Assembly: GCA_021157415.1 (NCBI GenBank)
Contig: JAGGWN010000123.1
Span: 20,006 to 84,005 of the forward strand
DNA: 64,000 bases
Reading direction: 5' to 3'
Source of the DNA: Bacteroidales bacterium
GTDB taxonomy: Bacteria > Bacteroidota > Bacteroidia > Bacteroidales > VadinHA17
A model generated the notes under the pieces. The model saw only the letters and a list, made by a program, of their open reading frames with translations. It was not told the DNA's origin and made no database searches. This document shows positions 1-64,000 of the stretch, piece after piece. A program made the translations under genes and the position numbers. Each line of letters begins with the position of its first letter. Position 1 is the stretch's first letter.

Positions 1-1
1 C

Positions 2-778
2 TCCAACGGAAACAATCTGGGGGCCCGATATGCTACAGGGGAATATTTATTGTTCCTCAATCCCGATACGATTGTAACAACGGAACCTCTTCTTTCGATG
101 CTCTATCTGGCTGAACAGAATCCCGGATATTTTATCGTCTCATCACAACAGATAAATCCGGCGGGCAGAAAAGAAAATCCTTTTAATGTTTTCCCCTCTT
201 TCTGGACGATTAACAATATCATAAAGATTTTTTATCTTCTTTTTACCGGAAAGGTCATGCGTCGGTTATGTAATGAACATGCAATGATTTTCCCGGACTG
301 GGTTTCCGGATCGGTAATTATGATGCGACGGAAAGTTTTTCAACGACTGGGGGGTTGGGATGAAGACTTTTGGCTGTACAGCGAAGATGTGGATTTATGC
401 AAACGTGCCAGGGATGCCGGGGGTGTGGTAGCTCTGCAATGCTCTCCTCCCATCACACACAAGCATGGCGGAACCACGAGAAGCAACATCCGGCTGTCAG
501 CCTTCTTTAAAGCCCATGTAATCATTTCAACACATATTTATTTCAGGAAACATTCTTCGGGCAAACGCCATTTCCTTTTACAAGCCTTCCTGGTAATCAA
601 TACCATGATACTGAAGAATTTTCTCCCTGCATTGCTGGGAATGATTTTTTTCCCCTTTAACTTTACCCGGCAATATCTTTTTATTTATTTTTATCTGTTG
701 AAGTATTATTCCCGTTCTCTGAAAAACAGATCCTGGTTTTTAGATCCGAAACATATTGTATTGCCTGAAAAAAAATAA
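2..778 (+). CDS. Family 2 glycosyltransferase, 5'-truncated by window edge
   Basis: Frame open from base 2 (SNGNNLGARYATGEYLLFLNPDTIV...), GT2 'NxGxxxARxxAxGEYLLFLNPD' motif; listed ORF start at 50 is internal. Confidence 0.85.
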   Translation, partial: SNGNNLGARYATGEYLLFLNPDTIVTTEPLLSMLYLAEQNPGYFIVSSQQINPAGRKENPFNVFPSFWTINNIIKIFYLLFTGKVMRRLCNEHAMIFPDWVSGSVIMMRRKVFQRLGGWDEDFWLYSEDVDLCKRARDAGGVVALQCSPPITHKHGGTTRSNIRLSAFFKAHVIISTHIYFRKHSSGKRHFLLQAFLVINTMILKNFLPALLGMIFFPFNFTRQYLFIYFYLLKYYSRSLKNRSWFLDPKHIVLPEKK

Positions 779-790
779 CCTGATCAACAG

Positions 791-1687
791 ATGTCCTTGA
801 TAAAATCTTCCGGAAACAGAGCGGTCTTTTTATATCGCTGTCATAATTACAACAAAATCATCAGGGAGTGTTATGACAACTTTATGCAGGCATTGAACGA
901 TTTTCAGAAAACATACAAAGACCGTCTTTCCGTTGAACTTTTTATCATAGGGGACCATCTCCACCCTGAGATGAGAAACATGATACTCAGAGATCATGCA
1001 GATCACAGTAAATATGAATTCAGCTCCACACTGAAAGAAACAAACAGCCAGGAACAGAAAGAATATCTTGTCTCTGGTGCGGCATGTACCCCCCAGCATT
1101 ATACCCTGTATATCACATCAATGAACATTTGTAAAAACCTCGGGTTAAAAAATGAAGATGTGGTTTTCTTTGTTGAGGATGATTACAAATTTAAACCCGG
1201 AGCCTTGTCTCTTTGTTACCGGTTTGCCCGGAAATACAAAAATGATTTCGTTTCTCCTTTTGATCACCCCGACCGGTATGCCGCAAAATATAAAAACATG
1301 GAAGACCAAGCCCGTGAACTTTACCTCCGGGACAAAAAATTCAAGTTTCATAAAAAAGGCAAAGGGAAAAATACGGATCTGATCCGGCAGGGTTATATCA
1401 ATTACAAGCTGGAGCTTGTCTGGGAATTCAATCATCACTGGAGAACGGCCATTTCTTCCTGTCATACTTTTCTGGGGACCTTCCGTGCACTTAAACAATC
1501 GGAGCCGTACATTTATAATGCCGACATTCAACGGACAGATCATGTCATGTGGACGCATGTGTGGGCTGCCGGGAAAAGCAAACTGTGGACGCCGGTACCG
1601 GGCCTGGCCCGCCATGTAGGACACAAAGCCAAAACAAAGTTACTGGAAGACGGGGATTATGATGTAAACATCGGGAAGAACTCCTGA
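791..1687 (+). CDS. Uncharacterised glycosyltransferase-like protein of a polysaccharide cluster
   Basis: Long ORF directly after GT2; 'VVFFVEDDYKFKPGAL' resembles a GT-A DxD-type region. Confidence 0.55.
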   Translation: MSLIKSSGNRAVFLYRCHNYNKIIRECYDNFMQALNDFQKTYKDRLSVELFIIGDHLHPEMRNMILRDHADHSKYEFSSTLKETNSQEQKEYLVSGAACTPQHYTLYITSMNICKNLGLKNEDVVFFVEDDYKFKPGALSLCYRFARKYKNDFVSPFDHPDRYAAKYKNMEDQARELYLRDKKFKFHKKGKGKNTDLIRQGYINYKLELVWEFNHHWRTAISSCHTFLGTFRALKQSEPYIYNADIQRTDHVMWTHVWAAGKSKLWTPVPGLARHVGHKAKTKLLEDGDYDVNIGKNS

Positions 1688-1692
1688 GACTG

Positions 1693-1858
1693 ATTATTTA
1701 TCCCCATTCCGCAATAAAAAACCCAAAACAGTGAGTTTCTAAGTCAGCATTGCTTTCGCGTAGCTTGAGCGGAGCAAAGGAGTTACCCGGGATGGCCTAC
1801 GATCTGTGACTAAAAGATTTTTTCGAAATCTCTGTTGCGCAAACCGGGTTTATCCCTT
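1693..1858 (+). repeat. Dispersed intergenic repeat, copy A
   Basis: About 80-85% identical by eye to the reverse complement of 35852-36074, lacking a 55-nt internal segment. Confidence 0.85.
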
Positions 1859-1946
1859 CAAATATTCCCTTCAAATCTGTAACCGATTACTCACAGTATA
1901 ACTGGTCGTTAGCTCGCTGTGCCCGGCTCACTCTTTCATGATTTTT

Positions 1947-2711
1947 TTACCGTTCTTTATCCGGTATCTTGGATTTTCTTGTACCGAGGTGTTTCAGATA
2001 ACTCTGACCTGCGTTCAGATAACAGACCCGAAAGCCTTCCGCTCCGTCCAGAAAACCAAGACGAAAAAAATAATTCCATGTAAAACCCCAAAGAAAACTA
2101 GCATATATACGTAACCAGGTTGATTTACCTCGTATCTTCAACAATTCCCTCGCACTAATCGCCGCAAATTTTTTAATTTTTTCCTTATGATCTTCCTCGG
2201 TATCCTGGGCATAGTGTAAAAGATCTCCTTTCAGGTAGCCCTTCTTTGCTCCCGACTGCAATTGTAAAGAATCATGCGGATTGATCCCTCCCCAAAAAGC
2301 TTTTCGTCGGTCGGCCAGCCGTAATTTCCGGTCCGGATAAACGCCGGAGTGATGGAGCCATCTTCCATAAAAATTATTCAGCCGGTTAAAATAATACCCG
2401 TCCTTATCCCATTTCTCCTTCACATTCAGAATGGATTTCTTTAGCTCTTCCGACAAGAGCTCATCTCCATCCAGAGAAAGGATGTAATCATATTTTGTCT
2501 GAGCCATGGCCCAGTTTTTTTGCTCTATGTAACCTTCAAAATCATGCAAAATCACGCGGCACCCGTAATTTTCACATATCTCCCGCGTTCTATCCGTTGA
2601 TCCGGAATCCACCACGACAATCTCATCTGCCACTTCTTGCAGCGATTCCAGGCATAGGCCGATGTATTTTTCTTCGTTGTATGTGATAATTACTGCAGAG
2701 ATGCAGAGCAT
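1947..2711 (-). CDS. Family 2 glycosyltransferase, WaaE/KdtX-like
   Basis: SAVIITYNEEKYIGLCLESLQEVADEIVVVDSGSTDRTREIC...LSLDGDE motifs. Confidence 0.88.
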   Translation of the reverse strand: MLCISAVIITYNEEKYIGLCLESLQEVADEIVVVDSGSTDRTREICENYGCRVILHDFEGYIEQKNWAMAQTKYDYILSLDGDELLSEELKKSILNVKEKWDKDGYYFNRLNNFYGRWLHHSGVYPDRKLRLADRRKAFWGGINPHDSLQLQSGAKKGYLKGDLLHYAQDTEEDHKEKIKKFAAISARELLKIRGKSTWLRIYASFLWGFTWNYFFRLGFLDGAEGFRVCYLNAGQSYLKHLGTRKSKIPDKER

Positions 2712-2812
2712 AAAATTTACTTTATTATTGAATAACTCTTTTTAGGGGAAAAATATTTTATCCTAACACAAAAAGGATGATTATTATTCAGAACAGTCCG
2801 GGGAAGTATTTT

Positions 2813-3634
2813 CTATCCGGCCGATACGCCGTACTCGCGCAAAGCATCATTCAGGGATGTCTTCAGGTTGGTTGACTCTTTTCTTTTCCCGATGATCAGT
2901 GCACAGGCCACCTGATAATTACCTGCCGGGAATGATTTGGTATAACTGCCGGGGATTACCACCGACCGGGGAGGAACCATGCCCCGGTATTCCACTGGTT
3001 TTTTTTCGGTAACATCAATGATACGGGTAGATTGCGTCAGTACCACGTTTGCTCCCAGAACCGCTTCTCTGCATACCCTGACACCCTCCACCACTATGCT
3101 GCGGGAGCCAATAAAACAACCGTCTTCTATGACCACCGGCGCTGCCTGTACCGGTTCCAGTACCCCACCAATGCCCGCACCTCCGCTAAGATGAACGTTT
3201 TTCCCTACCTGTGCACAGGATCCCACTGTAGCCCACGTGTCTACCATGGTCCCGGCATCTACATAAGCACCTATGTTTACATAAGAAGGCATCATGATCA
3301 CTCCGGGTGCCAGATAAGATCCGTACCGCGCAAGGGCATGAGGGACCACCCGCACCCCTTTTTCCTTATAACCGGATTTCAAAGGAATTTTATCATGATA
3401 TTCAAACGGTGGAACTTCAATGATCTCCATCTGCCGGAGTAGGAAGTAGAGGATCACCGCCTTTTTGATCCATTCATTTACTTTCCAGTCTTCGCCTGAA
3501 GGCTCGGCCACCCGAAGAAGCCCCTTATCCAAACGGTCTATCGTTTCAAAAACAGCATCCCTGACCGGTTTTTCTTTCAAAAGGGTTCGATTCTCCCATG
3601 CTTCTTCAATAACACGTTGAAATGACATACTCAT
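2813..3634 (-). CDS. dapD: 2,3,4,5-tetrahydropyridine-2,6-dicarboxylate N-succinyltransferase
   Basis: Left-handed beta-helix hexapeptide repeats, 'MPSYVNIGAYVDAGTMVDTWATVGSCAQVGKNVHLSGGAGIGGVLEP'. Confidence 0.95.
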   Translation of the reverse strand: MSMSFQRVIEEAWENRTLLKEKPVRDAVFETIDRLDKGLLRVAEPSGEDWKVNEWIKKAVILYFLLRQMEIIEVPPFEYHDKIPLKSGYKEKGVRVVPHALARYGSYLAPGVIMMPSYVNIGAYVDAGTMVDTWATVGSCAQVGKNVHLSGGAGIGGVLEPVQAAPVVIEDGCFIGSRSIVVEGVRVCREAVLGANVVLTQSTRIIDVTEKKPVEYRGMVPPRSVVIPGSYTKSFPAGNYQVACALIIGKRKESTNLKTSLNDALREYGVSAG

Positions 3635-3761
3635 CTATTTTTTATATTTGAATCCTTAAAAATCGCATTTTTTTTTAAACCGTAAAATATGTTTATTGTT
3701 TATATGCTGTCGGACCCCATTTATGTGACCGTTTATTAAGAAACAGGAAATAAATCATTGT

Positions 3762-3792
3762 TTTGAATTGTCCTAAAAAAGCCGGACATTTG
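3762..3792 (+). promoter_or_regulatory. Candidate Bacteroidota sigma-ABfr promoter TTTG-N19-GACATTTG (one mismatch to TAnnTTTG)
   Basis: Spacing and motif match upstream of CDS at 3810; overlaps palindrome ATTTGCATGCAAAT. Confidence 0.5.
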
Positions 3793-3815
3793 CATGCAAA
3801 TATTTTCAAGTGCTT

Positions 3816-4604
3816 ATGAGAATAAAAGGTTTATTAATACTAATCATCGGGATATTCTTATTCAGACCCATGTCGCTACAGGGACAGACAGCAACTTTAT
3901 CCCTTGATTCACTGATCATCATGCAAGGTCAGTTACGTGATATGGTTTCCGGTGATCCCATCCCTTATGCACACATTATCAACTATAAATTCAACCGAGC
4001 TACCGTTTCTGACACGCTGGGATTTTTTACGATTCCCATGCATAAAACGGACACCCTTTATATTACTGCCATCGGTTTCGAAGACACCCGTTTTTCGCTG
4101 CCCGGTTTCTGGCCTTCCAACCATTATTCGGGTGTTATCTACATCAAAGAAAAGATTTACCACATTGAAGGGGTCACCGTGCACGGATTGGGGACGTATG
4201 AACAGTTCAAGCAAAAAGTTCTTTCCCTGGATCTCTCCAAAGACAAAGTCATCAAAATGCAGAATTATTATGATAAATTGCTCACCGAAGAAGCGATAAA
4301 ATACCAGAAAGTATCCACCGGATTCTCTTTTTCCCTGCGTACGCCGGAAGAACGTAGTCTCCGAAAGCTGGCTCAAGTACAGGAAGAACAAAAAAGACAG
4401 GATATCATCAGTTCCAAATTCAACAAAGCTATTATCAGCCAGCTTACCGGCTTGCAGGGGATGGAGCTGGAAAAGTTCATGCGCTACTGCCAGTTGCCCG
4501 AGGATTTTATCCTGAATGCTCCGGAATATGATATCCTGGTGCGGGTAAAAGAGTTGTACGAAAACTATAAATTGCTCCAGGACAAAGGAATTAAGTTACC
4601 ATGA
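3816..4604 (+). CDS. Carboxypeptidase-like regulatory-domain (CarboxypepD_reg-like) secreted protein
   Basis: Signal peptide then 'GQLRDMVSGDPIPYAHIINYKFNRATVSDTLGFFTIPM'; alternative in-frame start at 3810. Confidence 0.7.
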   Translation: MRIKGLLILIIGIFLFRPMSLQGQTATLSLDSLIIMQGQLRDMVSGDPIPYAHIINYKFNRATVSDTLGFFTIPMHKTDTLYITAIGFEDTRFSLPGFWPSNHYSGVIYIKEKIYHIEGVTVHGLGTYEQFKQKVLSLDLSKDKVIKMQNYYDKLLTEEAIKYQKVSTGFSFSLRTPEERSLRKLAQVQEEQKRQDIISSKFNKAIISQLTGLQGMELEKFMRYCQLPEDFILNAPEYDILVRVKELYENYKLLQDKGIKLP

Positions 4605-5545
4605 GTTCTCTCTGCTTTCAGAACATTGCAGAAGCTTCCCGGCGTATCCGTTTGCTTATTCATAAAACACCGGTGCTCACATCTATTTCCATCAACAAAA
4701 TCCTGGGTGCCGACATTTATTTCAAATGTGAGAATTTTCAGAAAGTTGGCGCTTTCAAGTTCAGGGGAGCCTCTTATGCTGTTTCGACCCTCGACCATGC
4801 ATCAAAGAAAAAAGGGGTGGCCACCCACAGTTCAGGGAATCATGCTGCGGCACTGGCTCTGGCTGCTGCAACTCACAATATTCCCTCTTACATTGTTATG
4901 CCTGAGAACGCTCCGGAAATAAAGAAACGGGCCGTAGCCGGCTATGGAGCGCATATCTGTTTTTGCACGCCTACCCTGGAAGCGAGAGAACAGACGCTGG
5001 AACAGGTTGTCAATGAGACCGGGGCTGTATTTGTCCATCCGTATGACAACGACAAGGTCATCGCCGGCCAGGGAACGGCAGCTCTGGAACTATTAGATCA
5101 GATCCCTGCTCCTGATATCGTGATAGCTCCTGTAGGTGGCGGAGGGCTGCTCAGCGGGACATCCATTACCGTAAAACATCTGTCACCCTCCACCAAAATC
5201 TTCGGGGCAGAACCTGCCGGCGCCGATGATGCTGCCCGTTCTTTTTATGCTGGAAAACTGATCCCTTCTGTGAACCCGGTCACCATCGCTGACGGTCTTT
5301 TGACATCACTGAGTGAACGAACGTTCTCTATCATCCGGAAAAATGTTAATGAGATTCTTACAGCCCGGGAAGAAACCATTATCCGGGCCATGCGCATGAT
5401 CTGGGAACGCATGAAGATCATTGTCGAACCTTCTGCGGCAGTGCCTCTTGCTGTGGTGATGGAACATTCTGAAAGGTTCAGAAACAAAACCGTGGCAATT
5501 ATCTTGTCCGGAGGAAATGCTGACCTGGATCATCTTCCGTTCTGA
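4601..5545 (+). CDS. PLP-dependent threonine/serine dehydratase (serine racemase-like)
   Basis: 'FKCENFQKVGAFKFRGA' PLP-lysine motif, 'PVGGGGLLSG', 'SGGNADLD'; overlaps preceding stop (ATGA). Confidence 0.9.
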   Translation: MSSLCFQNIAEASRRIRLLIHKTPVLTSISINKILGADIYFKCENFQKVGAFKFRGASYAVSTLDHASKKKGVATHSSGNHAAALALAAATHNIPSYIVMPENAPEIKKRAVAGYGAHICFCTPTLEAREQTLEQVVNETGAVFVHPYDNDKVIAGQGTAALELLDQIPAPDIVIAPVGGGGLLSGTSITVKHLSPSTKIFGAEPAGADDAARSFYAGKLIPSVNPVTIADGLLTSLSERTFSIIRKNVNEILTAREETIIRAMRMIWERMKIIVEPSAAVPLAVVMEHSERFRNKTVAIILSGGNADLDHLPF

Positions 5546-6639
5546 TCGGCCATTCTTTTCTTCATCATCAAGCAGGAAACCGGATAGTGGTCCGACAATC
5601 TGTTATGATAGGTTTTATATTGCACTGCTTTCCAACGCGGATCATGCAGGATATAATCTATCCGGTAAGAAGGGAAAATGCCATGATATGTTTTTCCAAG
5701 ACCCTTTCCGCTTTCCACAAAAGCATCTTTTAACCCGGCAGATAAAACATGATAGGTATAAGACACCGGTGTGTCATTGAAGTCTCCGCATATTACTAAC
5801 GGATAAGGAGACTTTTCGATATGTTGTTTCAGCATCTTAGCCTGTCTTGCCCTTTTCATAAAAGCACCCCTGAGATGCAAAGAGATATCCTTAACCTCCC
5901 GCAAGGCTTCCCCCTCTTCATTAAGATTATTTAAGGGAGTCTTTTGTTTGTTCAGGTTGGTCGATTGCAGATGATTATTGAAAAGCCGCAAGGTATCGTT
6001 TCCCATGATAACATCACACTGCTGGCTTTGGTTTGAAGACTCATCAAAACGAATATTTTTTTTATGCTTTAATGGAAAACGGCTAAAAACTGCCAGCCCG
6101 TAATGAGAACGACTATGATATTGTTGAATATATGATATATAATGATACGGGTAATTCAGTTCATTTACGATTTTCTGCTCGGGAAAACGTTTCTCATCCG
6201 TGTAAAATTCCTGCAGGCACAGGATATCCGGTTTGATTTTTTTTAAAAACCGAATAATTTGTTCGTCTTTTCCAACATTAGCAGACCAGGCATTGACATT
6301 AAATGAACGAACATTAAAGGTGGTTAGTGTAAACCCAGTGTCCTGGCTTATTTTCTCCCTGTCTCTTTTATTTTTTACCGGAAGTCTGTAATAGTGCCTG
6401 ACATTATTCCATCCCAGTAACATCACGAGTAAAATAACTACACTTATCTTCTTCAAGCGCAAGAGCCAATACACAAAAAGGATTAAGTTGACCATAAAAA
6501 GATAAGGAAAAGCCAATCCGAAAAAAGCAGGAATCCACAATTTATCAGGAGGGATCCAGACCGACATATATGAAATAAGTAAGGCCCCCGACAACGCATA
6601 CGTCACACCCAGTAATAAATATTTAATGGTCCGTGCCAA
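5530..6639 (-). CDS. Endonuclease/exonuclease/phosphatase family membrane protein
   Basis: N-terminal TM segments, 'DILCLQEFY', 'VICGDFNDTPVSYTY', 'RIDYILHD..SDHYPV'. Confidence 0.85.
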   Translation of the reverse strand: MARTIKYLLLGVTYALSGALLISYMSVWIPPDKLWIPAFFGLAFPYLFMVNLILFVYWLLRLKKISVVILLVMLLGWNNVRHYYRLPVKNKRDREKISQDTGFTLTTFNVRSFNVNAWSANVGKDEQIIRFLKKIKPDILCLQEFYTDEKRFPEQKIVNELNYPYHYISYIQQYHSRSHYGLAVFSRFPLKHKKNIRFDESSNQSQQCDVIMGNDTLRLFNNHLQSTNLNKQKTPLNNLNEEGEALREVKDISLHLRGAFMKRARQAKMLKQHIEKSPYPLVICGDFNDTPVSYTYHVLSAGLKDAFVESGKGLGKTYHGIFPSYRIDYILHDPRWKAVQYKTYHNRLSDHYPVSCLMMKKRMADQNGR

Positions 6640-6649
6640 TAGTTCAGGA

Positions 6650-7537
6650 TTAATGTTTATTACTCATTCTGAAAAGCGTCTCTTTTTCCTTTTTTGTCAG
6701 GCTGTCATAGCCACCCTTGGATATTTTATCCAAAATTCTGTCTATTTCCTTTTGTTCTTCTGCTTTTTGACGATTGTATTCAAAATCATCTGCCGGTTTA
6801 CGGTATTTGACATGCAATTTTTTCTTCCGTGGTTTAAACCAGGAGAAGAACGTGTCGAGCCTTTGGTTAAACGACCGGGTCATGTCTTTTCCACGGCGAT
6901 ACTGAACCGTAAAGAAATAACCATAAAGTGCCCCTCCCAGGTGTGCCAGCTTTCCTCCTGTGTTTGTAGGAAAATCTACCAGTGTGGTCAAAATAAAAGC
7001 GACAAGAGCCACCCATTTGATCTTGACAGGGCCAATCAGAAAAATATAAACGGTATAATCAGGCACATAAACAGCCGTAGCAACAATAATGGCCATGATA
7101 GAAGCAGAGGCACCGATAGCCATGGAATAGGGCAGAACCTGGTGAAATGCCGGAAAAAGGTTGAAGACAAGAATATACAACAGAGCCCCGCTCAATCCTC
7201 CCAGAAGATATACTCCGACCAGTTTTTTAGGATCAAAATATTGAAGAAAGATAATGCCAAACCAGTAAAGCCACAGCAGGTTAAAAAGAATATGCAAGAA
7301 ACCCTGATGTGTAAACATATAGGTAAACACGGTCCATGGATGGGTAAGCAATGAGGGAAGATATGCCGGTACGGCCAGCCACACCAGGATTTTCCCCGAA
7401 GGATCAGGTACTGAAAAAAGGAACAGAAGGATATAGGTTATACTCACCACAAGCCATACCCCCACATTGATATAAATCAATTTGATGAGGGCCGAGCCTT
7501 CTTTAAACGAATCCTTAATTCCTTCCCATACAGTCAT
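6650..7537 (-). CDS. Rhomboid family intramembrane serine protease
   Basis: GASAS serine motif, 'LAHLGGALYGYFF' His motif, multiple TM segments. Confidence 0.85.
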   Translation of the reverse strand: MTVWEGIKDSFKEGSALIKLIYINVGVWLVVSITYILLFLFSVPDPSGKILVWLAVPAYLPSLLTHPWTVFTYMFTHQGFLHILFNLLWLYWFGIIFLQYFDPKKLVGVYLLGGLSGALLYILVFNLFPAFHQVLPYSMAIGASASIMAIIVATAVYVPDYTVYIFLIGPVKIKWVALVAFILTTLVDFPTNTGGKLAHLGGALYGYFFTVQYRRGKDMTRSFNQRLDTFFSWFKPRKKKLHVKYRKPADDFEYNRQKAEEQKEIDRILDKISKGGYDSLTKKEKETLFRMSNKH

Positions 7538-7541
7538 CCGC

Positions 7542-8288
7542 TCAATAAAAATAAGTTCTTTTTTTATTCCAGTATTTCACCATAATATAACCAAAAAGCA
7601 TGCCACCCAGGTGGGCCACATGGGCAATATTACTTCCCGGCTGGGCGAGAGCCAGATACAGTTCAAGGGCACCATAACCTATAACGAAATATTTGGCTTT
7701 GATGGGTATGGGTGGAAACAAAAGCATCAGCTGCGTATTCGGGAAGAGCATACCAAAACCCAATAACACGCCGAAAACAGCGCCGGAGGCACCGACGACC
7801 GGAGTATTAAGCAACAAATTAAGCTTCGCCATGTAAGGATTTGTAAAATTCTGTAGATGATTCAAAATATCGGCACCTTTTTCAAAAACAAGCTGGGTTT
7901 CCTGGGCAGACATATGCGTTAGCAGTGTTCTGTATTCCAGCCAATGCACCAGCGTATAAAAGCCGGCAGCTCCCATTCCCGTCACAAAATAAAAGATAAA
8001 AAACCTCTTTCCACCCCATACGTTTTCCAGCACCCGGCCAAACATCCAGAAAGCAAACATATTAAAAAACAGGTGGGCCAGCCCGGCATGCATGAACAAG
8101 TGTGTGACAAACTGATAAGGACGAAAATATTCGGACTTCGGATAATACAATGCCAGCCAGCGGGTCAGGTCTATCCCGAAACTTTGCTGCACCACCAGGG
8201 TGATGAGCCACATCAGGGAAGTGATAATAATAATATTTTTTACTACCGGCGGGAAATTGGCATTGGCCGGTCTTTGATATCCATTCAT
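7542..8288 (-). CDS. Rhomboid family intramembrane serine protease (second tandem copy)
   Basis: 'GASGAVFGVLLGFGMLF' and 'NIAHVAHLGGMLFGY' motifs. Confidence 0.88.
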   Translation of the reverse strand: MNGYQRPANANFPPVVKNIIIITSLMWLITLVVQQSFGIDLTRWLALYYPKSEYFRPYQFVTHLFMHAGLAHLFFNMFAFWMFGRVLENVWGGKRFFIFYFVTGMGAAGFYTLVHWLEYRTLLTHMSAQETQLVFEKGADILNHLQNFTNPYMAKLNLLLNTPVVGASGAVFGVLLGFGMLFPNTQLMLLFPPIPIKAKYFVIGYGALELYLALAQPGSNIAHVAHLGGMLFGYIMVKYWNKKRTYFY

Positions 8289-8388
8289 AGTTGTTTCAAT
8301 GTTTCCTGCTTTCTTACAATCGGTACGCCAAAGTTATAAAAAGCCCCGGATAAAGAAAGAAACACGACATAATGTCACGATTGTGCTT

Positions 8389-10221
8389 TTATTCAAAGTG
8401 TTTTTCAATGTCTGTCAACTGAAGAATATAAAACACCGGTTTGCCCCTTGGGGTATAGCGGGGTTCCTTACAGGCAAACAACCGGTCTGTCAGGTCTCTC
8501 ATTTCCTCCGTGGTAAGGATTTTTCCATAAGGGATAGAGGCGGCCTGTGCTAAAGCACGGGCGACCCTTTCCCGGGCATTGGCAGTTGGATCCGACTCTG
8601 AGATTTTATATTCAACAATAAAAATACGTATCATTTCAGCCGGGTCTGAGAACACACTGCTCCCGGGCACTCCGGTAATACGTATGGAGTTGCCTTCTTC
8701 TTTTTCCCAAGACACACCCAGTTTTTCAATGTCCGGTCTGATTTCCTCCAGCACCGTCAAGTCGGCAGGATCCAGACTTACGGACACCGGGAAAAGCTGT
8801 TGTTGGGAAGTGCTGCCTTCAGAAACAAGAAGCTGCAGGAACTCTTCGAACAGTATGCGTTCATGAGCCCTTTTCTGGTTCACAATCATTAAGCCCGATT
8901 TCACGGCAAACAAAATATATCTGCGTTTAAACTGTAAAAAAGGGATCCCTTCTGCCTGAAGATCTCCCTCCTCATGCTTTATCTCCTGTTGCCCTGTACG
9001 GGTTTCCTGCTCCAATCCTTCGTACATTTTTTCCCACTGCTGTATGGCCTCGGCCTGTGTCCTGGTCCGGAAATCCCCGTGATATGAAGGCCTTATGGTC
9101 TTTTTCTCCTGCTCAAAGGGATTATAATCAGGATTCACCGGCACCTCCGGAGGGGACACTTGTTCCCCGCGGCGCATCACCGGGATTTCAATGGGTGAAG
9201 GATTGTCAAAATCCAAAGAAGGAACAATGTTAAATTTCCCCAAGGCTTCTTTCACCGAGGCATGGAGGATCTGCCAGACTGACTGCTCATCTTCAAACTT
9301 GATCTCCGTTTTTGTAGGATGGATATTGATATCTATCTTATCCGGATCTGTTTCGAAATAGATAAAATAGGAAGGAACCGCCTCCTGGGGAAGAATGTTC
9401 AAGTACGCTTCCGTGATAGCCCGGTGAAAATAAGGATGTTTCATGAAGCGCCCATTGGTAAAGAAGAACTGTTCGCCAAAAGTTTTCTTTGCGAACTCCG
9501 GCTTGCCGACAAATCCATGCACTTTTACAACAGAGGTATCCGTTTGTATGGGGATGAGATGTTGATTTATCACTTTCCCGAAAACGTTGACAATACGTTG
9601 GCGCAGATTGGATACCGCCGGCACCTGATATACATCCGATTCATTATGCCGAAGGGTAAAAGCTATCCCGGGATGTGTCAGCACAATACGCTGGAATTCC
9701 ACCACAATGTGTTTTAACTCTGTAGTGTTGGTCTTAAGAAATTTTCGTCTGGCAGGAATATTATAAAACAGATTTTTCACGGCGAAGTTACTCCCCTCGG
9801 AACAGGCTACCGGTACCTGGCTCTCCACGGCGGAAGCCGCAAGCTGTATATGTGTGCCCAGATCATCTTCTTTTCTTTTTGTTTTCAATTCCACCTGAGC
9901 CACAGCAGCAATCGAAGCCAGAGCCTCTCCACGAAACCCCATAGTACGTATGGAAAACAGATCTTCCGCTTTGCGTATCTTGGAGGTAGCATGTCGTTCG
10001 AAGGCCAGTCGGGCGTCTGTCTCCGACATACCGCAACCATCATCGACTACACGTATCAGGGTTTTTCCGGCGTTGACCACATGTACGGTAATACGGCTAC
10101 TCCCGGCATCTATGGCATTCTCCATCAACTCCTTCACCACCGACGCCGGACGTTGTATCACCTCCCCTGCTGCGATCTGGTTTGCTACCGAATCAGGAAG
10201 CAATCGGATGATATCACTCAT
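8389..10221 (-). CDS. mutL: DNA mismatch repair protein MutL
   Basis: 'IRLLPDSVANQIAAGEVIQRPASVVKELMENAIDAGS', 'TMGFRGEALASIAAVA'. Confidence 0.95.
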   Translation of the reverse strand: MSDIIRLLPDSVANQIAAGEVIQRPASVVKELMENAIDAGSSRITVHVVNAGKTLIRVVDDGCGMSETDARLAFERHATSKIRKAEDLFSIRTMGFRGEALASIAAVAQVELKTKRKEDDLGTHIQLAASAVESQVPVACSEGSNFAVKNLFYNIPARRKFLKTNTTELKHIVVEFQRIVLTHPGIAFTLRHNESDVYQVPAVSNLRQRIVNVFGKVINQHLIPIQTDTSVVKVHGFVGKPEFAKKTFGEQFFFTNGRFMKHPYFHRAITEAYLNILPQEAVPSYFIYFETDPDKIDINIHPTKTEIKFEDEQSVWQILHASVKEALGKFNIVPSLDFDNPSPIEIPVMRRGEQVSPPEVPVNPDYNPFEQEKKTIRPSYHGDFRTRTQAEAIQQWEKMYEGLEQETRTGQQEIKHEEGDLQAEGIPFLQFKRRYILFAVKSGLMIVNQKRAHERILFEEFLQLLVSEGSTSQQQLFPVSVSLDPADLTVLEEIRPDIEKLGVSWEKEEGNSIRITGVPGSSVFSDPAEMIRIFIVEYKISESDPTANARERVARALAQAASIPYGKILTTEEMRDLTDRLFACKEPRYTPRGKPVFYILQLTDIEKHFE

Positions 10222-10238
10222 ACGTGCCGACAGGTTAA

Positions 10239-10523
10239 TTAACTGTATAGTAAGATATATGACAGGAGGAACAGAATCGCCAGAATAACCAGCAACCGTA
10301 AATTGGAAGCTTTCTCCCGACGCTGTGATTTTCTCCTGAAATAGGTGGCCATCTGCCCCCTTCTTATCTTAGGCACATAAGCTTCGCCTTCACGAAGACC
10401 TAGTTCCTTCTCAATCATAGCGATCTTCTGTTGCAAAGCCTCCTTCTCCGGATCATAATACAACGGTGTGTAATGAAACCTTCGGGGTTTCGCAGGGCTG
10501 AAAAAACTGGGTAATGAGGACAT
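10239..10523 (-). CDS. Small protein with C-terminal transmembrane segment
   Basis: ORF of 94 aa between mutL and acyl-CoA dehydrogenase, C-terminal hydrophobic helix. Confidence 0.5.
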   Translation of the reverse strand: MSSLPSFFSPAKPRRFHYTPLYYDPEKEALQQKIAMIEKELGLREGEAYVPKIRRGQMATYFRRKSQRREKASNLRLLVILAILFLLSYILLYS

Positions 10524-10600
10524 TTTTATCGTTCTTTAATCGTACAAATTTACTAAAATATAACCACTTTAACAATCCGTTACCCGCTATATTTCCTTGT

Positions 10601-12316
10601 TTAATGCTCTTCCTGTTTGAATCTACCCAGGTCATTGATGGAAGAGATCATAATAAACTCTGCCCTTTCTCTGTTTTCAGCCCGGGCATTGCGAACAAAC
10701 ACTTCCAGAGATTTCCAGAAACGTGATTCCCTGTTTGTATCCAGCAAAAGCAGATACCCCATAATAATATTCCCTGCCATCTCCACCAGACGCCGGGCAT
10801 GAAAATCAATAAACTCCTTGTTTTCCGTTTCGTGTACTTTCCCGGAAGCATGCTCAAATTCCTCGGTCATACTGACAAGCATCCGCCTGTATGTATGCAG
10901 CTCGGGTTTGACTTTGGTTTCTTCATATTCCCTGATCTGTTTCAGCAGCGTTCCTCTGGCAATACCGGCAATGGCTGCTACCACCTGCAATTGTGTTGTC
11001 CCTTCATAAATAGATGTGATACGGGCATCCCGGTAAATACGTTCAATAGGATAGTCTTTCATGAAGCCGGAGCCTCCGTGGATTTGTAAGGCATCATAAG
11101 CAATACGGTTGCATATCTCTGAGGCCAGTCCTTTGGCCAGAGGAGTGTAGGCTTCTGCCAGTTGTTGATATTTTTTCATTTCCTGCCTTTCTTCCTTCTC
11201 CAGGGATCTTTCTTTGGAAATATGAAACCAGGCTTTATACATATCTACAAAACGGGCCGTTTCATACAGCAGGGAACGGCTGGCGTCCAGCTTGGACTTC
11301 ATGACAGAGAGCATCTCGTACACAGCAGGAAAATGTATAATCGGTTTCCCGAACTGTTCTCTTTCTTTGGCGAAGGCCAGTGCTTCGCGGTAGGCTGCCT
11401 CAGCAATGCCCACCGACTGTGCTGCAATACCCAGACGAGCCCCGTTCATCAGCGACATAACATACCGTATCAAACCCATACGGCGCGAACCTACCAACTC
11501 AGCCGGCGTGTTACGGTAAACCAGTTCGCACGTGGGAGAGCCGATGATGCCCAGTTTGTGTTCAATGCGTCTTACTTTTGTGATATGGTATTTTTTATTA
11601 TCATAAATAAACATGGACAGGCCTCTGCCATCTTTTGTTCCTTCTTCCGAACGGGCCAGGACCAATGAAATATCCCCGTCCCCATTGGTAATAAATCGTT
11701 TGACACCATTCAGATACCATTGATCCTTCTCCTTGTCATACGTAGCTTTCAACTGCACAGACTGCAGGTCTGAACCGGCATCAGGTTCTGTAAGAGCCAT
11801 AGACCCTGTCTCGCCCTGACAAAAACGTGGCAGATACCTGTCTTTCTGCTTCTCCGAAGCAAACTCATGAATGGTTTCGGCACAATCCTGCAGTCCCCAG
11901 ATATTTACAAAAGCAGCATCTGCCCGGGAAACCATATCCGCTACCATCGTGTAAGGCACAATGGAAAAATTCAGGCCCCCGTATTTGCGGGGTAACGTGA
12001 TCCCCATCAACCCGGCCTTACGTATTGCTTCCAGGTTGATCTCTGTGCCTCTGGCATATTTTACTCGGTTATCCCTGACCTCAGGACCCTCCTCATCTAT
12101 ATCTTCAGCATTCGGAGCAATAATATCACCGCAGATCTCCCCTACCACATCCAACACTCTCTCATAGCTGTCCATGGTATCTTCAAAATCCACAGGAGCA
12201 TAATCATATTTTACCTTGTCAGCAAAATTGCGTTCCTTCAATGCAACGATTTTCTTCATTAAAGGATGGTTCATATGAAATTTCAGGTCAGGATTATCCG
12301 TATAAAAATTTGGCAT
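10601..12316 (-). CDS. Acyl-CoA dehydrogenase family protein
   Basis: 'MALTEPDAGSDLQSVQLKA', 'QIHGGSGFMKDYPIERIYRDARITSIYEGTTQLQ'. Confidence 0.95.
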   Translation of the reverse strand: MPNFYTDNPDLKFHMNHPLMKKIVALKERNFADKVKYDYAPVDFEDTMDSYERVLDVVGEICGDIIAPNAEDIDEEGPEVRDNRVKYARGTEINLEAIRKAGLMGITLPRKYGGLNFSIVPYTMVADMVSRADAAFVNIWGLQDCAETIHEFASEKQKDRYLPRFCQGETGSMALTEPDAGSDLQSVQLKATYDKEKDQWYLNGVKRFITNGDGDISLVLARSEEGTKDGRGLSMFIYDNKKYHITKVRRIEHKLGIIGSPTCELVYRNTPAELVGSRRMGLIRYVMSLMNGARLGIAAQSVGIAEAAYREALAFAKEREQFGKPIIHFPAVYEMLSVMKSKLDASRSLLYETARFVDMYKAWFHISKERSLEKEERQEMKKYQQLAEAYTPLAKGLASEICNRIAYDALQIHGGSGFMKDYPIERIYRDARITSIYEGTTQLQVVAAIAGIARGTLLKQIREYEETKVKPELHTYRRMLVSMTEEFEHASGKVHETENKEFIDFHARRLVEMAGNIIMGYLLLLDTNRESRFWKSLEVFVRNARAENRERAEFIMISSINDLGRFKQEEH

Positions 12317-12354
12317 TGTTCTGTTTTTTTAATTAGCTGGATCTTTCAAGATGG

Positions 12355-13374
12355 TTATTTGGAATTCTCTTTATAATATTTGATCATTTTAGGTATTACA
12401 TCTTCAACATTTCCCATGATAGCATAATCTGCAATCTTATTGATCGGTGCTTCCGGATCATTATTGACTGAAATAACCATGGCTGACTCCTGCATCCCCG
12501 CGATATGTTGTACTTGTCCGGAAATACCGCAGGCAATATAGAGCTTCGGCCGTACCGTCACGCCTGTCTGTCCGATCTGGCGATCGTGTTCTGCAAACCC
12601 GGCATCTACCGCAGCACGCGAAGCTCCCACTTCTGCCCCGATTAGTTCGGCAAATTGGTAAAGCATTTCAAAATTTTCCTTCGATCCTACCCCATATCCA
12701 CCGGAAACAATCACCGGAGCTCCTTTAAGGTTCACCCCCGACTCTTCCATATGTCGTTCAATCACTTTCACAACAAAATCTTCCGGTTTGACAAATTTGT
12801 CAACATCTATCTTTTTCACTTCTCCGCTGCGAGGCTTTTTGCATTTCTCCATTTTCATAACCCCTTCACGTACAGTAGCCATCTGGGGTTTGTTTTCCGG
12901 ATTAATAATCGTAGCAATAATATTTCCCCCAAAAGCAGGCCTGATTTGCAACAACAGGTTTTTATAGGTTTTTCCGGCTCTTTTGTCGGTATGTTCCCCG
13001 ATTTCCAGGGCAGTACAATCAGCCGTAAGACCGCTACTTAACGCCGATGAAACACGAGGACCGAGGTCTCGCCCGAAACTGGTAGCACCCAACAAAGCCA
13101 CCTGCGGTTTTTCCTGCCTGAACAGCTTTACGGTAATGCTGGTATAAGGTAAGGTAGTATAATGCTCCAAACGAACATCGTCGGCCAGCCAAACCGCATC
13201 GGCCCCATAATCAAAAGCTTCTTTTTCCAGTCCTTTAAGCTTGTATCCTATGATCAGTGCCTCCTGTTCACAGCCAAGCTGATCTGCCAGTTTCCGTCCT
13301 TTGGTCAGTAGTTCCAGGCTGATATCCGCTATCTTGCCATTTTCCAGTTCACATATAACAAATAAATTATCCAC
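12355..13374 (-). CDS. etfA: Electron transfer flavoprotein subunit alpha
   Basis: C-terminal FAD-binding 'YIACGISGQVQHIAGMQESAMVISVNNDPEAPI'. Confidence 0.95.
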   Translation of the reverse strand: MDNLFVICELENGKIADISLELLTKGRKLADQLGCEQEALIIGYKLKGLEKEAFDYGADAVWLADDVRLEHYTTLPYTSITVKLFRQEKPQVALLGATSFGRDLGPRVSSALSSGLTADCTALEIGEHTDKRAGKTYKNLLLQIRPAFGGNIIATIINPENKPQMATVREGVMKMEKCKKPRSGEVKKIDVDKFVKPEDFVVKVIERHMEESGVNLKGAPVIVSGGYGVGSKENFEMLYQFAELIGAEVGASRAAVDAGFAEHDRQIGQTGVTVRPKLYIACGISGQVQHIAGMQESAMVISVNNDPEAPINKIADYAIMGNVEDVIPKMIKYYKENSK

Positions 13375-13426
13375 TTTCTTCTGATTTTGAGGTTTGCAAT
13401 TTCATGAACAAATGGGGAAAGATGTA

Positions 13427-14302
13427 TTATCCCAGGGTATGATTGCTGATCAGTTCTTTCATTAACCACTCAATATTTTGATTGTCTGCTTCCAGCACCT
13501 TGGCCTCCTTCGCCTGGAACACTACATTCTCAACTTTCTTTACTTTTGTAGGAGAACCCGACAACCCCAGCCTCTCCGGTTCGGCCTCTATATCTCCGAC
13601 ATTCCATTCCGGAAGATTCAGGAACGGCCGGTCATCATACATAAAAATATAATCTTCGGAAACATTCTGTCTTTCGCTGATCGTAGTGGCATATTTGTAC
13701 TTCATGATCAGTTTGGCATTTCTCGGACGGCAGTTCGGTGCCGTTCCCGTAACTGTGATCAGGAGAGGAAAAGTGGATTCCACCGTTTCTACGCCTTTTT
13801 CGAGACGTCTCTTGACCACAATTTTGTTTTTCTTTATTTCCACGATCTCTTCCGCATAGGTTACCTGCGGGACACCCAGCTTTTCAGCCACCTGCGGACC
13901 CACCTGTGCCGTATCTCCGTCAATAGCCTGGCGTCCTGCCAGAATAAAATCAAAATCACCCATTTTCACAATCGCCCGTGAGAGGGCATAAGAAGTAGCC
14001 AAGGTATCAGAGCCAGCAAAAGCCCTGTCTGTCAGCAGATATCCGTTATCGGCCCCACGGTACAAACCTTCCCGTATAATTTCCGCAGCGCGGGGAGGTC
14101 CCATAGTCAGGATGGTAACCGTACTCCCGGGATACTTGTCTTTAAGACGCAATGCCTGCTCCAGTGCATTCAAATCTTCCGGATTGAAAATAGCCGGTAA
14201 AGCCGCCCTGTTCACGGTCCCGTCTTCTTTCATGGCATCTTTCCCTACATTGCGTGTGTCCGGCACCTGTTTGGCCAATACAATGATTTTGAAGTTCTTC
14301 AT
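13427..14302 (-). CDS. etfB: Electron transfer flavoprotein subunit beta
   Basis: 'IIVLAKQVPDT', 'DFILAGRQAIDGDTAQVGPQVAEKLGVPQVTYA'. Confidence 0.95.
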   Translation of the reverse strand: MKNFKIIVLAKQVPDTRNVGKDAMKEDGTVNRAALPAIFNPEDLNALEQALRLKDKYPGSTVTILTMGPPRAAEIIREGLYRGADNGYLLTDRAFAGSDTLATSYALSRAIVKMGDFDFILAGRQAIDGDTAQVGPQVAEKLGVPQVTYAEEIVEIKKNKIVVKRRLEKGVETVESTFPLLITVTGTAPNCRPRNAKLIMKYKYATTISERQNVSEDYIFMYDDRPFLNLPEWNVGDIEAEPERLGLSGSPTKVKKVENVVFQAKEAKVLEADNQNIEWLMKELISNHTLG

Positions 14303-14326
14303 ACAGTTCTGTTTTTTTTACCTCTT

Positions 14327-14363
14327 GATGGGAACCGATCTGTGAGTGAATATCCCATCGGTT
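14327..14363 (-). promoter_or_regulatory. Interlocked double dyad in etfB 5' leader (candidate pseudoknot or switch)
   Basis: Minus strand AACCGATGGGATATTCACTCACAGATCGGTTCCCATC: AACCGAT/ATCGGTT and GATGGGA/TCCCATC in a-b-a'-b' order. Confidence 0.5.
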
Positions 14364-14377
14364 GTTTTTTTGTCCCG

Positions 14378-14407
14378 CAAATATAGATTTTTTTCTGCAT
14401 TGACAAA
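14378..14407 (-). promoter_or_regulatory. Bacteroidota-type promoter for etfB-etfA-acd, TTTTTG-N18-TATATTTG
   Basis: Minus strand reads TTTTTG tcaatgcagaaaaaaatc TATATTTG, about 75 nt upstream of etfB start. Confidence 0.7.
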
Positions 14408-14422
14408 AACCCGTCCTTTACC

Positions 14423-14503
14423 ACCTCTATGGTTCGGGGTTTTACCATACAAGACAAAACCAAAGGATATTTTCTTGCAGGAAAGGTATAAACACATAGA
14501 GGT
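14423..14503. other. Candidate structured non-coding region
   Basis: Perfect ACCTCTATG/CATAGAGGT arms enclosing GGTTTT/AAAACC and TACC/GGTA pairings, in a 390-nt gap without a convincing ORF. Confidence 0.35.
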
Positions 14504-14694
14504 GCTGGGCCTCATCCCGACCCTGAGTAGTGCTTTTATCATCAGCTACCAGAAACCGGGTACCGGCGCAGAGTGGTCGCACAAAGGCACCCAATGGGTC
14601 TTTTTGCCCTCTCTGACTTATTCTGTTACTATTATCCCGGCAAAAAAATACATTACAAAATGCAACCCGTTCATCCTAACGATCAAAAGACCGG

Positions 14695-16038
14695 TTATTT
14701 CTCCCTTTGCACTTTCTCTAAAAACTCGCCCAGAACGTTTTCCAGGGTAGGATCTCCTATTTCCTGCAAATCATAATAAACCCGGGTATTGGGTTTATTT
14801 ATCTTAATGATCCTGTTCAGGTCGATCGGCGTTCCGATCACCACGGCGTCACAATTTGTATTTTCAATGGTTTTCTCCAGGTCGTGCAATTGTTCTTCTC
14901 CATAGCCCATGGCAGGAAGGAGTGTTCCAATGCCCGGATAGGTCTCGAAGGTCTGTTGCAGTTTCCCTGCCAGATAAGAACGGGGATCCACCGTTTCTAT
15001 CGCACCGTATTTGCGGGCTGCGACCATACCGGCGCCCAATTTCATTCCCCCATGTGTCAGGGTGGGACCGTCTTCCACAACCAGCACCCTCTTTCCCCGT
15101 ATCACTGCCGGATTGTCAACACGTATCGGCGAAGCTGCATCAATGACTCTGGCCTGCGGGACCAGTTCCCTGATGTTTTTTCTGACCCATTCAATATCTT
15201 CCGGTCTGGCGGTATCCATCTTATTTATGATCACCACATCCGCCATGCGAAAGGTCACCTCTCCCGGATAATAAGAACGTTCATGACCCGCTCTGTGCGG
15301 ATCCGTAACCGTAATGGTAAGATCAGGCCTGTAAAACGGAAAATCATTGTTGCCGCCATCCCACAAGATCACATCGCAGCCGTCAGGATCATTCTCGGCA
15401 GCCCGCAAAATCGCTTCGTAATCCACCCCCGCATAGATCACATTGCCCCGTACAATGTGCGGTTCATATTCCTCCATCTCCTCAATGGTGCAATGATATT
15501 TTTCCAGATCCTCCAGACGGGCAAACCGCTGTACTTTTTGTGCCGCCAGATCGCCATAAGGCATCGGATGCCTTATGGCTACCACCTTTAATCCTTTGTT
15601 CATCAATATCTCAATCACCCGCCGTGAGGTCTGACTCTTTCCACATCCCGTACGTATGGCTCCCACCGCTATGACAGGTTTGGTGCTCCTTATCATGGTA
15701 TCATCAGGCCCCAGCAACCAGAAAGAAGCCCCGTTTGCATTGACAATAGCACTTGTGGCCATGACCTTCTGATAAGGAACATCACTATAGGAAAATACAC
15801 AATCCTTAATTTCCATCTCCTTTATCAAACGCGGCAGATCTTCTTCAGCATAGATAGGAATCCCTTCAGGATACAAAGGCCCGGATAACTCAGGCGGATA
15901 CATGCGCCCGTCAATATCCGGGATCTGTGCTGCCGTAAAAGCCATAACTTCATAATGGTCATTGCCACGGAAAAAGGTGTTAAAATTGTGAAAATCCCTT
16001 CCCGCTGCTCCGATGATGATAATTCTTCTTCTTGTCAT
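14695..16038 (-). CDS. Cyclic 2,3-diphosphoglycerate synthetase-like P-loop GTPase family protein
   Basis: 'IAVGAIRTGCGKSQTSRRVIEIL' P-loop, 'CDVILWDGGNNDFPFYRPDLTITVTDPHRAGHE', 'DVVIINKMDTA'. Confidence 0.8.
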   Translation of the reverse strand: MTRRRIIIIGAAGRDFHNFNTFFRGNDHYEVMAFTAAQIPDIDGRMYPPELSGPLYPEGIPIYAEEDLPRLIKEMEIKDCVFSYSDVPYQKVMATSAIVNANGASFWLLGPDDTMIRSTKPVIAVGAIRTGCGKSQTSRRVIEILMNKGLKVVAIRHPMPYGDLAAQKVQRFARLEDLEKYHCTIEEMEEYEPHIVRGNVIYAGVDYEAILRAAENDPDGCDVILWDGGNNDFPFYRPDLTITVTDPHRAGHERSYYPGEVTFRMADVVIINKMDTARPEDIEWVRKNIRELVPQARVIDAASPIRVDNPAVIRGKRVLVVEDGPTLTHGGMKLGAGMVAARKYGAIETVDPRSYLAGKLQQTFETYPGIGTLLPAMGYGEEQLHDLEKTIENTNCDAVVIGTPIDLNRIIKINKPNTRVYYDLQEIGDPTLENVLGEFLEKVQREK

Positions 16039-16266
16039 AACATTAAAAGATTTAAAATAAATACAATATACAATAATCGTATAAATATACGCTATAATAA
16101 TAAATTAAAAAAAACGTTTTGAAAGAAAGGTCTGAACGATTCGGCAGTGATTAACGTTACGTTCTGTAAACAAATATTTTACAAGACAGATGGAAGAACA
16201 AAAAAAAAATCTTTTTAGCAACCATTTTGGCACAATTTTCGTCTTTGTATTAAGAAGCAATCTTTT

Positions 16267-16908
16267 ATGAATTATTTGGCCCATACATTCTTATCCGGTG
16301 ATTCTGATCAGGTCAGGATAGGAAATTTTATTGGAGATTACGTAAAGGGGAGTGATTTTAACTTTTATCCTGAGGGGATTAAAAAAGGCATTATTCTGCA
16401 CCGGCATATTGATTATTTTACGGACAATCATCCGGTGGTTCAGGAAAGCAAATCCAGACTTATCCCTTTCTATCATAAGTATGCAGGGGTGATCATTGAT
16501 ATTTTTTATGACCATTTTCTTTCGGCCAACTGGGATTTTATTTCATCTATACCATTAAAAGAACTGGCTAAAATCACTTACCGGAACCTGCATGACAACT
16601 ATGACATCCTTCCGGAGGCTATCAGAAGAGTAGTTCCCTCCTTTATCTTTAACCGGTGGCTTGAAGCTTATAATACCGTGGAAGGGATTGATTTGGTATT
16701 AAAAAAAATGAGTACGGTTACCTCCTTACCTGATTTTACGGATGAGGCCATCAACACCATGATTCTGTATTACGATAAATTCAGGGAAGAGTTTTTTGAG
16801 TTTTTCCCGGATATTGTCCATTACGTTACCACTACGTTCGATGTTCATCTGTATCTTTCAGAGAACTTTATTGTAGAATTCTCCGAAGCCGAAAAGAAAA
16901 GAAGCTGA
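16267..16908 (+). CDS. Acyl carrier protein phosphodiesterase (AcpH) family protein
   Basis: 'MNYLAHTFLSGDSDQVRIGNFIGDYVKG...LHRHIDYFTDNHP'. Confidence 0.88.
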   Translation: MNYLAHTFLSGDSDQVRIGNFIGDYVKGSDFNFYPEGIKKGIILHRHIDYFTDNHPVVQESKSRLIPFYHKYAGVIIDIFYDHFLSANWDFISSIPLKELAKITYRNLHDNYDILPEAIRRVVPSFIFNRWLEAYNTVEGIDLVLKKMSTVTSLPDFTDEAINTMILYYDKFREEFFEFFPDIVHYVTTTFDVHLYLSENFIVEFSEAEKKRS

Positions 16909-16960
16909 AAAGAAACGATGACCGAAGCATTAACGGTTACTTTCCGGTCTTTTATCCTGA

Positions 16961-18388
16961 TTAAAAAGCGATTTCCATTCTGTCGGCGTCCATACGCAGG
17001 AAGACAAACAACAAGATGGTAAAAGCCCACAGGGAAGATCCCCCGTAACTAAAAAAGGGCAGAGGAATCCCGATCACCGGAAACAGACCGATGGTCATAC
17101 CAATATTGACAAATACATGAAAACCCAGCAGTGAAAAAACGGAATAGCCGTAAATACGATTAAAGGCCGATCGTTGTCGTTCTGCCAACATCAATATTCT
17201 CAGCAAAAACATTACGTAAAAGGCAATGACAAGAAATGTCCCGACGAAGCCCCATTCCTCTCCCACCGTACAAAAAATAAAGTCGGTGCTTTGTTCGGGC
17301 ACAAAATTAAATTTTGTCTGTGTTCCGTGTAAAAAGCCTTTCCCTTTAAAACCTCCCGACCCAATCGCTATTTTCGATTGATTCACATTATAGCCGCTCC
17401 CATACGGATCTGATTCAATGCCCAAAACGATATTGATCCTTGTCCGCTGATGTTCTTCCAGAATATTATTAAAGACATAACTGACAGAAAAAGCAAAAAA
17501 TACGGAACCCAGCAATACGACATACAGAATAGCCGATTTTTTTAGTTTGTATCGATAAAAAAACGGAATAAACACGACACCTGCAATAATCAAGGAGAAA
17601 ACAATAATCGTATATACTGAAAAATATCTCCCCGTCAGCTTGGAACCTGCCCAGAGAATGATACCGGTAAGCAGAATCATAGCAACTCCTTTCAGGGTAA
17701 AGTTCACCTTTTTCTCCAGGAAAAGATGGATTACGACAGTTAATACAAGTAACCCCAGAATCACAATGGTTTTATCCAGCACAAGGGTCATGAAAAACAA
17801 CAGGGCAAAAAGAAAACCCACAATCAGCACACTGGCTGGCAGTCCTTCTCTGTACAACACCAAAACGAAAGCTACATAAACCAGGGTTGAACCCATGTCC
17901 GGCTGCAGCATAATCAGGATTGCCGGAGCAAGAATCATCAGGCTGACGTTCAGAAGCGTCTTGATTTGATCCAGCGACCGGTTATAATAACTAAGGTACT
18001 TAGCCAATGCCAGGGATGTAGCCACTTTGGCAAATTCTGCAGGTTGAATACGAAAAGCACCTATCGGTATCCATGACCTGGAGCCGTGAATTGTCGCCCC
18101 GACAACCAATACTGCAAGCAGGGATAGGAGAGACAGAAAATAAATAGGATAAGCAAAAAAGTAATAGAACCGTGTATTAATCATAAAACCCATAATAGCC
18201 AGGATAAATGCAGCCACAATCCAGTAAAATTGTTTTCCGTAACGCTGTGAGAAATCAAGGATTTGGGAATGATCTTCGCGAAAAGCCGAAGAATAGATAT
18301 TGACAAAGCCGAAGATCACCAATGCCAGATACATCAGCACCGTCAACCAGTCGATCCTGCCCAGTATTTTACTTCTCCTGTACTCCAT
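16961..18388 (-). CDS. rodA: Rod shape-determining protein RodA (SEDS)
   Basis: SEDS family TMs, 'GIPLPFFSYGGSSLWAF', follows mrdA. Confidence 0.95.
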   Translation of the reverse strand: MEYRRSKILGRIDWLTVLMYLALVIFGFVNIYSSAFREDHSQILDFSQRYGKQFYWIVAAFILAIMGFMINTRFYYFFAYPIYFLSLLSLLAVLVVGATIHGSRSWIPIGAFRIQPAEFAKVATSLALAKYLSYYNRSLDQIKTLLNVSLMILAPAILIMLQPDMGSTLVYVAFVLVLYREGLPASVLIVGFLFALLFFMTLVLDKTIVILGLLVLTVVIHLFLEKKVNFTLKGVAMILLTGIILWAGSKLTGRYFSVYTIIVFSLIIAGVVFIPFFYRYKLKKSAILYVVLLGSVFFAFSVSYVFNNILEEHQRTRINIVLGIESDPYGSGYNVNQSKIAIGSGGFKGKGFLHGTQTKFNFVPEQSTDFIFCTVGEEWGFVGTFLVIAFYVMFLLRILMLAERQRSAFNRIYGYSVFSLLGFHVFVNIGMTIGLFPVIGIPLPFFSYGGSSLWAFTILLFVFLRMDADRMEIAF

Positions 18389-20216
18389 GTATTAAGTCTG
18401 TATTACGCATTCTGTTTTCCAGCCATTTTCTGCTTGTTTTCCCGCGTAAATATTTTTCAATCACCAAAGAAGCGATAGGGGCTGCATAGGTGGAGCCAAA
18501 ACCGCCGTTTTCCACGTACACCGAGACGGCAATTTCAGGGTTATCCTTTGGAGCAAAAGCCATAAAAATAGAATGGTCTTTCCCGTGCGGGTTCTGGGCT
18601 GTCCCTGTTTTTCCGCAAACACGTATTCCGTCAATATGAGCAATACGAGCCGTAGAGCCGCTGCCGGGCTCTCCGTTGACCACCAGATCCATCCCATCGA
18701 CTATTATGGCAAAATTCGCGGAATCTATACCCACCGTGTGTTTAATATGATATTTTTCATCTATGGACGCAGCCCCTTCTATTTCTTTCACCACATGAGG
18801 TGTATAAAAGTAACCTCTGTTGGCAACGGTAGCTGCCAGATTGGCCATTTGTAAGGGAGTCAGCCCCAGCTCTCCCTGGCCTATGGCCATGGAAATCAGG
18901 GTCAGTGAGCTCCATCCGTTCTTATGATAATACCGGTCATAATAGGAAGTATCCGGTAAAAAACCGTTGAGCTCATTGGGAAGATCCACCCCCAGCTTAT
19001 GCCCGAAACCAAACTGTTCCAGGTAATGCTTCCATACATCAAACGATTGATATACTGAAGGGTAACGAGGGTTATCCAGGATATTCCGAAACACATGACA
19101 AAAATAAGCATTACAGGAGTTCTGGATGGCCCCTTCCAGATTCAGGGGCGTACGATGAATATGACATCCCACATACACTCCCCGGGCATAATACCCCGGC
19201 GCACAGGAATAAGTCGAAGTAGGGAAGAGCACGCCTTCCTGCAAACCGATTAGCGCATTGACCACTTTGAAGGTGGACCCGGGTGGATAACTGGCCATAA
19301 TAGCCCGGTTGAACAAGGGTTTCAGGGTATCTTGGGTCAGTGCCGGAAAATATTTGGAGCGACTGCGTCCTACCAGCAACGCCGGATCATAGCCAGGTGA
19401 AGACACCTCACACAATACCTCTCCCGTCTTCGGTTCAATGGCCACAATACTTCCCACCTTGTTATGCATCAGATATTCTCCATATTGTTGAAGATCTTTG
19501 TCAAAACAGGCAATCAGATTTCCCCCGACCACAGCGGCCGTGTCATACTTCCCGCTTTTATAGGATCCTTTGATCCGGTTGTGCACATCAACCAGATAGA
19601 TTTTCACTCCTTTTTTACCACGAAGCTGCTTTTCATAAGATTTTTCTATTCCGCTGATACCGATGTAATCTCCCATTTTATAATAGGGATCTCTGTTGAT
19701 GATCGGCTCGGTTACTTCTCCCACATATCCCAGCATATGGGCGGCAACCGCTGAATTATAGCGCCTTATGGTCCGGGGTTGAACATAAAACCCAGGGAAT
19801 TTGAACATTTTTTCTGACAGCTGAGCATAGGTACGTGCCGAAAGCTGTTTCATCAATACGGATGCTTTCAGGCGGGAATATCTGGCAGCTTTTCGGATCC
19901 CGTTTCTCACCTCTTCCACCGGAACATCCAGGATCAGACAAAATTCTACCGTATCAAATGATGACACCTGTGATGGAATCACCATCAGATCATAGGCAGC
20001 TTCATTAGAGACAACCAATTTGTGATTTCTGTCGTAGATCAGACCCCGGGCCGGATACTGGGGAATATAACGCAACACATTGTTGCTGGCACTTAGCTGA
20101 TAGGACTCGTCAACAACTTGTATTACAAATAGTTTTACGACATAGACTAAAGCCAGAAAAATTACCAAGCCTCCAACAATATACTTCCGCCCCGCAAACT
20201 GATCAAACCCTTTCAT
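18369..20216 (-). CDS. mrdA: Penicillin-binding protein 2
   Basis: 'ASYPPGSTFKVVNALIGLQEG', 'VCGKTGTAQNPHGKDHSIFMAFAP'. Confidence 0.95.
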   Translation of the reverse strand: MKGFDQFAGRKYIVGGLVIFLALVYVVKLFVIQVVDESYQLSASNNVLRYIPQYPARGLIYDRNHKLVVSNEAAYDLMVIPSQVSSFDTVEFCLILDVPVEEVRNGIRKAARYSRLKASVLMKQLSARTYAQLSEKMFKFPGFYVQPRTIRRYNSAVAAHMLGYVGEVTEPIINRDPYYKMGDYIGISGIEKSYEKQLRGKKGVKIYLVDVHNRIKGSYKSGKYDTAAVVGGNLIACFDKDLQQYGEYLMHNKVGSIVAIEPKTGEVLCEVSSPGYDPALLVGRSRSKYFPALTQDTLKPLFNRAIMASYPPGSTFKVVNALIGLQEGVLFPTSTYSCAPGYYARGVYVGCHIHRTPLNLEGAIQNSCNAYFCHVFRNILDNPRYPSVYQSFDVWKHYLEQFGFGHKLGVDLPNELNGFLPDTSYYDRYYHKNGWSSLTLISMAIGQGELGLTPLQMANLAATVANRGYFYTPHVVKEIEGAASIDEKYHIKHTVGIDSANFAIIVDGMDLVVNGEPGSGSTARIAHIDGIRVCGKTGTAQNPHGKDHSIFMAFAPKDNPEIAVSVYVENGGFGSTYAAPIASLVIEKYLRGKTSRKWLENRMRNTDLIHGVQEK

Positions 20217-20737
20217 CCTCTGCCCAAACCTTTTGGCTTATAAACCGAAAACTGACTTAGAACGATCAGAAAGATCGTAAAAAAAGAACTGATAAATACC
20301 CTGAACAAGGTAGTGAAAAAATGATGAAATGTGAATACCTCAAAATAAAACAGAATTGCATGATGAAGAAAAACAAGGATTACCGAATATTTCATAAACC
20401 AGGAAAAGCCATAATCACGAATCATGGGCTCACTATTGGGGACATAACCATCCTGCGGGGCAATTAGTTTTAATACGCCGGGACGGAACCACGCCATCAG
20501 CAAAGTTGCAGATGTATGGATACCATAGGTATGTTCAAATAAGTCCATGACAAACCCTGTAAAAAAAGCCATGAGAAGAAGTAACCACCCGGGGATTTCA
20601 AAAGGTAGCATCAGGATAAACAGAACATATAAAAAAGGAACGACAAAACTGCTAATCTGAAGATTATCCAGTATCAGGATCTGGACAAGCACCAGGATAA
20701 TGAATAACAATGTATATCGGAACAAGTGATTAATCAT
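20213..20737 (-). CDS. mreD: Rod shape-determining protein MreD
   Basis: Small polytopic membrane protein between mreC and mrdA. Confidence 0.85.
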   Translation of the reverse strand: MINHLFRYTLLFIILVLVQILILDNLQISSFVVPFLYVLFILMLPFEIPGWLLLLMAFFTGFVMDLFEHTYGIHTSATLLMAWFRPGVLKLIAPQDGYVPNSEPMIRDYGFSWFMKYSVILVFLHHAILFYFEVFTFHHFFTTLFRVFISSFFTIFLIVLSQFSVYKPKGLGRG

Positions 20738-21548
20738 AGTTTTCCAGCTTTTTCTGTTCCTTTTTTTTCAGATTACTGATTACATCCACATAAACCAGGT
20801 GTTTAAAATCCGTGGTTAATTTTATCGTAGCCGTATAAAAATTACCATTCTTTACTTCGGCCTTTTCAACAATTCCGATCAATGTCCCTTCCGGAAAAAC
20901 AGCGGAGAATCCACTCGTAACAACCGTATCTCCCTCTTCTATCGGCACATGATAAGGGATATCATGCAGTAAAGCTCTCCGGTAATCCTGTCCATCCCAG
21001 GAGAGTGTGCCAAAATAATCGTTTTTCTTCAATTTTGCACTTACATGAAAATTCGTATTCAGTAGTGAAATCACCGAGGAGAAGTTTTTGGTAACCCCGG
21101 CAGTTATGCCCACAATCCCTTCCGGACATACCACTCCCATTTCAGGACGGACACCTTGTGCCCTTCCCTTATCCAGTGTCAGATAGTTATGCATCCGGTT
21201 AACACTGTTGTTTATGACACGTGCCGAGGTGAAAAAATATTTCTGACGGTGAAGAGTGTCCTTTTCTCCAAAGAAAAACAGATCATCAGACCGGTAAACC
21301 CTTTGTAATTGATTTTTTAAGTGTGTGTTTTCAAGTGACAATTTCCGGTTGGTCTCCACCAGATGAAAATAATCGGAAAAAGAACTGATTGATTCGTTGA
21401 AAAAAGCAGATATATTTTCAGTCACCGATACAAAACGGGCTCGCTGGTATAAGTTATATTGAATCCCCATAGAAACAGCAATCACTTCCAGAATGAGAAA
21501 AAGCAGGAAAAAATAATATTTATATAAAAATCTTAAAAGATTCCTCAT
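20730..21548 (-). CDS. mreC: Rod shape-determining protein MreC
   Basis: Single TM plus coiled coil, 'GVVCPEGIVGITAGVTKNFSSVISLLN'. Confidence 0.92.
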   Translation of the reverse strand: MRNLLRFLYKYYFFLLFLILEVIAVSMGIQYNLYQRARFVSVTENISAFFNESISSFSDYFHLVETNRKLSLENTHLKNQLQRVYRSDDLFFFGEKDTLHRQKYFFTSARVINNSVNRMHNYLTLDKGRAQGVRPEMGVVCPEGIVGITAGVTKNFSSVISLLNTNFHVSAKLKKNDYFGTLSWDGQDYRRALLHDIPYHVPIEEGDTVVTSGFSAVFPEGTLIGIVEKAEVKNGNFYTATIKLTTDFKHLVYVDVISNLKKKEQKKLENYD

Positions 21549-21570
21549 TCATCAAGCAACTGTTTCAGGG

Positions 21571-22593
21571 TTATCTCATCAGGAATGAGAATTTATCCAC
21601 GTTCTTCAAAGCGATGCCGGTTCCTCTGGCAACTGCATGCAGAGGCTCTTCCGCAATATGAAAAGGGATATTGATCTTATCTGTCAATCTCTTATCCAAT
21701 CCTCTCAACAGGGCGCCTCCGCCGGCCAAATAAATGCCATGGGAGACAATATCGGCATACAGCTCGGGCGGGGTTTGCTCCAGAACACCGAGAATAGCCG
21801 TTTCTACCTTCGATATGGATTTGTCCAGACAATGGGCTACTTCCTGATAAGATACCGGTACTTCAATAGGCAGGGCTGTCATCAGGTTAGGTCCACGCAC
21901 AACATAATCCTGGGGAGGCTCGTCCAGGTCAGGCAAAGCAGATCCGACATTGATTTTGATGTCTTCCGCTGTACGTTCCCCCACTTTAATATTATGCTGA
22001 TGTCTCATATATGCCTGGATATCGGCCGTAAAACCATCTCCTGCCACCCGGATGGATTTATTGGTCACGATACCTCCCAGGGCAATGACAGCTATTTCCG
22101 TGGTCCCTCCACCAATATCTACGACCATGCTTCCCTCAGGAGCTTCGACATCTATCCCGATGCCAATAGCTGCTGCCATCGGTTCGTAAATCATATATAC
22201 ATCCCGCCCGCCGGCATGTTCGGAAGAATCCCGTACAGCCCTTATTTCCACCTCGGTACTGCCTGAAGGAATACACACCACCATACGCAAGGCCGGATTA
22301 AACAAGCGGGGTTTGTTATTTATCATTTTGATCATCCCCCGTATCATCAACTCGGCCGCATCAAAGTCGGCGATAACGCCATCCCGCAAAGGACGTATGG
22401 TCTTGATATGCTCATGCGTCTTCCCCTGCATCTGCCTGGCTCTGCCTCCGATGGCTATCAATTTCCCGGAACTCTTATCCAACGCCACAATGGAAGGTTG
22501 ATCCACCACAATCTTATCATTATGAATGATAATGGTATTGGCAGTACCCAAATCAATCGCAATCTCCTGCATCAATAATGAAAATAGTCCCAT
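21571..22593 (-). CDS. mreB: Rod shape-determining protein MreB
   Basis: 'IAIDLGTANTIIIHNDKIVVDQPSIVA', 'VVDIGGGTTEIAVIALGGIV'. Confidence 0.97.
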   Translation of the reverse strand: MGLFSLLMQEIAIDLGTANTIIIHNDKIVVDQPSIVALDKSSGKLIAIGGRARQMQGKTHEHIKTIRPLRDGVIADFDAAELMIRGMIKMINNKPRLFNPALRMVVCIPSGSTEVEIRAVRDSSEHAGGRDVYMIYEPMAAAIGIGIDVEAPEGSMVVDIGGGTTEIAVIALGGIVTNKSIRVAGDGFTADIQAYMRHQHNIKVGERTAEDIKINVGSALPDLDEPPQDYVVRGPNLMTALPIEVPVSYQEVAHCLDKSISKVETAILGVLEQTPPELYADIVSHGIYLAGGGALLRGLDKRLTDKINIPFHIAEEPLHAVARGTGIALKNVDKFSFLMR

Positions 22594-22618
22594 AGATATT
22601 CTTATGTTTTATTGTTTA

Positions 22619-24139
22619 TCAATGTTTAAAATGTCTTATCCCCGTAAAAACCATGGCGATCTCATGGTCATTACAATAATCAACGGACTCCTGATCCCGT
22701 ATAGATCCTCCCGGTTGTATCACAGCACTGATACCCGCTTCATGAGCCACCTGCACCGAGTCGGGAAACGGGAAAAAGGCATCGGAAGCCATCACCGCGC
22801 CTTGCAGATCAAAGCCAAAACGTTTTGCTTTCTCCACGGCTTGCTTCAGGGCATCTATCCTTGAGGTCTGGCCGATGCCATGGCCCAGCAACTGTTTGTC
22901 TTTCACCAGCACGATCGCATTCGACTTGGAATGCTTTACCAGGATGTTGGCAAACAACAGATCTTCCACTTCTGCCGCCGTTGGCTTCCGGTGAGTAACC
23001 GCTTTCAGATCCCCGTGTGTCTCCGTTTTGTTGTCCCGGTCCTGCACCAATACCCCATTGAGTGCTGTACGAAATACCTGTGCGGGAAATGCAGCTTTCT
23101 TTCTCTTCAGGATAATCCTTTTCTTCTTGGTTTTCAGCACTTCGAGTGCCTGAGGTGTATAACCGGGAGCCATGATCACTTCAAAAAAGAGTTTATTGAT
23201 ATCCGCTGCCGTTTCATCATCCACCACCCTGTTGGTAGCCAGAATCCCCCCGAAAGCCGAAACAGGATCACCGGCCAGTGCATCTTTCCAGGCCTCAAAC
23301 AAATTACTGCGTATAGCAACTCCACAGGCATTGTTATGTTTAAAAACGGCAAAGGCCGTGTCGGAAAACTCAACAATCAAACCTTCGGCTGCATCTATGT
23401 CCAGCAAGTTATTATAAGAGATCTCTTTCCCATGGATCTGATCAAACCAAGCTTCAAAGTCGCCGTAGAAATAAGCCTGCTGATGGGGATTCTCCCCGTA
23501 ACGCAATTTGTTACCGGAGAAAATACTCTGTTTGAAGGAGGGTATATTTTCGTCCCGGTTAAACCAATTGAATATCTGAGTGTCATAATGAGAACTCATC
23601 TCGAAAGCCTGAGTGGCAAAGTGCCGGCGCTCTTCCAGGGTGGTTATCCCCTGCCTGTTTTCCAGGATGCCCAGGAGATCCGGATATTGATTTTTCCGTG
23701 AAATGACCAGTACATCCTTAAAATTTTTTGCAGCAGCACGAATCAGGGATATCCCTCCGATATCAATTTTTTCTATCACGGAAGCCTCATCAGCACCCGA
23801 TTTCACGGTCTCCTCAAAAGGATAAAGATCAACCACCACAAGGTCTATGGGAGGAATCTCATATTCCTTCATCTCCTGCCTGTCTCCGGAATGTTCACGA
23901 CGCGCCAATATTCCCCCGAAAATTCTGGGATGAAGAGTCTTTACCCGCCCTCCCAGAATCGAAGGATAAGAAGTAATGTCCTCCACCGGGGTTACAGAGA
24001 TGCCCAGCTCACTGACAAATTTCTGTGTCCCACCGGTAGAATAGATCCGCACATGCATTTCATCCAGCTTCCGGACAATCTTTTCCAGGCCTTCTTTGTG
24101 AAAAACAGTTATAAGCGCAGCCTTAATTTTTTTTTCCAT
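22619..24139 (-). CDS. purH: Bifunctional AICAR formyltransferase/IMP cyclohydrolase
   Basis: 'IYSTGGTQKFVSELGISVTPVEDIT', 'GGRVKTLHPRIFGGILARR', 'FKHNNACGVA'. Confidence 0.96.
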   Translation of the reverse strand: MEKKIKAALITVFHKEGLEKIVRKLDEMHVRIYSTGGTQKFVSELGISVTPVEDITSYPSILGGRVKTLHPRIFGGILARREHSGDRQEMKEYEIPPIDLVVVDLYPFEETVKSGADEASVIEKIDIGGISLIRAAAKNFKDVLVISRKNQYPDLLGILENRQGITTLEERRHFATQAFEMSSHYDTQIFNWFNRDENIPSFKQSIFSGNKLRYGENPHQQAYFYGDFEAWFDQIHGKEISYNNLLDIDAAEGLIVEFSDTAFAVFKHNNACGVAIRSNLFEAWKDALAGDPVSAFGGILATNRVVDDETAADINKLFFEVIMAPGYTPQALEVLKTKKKRIILKRKKAAFPAQVFRTALNGVLVQDRDNKTETHGDLKAVTHRKPTAAEVEDLLFANILVKHSKSNAIVLVKDKQLLGHGIGQTSRIDALKQAVEKAKRFGFDLQGAVMASDAFFPFPDSVQVAHEAGISAVIQPGGSIRDQESVDYCNDHEIAMVFTGIRHFKH

Positions 24140-24326
24140 AGAATTAAAAAATATGCTATTGTATTAAATAATAATCGTTTATAAAAATTCTGCTTCAAAA
24201 AATCTATTGGTCGTAAAATTAGATAAATTTATCCATATAGCCCTGACTAATTGCAATATTTTCAAGTAAAAAAGAGTTTTGTAGTATTGTAATGTTTATG
24301 TAATTTTCCTGCCAAAACAAAATATC

Positions 24327-25577
24327 ATGATCTTTTTTCGATTAATACGGGAAAGTTTTATTTTCTCGATGCAGGCCATCCGGGTAAATAAATTACGTAC
24401 ATTCCTTACACTGTTAGGTATTACCATTGGAATTTTCGCCATTATTTCCGTCTTTACCGTGCTTGACTGGATGGAAAATTCCATCCGCACCAGCATTGCT
24501 TCTCTGGGCAATGATATTATCTACGTACAAAAATGGCCCTGGGTATTCAACCCGGATGTAAAATGGTGGGAGATTATGCGATGGCCTGTTCCGACCCTGG
24601 AAGAATATCAAAAGCTGAAACGCCGTTCCAAACGTGCCGAAGGCATGTGTTTTATGGTGTCCGCCAATGCAAATATCTCTTACCACAGTAATTCAGTAAA
24701 GGACATTGCTTTTGTAAGCGCCACAAAAGACTTTGGAGATATACGCTCGTTTGATATTGAAAAGGGTCGTTTTTTCTCCGATTTCGAAGACCAAAACGGA
24801 AAAAACGGGGTCATTCTTGGCCATGATATTGCAAAAAGCTTATTTGACAATATCGATCCTATCGGAAAAAGAGTGACAATAAGGGGAAAAAAACTTGTTG
24901 TCCTTGGCGTTTTTAAAAAAGAAGGAGCCGGAGGTATCGGGGACCAGGGGATGGATAAAGTTGCCTTTGTTCCTATCAATTTTGTCCGTAATGTAGTCAA
25001 TCTGCGCAGCGAATCGCTCAACCCGATCATTATGATCAAGGCCAAAACGGGGGCTTCCCTCCTCGAGCTGGAGGACGAGATCACCGGCATCCTGCGCAGT
25101 ATCCGCAGACTAAAACCTACTGCACCGGATAATTTTTCCATCAACCAGGCCAGCATGCTATCCCAGGGCATGAAATCCATTTTTAGCATGGTCAACCTGG
25201 CAGGCTGGATTATCGGGGGTTTCTCCATACTGGTGGGAGGCTTTGGTATAGCCAATATCATGTTTGTCTCAGTCAAGGAACGTACACGTATCATCGGTAT
25301 ACAAAAGTCTCTGGGAGCAAAAAACAGTTTTATCCTCCAACAATTCCTGTATGAATCGGTTATTTTATCCCTTTTGGGAGGAATCCTGGGCCTGGTAATT
25401 ATCTACTTTGGCACCCTGATCATTAACCATTCCCAGGACCTCACCATCACCCTTACGCTGAAGAATATCATTCTGGGGCTTTCCATCTCCGGTGTTATAG
25501 GCATTCTCTCCGGGTACACCCCGGCTTTACGAGCTTCCCGGTTGAATCCCGTCGAAGCCATGGCGTCAACCTTTTAA
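24327..25577 (+). CDS. ABC transporter permease, MacB/FtsX type
   Basis: 'LRTFLTLLGITIGIFAIISVFTVLDWMENS', 'IANIMFVSVKERTRIIGIQKSLGAKNSFIL', 'PALRASRLNPVEAMAS'. Confidence 0.93.
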   Translation: MIFFRLIRESFIFSMQAIRVNKLRTFLTLLGITIGIFAIISVFTVLDWMENSIRTSIASLGNDIIYVQKWPWVFNPDVKWWEIMRWPVPTLEEYQKLKRRSKRAEGMCFMVSANANISYHSNSVKDIAFVSATKDFGDIRSFDIEKGRFFSDFEDQNGKNGVILGHDIAKSLFDNIDPIGKRVTIRGKKLVVLGVFKKEGAGGIGDQGMDKVAFVPINFVRNVVNLRSESLNPIIMIKAKTGASLLELEDEITGILRSIRRLKPTAPDNFSINQASMLSQGMKSIFSMVNLAGWIIGGFSILVGGFGIANIMFVSVKERTRIIGIQKSLGAKNSFILQQFLYESVILSLLGGILGLVIIYFGTLIINHSQDLTITLTLKNIILGLSISGVIGILSGYTPALRASRLNPVEAMASTF

Positions 25578-25590
25578 ATCCGGGCCCTGT

Positions 25591-25634
25591 CCGTCCGCCT
25601 GCCGGCAGACAGAAACAAATATCAGTCCGGACGG
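25591..25634. repeat. REP-like nested palindrome
   Basis: CCGTCCG (25591-25597)/CGGACGG (25628-25634) enclosing CTGCCGGCAG. Confidence 0.55.
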
Positions 25635-25793
25635 GGATTATGAGTTGAAATCTGTCTTTGTAATAACCCGTTATTATAAGTGGCCGAAGACAGCGAAGGA
25701 ACCCCAGACGTAGTAAAGAAATCCCTTGCAGGAAGACGCACGTACAGAAAAAGAGACAAGGACAAGTTGCAGGAAAGAAACGGATGTGTCTTT

Positions 25794-26561
25794 TTATCCT
25801 TTTTCACCAATGAGTCTGCACAATCTCACAAAATCCTCCACACTCAATTGCTCGGCCCGCTTGTCCAGTATCTTCAAAGAAACCATATTTTCCGGCAGAA
25901 AACCTTTCAGGGCATTCCGGAGGGTCTTCCTCCGTTGATTGAAAGCCCTTTTCACCAAAGAAACATAGGTTGCTTCCCAACAAGGCAGCTCATTTCTGTC
26001 GTTGCGAACCAGCCGGATCACCGCCGATTTCACCCGGGGTCGCGGATAAAAGACCTGCTCCGGAACAGTAATCAAATAATCCGTATCATAGAACGTCTGC
26101 AGTAATACGCTCAGCAAGCCGTAGGTTTTGGACCCGGGCATACTTACCAGCCGCTCAGCCACCTCTTTCTGGATCATAGCCACCACCTCCAAAACCCGAT
26201 CCTTGTACTCCAGAATCCTGAAAAATATCGGACTGGTAATATGATAAGGGAAATTACCGATGATTGCTATACCTTCATCATTACCGGGTTGTAACTCAAT
26301 TTTTAAAAAGTCTTCGGCCATGATCCTTTCCCGTATTTCCGGAAACCTTTCCCGCAACCAAGCCACCGAATCTTCGTCAATCTCCACCAGAAAAAGCCTT
26401 TCTCCGAATTTCTCCACCAGAAACTCCGTAAGAATGCCGTGACCCGGACCTATTTCATAGACCCGACCGGCATTCCCGGCATTCAACATTCCGGTAATTT
26501 TACGGGCTATATTCTTGTCTTGCAGATAATTCTGACTGAGTGACTTTCTGGGATAATGCAT
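25794..26561 (-). CDS. rsmA: 16S rRNA (A1518/A1519) dimethyltransferase
   Basis: 'KSLSQNYLQDKNIARKI', 'YEIGPGHGILTEFL', 'IIGNFPYHITSPIFFRIL'. Confidence 0.95.
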   Translation of the reverse strand: MHYPRKSLSQNYLQDKNIARKITGMLNAGNAGRVYEIGPGHGILTEFLVEKFGERLFLVEIDEDSVAWLRERFPEIRERIMAEDFLKIELQPGNDEGIAIIGNFPYHITSPIFFRILEYKDRVLEVVAMIQKEVAERLVSMPGSKTYGLLSVLLQTFYDTDYLITVPEQVFYPRPRVKSAVIRLVRNDRNELPCWEATYVSLVKRAFNQRRKTLRNALKGFLPENMVSLKILDKRAEQLSVEDFVRLCRLIGEKG

Positions 26562-26807
26562 CGTTCCTTGTTATTTCAAAACCTTAAAAGTAACGATTTT
26601 TACTCTTATTCATTTGCAAAGAACCATGGTTTTAACGGAAAACATTTGCGTTTTTATCAAATACAGGTTGACATCCAGATAATTTTTTCTTAATATTGTT
26701 TTTGAGGCTGATTATCCGTACGACCTGAGTCTGATTTCTGATTTTCTTCTTTTTATTTTCATACATCATAAACGAGAAAAATTATAATTGTAAATTCATT
26801 TTTTATT

Positions 26808-27293
26808 ATGAAACACTTCAATCCGATTTTAATCATTCTGGTTTTTCTGACTGCTGGCCTTCCCGCTTTGGCACAGCAGACCCTGCCGGCAGCCGGTGGA
26901 AAAGCCAAAGGATCCGGAGGGGTCGTAACCTTTACGGTAGGCCAGGTTACCCAGGAAACGCTTTCCGGCAATGGAACGACCGTCCTGCAGGGCGTTCAGA
27001 TCCCTTATGAGATCTATGTAGTCACGGGGAAAAAAGAATATCCCGACATTACCCTGACCTGCACCGTTTATCCCAATCCGGTAGCAGATCATCTGACGTT
27101 GAAGATGACAAAGATCCCACGGGAAACTCTTACGGCCGTTTTGCTTGATCTCAACGGAAAACTAATCAATAACCTGGAAATCAACACCAAAGAAGTCTCC
27201 ATCCCCATGGGCAAGATAGCTCCCGGCACCTATTTACTGAAAGTTACCGATAACCGGAAAATCCTGAAAATCTTTAAAATCATAAAAAAATGA
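26808..27293 (+). CDS. Small secreted protein with T9SS type A sorting domain
   Basis: Signal peptide and C-terminal 'VYPNPVADHLTLKM...GTYLLKVTDNRKILKIFKIIKK'. Confidence 0.85.
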   Translation: MKHFNPILIILVFLTAGLPALAQQTLPAAGGKAKGSGGVVTFTVGQVTQETLSGNGTTVLQGVQIPYEIYVVTGKKEYPDITLTCTVYPNPVADHLTLKMTKIPRETLTAVLLDLNGKLINNLEINTKEVSIPMGKIAPGTYLLKVTDNRKILKIFKIIKK

Positions 27294-28801
27294 AACAAAT
27301 TTACGCTCTTAAAAAACAAAAACCCACCGGCAATTACATGCTACCTATCCTGGTTACTCTTGTTTTTATCCTGATGTCCTCCCCCTTGGTCTTTGCTCAG
27401 GTACCTTTAAAGATAAATTATCAGGCAATCTTACGCAATCACGACAATCAGTTGATTCCTGACACCCGGGTGGGGATACAGATAAGCATCCTGCAAGGTT
27501 CTGTTGACGGCACCCCGGTGTATGTGGAAACACATAATGTCTTCACCAACGAGAACGGCTTAGTTACCATAGAGATTGGAGGCGGAGACATTGTTTCAGG
27601 AGATCTGGAAAGCATCGACTGGATGAATGGTCCTTATTTTCTGAAAACCGCAGTGGATCCCAACGGTGGCACTGATTACACCATTCAAGGAGTCTCCCAA
27701 TTACTAAGCGTTCCCTATGCTCTGTTCTCGGCAAAAGCAGCCAATGCCTTCAGTGGGGATTACACCGACCTGGTCAATGCACCGGACCTTTCCGGTTTCC
27801 TTGTCGAGGAAACGGATCCTTTATTCTCAAACAGTGCTGCCATCAATATCACCGATGAAGACATTACCAAACTAAGTAATCTCTCGGGAATAAATACAGG
27901 TGACCAGGACCTGTCCGGATATGTACAGATTTCTTCTTTGTCCATGGTTGTTCCGGCCAATGAGACAGATCCTGTTTTTACACTTTCCGTAGCTAATGAA
28001 ATCACGGCAGAAGATACCGTCAGATGGAACCGAAAACTGGATAGCTACACGGAAACCGATCCTCTCTTTAGCACTTCCGTTGCCAGTGGGATCACGCAGC
28101 AGGATACCGGTTACTGGAACCACAAACTGGATACAGAGGTGGACGGCTCGGTCACAAATGAAATACAGACCATCTCACGACAGGGGTTGACAGTAACCCT
28201 GAGCAAAGGCGGCGGCAGCTTTACCGACAGCGTGAACGTTTATACTGCCGGGAAAGACATCGATATAGCCGACAATACGATCAGTGTCCGGCCTTATAAC
28301 ATCGGGGACATCGCTTTCGGCGGCATTGTATTCTGGGTGGACGGCAGCGGACGGCATGGGCTGGTCTGCGCGAAAGAGGATCTGAGTACAGGCATGCGGT
28401 GGTATGCCGGCACATATGGAAATACCCGGGCCCTGGGCGACGGCCCTTATGCCGGGTTTATGAATACATCCGTTATCATCTCTTCCCAGGTGGCTATCGG
28501 CGATGACGGAAAGGATTACGCCGCCTTGTTGTGTTCAAAGCTGATTGTGAAAGACGAAGATAAAAGCTATGGAGACTGGTACCTGCCCTCCAAAGAAGAG
28601 CTGATGCTGATGCACAAAAACCTGGATGCGATCAATGCTGCTGCTACCGCCAGCAAGGGCACCACTTGTGAAAGCAATTACTATTGGAGCTCGACTGAAT
28701 ATGATAACGAACAGGCCTGGAAAATGAACCTGGTGACCGGTGAGGTGGTACATTATTATAAAACCTATGCCGCCCGGGTCCGGGCTGTCCGGTCATTTTG
28801 A
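27290..28801 (+). CDS. Secreted modular protein with C-terminal DUF1566/Lcl-like domain
   Basis: Signal peptide; 'ETDPxFxxSVAxxIT..DTxxWNxKLD' modules; C-terminus 'GDWYLPSKEELMLMHKN...YYWSSTEYDNEQAWKMNL...AARVRAVRSF'; ATGA overlap with upstream gene. Confidence 0.75.
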   Translation: MKQIYALKKQKPTGNYMLPILVTLVFILMSSPLVFAQVPLKINYQAILRNHDNQLIPDTRVGIQISILQGSVDGTPVYVETHNVFTNENGLVTIEIGGGDIVSGDLESIDWMNGPYFLKTAVDPNGGTDYTIQGVSQLLSVPYALFSAKAANAFSGDYTDLVNAPDLSGFLVEETDPLFSNSAAINITDEDITKLSNLSGINTGDQDLSGYVQISSLSMVVPANETDPVFTLSVANEITAEDTVRWNRKLDSYTETDPLFSTSVASGITQQDTGYWNHKLDTEVDGSVTNEIQTISRQGLTVTLSKGGGSFTDSVNVYTAGKDIDIADNTISVRPYNIGDIAFGGIVFWVDGSGRHGLVCAKEDLSTGMRWYAGTYGNTRALGDGPYAGFMNTSVIISSQVAIGDDGKDYAALLCSKLIVKDEDKSYGDWYLPSKEELMLMHKNLDAINAAATASKGTTCESNYYWSSTEYDNEQAWKMNLVTGEVVHYYKTYAARVRAVRSF

Positions 28802-28862
28802 TAACCTATAAACGCTTCATTATACAAAAAAGAAGGTCTTGGATACCACATGAAAAATTGTT

Positions 28863-28898
28863 CAACCCCGGGCAGGTATGTCCGGGGTTGTTTTTTTT
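28863..28898 (+). terminator. Intrinsic terminator
   Basis: CAACCCCGG-10 nt-CCGGGGTTG followed by T8. Confidence 0.9.
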
Positions 28899-28935
28899 CG
28901 CATAAAATTCCCTTAATATTTTAAACTTTAATGTT

Positions 28936-29300
28936 ATGAAACACTTTTTTGTTTCCGGAATGCGCTTCGACAGGCATTTATCTGCCGTATTTTTCACTTT
29001 TCTCTTATTCTTTCCGTTTTTTGTCTTCTCTTCTTTTGCACAATCTCCCGGGGAGATGAGTTACCAGGCCATCCTACGTGACGGTAACAACAAATTTATC
29101 CCCAACACCTAGGTAAGCATGCAATTCAGCATCCTGCAGGGATCAGCCGACGGTACGGCCGTATATGTGGAAACACAAACACCCGCCACCAACGACAACG
29201 GTTTGATCACCTTGGAAATAGGGAAAGGCACGGTGGTATCCGGGGATTTTTCATCCATCGACTGATCGGCAGGGCCCTATTTTCTGAAGACCGAAGCTTC
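28936..29300 (+). pseudogene. Decayed, truncated paralog of the N-terminus of CDS 27290-28801
   Basis: 'SPGEMSYQAILRDGNNKFIPNT*VSMQFSILQGSADGTAVYVETQTPATNDNGLITLEIGKGTVVSGDFSSID*SAGPYFLKTEA' with in-frame TAG (29110) and TGA (29263). Confidence 0.88.
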
Positions 29301-29413
29301 GATGTCAGGAGAAGCGAAAGCGGATCAACTCTTCAACCTTCGTCTGTCTTCTGCCTTTTTACTTATCTCTTATTTCCTTATCTTTGCCGCCGCAATATTT
29401 TTAGCGGCTTATT

Positions 29414-30595
29414 ATGGAGGAATTTGATTTTGACCAGGTCATCGACCGGCGCGGCACCTATTCCTATAAATATGACGGATTACAGAAGGTGTTCGGAACC
29501 AATGACCTGTTGCCCATGTGGGTGGCAGACATGGATTTTGCCGTCCCCTCGTCAGTAGTGAAGGCTATACGCCGGAGGGCAGAGCATCCCATCTACGGAT
29601 ATACATTCCGGCCGGAATCTTATTATGAAAGCATTGTCCGGTGGATGGACAAACGGCACGGATGGAATATTGAAAGAGAATGGATCCAATACAGCCCGGG
29701 CGTGGTGCCGGCGCTGAACATGGTGGTGCAGGGCTTTACCGATCCCGGCGACGGGGTTATATTACAGTCACCCGTTTATCATCCTTTCTTCCATGCCATT
29801 CATCTGAATCACCGTAAACTTCTCAACAATCAGCTGATTAAATTAGAAGATAATACCTATGTATTTGATTTTGATGATCTGGTCGAAAAAGCAAAAGAGG
29901 CAAAATTGTTGCTTCTGAGTAACCCGCATAACCCGGTGGGGCGGTCCTGGAATGAAGAGGAGCTGCGTCATCTGGGTGAGATTTGCGTGGAGAACAATGT
30001 GTTGATCGTCTCTGACGAAATCCATGCCGACCTGACCCTGCCGGGACACCGTCACATCCCCCTGGCCAATCTATCGGAAGAGATTGCCTGCCATACCATT
30101 ACCTGTATGGCCCCCAGCAAAACCTTCAATCTGGCAGGACTAAGCACCTCATCGGTAATCATCAGCGATCCGGAAGTACGGAAAAGGTTTAAAGAAATAA
30201 CTGAGAGCCTGCATATCGGCATGGGCAATCTTTTCGGCATGGAAGCTTCTCAGGCCGCATACAACCACGGAGCAGAGTGGCTAAATGCTTTACTGGAATA
30301 CATACAGGGAAACATTGATTATGCCCGTTCTTTCCTGAAAGAAAACCTCCCGGAAATTGTCATGTCACCCATCGAAGCCACCTATCTTCTATGGCTCGAC
30401 TTCCTGAATACCGGGATGACAGGCGAGGCATTGCATGATTTCATGATCAGCAAAGCCAAAGTGGGGGGCAATGACGGGAGCATGTATGGCCCGGGGGGAG
30501 AAGGATTCCTGCGGCTGAATATCGCCTGTCCTCGCCGTGTTGTTGAAGAAGCTTTTACCCGTATTTACAATGCATTTAACGCCATTTCAAAATGA
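29414..30595 (+). CDS. PatB/MalY-type PLP-dependent C-S lyase (aminotransferase class I/II)
   Basis: 'LPMWVADMDFAVPSSVVKAI', 'LLLSNPHNPVGRSWNEEEL', 'APSKTFNLAGLSTS'. Confidence 0.92.
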   Translation: MEEFDFDQVIDRRGTYSYKYDGLQKVFGTNDLLPMWVADMDFAVPSSVVKAIRRRAEHPIYGYTFRPESYYESIVRWMDKRHGWNIEREWIQYSPGVVPALNMVVQGFTDPGDGVILQSPVYHPFFHAIHLNHRKLLNNQLIKLEDNTYVFDFDDLVEKAKEAKLLLLSNPHNPVGRSWNEEELRHLGEICVENNVLIVSDEIHADLTLPGHRHIPLANLSEEIACHTITCMAPSKTFNLAGLSTSSVIISDPEVRKRFKEITESLHIGMGNLFGMEASQAAYNHGAEWLNALLEYIQGNIDYARSFLKENLPEIVMSPIEATYLLWLDFLNTGMTGEALHDFMISKAKVGGNDGSMYGPGGEGFLRLNIACPRRVVEEAFTRIYNAFNAISK

Positions 30596-31689
30596 ATAGT
30601 CTTTCCGCCCGCAAAGCAAAACTGATTTTGGAAGACGGTACCGTTATGGAAGGAAAATCCTTTGGTTATGAAAAATCCGTCTCCGGAGAAATCGTATTTA
30701 ACACGGCCATGACCGGATATCCCGAAAGCCTCACCGATCCTTCCTATAAAGGCCAGATCCTGGTACTTACCTATCCGCTGATCGGTAACTACGGAGCCCC
30801 TCAGGAAGAGATGGAAAACGACCTGCTGAAATTTCATGAATCCAACCGCATTCACATCCAGGCATTGGTCGTATCGGATTATTCTTTTCAATATAGCCAC
30901 TGGAATGCGCGTGATAGTTTGGCCCAATGGCTGAAAGACAACAAAGTGCCGGGGATCTTCGGCATAGATACCCGCGCTTTGACAAAAAAACTACGCGAGA
31001 AAGGCACCATGCTGGGGAAGATCGTTTTTGATCATGATGATGTAGATTTCTATGACCCTTCCCGGGAAAACCTGGTGGCTCAGGTAAGCTGTACGAAAAA
31101 ACATGTATACGGCAACGGAAAATACAAAATACTTCTGTTGGACTGCGGAGTAAAATATAATATCATCCGTTACCTGCTGCAAAGGGATACTACGGTCATC
31201 CGTGTGCCGTGGAACCATCCCATCCGCACGGAAGAATATGACGGACTATTCCTCTCGAATGGTCCGGGTGATCCGAAATTGTGCACCGACACCATTAAGA
31301 ACCTCACCGAAGTCATCAGACAGGATATCCCTGTCTTCGGGATATGTCTGGGCAATCAGCTTCTCTCCCTTGCGGCCGGCGCCGACACCTATAAACTGAA
31401 ATACGGCCACCGCAGTCACAACCAGCCGGTGCTGGAGGTAGGTACGGACAAAGCTTATATCACCGCTCAAAATCATGGCTATGCGGTGGATAATGACACC
31501 CTGCCGGAAGAATGGGAGCCGTTGTTCATAAACATCAACGACAGCACCAATGAGGGCATGAGACACAAAACCAAACCTTTCTTTTCCACCCAGTTCCATC
31601 CGGAAGCCTCCGGTGGACCCACCGATACAGCTTACCTGTTCGATGTGTTTGTGGACACCGTTGCTCAATATAAAGGTATCTCTCAATAA
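30592..31689 (+). CDS. carA: Carbamoyl-phosphate synthase small subunit
   Basis: 'AKLILEDGTVMEGKSFGYE', 'LSNGPGDPKLC', 'FGICLGNQLLSLAAG', 'STQFHPEASGGP'. Confidence 0.95.
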   Translation: MNSLSARKAKLILEDGTVMEGKSFGYEKSVSGEIVFNTAMTGYPESLTDPSYKGQILVLTYPLIGNYGAPQEEMENDLLKFHESNRIHIQALVVSDYSFQYSHWNARDSLAQWLKDNKVPGIFGIDTRALTKKLREKGTMLGKIVFDHDDVDFYDPSRENLVAQVSCTKKHVYGNGKYKILLLDCGVKYNIIRYLLQRDTTVIRVPWNHPIRTEEYDGLFLSNGPGDPKLCTDTIKNLTEVIRQDIPVFGICLGNQLLSLAAGADTYKLKYGHRSHNQPVLEVGTDKAYITAQNHGYAVDNDTLPEEWEPLFININDSTNEGMRHKTKPFFSTQFHPEASGGPTDTAYLFDVFVDTVAQYKGISQ

Positions 31690-31728
31690 GTATCCCTATA
31701 ATATGTTGGCATTCTTTTATTTATAAAG

Positions 31729-31758
31729 AATCTACGTAGGTCCCTACGTAGATTTTGA
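31729..31758 (+). terminator. Candidate intrinsic terminator after carA
   Basis: AATCTACGTAGG-tc-CCTACGTAGATT, 12-bp perfect arms, short T tract. Confidence 0.6.
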
Positions 31759-31853
31759 AAATCTCTCCTCCACCCCGGAGCCCACCACAAAAAATCAAAA
31801 GCGGGTATCTTTTTCTTTTTACTTTTGTCTTTTCATTAAACTTTACATTGCCA

Positions 31854-32444
31854 ATGTCTAAAATACCCTGGAAACCCGGCAACATGCTTTATCCCCTCCC
31901 GGCAGTGATGGTCAGTTGCGGAACCCGGCCGGAAGACTACAACATTATCACTCTTTCCTGGACCGGCACAATCAATTCGGAACCTCCCATGGTCTCTATT
32001 TCGGTACGGAAAGAACGGCACTCCCATCATATTATCAAAGACACAGGGGAATTTGTCATCAATCTCACAACCAGAGATATAGCCCGTGCCACCGACTGGT
32101 GCGGGGTAAGATCGGGACGGGACTATGATAAATTCAAGGAAACCGGCCTGACGCCCGACTTTTCCGGTACCCTGAATACCCCGCTGATCAAGGAATCTCC
32201 TGTAAATATTGAATGCCGGACAATCAAAATCATTGAGCTGGGCAGTCATGATATGTTCCTGGCCAGCGTACTAGCCATACACGTAGAAGAACAATATCTG
32301 GACAAAAAAACCGGAGTCTTTGACCTGCGTCAGACCGACCCTATCGCTTATCTTCACGGCAGTTACTATGTCCTCGGGGAAAAACTTGGGCGCTTCGGAT
32401 TCTCAGTCAGAAAAAAAAGAAAAAAGAAAAAAACCGATCTTTAA
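31854..32444 (+). CDS. Flavin reductase family (FMN-binding split-barrel) protein
   Basis: 'KPGNMLYPLPAVMVSCGTRPEDYNIITLSWTGTINSEPPMVSISVRKERHSHHII'; start chosen at MSKIPWKPG (ORF listed from 31755). Confidence 0.88.
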   Translation: MSKIPWKPGNMLYPLPAVMVSCGTRPEDYNIITLSWTGTINSEPPMVSISVRKERHSHHIIKDTGEFVINLTTRDIARATDWCGVRSGRDYDKFKETGLTPDFSGTLNTPLIKESPVNIECRTIKIIELGSHDMFLASVLAIHVEEQYLDKKTGVFDLRQTDPIAYLHGSYYVLGEKLGRFGFSVRKKRKKKKTDL

Positions 32445-32617
32445 TAAATTTTAAGATGTAAAAAGAACAATCCGCAGGAAGCAGGCCGGCTGAAAAACAA
32501 AATATTATCATTAAATTTGCCGAACTTTTACCGCGAACCATTCTGATTCTCCATAAACAGAATCCTCCACGGTACAGAGATGATAAAATGGCAAATAATA
32601 AATTAAAATACGGAAAA

Positions 32618-33790
32618 ATGAAAATGATCAGTAAATTATGGATCTTAGCCCTTACAGGAGTAATGCTTGTATCCTGCAGTAATAAAAAAGAATTCCGGAT
32701 AGAAGGATCCTTACAGAACGGAGCTGGAAAAAAAGTCCAGGTAAGGACTTTATTTATGAATAAATGGGCACCGGCAGATTCGGCCGAGGTTGACAAAAAA
32801 GATCATTTTGTATTGTCCTCCGAATTGGAACAACCCACTTTTGCCTTACTACAGACGTTGCAAAACCACTTCATCACCCTGATTGTAAAACCCGGAGACA
32901 GAATTACCGTAAACGCCGATTATGAAAATATTGAAAATGAACATAGCATCAAAGGATCCGAAGACACACAGTTATTTGAAGATTTTCTGACCCATCTGCG
33001 GGAGAACGCAAAAAAACTTAACAAACTTAAACGCATTTACAGGGATAGCGTGAAGAGCCCGCGTTTCAACGACATTCTGGCGGATCTGAACAGCCGCTCC
33101 GGAGAGATCCTGAAAGACCAGAAAGAGTATGCCAAAAAATTTGTGGAAGAGCATTTGAATTCTCTGGCAAGTATGTTGGTTCTTTACCAACAAATCTCTC
33201 CCGGTCGTTATATTTTAGATCCCGTAGAAGATTTTCACTATTATGTGATGGTGGATTCGGCCCTGAATGCCGAATATCCTAAAGCTGATCCTGTTATTGC
33301 CTTCCATGCCCAGATGACCGGGTTAAGGGAACGGCGTCAGGAACAGGATATGGTAAACCGCATGCTGGGCATCGGGAAAGTCCCGCCCGACATTGTCTTA
33401 CCTACACCCGACGGAGACACCTTACAGCTTTCTTCACTGCGCGGAAGAGTCGTCCTGTTGGATTTCTGGGCCTCGTGGTGCGGACCCTGTCGCCGGGAAA
33501 ACCCCAATCTCGTAAACGACTACAACCGTTTTCACCGGAAAGGATTTGACATCTTCCAGGTCTCACTCGATCGCACCAAAGAAGCCTGGCTCAACGGCAT
33601 TAAACAGGATCATCTTGAACAATGGCATCATGTCAGCGATCTGGGATACTGGCAGTCTTCGGTGGTAAAATTGTATCATATTCAAGGCATCCCGACAAAC
33701 TACCTGCTGGATAAGAATGGGAAAATTATTGCAAAAAATCTGCGTGGCCAGGCCCTCTCTCAAAAACTGGAAGAGATTTTAAGAAAATAA
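32618..33790 (+). CDS. TlpA-like thioredoxin-fold lipoprotein with N-terminal DUF4369-like domain
   Basis: Lipobox 'GVMLVSCSN', 'LLDFWASWCGPCRRENPNLV'; ORF open from 32588. Confidence 0.88.
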   Translation: MKMISKLWILALTGVMLVSCSNKKEFRIEGSLQNGAGKKVQVRTLFMNKWAPADSAEVDKKDHFVLSSELEQPTFALLQTLQNHFITLIVKPGDRITVNADYENIENEHSIKGSEDTQLFEDFLTHLRENAKKLNKLKRIYRDSVKSPRFNDILADLNSRSGEILKDQKEYAKKFVEEHLNSLASMLVLYQQISPGRYILDPVEDFHYYVMVDSALNAEYPKADPVIAFHAQMTGLRERRQEQDMVNRMLGIGKVPPDIVLPTPDGDTLQLSSLRGRVVLLDFWASWCGPCRRENPNLVNDYNRFHRKGFDIFQVSLDRTKEAWLNGIKQDHLEQWHHVSDLGYWQSSVVKLYHIQGIPTNYLLDKNGKIIAKNLRGQALSQKLEEILRK

Positions 33791-33804
33791 TGTAATCGCC
33801 AACC

Positions 33805-34998
33805 ATGAAAAACTCCGAGTATTTCCTGAGAAAAGTCCTGAAGAAAATCCTGGTTTTACTGGTGATCCCTCTTCTTTTTATGTCTTGTCACCGTAATGAG
33901 GTGGTTATAAAAGGTACCTTGCATGGCACCGGAAAGAAAATGGTTTACCTCGATGAGATGGATATTGACATTACAAAGCCTCTGGACTCGACACTCACTG
34001 ACCGGACCGGAAAATTCCGGTTCAGCCTTTCCCTGACGGAGCCCTCTTTTCTGTTACTCAAGCGTTCCGACCAGAATTTTATCACCCTGTTGGCCAATCC
34101 GGGCGAAAGGATTCATGTCGAAGCCGATTCCCTGTTGCTTCAGGCAGGATATCATGTCACAGGCTCGGAAGGATCGCTGCTGATAAAACAACTGGATGAT
34201 CATCTCAGGATTACCGTGCAAAAAATGGATTCTATCGTTCAAGCCTACCGGCAAGCGATGAACAAGCCGGGTTTTGACACCTTGAAACCCAAGCTTGATA
34301 AGGCTTACGGAGAGCTCCTTGCTCAACAGCGTAAATACAACATTGCTTTTATCCTAAATCATATGCACTCACTGGCTTCCATAAAAGCACTGTATCAGAA
34401 AATCGATGACAACACCTACGTTTTGAACAATATCAGGGATATTCAGTATTTAAAGATCGTGGCAGATTCGCTGAAAGTTTATTATCCCGATTCGAAAATG
34501 ACCAAAGCTCTGCTGTCGGACCTGCAGAAAGAATTGGCGAAGTACAGTCAGTTGCAGCTTACCAGTATGTTAAAAAATGCCAAAACCATCAATCTGGATT
34601 TGGCTCTCCCTGATATCCACGGGGATACGGTACGCCTTTCCGCCGTGAGAAAAAAAGGATATTACGTATTGCTGACTTTCTGGGCCAGCTGGTGTCAGGA
34701 ATGCATCACCGAAAATCTGAAACTGAAAAGTCTTTATAATAAATATCATAAAAAAGGGCTCGAGATCTATGCCGTTTCTCTTGACAACAACAGGGATGCC
34801 TGGATTAAACAGGTTCATTTTGACGAGTTGCCCTGGATCAATGTATCCGACCAGAGCTATCCCAACTCACAGGCAGCACAAAAATTCAATGTAAAAAACC
34901 CTCCTGCAAATTATCTTTTTGATCCTGACGGGAATGTTATTGCCAAAGATCTGCATGGCCGTAATCTGCAAATCAAGTTTAATCAGTTATTCGACTAA
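33805..34998 (+). CDS. TlpA-like thioredoxin-fold lipoprotein with DUF4369-like domain (tandem paralog)
   Basis: Lipobox 'LLFMSCHRN', 'LLTFWASWCQECITENLKL'. Confidence 0.87.
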   Translation: MKNSEYFLRKVLKKILVLLVIPLLFMSCHRNEVVIKGTLHGTGKKMVYLDEMDIDITKPLDSTLTDRTGKFRFSLSLTEPSFLLLKRSDQNFITLLANPGERIHVEADSLLLQAGYHVTGSEGSLLIKQLDDHLRITVQKMDSIVQAYRQAMNKPGFDTLKPKLDKAYGELLAQQRKYNIAFILNHMHSLASIKALYQKIDDNTYVLNNIRDIQYLKIVADSLKVYYPDSKMTKALLSDLQKELAKYSQLQLTSMLKNAKTINLDLALPDIHGDTVRLSAVRKKGYYVLLTFWASWCQECITENLKLKSLYNKYHKKGLEIYAVSLDNNRDAWIKQVHFDELPWINVSDQSYPNSQAAQKFNVKNPPANYLFDPDGNVIAKDLHGRNLQIKFNQLFD

Positions 34999-35009
34999 AA
35001 ATATTCGAT

Positions 35010-35762
35010 TTGAAATCAGGCCGGAAAGTATATTTTTTTTCTGATTTGCACCTGGGACTGCCGACAGATATTCCGGCAGTAGAGCGGGAGAAAATCGTCG
35101 TCCGCTGGCTCGAGGAAATCAGCGATACGGTGGCTGAACTTTTTGTAGTAGGGGATATTTTCGATTACTGGTTTGAATACAAATATGTCATCCCCAAAGG
35201 ATTCACCCGTTTTCTGGGTAAAATGGCCGAGTTTACCGACCGTGGCATCCCGGTCCATTTTTTCACCGGCAATCATGATGTCTGGATGTTTGACTATTTC
35301 CCGGAAGAATTGGGAATAACCGTACATACCAAACCTTTCATCTATGAACATGCGGGGAAACGTTTTTATATTGCGCACGGGGACGGTTTGGGCCCCGGAG
35401 ATTTGGGATATAAATTCCTGAAGGGAATCTTCAACAACAAAGTACTGCAATGGATGTACAAACGCCTGCATCCCAATTTTGCCACCTGGTTGGCTCACCG
35501 CTGGTCACAAGCCGACCGGGGTGATGAACCTTCCGAATTTATGGGAGAAGAAAAAGAAGCTTTGTTCCGGCATTCCAAAAAAATCCTGACCAACGAATCT
35601 ATTGATTATTTCATTTACGGCCACCGGCACCTGGTACTGGATCATCCGCTCGGCAATACCTCGCGGATCATCTATCTGGGCGACTGGATCACCCTGTTTT
35701 CCTATGCTATTTTTGACGGAAATGACCTGAAATTAAAATATTATAAACCTCGGGATGGGTAA
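35010..35762 (+). CDS. UDP-2,3-diacylglucosamine diphosphatase (LpxH)-like metallophosphatase
   Basis: 'YFFSDLHLGL', 'VVGDIFDYWFEY', 'FFTGNHDVWMFDY', 'YGHRHLVLDHPL'; TTG start. Confidence 0.87.
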   Translation: MKSGRKVYFFSDLHLGLPTDIPAVEREKIVVRWLEEISDTVAELFVVGDIFDYWFEYKYVIPKGFTRFLGKMAEFTDRGIPVHFFTGNHDVWMFDYFPEELGITVHTKPFIYEHAGKRFYIAHGDGLGPGDLGYKFLKGIFNNKVLQWMYKRLHPNFATWLAHRWSQADRGDEPSEFMGEEKEALFRHSKKILTNESIDYFIYGHRHLVLDHPLGNTSRIIYLGDWITLFSYAIFDGNDLKLKYYKPRDG

Positions 35763-35851
35763 ATATGCCGGAGAAGGAAGGTTTTTCTGCGCAGTTACAG
35801 ACAATACGGGGGACGCTGTCACACTGACAAAGTCTTTGTCAAAACACGCCT

Positions 35852-36074
35852 CCGGAATAAACCCGGTTTGTGCGATAGAGATGTCGAAAAAATCTTCTAT
35901 TGCGCACAGGCCATAGGCCGTACCGGGTTAATCCTTTGCTCCGCTGAAGCTACGCAAAAGCGATGCCGACTTAGGAATTCACTGTTTTGGTGAAAAGCCA
36001 AGACACATGCAATCCTTTGTCGTTCCGCAATAGAAAGCATTTTGGGATTTCTGTTGCGGATTTGGGATAAATAG
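35852..36074 (-). repeat. Dispersed intergenic repeat, copy B (inverted relative to copy A)
   Basis: Reverse complement matches 1693-1858 over nearly its full length, with a 55-nt extra segment (35985-36039). Confidence 0.85.
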
Positions 36075-36098
36075 TACAACGCAGAACCATCGCATGGC

Positions 36099-36131
36099 AA
36101 AAAAAAGGCTCCTTTCGGGAGCCTTTTTTTT
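36099..36131 (-). terminator. Bidirectional intrinsic terminator downstream of hppA
   Basis: AAAAAAAGGCTCC-tttc-GGGAGCCTTTTTTTT. Confidence 0.92.
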
Positions 36132-36152
36132 AACCGGGTAATTCTTGCAGGT

Positions 36153-38576
36153 CTATTCTTTTTCCTTTTTGATACGCATTCCGTAAAATGATCTGTAGGC
36201 AAAGATCAGGCCGAAGACCAGCATCAAAGCCCCGATCACTACGGTCCAGTCAAATGTGCCGCTACTATGGGCATTCATCCGCATGTGAACAGCGATTTCC
36301 ACAGCCAGCAGACCAAACAAAGTAGAAAATTTAATAATCGGATTCATGGCTACGGAGGATGTGTCTTTGTAAGGATCTCCTACGGTATCTCCAATCACAG
36401 TAGATTCATGCAGGGGCGTTCCCTTTTCCCGGAGATCTACCTCAACAATCTTCTTGGCATTGTCCCAGGCTCCTCCCGCATTGGCCATATAAATGGCCTG
36501 AAAGAGACCGAAAACAGCCAGAGAGATCAGATAGGAAACAAAATAATTGGGATCAAAGAAAGCAAAAGCCAGTGTCAATGAAAAAATTACCGCAAAGATA
36601 TTCCACATTCCGTTCTGTGCATATTTGGTGCAGATCTTTACAACGGATTTCGAATCCTCTATGCTGGATTCCTGGAGATCCAGATTAATGCTCTTTTTGA
36701 TAAAAGCCGTGGCACGGTAAGCTCCTGTGGTAACAGCCTGCAGCGAAGCACCCGTAAACCAATAGATCACCAACCCCCCGGTAATAAACCCGAGGATAAC
36801 CTGTGGATCCAACAATTCAAGCTGCATAAGACCCCGTTTTTTCAACAATAGAATGATCGCAAAGATCATAGTGGTAGCTCCGATCACAGCCGTACCGATC
36901 AAAACGGGCTTGGCCGTTGCCTTGAATGTGTTCCCGGCCGAGTCGTTGGATTCGAGATAGTATTTTCCTTTCTCAAAATCAGGTTTGAAACCGAAATCTT
37001 CCTCAATTTCCTGTTCAATATTATCCAGTTTTTCTATCCGGGAAAGTTCGAATACCGACTGGGCATTATCTGTCACCGGTCCGAAACTGTCAACGGCAAT
37101 CGTCACAGGACCCATCCCCAGAAAACCGAAAGCCACCAGACCAAAAGCAAATACCGTGGGATATATCATAATCCCGTCCAGTCCGAGGGTACTGATAAAA
37201 TAAGCCAACGCCATCAGGATCACGATGGTAATTCCTTCCCAGAAGGCTGAGAAATTTCCGGCGACGAGTCCGGAAAGAATGGTCAGGGAGGCTCCTCCTT
37301 CACGTGAAGCGGTAACGATCTCTTTCACATGGCGCGAGTTGGTAGAAGTAAAGGCTTTGGTCAGTTCCGGAATCAGGGCAGCAGCCAATGTCCCTACACT
37401 AATGATCGTGGAAAGTTTCCACCACATTCCCGTCAGGACCAGTCCGTTGGCAAGCCGTATATCGCCCCCGAGCAGGAAATAACTTACCAGATAAGTACTG
37501 AGAATGGAGATAAAGGAAGTGATCCAGATCAGGGTAGTAAGCGGTGCTTCAAAGTTATAATCCTCTGCTTTCCCATACTTGGCTTTTCCGGCCATATCGT
37601 TGATCCAATAGGATAGAAGAGAGGTAATCACCATCATGATACGCATAACGAAAATCCATACGATCAGGGTAGCCTGAAAATCCGTGCCTACGACAGCCAG
37701 TACGATAAAGGAGATCAGGGCTACGCCGGTAACGCCATAGGTCTCAAAACCGTCGGCGGTAGGACCTACACTGTCACCGGCGTTATCACCGGTACAATCA
37801 GCGATCACTCCCGGGTTTCTCGGGTCATCTTCCGGCAGATTAAATACGATTTTCATCAGGTCGGCTCCGATATCGGCGATCTTGGTAAAGATTCCTCCCG
37901 CCACACGCAGGACACTGGCCCCCAGCGACTCACCGATTGCAAAACCTATAAAACAGGCTCCCGCACTGTCACGAGGGACAAACAGAAGTATAAAGATCAT
38001 CATAAACAACTCGACTGTCACCAGTAAAACCCCCACGCTCATCCCCGACCGCAACGGTATGGAAGTAACTTCCCAGGGATGTTTTTTCAAAGAAGCAAAT
38101 GATGTGCGGCTGTTGGCCAGGGTATTTATCCGGATGCCATACCAGGCAACTCCGTAGGAACCTAAAATACCTATGACGGTCCATAAAATGACCATAAGAA
38201 CCTTTGGAATAGGCATATGGCTCAAACCGAAGAAATAATAAAATATAGCTAAGGCTATGATCCCAAACAAAATCAACAGAAACTTACCTTGTTGCAACAA
38301 ATAGGTCTTGCATGTTTCATAGATAATGCCAGATACATGCAACATGGCCTTGTGAGCCGGGATCTTTTTGATCTTGGCATAGGTCCATATCCCGAAGACC
38401 CATCCGAAAATCACAAAGATCAGCCCGTAAAACAACAGGCTCCATCCGTCAACTCCCCCAAGTTTGGGGAATATACTCTCCCGCATGTTCGGAACATTCA
38501 GATCAGCCTCACTTGCCATTGATAAAAATGGGAAAAATAAAAAGAAAAGCAGGCCTGAGAAAACTTTCTTTTTCAT
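36153..38576 (-). CDS. hppA: Membrane-bound ion-translocating pyrophosphatase
   Basis: '[37 protein letters not shown]' type motif, '[12 protein letters not shown]', '[27 protein letters not shown]'. Confidence 0.96.
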   Translation of the reverse strand: [807 protein letters not shown]

Positions 38577-38814
38577 AATGATAAAATTTTAATTGTTCAT
38601 AACATAAAATTTCTGGTTCAAAATTATTCCCACAAATATAAATTTTCTGAGATACGAAACACCTTATATGTCTCATGAATTTAAAAAAAATTCTTTCTTA
38701 CAGAATCAGAGAGCGAAAATATTTATCATTATTGGTATAAAAAATATGATTGTTTCTTAATTTTCGTTAACTTAATCGCATGATAACCGAAAATAAAAAT
38801 CAAACAGAACAGAC

Positions 38815-40107
38815 ATGAAAAAACATATAATAATCCGCTCAATACTCCTTCTCAGTCTGTTATTCATTTTACAGCAGGCAATGTCATTCGGAAGAATCAT
38901 TTCTTTTTCTGAACAGGAGGACACAACCTCCTTTATTAAACTGGAGGGGAAGGTTGTGAATGCAGAAAACGAGAACCCCGTAATTTTTGCTTCCGTCTTT
39001 ATTGAAGGCACCCATATAGGAACGATAACAAATACAGAAGGACGTTTTATTTTAAAAGTTCCGTCCACCTATTTTGATCACAAAATAGGTTTCAGCAGTC
39101 TGGGTTACAAACAGAAATTCATGGCGGTATCTTCCATGAAAGACATAAGCAGAACCATACGTTTGCAACCGGATGTTATTCCTATTCCTGCCGTGATTGT
39201 ACGCAAGCTGGATCCGGTAAGCCTGATTAAAGAAGCTGAAAAAAGAATATCCGAAAATTATGGCAAACATCCGGCCATGATGACGGCTTTTTATCGTGAA
39301 ACGATAAGAAAAGGCACATCCAAATATCTTTCGGTAGGGGAAGCGGTACTGAATGTTTATAAAGCTCCTTACAGTAACAACCTGGATATGGACAGGGTGT
39401 CGGTTTATAAAGGCAGAAAAGCCATTTACGTTAAACGGGAAGATACACTGATGGTGAAGTTACAGGGAGGCCCTGTCACAGCCTTCTATCTGGATCTTGC
39501 AAAAAATCCGGGAGATATACTCTCCCAAGACGTATTTGATTATTACGATTATTCCATGGGAGGCCAGGTTAAAATTGACGGCCGAACAACCTATGTAATC
39601 CATTTCGATCAGAAAGATACCGTATCCATTCCGTTGTATCGCGGCACGCTGTATCTTGACACCGGCTCCCTGGCAATCGTACAGGCCGAATATGAGATCA
39701 GTCCCAAAAAAATTGACCAGGCTGCCAGGTATCTCATTTTGAAAAAACCCGCCCGCCTGCATGTGGATGTATTAAGTGCAGCTTACCTGGTAAAATACCG
39801 CCACCTGGACGGAAAGTGGGTCTTGAACTACATGCGCCTGGAAAATCATTTTCGAACCAAATGGACCAAAAAGTTGTTCCGTTCAAACTATACCATTCTC
39901 TCCGAGGCCGCAGTCACGGATATTGATTATGAAAACGTAAAAAAACCAAAATACCGGGAAAGCTTCAAGTGGAATAAAATCTTCACCGAGGAAGTAAGTG
40001 CTTTTGAAGATCCTGATTTCTGGGGCCCTAACAACGTTATTCAGCCTGAAGAATCCATACAGGCAGCGATTCAAAAAATCAGCCGCAAACTCAAAAAACA
40101 TGAATAG
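38815..40107 (+). CDS. Carboxypeptidase-like regulatory-domain secreted protein
   Basis: 'KLEGKVVNAENENPVIFASVFIEGTHIGTITNTEGRFILKVP'. Confidence 0.8.
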   Translation: MKKHIIIRSILLLSLLFILQQAMSFGRIISFSEQEDTTSFIKLEGKVVNAENENPVIFASVFIEGTHIGTITNTEGRFILKVPSTYFDHKIGFSSLGYKQKFMAVSSMKDISRTIRLQPDVIPIPAVIVRKLDPVSLIKEAEKRISENYGKHPAMMTAFYRETIRKGTSKYLSVGEAVLNVYKAPYSNNLDMDRVSVYKGRKAIYVKREDTLMVKLQGGPVTAFYLDLAKNPGDILSQDVFDYYDYSMGGQVKIDGRTTYVIHFDQKDTVSIPLYRGTLYLDTGSLAIVQAEYEISPKKIDQAARYLILKKPARLHVDVLSAAYLVKYRHLDGKWVLNYMRLENHFRTKWTKKLFRSNYTILSEAAVTDIDYENVKKPKYRESFKWNKIFTEEVSAFEDPDFWGPNNVIQPEESIQAAIQKISRKLKKHE

Positions 40108-40184
40108 AAAACAATCGCATAAGCATAAAATTTGTGCCTTTGCGATTTCTGTCTATTTATACATTTAATGCATATTTTCTCATC

Positions 40185-40262
40185 TTACCCCCCTTTTCAA
40201 CAGGGGTAATCACGATTTATTTAATGTTTTTTTCGTTTTACCCCTAATTTTTTATAGGGTAA
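40185..40262. promoter_or_regulatory. Pair of operator-like dyads TTACCC-N13-GGGTAA
   Basis: 40185-40209 and 40238-40262, identical 25-bp geometry, centres 53 bp apart. Confidence 0.7.
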
Positions 40263-40274
40263 TTAATATTTATA

Positions 40275-40282
40275 TACATTTG
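40275..40282 (+). promoter_or_regulatory. Candidate -7 box TACATTTG of the glutamine synthetase III promoter
   Basis: Matches TAnnTTTG 24 nt upstream of start codon; no clear -33 TTTG. Confidence 0.6.
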
Positions 40283-40305
40283 CTCCAAATTTTAAATATT
40301 ATATC

Positions 40306-42495
40306 ATGGCACAGTTCAGAACAATTGCATTTCAGGAAGTATTAAAGAGACAGCCTGTAAAAGTTTCGGCTCCTTCCAATGAGGTAACCGAATACTTCGG
40401 CTCCAGGGTTTTTGATCTGGTAAAGATGCAGAAATATCTTTCCAAAGAAGCTTATAAGAGTGTCAGGCAAGCCATCCGGGAAAGTACGCATATTGACCGG
40501 AAGATGGCCGATCAGGTAGCTGCCGGCATGAAAGACTGGGCCATTGACAATGGAGCCACACACTACACCCACTGGTTTCATCCCCTGACCGACGGCACAG
40601 CCGAAAAACATGACGGATTTATCGATTTCGGGGATTACGGTGTTGTGCAGAATTTCTCCGGTGAATTGCTGGTGCAGCAGGAACCTGATGCTTCCAGTTT
40701 CCCCAGCGGCGGCATACGCAACACCTTCGAAGCCCGGGGTTATACGGCCTGGGATGTTTCCTCTCCTGCCTTTCTGATAGGAACCACCCTTTGTATTCCG
40801 ACGGTTTTTGTCTCATACACCGGCGAAGCCCTGGATTATAAAGCTCCCTTGCTCCGTACCCTCAGCATCCTGGACAAAGCAGCTGTGGATGTCTGTCATT
40901 ATTTTGACAAAAATGTCAATAAGGTTTTTGCCACCCTGGGATGGGAACAGGAATATTTTCTGATTGACGATGCCTTTTTCAACGCCCGTCCCGACCTGAT
41001 CCTCACCGGAAGAACGCTGGTGGGACACCAGTCCTCCAAAGATCAGCAGCTGGACGACCATTATTTCAGCTCTATCCCTGAAAGGGTAAAAGCTTTTATG
41101 GAAGATTTTGAAATTGAGGCTTACAAACTGGGGATTCCCGTAAAAACACGTCACAATGAAGTAGCCCCTAACCAGTACGAATGCGCCCCCATCTTCGAAG
41201 AAGCAAACCTGGCCAATGATCATAACCAGATCATCATGGACCTGATGAAAAGAGTGGCACGCCATCATAACTTCAGGATCCTTTTCCATGAAAAGCCCTT
41301 TGCCGGCATCAATGGTTCCGGGAAGCACAACAACTGGTCCCTCGCTACAGACACGGGAGTCAACCTGTTATCGCCGGGGAAAAATCCTATGGGAAACTTG
41401 CAATTCCTGACTTTCCTGATAAATGTTATCAAAAGTGTGCATGATAACCAGGACATTTTGAGAGCTTCCATTCTTACTGCCGGCAACTCCCATCGCCTGG
41501 GTGCCAACGAAGCACCTCCCGCCATTCTCTCTATTTTCCTGGGCACAACCCTTTCAAAAATCCTGGTTGACCTCGAGCAAAATGTCCCCAACAACAAAAT
41601 GACACCGGAAGAAAAAACAGAACTGAAACTGGGTATTGGGAAAATACCGGAAATATTGCTGGACAACACCGACAGGAACAGAACATCTCCGTTTGCCTTT
41701 ACCGGAAACAGGTTTGAATTCCGTGCTGTCGGTTCCAGTGCCAACTGTGCCGCTTCGATGATTGTTCTGAACGGGGCCCTGGCTTATCAACTGAAAGCAT
41801 TCAAAAAAGAAGTGGATAGTCTGATCGAAAAACACAATCTTAAAAAGGATGAAGCCATTTTCAAGGTACTCAGAAAATATATTTCAGACTCAAAAAAGAT
41901 TCTTTTCGAGGGAGACAATTATAGTGCAGGGTGGAAAAAAGAAGCCGAAAAACGCGGGTTGAGCAACATCACCAGCGTACCTGAATCTCTGGCCAAGTAT
42001 CTGACTCCGCAGGCTAAGAAAGTGCTTATTGATAATGGAATCTTTGATGAACGGGAACTGGAAGGTCGTGTTGAAGTGGAGTATGAAAAATTCACCAAAA
42101 AGATTCAGATCGAAGCCCGTGTACTCGGAGATCTGGTTATCAACCACATCGTCCCTACAGCCGTACAATATCAGAACAAACTGATCGAAAATGTAAAAGG
42201 GTTGAAAGACCTTTTTACAGAAAAAGAATTTAAAGAACAGGCCAGTCACCGGCTCGGAATCATCAAGGATATCTCCAAACACGTTTCAATTATTAAAAGC
42301 AAGGTTACCGAAATGGTCAACGCCCGAAAAGTTGCCAATAAAATTGAAGATGAAGTGGAAAAAGCATTTGCGTATAACAAAACGGTAAGGCCTTATCTGG
42401 ATGAGATCCGGTATCATGTTGATAAACTTGAGCTGATCATAGACGACGAGCTGTGGCCTTTGCCGAAATACCGCGAAATACTATTTACCAGATAA
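40306..42495 (+). CDS. glnN: Glutamine synthetase type III
   Basis: 'TAEKHDGFIDFGDYGVVQNFSGELLVQQEPDASSFPSGG', 'INGSGKHNNWSL', about 730 aa. Confidence 0.96.
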   Translation: MAQFRTIAFQEVLKRQPVKVSAPSNEVTEYFGSRVFDLVKMQKYLSKEAYKSVRQAIRESTHIDRKMADQVAAGMKDWAIDNGATHYTHWFHPLTDGTAEKHDGFIDFGDYGVVQNFSGELLVQQEPDASSFPSGGIRNTFEARGYTAWDVSSPAFLIGTTLCIPTVFVSYTGEALDYKAPLLRTLSILDKAAVDVCHYFDKNVNKVFATLGWEQEYFLIDDAFFNARPDLILTGRTLVGHQSSKDQQLDDHYFSSIPERVKAFMEDFEIEAYKLGIPVKTRHNEVAPNQYECAPIFEEANLANDHNQIIMDLMKRVARHHNFRILFHEKPFAGINGSGKHNNWSLATDTGVNLLSPGKNPMGNLQFLTFLINVIKSVHDNQDILRASILTAGNSHRLGANEAPPAILSIFLGTTLSKILVDLEQNVPNNKMTPEEKTELKLGIGKIPEILLDNTDRNRTSPFAFTGNRFEFRAVGSSANCAASMIVLNGALAYQLKAFKKEVDSLIEKHNLKKDEAIFKVLRKYISDSKKILFEGDNYSAGWKKEAEKRGLSNITSVPESLAKYLTPQAKKVLIDNGIFDERELEGRVEVEYEKFTKKIQIEARVLGDLVINHIVPTAVQYQNKLIENVKGLKDLFTEKEFKEQASHRLGIIKDISKHVSIIKSKVTEMVNARKVANKIEDEVEKAFAYNKTVRPYLDEIRYHVDKLELIIDDELWPLPKYREILFTR

Positions 42496-42548
42496 AAAAT
42501 AACAGCCGGTAAGCACAGTCCGTAGCTGTTGGTTTTATGGTTAGTAAG

Positions 42549-42583
42549 AAAAGTTGTTCCGGAAATCCGGAACAACTTTTTTT
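42549..42583 (+). terminator. Intrinsic terminator
   Basis: AAAAGTTGTTCCGGA-aa-TCCGGAACAACTTTTTTT. Confidence 0.95.
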
Positions 42584-42630
42584 GCCCCGAAAAAATATTT
42601 ACATTTATAACCTCGTTGTAAGGCTATATT

Positions 42631-44622
42631 ATGAGAACTTTTGCTTTTATACTGATAACTCTTTTCCTCGGCCTCCCGGGAGTGTACGGGCAGAAAAAGA
42701 AAATGGCCAAAGCCGAAGAAGCTTTAAAAGCCGGAGAATATTATGATGCCATCGATTTATTCAAAGATGCGTATTCATCTATCAAAAACAAAGAGGTCAA
42801 AACCGAGGTAGTCTTCAAGATAGCAGAATGTTACAGGCTGATCGACGAACCTGACAAAGCCGAGCTCTGGTATAAAAAAGCCATCAGTAAAGGCTATCCC
42901 GATCCTACGGCAATTCTTTTTTATGCCCAGCAGTTGATGAAAAACGGAAAATATGAACAGGCCATCGAGGAATTTAATAAGTACAAGCAACTCGTCCCCA
43001 ATGATCCCCGCAGCAACGAAGGAATCAAGTCCTGTGATCAGGCCCTGAAATGGATGGATCAACCTACAGGGTATAGGATTGAGGAAATGCGTTTTTTTAA
43101 TTCACGTTTCAGTGATTATTCTCCGGCATACGCCCGTGATGACTATCAGGTGGTCTATTTTACTTCATCCCGTGACGAAGCTACCGGAAATAAAATCCAT
43201 GGCGCTACCGGACAAAACTTTTCAGATATTTTCATTTCCAAACGTGACAGGAAAGGGAAATGGAGCACGCCGGTCCCTTTGGAAGGGCCTGTCAATACCC
43301 CCTTTGAAGAAGGAACCCCTTCTCTCACTTCCGATTACAACACCATGTTCTTTACCCGTTGTGAAATGGATAAGCACCGGAAGCTGGGATGCCGGATTAT
43401 GGTTTCTAAAAAAAACGGGGAAGAATGGGGGAAACCCGAAGATCTGAAACTGGTGCCGGACAGTCTGACGGAGGCTCATCCTGCCATTTCTTCCGACGGT
43501 CTGACACTCTTTTTTGTCTCGGATAAACCCGGAGGTTTTGGGAAAAAAGACATCTGGAAAGTTACACGGGGAAGCGAAGGTGATGCATGGAGCGAACCGG
43601 AAAACCTGGGACCGGATATCAATACGGATGGAAATGAGATGTTTCCCTATGTCGATCATAACGGAACACTGTATTTTGCTTCTGACGGCTGGCCGGGGAT
43701 GGGTGGACTGGATATTTTCAGGGCCAAACAAAACGATAACGGCCGTTGGAAAGTGGAAAACCTGAAATATCCCATCAATTCCCCTGCCGATGATTTTGGT
43801 CTTATCCTGCAAGACAAGGAAATAAAAGGCTTTTTCTCCTCCTCACGCAAAGGAAGAACGCGGGATGATATCTATGCTTTTGTCCTGCCTCCCCTGAAGT
43901 TCAGTATTCTGGGGACAGTACGTAACCTGCAAACCGACGAGGTCATTCCTTATAGCCGAATCAAAATGATCGGTAGCGACGGAACCATCCTGCAGGATAG
44001 CACCAATGCAAAGGGAACCTTTCATTTTATGCTTAAACCCAATACCGACTATATCTTCATTGCTTCCAAAGAAGGCTATCTGAACGGAAAAAGCAAGGAA
44101 ACCACCAAAGGCCTGAAAAAAAGTTCGGAACTCAGAACCACCGTACAACTGGCCTCTATTGCCAAACCTATTGAGATTCCCAATATCTATTATGATTTCG
44201 GCAAATGGGATCTGCGACCTGAGTCCATGGTTGCCCTGGATCACCTGGTGGAAATCCTGAATGATAACCCCAATATCGTTATTGAACTGAGATCCCACAC
44301 CGACTCCAGGGCAACGGAAGCGTATAACCTGGATCTCTCTCAGAAACGAGCCCAGGCTGTCGTAGATTATCTTATCCGTAAAGGCATTGATCCGAAACGA
44401 TTAATCGCCAAAGGGTATGGAGAATCTATGCCTAAGGTGGTAGATAATAAACTGGCACAACAATATCCTTTTCTGAAAGAGGGAACCCTGCTGGATGATA
44501 AATTTATCAATGCGCTGTCGGACGTGAATCAGAAAGAGATATGCCACCAGATCAACCGTCGTACCGAATTCCAGGTGTTGCGTACGGATTTCCCGACACA
44601 GGAGAAAGCCAATAAAAAGTAG
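42631..44622 (+). CDS. TPR-PD40-CarboxypepD_reg-OmpA protein (PorE-like architecture)
   Basis: N-terminal TPRs, PD40 blades ('SDGLTLFFVSDKPGGFGKKDIW'), regulatory domain, OmpA 'IELRSHTDSRATEAYNLDLSQKRAQAVVDYLIRKGI'. Confidence 0.88.
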   Translation: MRTFAFILITLFLGLPGVYGQKKKMAKAEEALKAGEYYDAIDLFKDAYSSIKNKEVKTEVVFKIAECYRLIDEPDKAELWYKKAISKGYPDPTAILFYAQQLMKNGKYEQAIEEFNKYKQLVPNDPRSNEGIKSCDQALKWMDQPTGYRIEEMRFFNSRFSDYSPAYARDDYQVVYFTSSRDEATGNKIHGATGQNFSDIFISKRDRKGKWSTPVPLEGPVNTPFEEGTPSLTSDYNTMFFTRCEMDKHRKLGCRIMVSKKNGEEWGKPEDLKLVPDSLTEAHPAISSDGLTLFFVSDKPGGFGKKDIWKVTRGSEGDAWSEPENLGPDINTDGNEMFPYVDHNGTLYFASDGWPGMGGLDIFRAKQNDNGRWKVENLKYPINSPADDFGLILQDKEIKGFFSSSRKGRTRDDIYAFVLPPLKFSILGTVRNLQTDEVIPYSRIKMIGSDGTILQDSTNAKGTFHFMLKPNTDYIFIASKEGYLNGKSKETTKGLKKSSELRTTVQLASIAKPIEIPNIYYDFGKWDLRPESMVALDHLVEILNDNPNIVIELRSHTDSRATEAYNLDLSQKRAQAVVDYLIRKGIDPKRLIAKGYGESMPKVVDNKLAQQYPFLKEGTLLDDKFINALSDVNQKEICHQINRRTEFQVLRTDFPTQEKANKK

Positions 44623-44624
44623 TT

Positions 44625-45797
44625 ATGGGCGCTGATTCATCGAGATATGCCCGCCGGGGAGTGTCCTCGCAGAAAGAAGATGTGCATGCTGCTATACGAC
44701 AGGTGGATAAGGGCCTATCCCCCGGGGCTTTCTGCAAAATCATCCCGGATCTGCTGGCCGGAGATAAAGAATGGTGTACCATTATGCATGCCGACGGTGC
44801 CGGCACCAAATCGGTACTGGCTTATCTTTACTGGAGAGAAACCGGCGATCTTTCAGTATGGGAAGGGATTGCACAGGATGCTTTGGTGATGAACATCGAT
44901 GACTTACTGTGCGTGGGAGCCACAGACAACATCCTGGTATCTTCAACCATCGGTCGCAACAAGTCCCGGATCCCGGGAGAGGTGATCGCTACCCTTATCA
45001 ACGGAACGGAAAAATTTCTGACTTTCCTCCGCGAACAGGGAATACAGGCTTACTCCACCGGAGGTGAAACGGCAGATGTCGGAGATATTGTCAGAACCAT
45101 CATCGTTGACTCAACGGTCACTTCCCGCATGAAAAGAACAGAGGTGATCACCAACGACCGCATTGCCCCCGGGGATGTGATCGTAGGACTGGCTTCGTAC
45201 GGGCAGGCTTCCTACGAAAAAGAATACAACAGTGGCATCGGCAGCAACGGACTCACCTCGGCCCGTCATGATCTCTTCTTTCATGCTCTGGCAAAAAAAT
45301 ATCCCGAAGCCTGGGATCCTGCCATCCCCGAAAATCTTGTTTATTCCGGGAAATATGCCCTTACCGACCCTACCGAAGTGCAAGGCATGGATATGGGGAA
45401 ACTGGTTCTTTCCCCCACAAGGACTTACGCTCCGGTAATCCGCGAAATACTCGGACTTTTCCGGAAAGATATTCATGGAATGATCCATTGTACGGGAGGC
45501 GGACAAACAAAAATACTCCATTTCATTGATCGGTTGCACATCGTTAAAGAGAATCTGTTCCCGGTTCCGCCGGTGTTCAGATACATCCGGCAAAGCAGCG
45601 GAACAGACTGGAAAGAAATGTACCAGGTATTCAACATGGGTCACCGGATGGAGCTCTATGTTCCACCCATCCTGGCCAGGGAGATTATCCGCATCGCAGA
45701 CACCCGGCATATAGAAGCCCGGATCGTTGGACGAGTCGAAAAATCGGATCGTCGCCGATTGACACTGGTCACCGGAAACGGCACCTTCGAATACTAG
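44625..45797 (+). CDS. purM: Phosphoribosylformylglycinamidine cyclo-ligase
   Basis: 'MHADGAGTKSVLAYLY', 'YSTGGETADVGDIVRTI', 'MIHCTGGGQTKIL'. Confidence 0.9.
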   Translation: MGADSSRYARRGVSSQKEDVHAAIRQVDKGLSPGAFCKIIPDLLAGDKEWCTIMHADGAGTKSVLAYLYWRETGDLSVWEGIAQDALVMNIDDLLCVGATDNILVSSTIGRNKSRIPGEVIATLINGTEKFLTFLREQGIQAYSTGGETADVGDIVRTIIVDSTVTSRMKRTEVITNDRIAPGDVIVGLASYGQASYEKEYNSGIGSNGLTSARHDLFFHALAKKYPEAWDPAIPENLVYSGKYALTDPTEVQGMDMGKLVLSPTRTYAPVIREILGLFRKDIHGMIHCTGGGQTKILHFIDRLHIVKENLFPVPPVFRYIRQSSGTDWKEMYQVFNMGHRMELYVPPILAREIIRIADTRHIEARIVGRVEKSDRRRLTLVTGNGTFEY

Positions 45798-45873
45798 CTC
45801 CCTTTTGGCAGCAGTCCTGAAAAAACCCTGTTTATTTCTTACCTTTGTATCCTGAAAAAAGAAAGTCATCATT

Positions 45874-46959
45874 ATGAGTAAGAACCTGATTCTCGAAAAA
45901 CTGGAAGGTGTCAAAGAACGGTTTGATAACGTGTCAAGCGAACTGTCCGATCCGGCGGTCATGTCAGATATGAAGCGCTATATCCAACTAAACAAGGAAT
46001 ACAAGGAACTTGAGCCGATCATCAATGCCTATAAGGAATATAAGGAACTTTTAAGCAACATTGATACGGCCAAACAAATGTTGTCGGAAGAAAAAGATGA
46101 AGAGATGCGGGAGATGGCCCGGCAGGAACTGGACGAATGGCAGTCGAAAACAGAACCTCTCGAAGAAAAAATAAAATTACTGCTGGTCCCGGTGGATCCG
46201 CAGGATAAAAAAGATGCAATTGTTGAAATACGTGCCGGTACAGGCGGGGACGAAGCCAGTATTTTCGCAGGCGATCTGTTTCGCATGTATTCGAAGTTTG
46301 CCGAAAACAAAGGCTGGAAAATTGAGATTAACCGTTTCACGGAGGGTACCTCCGGAGGATATAAAGAGATTGTGTTCACACTCAGGGGAGACGGAGTATA
46401 TGGAATTATGAAATACGAATCAGGCGTGCACCGTGTACAGCGGGTACCTCAGACTGAGACGCAGGGTAGGGTGCATACCTCTGCTGCCACGGTAGCAGTA
46501 TTGCCCGAAGCCGACGATTTTGACATAGAGATCAAACCGGAAGATGTCCGGAAAGACACTTACTGTTCTTCGGGACCCGGCGGACAATCGGTCAATACTA
46601 CCTATTCTGCCATACGCCTTACTCACGTCCCTACCGGTATCGTTGTGACCTGCCAGGATGAAAAATCCCAGCTGAAGAACCTGGATAAAGCCATGTCCGA
46701 GTTGCGTACCCGTTTGTACAACCTGGAGTATCAGAAATATCTGGACGAGATCGCGTCCAAAAGAAGAACGATGGTCTCCACCGGCGACCGCTCAGCGAAG
46801 ATCCGTACCTACAATTACCCACAAGGGCGGGTGACCGACCACAGGATCAACCTTACATTATATAACCTGCAATCTGTCCTGAACGGAGATATCCAGGAAC
46901 TGATCGACAAACTGCAAATGGCAGAAAATGCAGAGAGACTGAAAGAAAATGAAATATAA
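45874..46959 (+). CDS. prfA: Peptide chain release factor 1
   Basis: '[22 protein letters not shown]', '[20 protein letters not shown]'. Confidence 0.96.
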
Positions 46960-47057
46960 TTCCTGCTGTCGTATTTCCACTTTTTTACATTGTAATATTT
47001 TACCAAAAGAAAAAAATCATTACCTTGTGAAGCCAATCAATTAAAAAACCTTATGCC

Positions 47058-47945
47058 ATGAAACGATCTTTTTTTGTTATCTTACTGTTGACCGGAATAG
47101 TTATGACTGCCGGTATGAGTGCCTGCAAATCCAAAAACTCCAAAAAGAGTGAAAGTGAAAAAGCCGTAACCTCAACCCTTACCCCTGAAAAACTGGGTTG
47201 GAAACTGGGGGTTCAGTGCTGGACTTTCAAAGAGTACACTTTTGCGGAAGCCCTGCAAAAAATCAAACAACTGGGCTTAAAATATGTTGAAATGTTTCCC
47301 GGACAAAAAATCGGAGGAGGTTACGAAGGTACCACCAATTTTACTGCCGATGCCGATGCACGGGCTGCCATGAAAAAACTGCTGCAGGAGAATGACCTGA
47401 CACTGGTCAATTACGGGGTAATACATGGGAAAAACGACGAAGAATGGAAACAGATCTTTGACTTTGCCAAAGACATGGGGATACAGACCCTTACCGCCGA
47501 ACCCACCCCAGACCAGTTGGACTATGTGGAAACACTGTGCGATGAGTACGGGATTAACATCGCCATTCACAACCATCCCAAACCCTCCTTTTACTGGAGC
47601 CCCGACACAGTACTGAAATATGTGGATGGCCGTTCCAAAAGAATCGGAGCCTGTGCCGACGTAGGACATTGGGTTCGTTCAGGTCTCGATCCGGTGGAAT
47701 GTCTGAAAAAACTGAATGGACGTATCATCTCATTACACTTCAAGGACCTCAACGAAAAATCCAGAGAGGCCCATGATGTTCCCTGGGGAACAGGCATATC
47801 CAATGTACCGTCCATGTTGAAGGTTTTGAAAGATCAGGGGTTCAAAGGGGTTTTCAGTATCGAGTATGAATACCACTGGAAAACATCTGTGCCCGAGCTG
47901 GAAGAATCTATCAAAAAGTTCAACAAGTTTGTCTCGGAACTCTGA
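47058..47945 (+). CDS. Sugar phosphate isomerase/epimerase-like lipoprotein (xylose isomerase-like TIM barrel)
   Basis: Lipobox 'MTAGMSACKS', 'GVQCWTFKEYTFAEALQKIKQLGLKYVEMFPG'. Confidence 0.88.
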   Translation: MKRSFFVILLLTGIVMTAGMSACKSKNSKKSESEKAVTSTLTPEKLGWKLGVQCWTFKEYTFAEALQKIKQLGLKYVEMFPGQKIGGGYEGTTNFTADADARAAMKKLLQENDLTLVNYGVIHGKNDEEWKQIFDFAKDMGIQTLTAEPTPDQLDYVETLCDEYGINIAIHNHPKPSFYWSPDTVLKYVDGRSKRIGACADVGHWVRSGLDPVECLKKLNGRIISLHFKDLNEKSREAHDVPWGTGISNVPSMLKVLKDQGFKGVFSIEYEYHWKTSVPELEESIKKFNKFVSEL

Positions 47946-47964
47946 TTCCTGAAAAAGCTTCCGG

Positions 47965-48798
47965 ATGAACCGTGATGCGTTATTTGATCATATACGCAGG
48001 AAAAAAAGTTTTTTGTGTATAGGACTTGATACGGATATATCAAAGATCCCGGCACATCTGCTTAAAGAAGAAGATCCGGTATTTACCTTTAACAGGCAAA
48101 TCATCGAGGCCACCCATTCTTTTGCCATAGCCTATAAGCCGAATGTGGCCTTCTATGAAGTAACCGGGGATTCCGGATGGCAGTCGTTGAAGAAAACCAT
48201 TGATTACATCCGGAAAACGGATTCTTCGATTTTTATTATTGCAGATGCCAAACGAGGTGATATCGGAAATACATCGCGCCTGTATGCCCGTGCTTTTTTT
48301 GAAACCCTCGGCGCAGACGCACTCACCGTAGCTCCATACATGGGCCATGATTCCGTGCTGCCTTTTCTGAAATACAAAGACAAATGGGTGATCCTGCTGG
48401 CACTCACTTCCAACGCCGGGGCAGAGGATTTTCAGTTTTTTTTCAGTGAAAAAGAACAAAAGTTTCTGTACCAGAAGATTTTACAGGAAGCCGGCACATG
48501 GGCTTCTCCCGATAACCTGATGTTCGTGACAGGAGCCACACGGGCGGAGAAGCTGAGCGACGTCCGGCAATGGGTACCGGATCATTTTCTGCTGGTTCCC
48601 GGCGTAGGGGCACAGGGGGGCAATCTGGAAGAAGTGGCCCGTTATGGCATGAACGACCGGTGCGGATTGCTGGTAAACTCTTCCCGGGGCATTATCTATG
48701 CGGGAAAAGACAAGAATTTTGCCCGGGATGCAGCACGGGAAGCACACGCTCTACAGCAAATGATGGAACACCTCCTGACACAAAAAGGAATACTATGA
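47965..48798 (+). CDS. pyrF: Orotidine 5'-phosphate decarboxylase
   Basis: '[13 protein letters not shown]', '[23 protein letters not shown]', '[10 protein letters not shown]'. Confidence 0.95.
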
Positions 48799-48814
48799 TC
48801 TTATCCTAACTTTC

Positions 48815-50095
48815 TTGAAAGAAGCACTATTACATTTTATCTGGCACCAGCAACTGTACGACCCTGAAAAACTGATCACCGCTGAGGGAGACCCGGTGAA
48901 AGTGCTCTCGCCGGGTCGCCCCAACAGAGATGAAGGCCCTGATTTCCTGGAAGCCAGAATCAGGATCGGACACATGGTGTGGGCCGGAAACGTGGAGATC
49001 CATAAAAAAGCATCCGACTGGTTTCGGCACGGTCATTTTCATGATCCCTTATATGATTCTGTCATCCTGCATGTGGTAGCGCAAAATGACAATCCTGTCA
49101 CCCGTTCGAATGGAGAAACGATCCCCGTGACCGAACTTTCTTTTGATCCGGCCTTGGAGGATAATTATGAACTCCTGATGAAAAAACGCAGCTGGATAGC
49201 CTGTAACGATCATCTTCATCGTATCGACCCGTTCGTGATTAAACACTGGCTGGGAAGCCTGGTGATCGAGAGACTTGAAAAGCATACTGCAGAAATACAA
49301 AAGGAACTGGAAGAAACCGGCAATAACTGGGAAGAAGTGTTATATCGTTTTCTGGCTAAGGGGTTCGGACTAAAAGTAAATGCCCGGCCTTTTTATCTTA
49401 TGGCCCGCTCCCTGCCCCTGAAATATCTCGCCAAACACCGTGACAACCTGATGCAGGTGGAAGCCATGCTGTTCGGGCAGGCAGGATTGCTGGATACCAA
49501 TCTGTTCGGCGACGAGTATTATGAGACATTGAAAAAAGAATACCACTACCTGCAAAAAAAATTTTCACTGACTCCCGTCGCCGGCCCTTACTGGCGGCAG
49601 ATGCGCATGCGTCCTTCTTCTTTCCCAACCATCCGTATTGCAGAATTTGCCCGTTTTATACACCAGCATGAACATGTTTTTTCCCGGGTAATGCAAAAAC
49701 CCTCACTTGCCGGGTTGGAATCCTTGTTCAACATCACTCTGGACGGATACTGGGACACACATTATCTTTTCAACAAACCTGCCAAAAAACAAAAAAAGAG
49801 TTTCGGAAAACAGGCTTTCCGGACGTTATTGATCAATGTGATTATCCCTTTTTATTTCATCCATGGGAAGATCACCGGAAATGACGAGTTCAGGGAGAAA
49901 GCACTGGATATACTTGAAAAACTGCCTGCCGAGAAAAACCGGATCATCCGTCTTTGGGAAGAAACCGGCATCCATGCAGACAATGCTTTTTACTCGCAGG
50001 CCTTACTGCAACTGAAAAATGCTTATTGCAATCCGGGACGTTGTCTCGAATGTCGGATCGGCATGAAAGTCATGACCCTGAACCTTCCCCGGTAA
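48815..50095 (+). CDS. DUF2851 family protein
   Basis: 'EALLHFIWHQQLYDPEKLITAEGDPVKVLSPGRPNRDEGPDFLEARIRIG'; TTG start. Confidence 0.85.
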   Translation: MKEALLHFIWHQQLYDPEKLITAEGDPVKVLSPGRPNRDEGPDFLEARIRIGHMVWAGNVEIHKKASDWFRHGHFHDPLYDSVILHVVAQNDNPVTRSNGETIPVTELSFDPALEDNYELLMKKRSWIACNDHLHRIDPFVIKHWLGSLVIERLEKHTAEIQKELEETGNNWEEVLYRFLAKGFGLKVNARPFYLMARSLPLKYLAKHRDNLMQVEAMLFGQAGLLDTNLFGDEYYETLKKEYHYLQKKFSLTPVAGPYWRQMRMRPSSFPTIRIAEFARFIHQHEHVFSRVMQKPSLAGLESLFNITLDGYWDTHYLFNKPAKKQKKSFGKQAFRTLLINVIIPFYFIHGKITGNDEFREKALDILEKLPAEKNRIIRLWEETGIHADNAFYSQALLQLKNAYCNPGRCLECRIGMKVMTLNLPR

Positions 50096-50239
50096 AACAT
50101 GCCCGGGCAAAGTACAACCGGACAGGCAACTCCTCCTTTTAACATACCACAGGAACTGTATTCTTTTTGACTCATTGACCTTTCTTTTAACTATATTTGC
50201 ATCAACAGTTCTTTTGATAACGTATCCCGTCAGACATCA

Positions 50240-51280
50240 ATGCACAGATCGTTTGTTACATCCGAAACAACAAGTAGCAAGTTATCCATACGCCTGGCTG
50301 TTATTCTGCTGGTCACCCTGGTCACTCTCGGGATATCCGGCTATATGATCCTGGAAGGCTATTCTTTTATTGACGCCTTCTACATGACTATAATCACGAT
50401 CTCAACGGTCGGCTTTAGGGAAATTCGAACCCTTACAGAATCCGGTAAAACTTTTACGATCTTATTGATCATACTCAGCCTTGGGACATTCGTCTTTGCA
50501 ATATCCAACCTGACACGTTATCTGCTGGAAGGTATTTTCAGAAACACCTTTTATTTAAAAAGAATCAAAAATAAAATCAAAAAATTGGAAAATCATACTA
50601 TTTTATGCGGATATGGCCGGAACGGCAGACAGTCCGCCAAAGAACTCTCTGATCACGGAAGAGATTTTGTGATCATTGAAAACAACCCGCTGCATCTTGA
50701 AGATCTGGAAGATGAACATAGCTTTCTGTTTATTGAAGGAGATGCCACCCAGGAGGAAACACTTCTGGAAGCAGGGGTGGAAAAGGCAGGAGCCCTCATA
50801 ACCACCCTGCCCAACGATGCAGACAACCTCCTGATCGTTATTACAGCCCGGCAGTTTAATCCCGGCATGACGGTTATCAGCAGGGCTTCTGACGAAAAAA
50901 CCGAAAAAAAACTGAAACGCGCCGGAGCTACCAACGTGATCATGTCGGACAAGCTCGGCGGCCAAAGGATGGCCAAGCTGGTAGTACAGCCGGATGTGGT
51001 GGAGTTTTTGGAAAAGATCATGCTGCAGAGTTCATCCGACGTCAACCTGGAAGAGATCTCCTGTGAGAAAATGTGCGATCTGTTTAATCATAAATCCATC
51101 AGGGATCTGGGTATTCGGAATAAATCCGGAGCCAATATTATCGGCATGAAGAAAAAAGGGGATTACCTCTTTAATCCTGACCCCGATGTGCTTCTGGACA
51201 AATCCGATAAACTGTTCGTGCTGGGCAAACCTGACCAGATTGCTCTGATGAAAAAACTTTTGCAGAAAGGAGAAATATGA
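50240..51280 (+). CDS. Two-TM potassium channel with RCK (TrkA-N/TrkA-C) domains
   Basis: Pore 'TIITISTVGFREIRTL', Rossmann 'HTILCGYGRNGRQSAKEL'. Confidence 0.9.
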   Translation: MHRSFVTSETTSSKLSIRLAVILLVTLVTLGISGYMILEGYSFIDAFYMTIITISTVGFREIRTLTESGKTFTILLIILSLGTFVFAISNLTRYLLEGIFRNTFYLKRIKNKIKKLENHTILCGYGRNGRQSAKELSDHGRDFVIIENNPLHLEDLEDEHSFLFIEGDATQEETLLEAGVEKAGALITTLPNDADNLLIVITARQFNPGMTVISRASDEKTEKKLKRAGATNVIMSDKLGGQRMAKLVVQPDVVEFLEKIMLQSSSDVNLEEISCEKMCDLFNHKSIRDLGIRNKSGANIIGMKKKGDYLFNPDPDVLLDKSDKLFVLGKPDQIALMKKLLQKGEI

Positions 51281-51343
51281 GTACGGGGAGATCCGTACAA
51301 ATTCTTGTTTTTCAAATAAACTGAATAAAATTTATCCGTGGTG

Positions 51344-51373
51344 TTGGTTTAATTAAAAAAAACCGTAATTTTG
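51344..51373 (+). promoter_or_regulatory. Bacteroidota-type promoter of rpsO, TTG-N19-TAATTTTG
   Basis: Both boxes at consensus spacing upstream of rpsO. Confidence 0.7.
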
Positions 51374-51424
51374 CAAATCTTTTAGTTAGGGTCTATAAAT
51401 TGTTTAACCAGCAGTAACAGCATT

Positions 51425-51694
51425 ATGTATTTAACGGCAGAAAAGAAAAAAGAGTTTTTCGGAAAGTACGGAAAGTCGGCGGAGGATACCGGCTCAATAG
51501 AAGCACAGATTGCCCTGTTTACTTACAGGATTGCGCATTTGACAGAGCATCTGAAAATGAACAAAAAAGATTATTCCACACAACGAGCATTGCTTAAACT
51601 TGTCGGGAAACGCCGCAGGCTGCTTGATTACCTGAAACAAAGGGATATCGAACGCTACAGGAGCATCATCAAGGATCTTAAGATCAGAAAATAA
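51425..51694 (+). CDS. rpsO: 30S ribosomal protein S15
   Basis: 'DTGSIEAQIALFTYRIAHLTEHLKMNKKDYSTQRALLKLVGKRRRLLDYL'. Confidence 0.97.
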   Translation: MYLTAEKKKEFFGKYGKSAEDTGSIEAQIALFTYRIAHLTEHLKMNKKDYSTQRALLKLVGKRRRLLDYLKQRDIERYRSIIKDLKIRK

Positions 51695-51702
51695 ACAAAG
51701 GG

Positions 51703-51732
51703 GAGGCAATTGATACCGATTGCCTCTTTTTG
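51703..51732 (+). terminator. Terminator/attenuator between rpsO and pnp
   Basis: GAGGCAAT-tgataccg-ATTGCCTCTTTTT. Confidence 0.88.
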
Positions 51733-51772
51733 TATTGTATATAATCAACCATGATTTAATCTATTTATCACA

Positions 51773-54016
51773 ATGTCTAATATTTATACAAAAACAATCG
51801 ATCTGGGTGACGGCCGTGAGATTGTTTTGGAAACAGGAAAACTTGCCAGACAGGCAGATGGTTCCGTCTTATTGAAAATGGGACGTACCATGTTATTAGC
51901 TACCGTCGTATCCGCTAAAGAAGCCAGAGAAGATGTGGATTTTATGCCTCTCTCTGTCGATTACAAAGAAAAATTTGCCAGCCTGGGACGTATCCCCGGT
52001 GGCTTTATGAAAAGAGAAGCACGTCCCTCCGACTACGAAATTCTGGTAGCCCGTCTTGTAGACCGGGTATTAAGACCGCTGTTTCCGGAAGATTACCATG
52101 CAGACACTTTTGTCAACATCAATCTTATCTCGGCGGATAAAGACACCGTGCCTGATGCACTGGCCGGACTGGCTGCCTCTGCTGCCTTGGCTGTCTCGGA
52201 CGTGCCTATTCAGGAACCTATCTCTGAAGTCCGGGTGGGCAGACTTAACGGTGAACTCATTATCAATCCTTCCTTCTCCCAGCTGGAAGAAGGTGATATT
52301 GATATTATTGTCGGTGCTACCAAAGACAATATTATGATGGTGGAGGGAGAAATGAAAGAAGTTTCCGAAGGGGAAATGCTTGAAGCCATGAAATTTGCAC
52401 ATGAGGCTATTAAAAAACAATGTCAGGCCCAGGAAGAAATGATGAAGGATCTGAAAATCATCAAGAGGGACTATACCGGAGATGTCGAAGACGAAGCCCT
52501 GAAACAAAAAGTGATAAAAGAGACCTATGATAAGGTTTATACCATCGCAAAACAGGGCATACCGGATAAACATAAACGATCCGAAGAATTTGACCGGGTC
52601 AGGGAAGAATTTCTGTCTCAATACAGTGAAGAAGAACGTGAAGAAGTGGAATCGCTGGTAAAACGATATTTCCATGATGTCCACAAAGAGGCCGTCCGCC
52701 GTCTGATTCTGGATGAGAGTGTACGGCTGGACGGTCGGAAGCTGGATGAAATAAGACCGGTCTCATGCGAAGTGGATTTTCTGCCTGCAGCCCATGGTTC
52801 GGCACTTTTTACAAGAGGCGAAACCCAGTCGCTTACTACCGTAACCCTGGGCACCAAGCTGGATGAAAAGATCATTGATGAAGTTTTGGTACAGGGCACC
52901 GAAAAATTTGTCCTGCATTATAATTTTCCGCCGTTTTCTACCGGCGATGCCCGGCCTAACAGAGGGGTAAGCCGCCGCGAAGTAGGACATGGCAACCTGG
53001 CCCACCGCGCCCTGAAAAACATGTTGCCTCCGGAAAGTGAAGTCCCTTACGCCATACGGGTGGTATCTGACATCCTCGAATCCAACGGATCTTCTTCTAT
53101 GGCTACCGTATGTGCCGGAACACTGGCCCTGATGGACGCCGGAATCCAGATCAAAAAACCGGTTTCGGGGATTGCCATGGGCCTGATTACAGACAAAGAC
53201 AGTGATAAATATGCAGTGCTGTCAGACATCCTGGGCGATGAAGATCACCTCGGCGACATGGACTTCAAGGTTACCGGTACCCGTGACGGCATCACGGCTA
53301 CCCAGATGGACATCAAGGTGGACGGCCTTTCTTATGAAATTCTGGAGAAAGCACTGGACCAGGCTAAAAGAGGAAGAATGCACATCCTGGACATCATGGA
53401 GCAAACCATTGATAAACCCAGACCCGATCTGAAACCACACGCCCCCAGAATTATCCAAATGACGATCCCGAAAGAAATGATCGGTCCGCTGATCGGCCCC
53501 GGGGGGAAAATCGTTCAGGAAATACAGCGCGAAACCAATACGACAATCGTGATTGAAGAGATCAGCGATGTGGGAGTGGTGGATATCTACGGAGAAAATA
53601 AAGAAGCCATTGATAATGCGGTAAAAAGAGTTAACGACATTGTCGCCCTGCCTGAAGTGGGCGCTACCTATAAAGGGATTGTAAAATCTATTGTTCCTTT
53701 TGGCGCTTTTGTTGAAATCATGCCCGGGAAAGAGGGCCTTTTACATATCTCCGAAATCGCATGGAAAAGAATCAATGATGTTAATGATGTATTGAAAGAA
53801 GGGGAGGAAATTGAAGTTAAATTGATCGGCCAGGATGAGAAAAACGGGAAAATGAAACTTTCCATGCGAGCCCTTCAGCCCAAACCCGAAAATTATGAAG
53901 AAGAACACAGAAGACAGCGCCCCCACAGAGATCACCGGGACAATCGCGATTATCGCGATCGCAGAAAGCCCTACGGATCTTCTCACCGGCACGATAACCC
54001 GAAAGATTCTGAGTGA
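51773..54016 (+). CDS. pnp: Polyribonucleotide nucleotidyltransferase
   Basis: '[30 protein letters not shown]', KH '[17 protein letters not shown]', C-terminal S1 domain. Confidence 0.97.
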
Positions 54017-54033
54017 TTTTCCCGAATGATACC

Positions 54034-54067
54034 AAAAAGGTCATGAGATTTCATGACCTTTTTTTGT
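54034..54067 (+). terminator. Intrinsic terminator after pnp
   Basis: AAAAAGGTCATG-agattt-CATGACCTTTTTTT. Confidence 0.93.
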
Positions 54068-54101
54068 ATCTTTCAACCCCTTTTATCACATTTCCGTTAA
54101 A

Positions 54102-54596
54102 ATGGAGAAACGTTCAGACAAAATGAGACCGGGTTTTCGGAACATGAAGTTTCCCGGAATGAAAGCAAGGCTTTTGCGTCTGGACCGATTTCTGCAGATG
54201 ACGGATAACCTGGACCACCAGCCTTATTGCCCTGAATGCCGGTCATTGGCCGAAGAAGCAGAACATCTCTCAAGGCAAACCATACAAACGGAAAAAGACT
54301 TCCAACAATTTGAAATACAGTACATGAATCTTTTCGGAAAGATCAATGATCATCTGAAAATATCTCATGGGTACCGTATCCCTAATTATTTTATTTCTCT
54401 CTATACCCTGCTTTATACCATTGTGGGCATACTGGCGGGACTGTTTGTCGTTTATCTGGGACGCATCGGCAATTTCGGAAAATGGAGCTATGAAATAGGA
54501 GGGCTGCTCGGTTTTGTCACCGGCCTTGCCATCGGGAGAATAGCAGGACATCGCAAAGACAAACAAATGAAAATTGAACACAAGAACCTGTATTGA
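54102..54596 (+). CDS. Uncharacterised small membrane protein with CPEC motif
   Basis: ORF after terminator, 'QPYCPECRSLAEEAEHL', two C-terminal TM segments. Confidence 0.65.
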   Translation: MEKRSDKMRPGFRNMKFPGMKARLLRLDRFLQMTDNLDHQPYCPECRSLAEEAEHLSRQTIQTEKDFQQFEIQYMNLFGKINDHLKISHGYRIPNYFISLYTLLYTIVGILAGLFVVYLGRIGNFGKWSYEIGGLLGFVTGLAIGRIAGHRKDKQMKIEHKNLY

Positions 54597-54667
54597 AAAA
54601 ACACTTTAAAAAAGATAAAAAGTGGTCCGTACAACAATATCTTTATCAATTAAAAACAATAATACAG

Positions 54668-56794
54668 ATGAAACCAAATTTTTTGATTTTATTACTCTTT
54701 GCAGGACTTATTATAGGTGCTGCTGCCTGCAATTCTGGACGCATTCATTATCCCGTAACCAAAACAGTAAACCAGGTGGATGACTATTTCGGGGTCAAGG
54801 TTCAGGATCCGTATCGCTGGCTGGAAAACGACACCTCAAAAGAAACAGAAGCTTGGGTTAAGGCAGAGAACCGTATTACCTTTGCCTATCTGGACAAGAT
54901 TCCCTTCAGGGGAAAAATAAAAAAACGACTGGAAGAGTTGTGGGATTACCCAAAAATGTCTTCCCTGTGGAAAGAAGGAGGGTATTATTTCTTTGCCAAA
55001 AACAGCGGAATGCAAAACCAGAGTGTTTACTACATCCTGAAAGACCTGAAAAGTGAACCACAGGTGATCCTCGACCCCAATAAGTTATCCGTTGACGGGA
55101 CGGTAGCGTTGAGCAATTTTTCCGTTTCCAAAGACGGGAAATATCTGGGTTACGGTATTTCCCGCAGCGGCTCTGACTGGCAGGAATTTTTTATCAGGGA
55201 CATTCAAACAAAAAAAGACCTGCCCGATCACCTGAAATGGATCAAATTTTCGGGCCTGGCATGGCATGGGGAGGGTTTTTATTACAGCCGGTATGCCAAA
55301 CCTGTCCAAGGACAGGAGTTGATAGCTTCTAACCGCAACAGCAAGGTGTATTTTCACAAGACAGGTACTCCCCAGAAAGAAGACCGGCTGATCTATGAGG
55401 ATCCTGAACATCCCGACTGGAGCTTTTCACCTGACGTCACCGATGACCAACATTATCTGATCCTTTCCGTTACCCGATCCACCAGCGGGAATGCCCTGTA
55501 TCTAAAAGATCTTACACAAAAAAACGCTCCGCTGGTTAAAGTGGTTGAGAACTTTGACCATGATTACTGGGTGGTTGATCATACCGGCAACCGGCTGTTG
55601 ATCATGACCAATGATCAGGCTCCCCGCTACAAACTTATTGCCTTAAAAGATAATGACCTGAATATGGATCATGCCGTGGTGGTCTTGCCGGAAAATGAAA
55701 AGGAAGTGCTCACCGGTGTTGTTTTGGGAGGAGATAAGCTGATTGCAGAATATCTCAAAAATGCACATTCCGTGTTAAATATTTATGACCAACAGGGACA
55801 GTTTCTCCATGAGGTCTCCCTGCCGGGGATAGGTTCGGTAGCGGGTTTTCATGCCAGGCCGGGAGAGAATCTGGCTTTCTATACGTTTACTTCCTTTACC
55901 TTCCCCTCGGTGGTTTATAAATATGATATTGCCAACAACCGCTCGGAAGTTTACTTCAAACCGGACATTGACTTTGATTTCGATAATTATGTAACCAAAC
56001 AGGTCTTTTATTACAGCAAAGACAGCACACGTATTCCCATGTTTATCGTTCATCGCAAAGGCCTTAAAATGAACGGGAAAAATCCCACACTTCTTTACGG
56101 CTATGGTGGATTTAACATTAATCTTACCCCGTCTTTCAGGATCTCCCGGCTGATCTGGCTGGAAAACGGAGGTGTATATGCCATGGCCAATCTGCGGGGT
56201 GGAGGAGAATACGGAGAAAAATGGCACCAGGCCGGTACAAAAATGCATAAACAAAATGTATTTGACGATTTCATCTATGCGGCCAAGTACCTGATCCATG
56301 AAAAATACACCTCTCCCGCTCACCTGGCCATCCAGGGGGGATCCAACGGAGGGCTGCTGATAGGCGCTGTCGTTAACCAGGCACCGGAATTGTTCCGGGT
56401 AGCCCTGCCGGCTGTCGGTGTGATGGACATGTTGCGATATCATAAGTTTACCATAGGTCGTTACTGGGCATCCGATTACGGTACCAGCGAAGACAGTAAA
56501 GAGATGTTCGAATACCTGTACCACTACTCTCCCCTGCATAACATCAGGGCAGGAAAACCCTACCCGGCCATGATGATCACTACGGCCGACCATGATGACA
56601 GAGTGGTCCCGGCCCATAGTTTCAAATATGCAGCTACCTTGCAGGCTACCTACAAAGGGAATAATCCCATACTTATCCGGGTCGAAACAAAAGCAGGCCA
56701 CGGAGGAGGCAAACCTACCGCCAAACAGATCGAAGAAGCTGCCGATCTATACGCTTTTGCCTTTTATAATATCGGAATAACCCCGAAATATTAA
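54668..56794 (+). CDS. Prolyl oligopeptidase (S9A) lipoprotein
   Basis: Lipobox 'GAAACNSG', 'VQDPYRWLEN', 'IQGGSNGGLLIGAVVNQAPELF', 'DHDDRVVPAHSFKYAA'; ATG at 54668 preferred over ORF start 54593. Confidence 0.93.
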   Translation: MKPNFLILLLFAGLIIGAAACNSGRIHYPVTKTVNQVDDYFGVKVQDPYRWLENDTSKETEAWVKAENRITFAYLDKIPFRGKIKKRLEELWDYPKMSSLWKEGGYYFFAKNSGMQNQSVYYILKDLKSEPQVILDPNKLSVDGTVALSNFSVSKDGKYLGYGISRSGSDWQEFFIRDIQTKKDLPDHLKWIKFSGLAWHGEGFYYSRYAKPVQGQELIASNRNSKVYFHKTGTPQKEDRLIYEDPEHPDWSFSPDVTDDQHYLILSVTRSTSGNALYLKDLTQKNAPLVKVVENFDHDYWVVDHTGNRLLIMTNDQAPRYKLIALKDNDLNMDHAVVVLPENEKEVLTGVVLGGDKLIAEYLKNAHSVLNIYDQQGQFLHEVSLPGIGSVAGFHARPGENLAFYTFTSFTFPSVVYKYDIANNRSEVYFKPDIDFDFDNYVTKQVFYYSKDSTRIPMFIVHRKGLKMNGKNPTLLYGYGGFNINLTPSFRISRLIWLENGGVYAMANLRGGGEYGEKWHQAGTKMHKQNVFDDFIYAAKYLIHEKYTSPAHLAIQGGSNGGLLIGAVVNQAPELFRVALPAVGVMDMLRYHKFTIGRYWASDYGTSEDSKEMFEYLYHYSPLHNIRAGKPYPAMMITTADHDDRVVPAHSFKYAATLQATYKGNNPILIRVETKAGHGGGKPTAKQIEEAADLYAFAFYNIGITPKY

Positions 56795-56822
56795 TCTCAA
56801 CACTCTTTCCCTTTTTTCCTGC

Positions 56823-57467
56823 ATGAAGAAAATAAAGTATGCTTACATAGTAATCGAAGGAAACATCGGGGCCGGGAAGACCTCTCTGGCTTCTATGATC
56901 GCGAAGGATTACAGGGCTCGCCTTATCCTGGAACAATTTTCCGACAATCCTTTCCTGGCAAAATTCTATGCACAACCCGAGAGATATGCTTTCCCCCTGG
57001 AAATGTCATTCCTGGCAGAAAGATATAATCAGTTAAAACACGAACTGGCCCAGCCCGAATTGTTTACCAGCTTCACCATCGCTGACTATTATTTTTCCAA
57101 ATCCCTGATTTTTGCTCAAAACAACCTGGGCAGGGATGAGTACATCCTGTATCAACAGATATTTTCCATTATTTACGATACACTTCCACGTCCTGACCTT
57201 TATGTGTACCTGCATGTTTCTATCGAACGCCTGCTTAAAAATATTGCACTGCGAGGCAGGGATTATGAAAAAAACATACATGCTGAATACCTTGAAAAGA
57301 TCCAAAATGGCTATTTCAGGTTTATGCGTCAGGAAAAGGACATCTCGTTTCTGGTAATAGATATTGACAACATCGATTTTGTAAAAAACCTTGAGGATTA
57401 CAAGAAGCTAACCCATTTGATCTTTTCAGGGAACTATCCCCCTGGGATAACACAAATACTAATTTGA
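56823..57467 (+). CDS. Deoxynucleoside kinase family protein
   Basis: 'IVIEGNIGAGKTSLASMIA', 'DYYFSKSLIFAQNNL', 'RGRDYE'. Confidence 0.9.
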   Translation: MKKIKYAYIVIEGNIGAGKTSLASMIAKDYRARLILEQFSDNPFLAKFYAQPERYAFPLEMSFLAERYNQLKHELAQPELFTSFTIADYYFSKSLIFAQNNLGRDEYILYQQIFSIIYDTLPRPDLYVYLHVSIERLLKNIALRGRDYEKNIHAEYLEKIQNGYFRFMRQEKDISFLVIDIDNIDFVKNLEDYKKLTHLIFSGNYPPGITQILI

Positions 57468-57613
57468 TTGCACCCTCTCCAAAACCCCTAAATGCAGTTA
57501 TTTCCTCTTTTTACGCAAAAATATCAAGGATTTTTTTTTTTTTTTTCAAAACTTCGTAGTTTTGTGATAGCATCTGAGAAGATTGTTAACATAACTCAAA
57601 TAACACATTAATT

Positions 57614-59323
57614 ATGAAAAGACTAATTTATGTATCTCTCGTGATTGCTACTGCTGCTGTTTTTAGCAGTTGTAGTGGTCTGAATAAAATGAAAAAAGAA
57701 GCCGGGAATATTAGCTATCAGGTTACCCCTAAAGTCCTGGAAGAACATGCCGGGCAGGTGAAAGTTGCCATTACCGGACAGTTTCCTGAAAAATATTTCA
57801 ACAAAAAAGCCACAGTTACGGCCATCCCGGTTCTGATTTACAATGGTGGTGAAAAAGCTTATGCCCCTGTTACCTTGCAGGGAGAAAGCGTCGAAGCCAA
57901 TAACAAAACCATCAGTTATTCCGGCGGTAAATTTTCCTACAACGGAGTAGTGGATTTCTCTGACAGCATGAGAATTTCTCATCTGGTATTGAGAGCCACA
58001 GCTTCTCTTAAAACCAAGTCTGTTGACTTCGAACCCGTTCCGCTGGCCGACGGGGTGATTGCTACCCCCACATTGGTGAAAAAAATGCCCCGGCCGACCT
58101 ATATACCGGATCATTATCAAAGAGTTGTTCCCAAAACAGGCGAAGCCGATATCAACTTTGTAATCAACCGTTACAATATTCGCCGTTCGGAACTGAAAGC
58201 TGAAGATATTAAAAGCCTGTTTGGTTTTATCCAGCAACTGCCGGCAACGCCAAATCTGAAATATACCGGAAGCGAAATTCATGGTTATGCTTCTCCCGAC
58301 GGACCTTACAAATTCAATGACAAACTCAGTAAGAAGCGTGCCGCCACAGTGGATAAATTCATGAAAAAAACATTAAAGTCCGGCAAGGTTTTGCCAAAAG
58401 GGGATGCAAAATTCACTGAACATTCTACTGCTGAAGACTGGGAAGGGTTTAAAAAACTGGTTGCCGCTTCAAACATGAAAGATAAAGATCTCATCCTGCG
58501 TGTTCTTTCCATGTACTCGGATCCAGATGTACGGGAAAAAGAGATTAAAAATATGGCAGAAGCTTATGATCAGTTGAAAAAAGATATTCTTCCCGAATTA
58601 CGCCGTTCGGTCATTCGCGTCAATGCTGACCTGATCGGGTTGTCAGATGATGAAATCCTGAATTATATTGAAACCAAACCGGACACCGTTTCCCTCGAAG
58701 CTATGCTGCATGCTGCCGGTCTTGTGAAAGATCTTGATAAAAAGCTGAAATATTACCAAATGGCTTTCGACAAAGAACCCCGGTGCATCCGTGCCATCAA
58801 CAATGTCGGAGCCGTTTATCTCCAGAAAGGCGATATAGCCAATGCCGAAAAAGCGTTCAAACAAGCCCAGGCATTAAAAGATATGGACCCGGTTAAAAGC
58901 AACCTCGGTTTTGTCGAGCTCATGAAAGGAAACCTTGATAAGGCATCTGAGTACTTTACTTCCATGCAGAAGCCTACCAAAGAGTCTAACTTCGGACTGG
59001 GAACCATTGCCATTATCAACGGAAAATATCAGGATGCTGTCAACTATTTCGGTACAGAACCTTCTTTCAATGCAGCACTGGCTAAATTACTCAATGGAGA
59101 TGTACAAGGTGCCAAGAGTACACTGGACGCTATTGACCATACATGCAAATGGAAAGAGTATCTGAAAGCGGTCGTAAACGCCAGGTTAGGTGATGACAAT
59201 GGTGTTTTTGAAAGCCTGAAAAAAGCCGTCGGAATGGATCCGAAACTGAAAGAAGAAGCAAAAACCGATATGGAATTTGCCAAATACTTTGAAAACGAAC
59301 AATTTAAGGCCATAGTACAGTAA
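57614..59323 (+). CDS. OmpA-like/TPR outer-membrane lipoprotein
   Basis: Lipobox 'AAVFSSCSG', OmpA-like 'IHGYASPDGPYKFNDKLSKKRAATVDKFM', C-terminal TPRs. Confidence 0.75.
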   Translation: MKRLIYVSLVIATAAVFSSCSGLNKMKKEAGNISYQVTPKVLEEHAGQVKVAITGQFPEKYFNKKATVTAIPVLIYNGGEKAYAPVTLQGESVEANNKTISYSGGKFSYNGVVDFSDSMRISHLVLRATASLKTKSVDFEPVPLADGVIATPTLVKKMPRPTYIPDHYQRVVPKTGEADINFVINRYNIRRSELKAEDIKSLFGFIQQLPATPNLKYTGSEIHGYASPDGPYKFNDKLSKKRAATVDKFMKKTLKSGKVLPKGDAKFTEHSTAEDWEGFKKLVAASNMKDKDLILRVLSMYSDPDVREKEIKNMAEAYDQLKKDILPELRRSVIRVNADLIGLSDDEILNYIETKPDTVSLEAMLHAAGLVKDLDKKLKYYQMAFDKEPRCIRAINNVGAVYLQKGDIANAEKAFKQAQALKDMDPVKSNLGFVELMKGNLDKASEYFTSMQKPTKESNFGLGTIAIINGKYQDAVNYFGTEPSFNAALAKLLNGDVQGAKSTLDAIDHTCKWKEYLKAVVNARLGDDNGVFESLKKAVGMDPKLKEEAKTDMEFAKYFENEQFKAIVQ

Positions 59324-59338
59324 AAAATAAAATGCAAT

Positions 59339-59370
59339 AAAAAAAAAGCGGCAATACGCCGCTTTTTTTT
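59339..59370. terminator. Bidirectional terminator between convergent genes
   Basis: AAAAAAAGCGGC-aatac-GCCGCTTTTTTTT. Confidence 0.93.
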
Positions 59371-59392
59371 ATACATATATATATAGATACGG

Positions 59393-59944
59393 TTACTCCT
59401 TTATCTTAAGATAAAAATCCCATAAAACGATCCCTGCACTTACGGATATATTGAAGGAATGTTTAGTGCCAAACTGAGGTATCTCAACACAATAGTCACT
59501 GATATCCACGATCTCCTGAGCAACGCCTTTTACCTCATGACCAAAAATCAGCGCATAGCGGCTGTTTCTGTCAGGCTGAAACTTATCAAGAGGGATGCTT
59601 CCTTCCGCCTGCTCAACGGATAGGATGGTATATCCCTCATTTCGGAGTTTACAGACAGCCTCAGCCGTATGCTCAAAATATTGCCAGGGCACCGATTCGG
59701 TAGCACCAAGGGCTGTTTTCCTTATTTCCCGGTGAGGAGGGCAAGCGGTTATCCCGCATAGAAACACCGCCTCGGCAAGAAACCCATCCGCAGTCCTGAA
59801 AACCGATCCGATATTGTGAAGGCTCCGGACATTGTCAAGGATTACGATTACCGGAAACTTATGTGCTTGCCGGTATTCTTCAATACTCTTTCGTCCAAGC
59901 TCCTCGTTTTTTAATTTTCTGAATGTTCCTTTTACCATATCCAT
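59393..59944 (-). CDS. TrmH/SpoU family RNA methyltransferase
   Basis: 'VILDNVRSLHNIGSVFRTADGF', 'ALIFGHEVKGVAQEI', 'IPQFGTKHSFNISVSAGIVLWD'. Confidence 0.93.
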   Translation of the reverse strand: MDMVKGTFRKLKNEELGRKSIEEYRQAHKFPVIVILDNVRSLHNIGSVFRTADGFLAEAVFLCGITACPPHREIRKTALGATESVPWQYFEHTAEAVCKLRNEGYTILSVEQAEGSIPLDKFQPDRNSRYALIFGHEVKGVAQEIVDISDYCVEIPQFGTKHSFNISVSAGIVLWDFYLKIKE

Positions 59945-60035
59945 GGATGCTTACTTGCAAAAATACGTATAAATATGTCATCCCGGACATTCTCTCCGGG
60001 CGGGAGCGAAAAAAGCCGATACGCTGAAAAACATA

Positions 60036-60066
60036 TTTGATTTCTATTTGAAAAAAATTACTTTTG
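60036..60066 (+). promoter_or_regulatory. Consensus Bacteroidota promoter of sucC, TTTG-N19-TACTTTTG
   Basis: Exact match to TTTG-N19-TAnnTTTG, -7 box ends 24 nt before the ATG at 60091. Confidence 0.85.
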
Positions 60067-60090
60067 AAACTCATTTTTAAAATACATTCG

Positions 60091-61281
60091 ATGAATATAC
60101 ATGAGTATCAAGGGAAAAATATTCTGAAAAGTTACGGGGTTGCCATCCAGGAGGGGATCGTAGCTGAAACCCCCGAAAAAGCAGTGGAAGCTGCCAAGGA
60201 ACTCAGCAAGCATACCGGTACAAAGCTGTGGGTTATCAAGGCTCAGATCCATGCCGGCGGACGCGGCAAAGGAGGAGGCGTTAAACTGGCCAGGAACATT
60301 GATGACGTGAAAGCCCTGGCAAAAAAAATGATCGGGATGACCCTGGTCACTCACCAGACAGGCCCTGAAGGGAAAGTGGTACATAAGGTTCTGGTTGCTG
60401 AGGATGTTTACTACCCCGGCGAATCGAATATAAAAGAATACTATATGAGCGTGCTCTTAAATCGCCAGACCGGCAGGAATGTGATTATGTATTCCACCGA
60501 AGGTGGCATGGACATCGAAGCTGTAGCTGAAAAAACACCCCATCTGATCTTCAGGGAAGAAATTGACCCTGCCATCGGTCTGCTCGGGTTCCAAGCTCGC
60601 CGTATAGCCTTCAACCTGGGCCTGAGCGGAAAAGCTTTCAAAGAAATGGTGCGCTTTGTAAGTGCCCTGTACACTGCGTATGTAAAAACCGATAGCTCCC
60701 TGTTTGAGATAAACCCGGTACTCAAAACTTCCGATGACCGGATCCTGGCTGTCGATTGTAAAGTGAACCTGGATGACAATGCCCTGTTCCGCCATAAGGA
60801 TTATATGGAACTCCGCGATCTGGCCGAAGAAGATCCCGCCGAGGTGGAAGCCAGCAAACACGATCTGAACTTTATTAAACTGGACGGCAATGTAGGATGT
60901 ATGGTCAATGGTGCCGGCCTGGCCATGGCCACTATGGATATCATCAAACTCTCCGGTGGACAACCGGCCAATTTTCTGGATGTGGGAGGGACTGCCAATG
61001 CTGAAACAGTAGAAGCAGGCTTCCGTATTATCCTGAAAGACCCAAACGTTAAAGCAATCCTTATCAATATCTTCGGAGGGATCGTGCGTTGTGACCGCGT
61101 AGCCCAGGGAGTGGTAGATGCTTATCACTCCGTCGGAAACATTACCGTTCCGGTTATAGTCAGGTTGCAGGGAACCAACGCCGAAGAAGGCAAAAAACTG
61201 ATTGATGACTCAGGATTGAAAGTTTATTCGGCGATTACACTTCAGGAAGCTGCTGATAAAGTGAAAGAACTGGTGGGATAA
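60091..61281 (+). CDS. sucC: Succinate-CoA ligase (ADP-forming) subunit beta
   Basis: 'MNIHEYQGKNILKSYGVAIQEG', 'VIKAQIHAGGRGKGGGVKLA', 'NIFGGIVRCDRVAQGV'; promoter position favours 60091 over 60064. Confidence 0.96.
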   Translation: MNIHEYQGKNILKSYGVAIQEGIVAETPEKAVEAAKELSKHTGTKLWVIKAQIHAGGRGKGGGVKLARNIDDVKALAKKMIGMTLVTHQTGPEGKVVHKVLVAEDVYYPGESNIKEYYMSVLLNRQTGRNVIMYSTEGGMDIEAVAEKTPHLIFREEIDPAIGLLGFQARRIAFNLGLSGKAFKEMVRFVSALYTAYVKTDSSLFEINPVLKTSDDRILAVDCKVNLDDNALFRHKDYMELRDLAEEDPAEVEASKHDLNFIKLDGNVGCMVNGAGLAMATMDIIKLSGGQPANFLDVGGTANAETVEAGFRIILKDPNVKAILINIFGGIVRCDRVAQGVVDAYHSVGNITVPVIVRLQGTNAEEGKKLIDDSGLKVYSAITLQEAADKVKELVG

Positions 61282-61303
61282 ATAATTCCCGATAAACCTT
61301 AAC

Positions 61304-61333
61304 AAAATCCTGCTTCCATAAGCAGGATTTTTG
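61304..61333 (+). terminator. Intrinsic terminator after sucC
   Basis: AAAATCCTGCTT-ccat-AAGCAGGATTTTT. Confidence 0.93.
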
Positions 61334-61367
61334 CTTTCCTTCTTATCTGTTTAATAACCCATGATCT

Positions 61368-62660
61368 TTATCTATCCTTTCTGAATACAGGCAATGTCAT
61401 ACACCTGGCCCCTCCTCCTCCCCTAGGCAATTCGGATCCGTCTATGGTGATCACACAACGTCTGTATTTCTCCGGTTCTTTTGCTCCGGCAGCTACCTCT
61501 TTGGCATCCATCACCTCAAAGCCATGACGACTCATTTCCTCGATGGTATAAACGTTCCTGGCATACCCCATAACACGTCCCGGAGCAAGTGCAAAAAAAT
61601 TGGCGCCGCTGTGCCATTGCTCCCGTTCCTGTATCCAGATATCATTCTTCCCCCCGCAAAGCAAGGGCTTCATTTCCATACCCAACTCCTTCAGACCTTT
61701 TATCAGGTTATCAACATACCTTATGCCCGTAACTTTACCATTTCCTACCGAAATCATAACCGTCTGATACCGGGAGGGTTTCAGAATAATCGGTTCAAAC
61801 ACCATGCAATACTCCTGATCCAGCAACGTAAAAACCATATCCAGATGTATAAAAGACTCCGGCTGAGAAGGCAACTCCTGCACCAGCACATGAAACGGTT
61901 CCTTTCTGAATTTTCCTATTTCCTTAATAAGGCTGTCAATGGCATGCGTGGAAGTCCTTATACCATTCCCGATAATCAGGATATCTTCGCGGGCTACCAA
62001 TACATCGCCTCCCTCAATACGCACATCTTTTCCTGACATCATACTACCGGAGACCAATTTTTCCTGATGAAAAAGAGGATGATGCCTAAAAATCAACTCC
62101 ATAATAACCGACTCCCTGGAACGTACCGTTGTTGCCATCCTGCCGGTAAACAACCGGTCAAAAACAGTAAAGCCGGAATCACGGGTAAAAAACAGGTTAT
62201 GCAAAGGTCTTAGCGCATAGCGGTCTTTACTTAAAAAGTGTGTGAGAGAATCATGCGGTTTCTTAACCCCTTCTATCAAACAGGATACCAGTTTCTCAGC
62301 ACTTAGGTTCATCATGACCTCAATAAGTGTTTCTTCTGTCTCGCGCAAACAAGCTTCCCGGATGATATTCATCCTGATATTTTCATCCTGCAGCACCTCC
62401 GTCAGTAAGTCCCTCACTTCCAACACCTCGGCATATCTGGCGAGCACCCGGTAAAACGGTGCATATTCATCGCTGGCAATGGAATGGTTTAATATGTCGC
62501 TATACAGTAAACGCTCAGCATCCTGAGGAGTCATATCCTCAATCTCCGGCCCGGGAGTGTGTACCAATACCGTCACAAGCTGCCCGGTTTCCGAATAAAT
62601 CCTTACTTTTTCTCTCCCTGCGGAGAAGGATCTTTTTTCAGATGTCTTTTGCATTCCCAA
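61368..62660 (-). CDS. arcA: Arginine deiminase
   Basis: 'VLVHTPGPEIE', 'NLFFTRDSGFTVFDRLFTGRMA', 'RIEGGDVLVAREDILIIGNGIRTS', C-terminal 'RGGGGARCMTLPVFR'. Confidence 0.9.
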   Translation of the reverse strand: MGMQKTSEKRSFSAGREKVRIYSETGQLVTVLVHTPGPEIEDMTPQDAERLLYSDILNHSIASDEYAPFYRVLARYAEVLEVRDLLTEVLQDENIRMNIIREACLRETEETLIEVMMNLSAEKLVSCLIEGVKKPHDSLTHFLSKDRYALRPLHNLFFTRDSGFTVFDRLFTGRMATTVRSRESVIMELIFRHHPLFHQEKLVSGSMMSGKDVRIEGGDVLVAREDILIIGNGIRTSTHAIDSLIKEIGKFRKEPFHVLVQELPSQPESFIHLDMVFTLLDQEYCMVFEPIILKPSRYQTVMISVGNGKVTGIRYVDNLIKGLKELGMEMKPLLCGGKNDIWIQEREQWHSGANFFALAPGRVMGYARNVYTIEEMSRHGFEVMDAKEVAAGAKEPEKYRRCVITIDGSELPRGGGGARCMTLPVFRKDR

Positions 62661-62756
62661 TACGTATTTTCATGAAACAATATGCCACATACGTAAACCC
62701 GTTGTACTATAACGTCCTTACGACAAAACAAATAAGATATTATACGTAGATATTTT

Positions 62757-63266
62757 CTACTTTTTCATTACCAGTGTACCGGCAATCATATCATGCAACG
62801 CTTGTTTTTTTTCGGTAAGACCGGCCAGAACATAGCCGATGTACAGGGTCATATTGGAGATGATCTTACTGAAATATCTTGCCGTAGCTCTGCCAAAAGT
62901 AATCCGGTTTCCTTCCAAATCGGTCACAATTAAATTCAATGCCATTTTTCCAAGGGTCGCCTGTGCCCTGGAAGATTGCATAAAAGCAAAATATAACCAT
63001 CCCAGCAGAAGATTGATCAGGACAATCAGCAAAACAAACCCAAATATCCCGGCTACTCCAAGAAATGTCAACCCTTCATTCAATGGGTTATTTTCCAGTT
63101 TGATCGCTGATAATATAATCCCGCCGATAAACGGCAGGGATAAGATAAAACCGGCAAACTGTAAAATAAAATAATCGATCAGGTAGGCCACAAACCGAAG
63201 CCAGAAACCTGCATACCGGAATTCCTTTTTGTTTTCTTCTGTTAAAGTTTCCATCTTTGTATCCAT
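62757..63266 (-). CDS. RDD family membrane protein
   Basis: 'YAGFWLRFVAYLIDYFILQFAG', 'QATLGKMALNLIVTDLEGNRITFGRATARYFSKIIS'; start placed at MDTKMETL (ORF open from 63326). Confidence 0.87.
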   Translation of the reverse strand: MDTKMETLTEENKKEFRYAGFWLRFVAYLIDYFILQFAGFILSLPFIGGIILSAIKLENNPLNEGLTFLGVAGIFGFVLLIVLINLLLGWLYFAFMQSSRAQATLGKMALNLIVTDLEGNRITFGRATARYFSKIISNMTLYIGYVLAGLTEKKQALHDMIAGTLVMKK

Positions 63267-63356
63267 TATAATGTAATGACTATAACTTATTGACGAAATA
63301 TACGAAATTTTAAGAACAGTTTCCATTTATTATATCAACTAAAATATCAGGTTCGC

Positions 63357-64000
63357 TTGAAACCAAAAAACATACTGTTTTTCATGGGTCTTTTTCTCGT
63401 CTCCGGATTATTGCTTCCGGCACAGAAAAATTTCCGTTCATCACATTTGTCAGCCGGGGCAGGTTCCGGAATTGTATTGTTGTTCGGTGATATCGGAAAT
63501 ATGGGAATAGGCAGCACCTTCCATCTCACCGGCACTTACGCTTGGAATGAATGGGCTTTCAGAATCTCTTTTTTATACGGAACCGTCTCGGACAGCGATG
63601 AAGGAACGGCTAATTCCAGCCGCAATTATGCCTATCGGTCTACGCTGTGGCAGCCTTCCGTTCAGGCTGTTTATTCTTTTTTTGTCGATAAACACAGAGG
63701 TTATAACAAAAAAAAGCTGGTAAGATACTGGGACCGCTGGCGGGTAGACGTGATAGGAGGCCTCTCCTTTCCGTATGCTGTCGTTGCACCGGGCAATAAC
63801 TTTTCTCCGACTGACCCGTCAAAACTGAAGAACATCTCCCTTGCCATTCCTTTTGGTGTCGGTGTACAGTATGGCATCTCCGAAAACCTTGCTGTCAGAG
63901 GAGAATTGATGCCACAATTTGTTTTTTCCGATTATATGGACGGTTTTTCTTCACCCTATTCCGAAGCAAACGATTTTATGTATCTGCTCTCTGTTTCAAT
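63357..64000 (+). CDS. Partial outer-membrane beta-barrel-like protein, runs off window
   Basis: Frame open to window end; signal-like 'LKPKNILFFMGLFLVSGLLLPAQ', aromatic-rich strands; TTG 63357 or ATG 63384 start. Confidence 0.6.
   Translation, partial: MKPKNILFFMGLFLVSGLLLPAQKNFRSSHLSAGAGSGIVLLFGDIGNMGIGSTFHLTGTYAWNEWAFRISFLYGTVSDSDEGTANSSRNYAYRSTLWQPSVQAVYSFFVDKHRGYNKKKLVRYWDRWRVDVIGGLSFPYAVVAPGNNFSPTDPSKLKNISLAIPFGVGVQYGISENLAVRGELMPQFVFSDYMDGFSSPYSEANDFMYLLSVS

Follow-up and report, generated by a model that had tools for sequence, protein, structure and literature searches.

What is the non-coding sequence that stands twice, in inverted orientation and about 34 kb apart, in the 64,000-nt stretch of Bacteroidales DNA analysed here (the window)? 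The window belongs to a genome available as a 128-contig assembly (G000), which was compared with 60 relatives. A first-pass annotation, made from the letters alone, had proposed a mobile or REP/MITE-like element or a repeated ncRNA. We conclude that the repeat is a new MITE family of an already known mobile-element kind. The MITE-like reading was indeed borne out by terminal inverted repeats, 5-bp target site duplications (TSDs), an empty site and a matching IS1380-family insertion sequence (IS). The inverted pair itself was confirmed by alignment and by a repeat finder, whose two longest inverted pairs in the window are 1723-1817/35896-35990 (82%) and 1811-1856/35854-35899 (87%). Its placement between convergent genes was likewise confirmed from the ORFs around copy A (791-1687, +; 1947-2711, -) and copy B (35010-35762, +; 36153-38576, -), although this is not general genome-wide.

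Copies, ends and insertion sites

Copy A (1702-1848, + strand) is a 147-nt, internally deleted form of subfamily I, as judged from its alignment with copy B and other copies. It is flanked by TTTAT at 1697-1701 and 1849-1853 (both +), the left duplication being recognised from the sequence and the 5-bp rule and the right one from the sequence. Copy B (35862-36066, - strand) is the full-length, 205-nt form of the same subfamily. All of its parts are given on the - strand: hairpin H1 (36024-36060), which holds the left terminal repeat and whose predicted pairs are kept in ~90% of cells; hairpin H2 (35967-36022), with the ACCAAAACAG arm; the H3 module GCATCGCTTTTGCGTAGCTTCAGCGGAGC (35933-35960), defined by alignment and fold and missing from the G003 and G006 copies; and hairpin H4 (35862-35927), which holds the right terminal repeat. 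H2 and H4 were assigned from the fold and from pair conservation. TTTAT stands at 36067-36071 on the H1 side and at 35857-35861 on the H4 side (both -). In the alignment, ~55 nt of copy B, between CCCAAAA and CCAAAACAG, are missing from copy A, a deletion class that is also found in copies L010 and L015.

Two neighbouring features of the window were observed beside these copies. An intrinsic terminator (AAAAAAAGGCTCCCGAAAGGAGCCTTTTTTTT; 36099-36131, -) of the gene at 36153-38576 lies just outside copy B and is kept in G006. A different dispersed repeat, R2 (...TGTAACCGGTTACTCACAGTAAAACTGTTCGTGAGCTCGCTGTGCCCGGTTC...), at 1857-1950, directly adjoins the right TSD of copy A, with ~8 copies in G000, 29 in G006 and 0 in G003. 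Truncated MITE copies of the window's own genome (L009, L014 and L008) begin or stop beside ...ATTCATGTTCGTTTC, which also follows R2 copies, which may point to insertion of R2-like elements into MITEs or to fusion of the two.

Searched against its own genome, copy B gave 50 matches at ~40 places, down to degenerate fragments, with a best E of 8e-76 after itself, which excludes a chance match between copies A and B. Among the 60 relatives searched, the family was present at full strength in five of the six further species of the genus; the rest of the taxonomic family held a single 33-nt match to one internal module, in G019, and the other families of the order showed no match to the element. 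When copy B was searched as DNA against collections of phages and plasmids, no match appeared. The G019 locus (L036), in another genus, consists of the H3 module GCATCGCTTTCGCGTAGCTTCAGCGGAGCAAAG alone, without MITE ends, and this module also occurs in other arrangements (L059, L060, L062, L065 and L052).

Full-length elements start with CCC and end with GGG; their terminal inverted repeats read CCCAAATTCCGCAATAG / CCCGGTTTGCGCAATAG. Over the outermost 17-18 nt one end is the inverted copy of the other, roughly CCCRRWTTNNGCAATAGA, and the end consensus of the family is CCCRRWTTNNGCAATAG. With at most one mismatch, the terminal pattern CCCRRWTTNCGCAATAGA was found 35 times in G000, 25 times in G003 and 24 times in G006, whereas the reversed pattern, used as a control, gave 0 matches in all 7 genomes. 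Of 57 elements, 25 had exactly matching 5-bp flanks, whereas random re-pairing gave a mean of 4.7 and never more than 17 over 10,000 trials, and none of the 57 matched at 6-9 bp. These are the elements whose two ends were paired automatically, and both window copies, with a 1-nt change in their ends, fall outside this set. For G004 and its near relatives, the corresponding count was 15 of 21 elements (4.7 expected). The duplicated words are mostly WTWAW, such as TTTAT, ATAAA, ATAAT, ATTAA, TTTAA and TTAAA.

The site of copy B reads GTTTATCCCGGAGG in G003 and TTTAT-element-TTTATTCCGGAGG in G000. Around it, G003 has ...TTATCCTG TTTAT CCCGGAGGTGTG, with one TTTAT only, and the window has ...TTGTACTA TTTAT (205 nt) TTTAT TCCGGAGGCGTG; G006 likewise lacks the element at this place. 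Copy B thus inserted precisely, duplicating 5 bp, and does not stem from a segmental duplication. Empty sites and target duplications in sister strains had been recommended as a check by the first-pass annotation, and the comparison with the sister species G003 provides one such site. The same annotation had also advised a search for further copies in this and related genomes, and had named two circumstances that would speak against its reading, namely that only these two copies exist or that the match belongs to a larger segmental duplication; the ~40 places and the homologues in five of six congeneric species exclude the former, and no such duplication was found.

IS1380-type elements as the putative source of movement

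The elements are non-coding, 41-206 nt long and without a transposase. An IS1380-family IS of 1560 bp is present in G002 (L119:449-2008), with the ends CCCAGATTACGCATTAGAA / CCCAGATTACGCATTAAAG and a 442-aa transposase that matches NCBIfam NF033539 at 238.8 bits (cut-off 180); the flanks of this copy, TTAAT and TTAAA, are identical at 4 of 5 positions. The MITEs and the G002 IS are alike at their ends only. Two G004 contigs end ~120 bp into the same IS, their residues being 100% identical, and the right ends of the G004 MITEs, CCCAGATTACGCATTAGG, are identical over 17 nt to the IS1380 ends of G002 and G004. The genomes compared are fragmented draft assemblies; contig breaks inside an IS are usual for multi-copy ISs, and such ISs are easily lost from fragmented drafts.

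Searches of G000 with PF13701 and P0001 gave no match to an IS1380 transposase, and none was found in G003 or G006 either. For these three genomes, where no transposase was found, the IS1380 link is drawn from the end sequences together with the 5-bp rule. Nor did a search of the G000 loci reveal any element of IS size whose ends pair; a 741-bp IS candidate in L104 was rejected, its two ends being unrelated. Outside the genus, similar ends were found in an IS1380 element on an Aliarcobacter cibarius plasmid (44% amino acid identity), which sits inside a split transporter gene with the ends CCCAAATTTTTCAATA / CCCGGATTTTGCAATA and the TSD ATAAA. These ends lie within 2-3 mismatches of the G000 and G003 MITE ends and are nearly the two differing ends of the window's subfamily I, and the WTWAW duplication is held in common. 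Within the IS1380 family, ISEcp1 has the ends CCTAGATTCTACGT / CCTAAATTCCACGT and 5-bp repeats (PMC10101111; PMC2887853), and a direct repeat of 5 is given for IS1247 (PMC3281130).

Taken together, the sequence comparisons make it very likely that the repeat is a MITE family moved in trans by an IS1380-family transposase, a cut-and-paste DDE enzyme. We infer that such a transposase would recognise the CCC..GGG ends of the MITEs and cut A/T-only 5-bp WTWAW targets with a 5-nt stagger, so that each insertion would be flanked by 5-bp direct repeats. The IS would since have been lost from the window's genome, leaving the copies as relics that drift apart. In the literature searched, we found no description of MITEs of the IS1380 family.

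Unit architecture and age of the family

Two subfamilies were distinguished in G000, namely I (~206, 150, 125 and 51 nt), which includes copies A and B, and II (~162, 110 and 41 nt). Judging from the alignment, the shorter subfamily I forms seem to have arisen by deletion between short direct repeats (CAAAGGATT in the 125-nt form, CCAAAA in copy A). A mid-element junction, consisting of GGG (or AGG), 4-6 A/T and CCC, was observed in 34 of 38 full-length elements from four groups, against 0.5-2% expected per element, and a full-length element therefore reads as two CCC-unit-GGG units with a target-like spacer. In copy B this junction, AGGATTAACCC (GGG/AGG, AT-only spacer, CCC), which joins the two units, lies at 35925-35935 (-). 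Solo 51-nt units with duplications of their own occur at L064, L066, L056 and L038. It is probable that full-length elements are fused dimers, formed when one palindromic unit inserted into, or next to, another unit's WTWAW target; alternatively, the 51-nt forms may be deletion products of dimers. More tentatively, and with somewhat less than even confidence, we suggest that IS1380-type MITEs may form composites in this manner: a unit would repeatedly insert into the WTWAW target copy next to another, after which the fused CCC-unit-GGG-(TTWA)-CCC-unit-GGG would move as one, and this would have occurred independently in three or more subfamilies of a single genus.

The copies differ in age between genomes. 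Full-length subfamily I copies in G000 have a mean mutual identity of 81%, those of G003 and G006 are intermediate (91% alike), and those of G004, which carries the IS, are 95% alike. The G000 burst is read as old because no IS1380 transposase was found and the copies are only 81% alike; most likely its driver IS was lost or is missing from the 128-contig assembly. With copies of old, middle and recent date beside a present or lost IS, the genus offers a natural series for MITE birth, dimer fusion and decay. A lone MITE-like end, AATTAACCCAAA(T/A)TC(T/C)GCAATAGAAAAAT, was also observed beside what is apparently the same gene in G001 (L071), G004 (L083) and G005 (L075), and may be an orthologous remnant that predates the divergence of these species.

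Rival readings and known systems

The predicted folds of the elements are strong (z = -4.0 for copy B, -7.6 for L002 and -9.9 for subfamily II), and across 21 aligned copies 88.8% of cells retain the hairpin pairs, compared with ~40% in slid controls, as might be expected if the repeat were a structured RNA, either a small RNA or an element of 3' UTRs, with selection preserving its secondary structure. However, strong folding follows from the elements being chains of palindromes, and covariation in the 21 copies did not exceed that of shuffles (score 0.070 versus 0.066, with 95 of 500 shuffles as high), with 5 double-changed pairs observed against 6.0 expected. The two sides of the hairpins mutate independently, as in a decaying palindromic element and unlike a selected RNA. 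Rfam gave no match at the gathering score, and the sub-threshold matches fall mostly on the neighbouring terminator. The precise TSDs, the empty site and the truncated or deleted copies fit decaying mobile DNA, and copies stand in every gene orientation, so that we consider a selected RNA highly improbable and do not retain the ncRNA proposal of the first-pass annotation. Annotators should be warned that well-folded intergenic repeats here are mobile DNA, not regulatory RNA. Gene context also bears on another reading, in which the repeat would terminate transcription or mark gene boundaries and be retained where convergent genes end. In the window both copies have convergent neighbours and, by rough ORF-based gene calls, so do 17 of the 46 classifiable copies, whereas convergent gaps make up ~18% of the window's intergenic bases; yet 16 copies are co-directional and 13 divergent, and with these 29 of 46 the claim that the repeat is tolerated only in 3' intergenic space proved wrong. 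The gene beside copy B, moreover, already ends in a hairpin-plus-T-run terminator that lies outside the element, and copy B is missing from the sister species. A boundary function is accordingly very unlikely.

Being palindromic, intergenic and of high copy number, the elements also resemble REP/BIME-like palindromes, of the kind that a Y1 tyrosine transposase (RAYT) spreads, and G000 has three Y1_Tnp matches, two of them near element fragments. On inspection, these three genes were IS200-like or broken and none was bracketed by element ends, and they were rejected as a partner. Y1 single-strand transposition is not known to make 5-bp target duplications; these duplications, the CCC..GGG inverted ends and the empty site at copy B all contradict this reading, which we regard as the least credible of those weighed here; the REP part of the first-pass proposal is dropped with it. 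Broken IS200-like Y1 transposase remnants were seen at G000:C7:67344-67469 and C78:319-678 (L051, L049), the C7 remnant interrupting a MITE fragment. A rival closer to the preferred reading is that a different DDE transposase (for example, of IS4 or IS1634 type) with CCC..GGG ends and 5-bp staggers moved the elements, the IS1380 link holding for G002 and G004 only. No IS1380 gene was found in G000, G003 or G006, several positions distinguish the G000 MITE ends from those of the G002 IS, and IS1634 duplications are 5-6 bp. Nevertheless, the Aliarcobacter IS1380 ends are 2-3 mismatches from the G000 and G003 MITE ends and come with the WTWAW duplication, and the target rule and dimer plan of all subfamilies are common to the G004 MITEs, which makes another DDE enzyme unlikely, if less so than the preceding alternatives.

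The preferred reading, a MITE family mobilised by an IS1380-type transposase, can be set beside several known systems. With IS1380 ISs such as IS1247 and ISEcp1, the latter being a main carrier of extended-spectrum beta-lactamase genes, the repeat shares CC(C/T)(A/G)(A/G)ATT-type ends and 5-bp A/T-rich TSDs, and congeners hold a matching IS with an NF033539/PF13701 transposase; it differs in lacking a transposase, in its length of 41-206 nt and in having only the ends in common. MITECca01 of Cardinium, also in Bacteroidota, is similarly an IS-derived MITE (~240 bp) that is of high copy number, mostly intergenic and lineage-specific, whereas its parent belongs to the IS982 family and is intact in the same genome, and the parts of the report consulted do not mention a dimer architecture (PMC9769881). 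The BrickBuilt MITE of Porphyromonas gingivalis is likewise intergenic, from Bacteroidales, modular in its forms and with an empty site between strains, but has IS5-like terminal inverted repeats, inconsistent target duplications and an internal minisatellite (PMC4596501). REP/RAYT elements are palindromic, intergenic and present in many copies as well, but they lack 5-bp duplications and CCC..GGG terminal inverted repeats and need a Y1 transposase, of which none is bracketed by elements here. The CCC..GGG ends and TTAA-like targets of the MITEs also bring to mind the ends and the TTAA target of piggyBac, which is the eukaryotic relative of IS1380. IS1380 has been used as an outgroup of piggyBac (PMC10813416).
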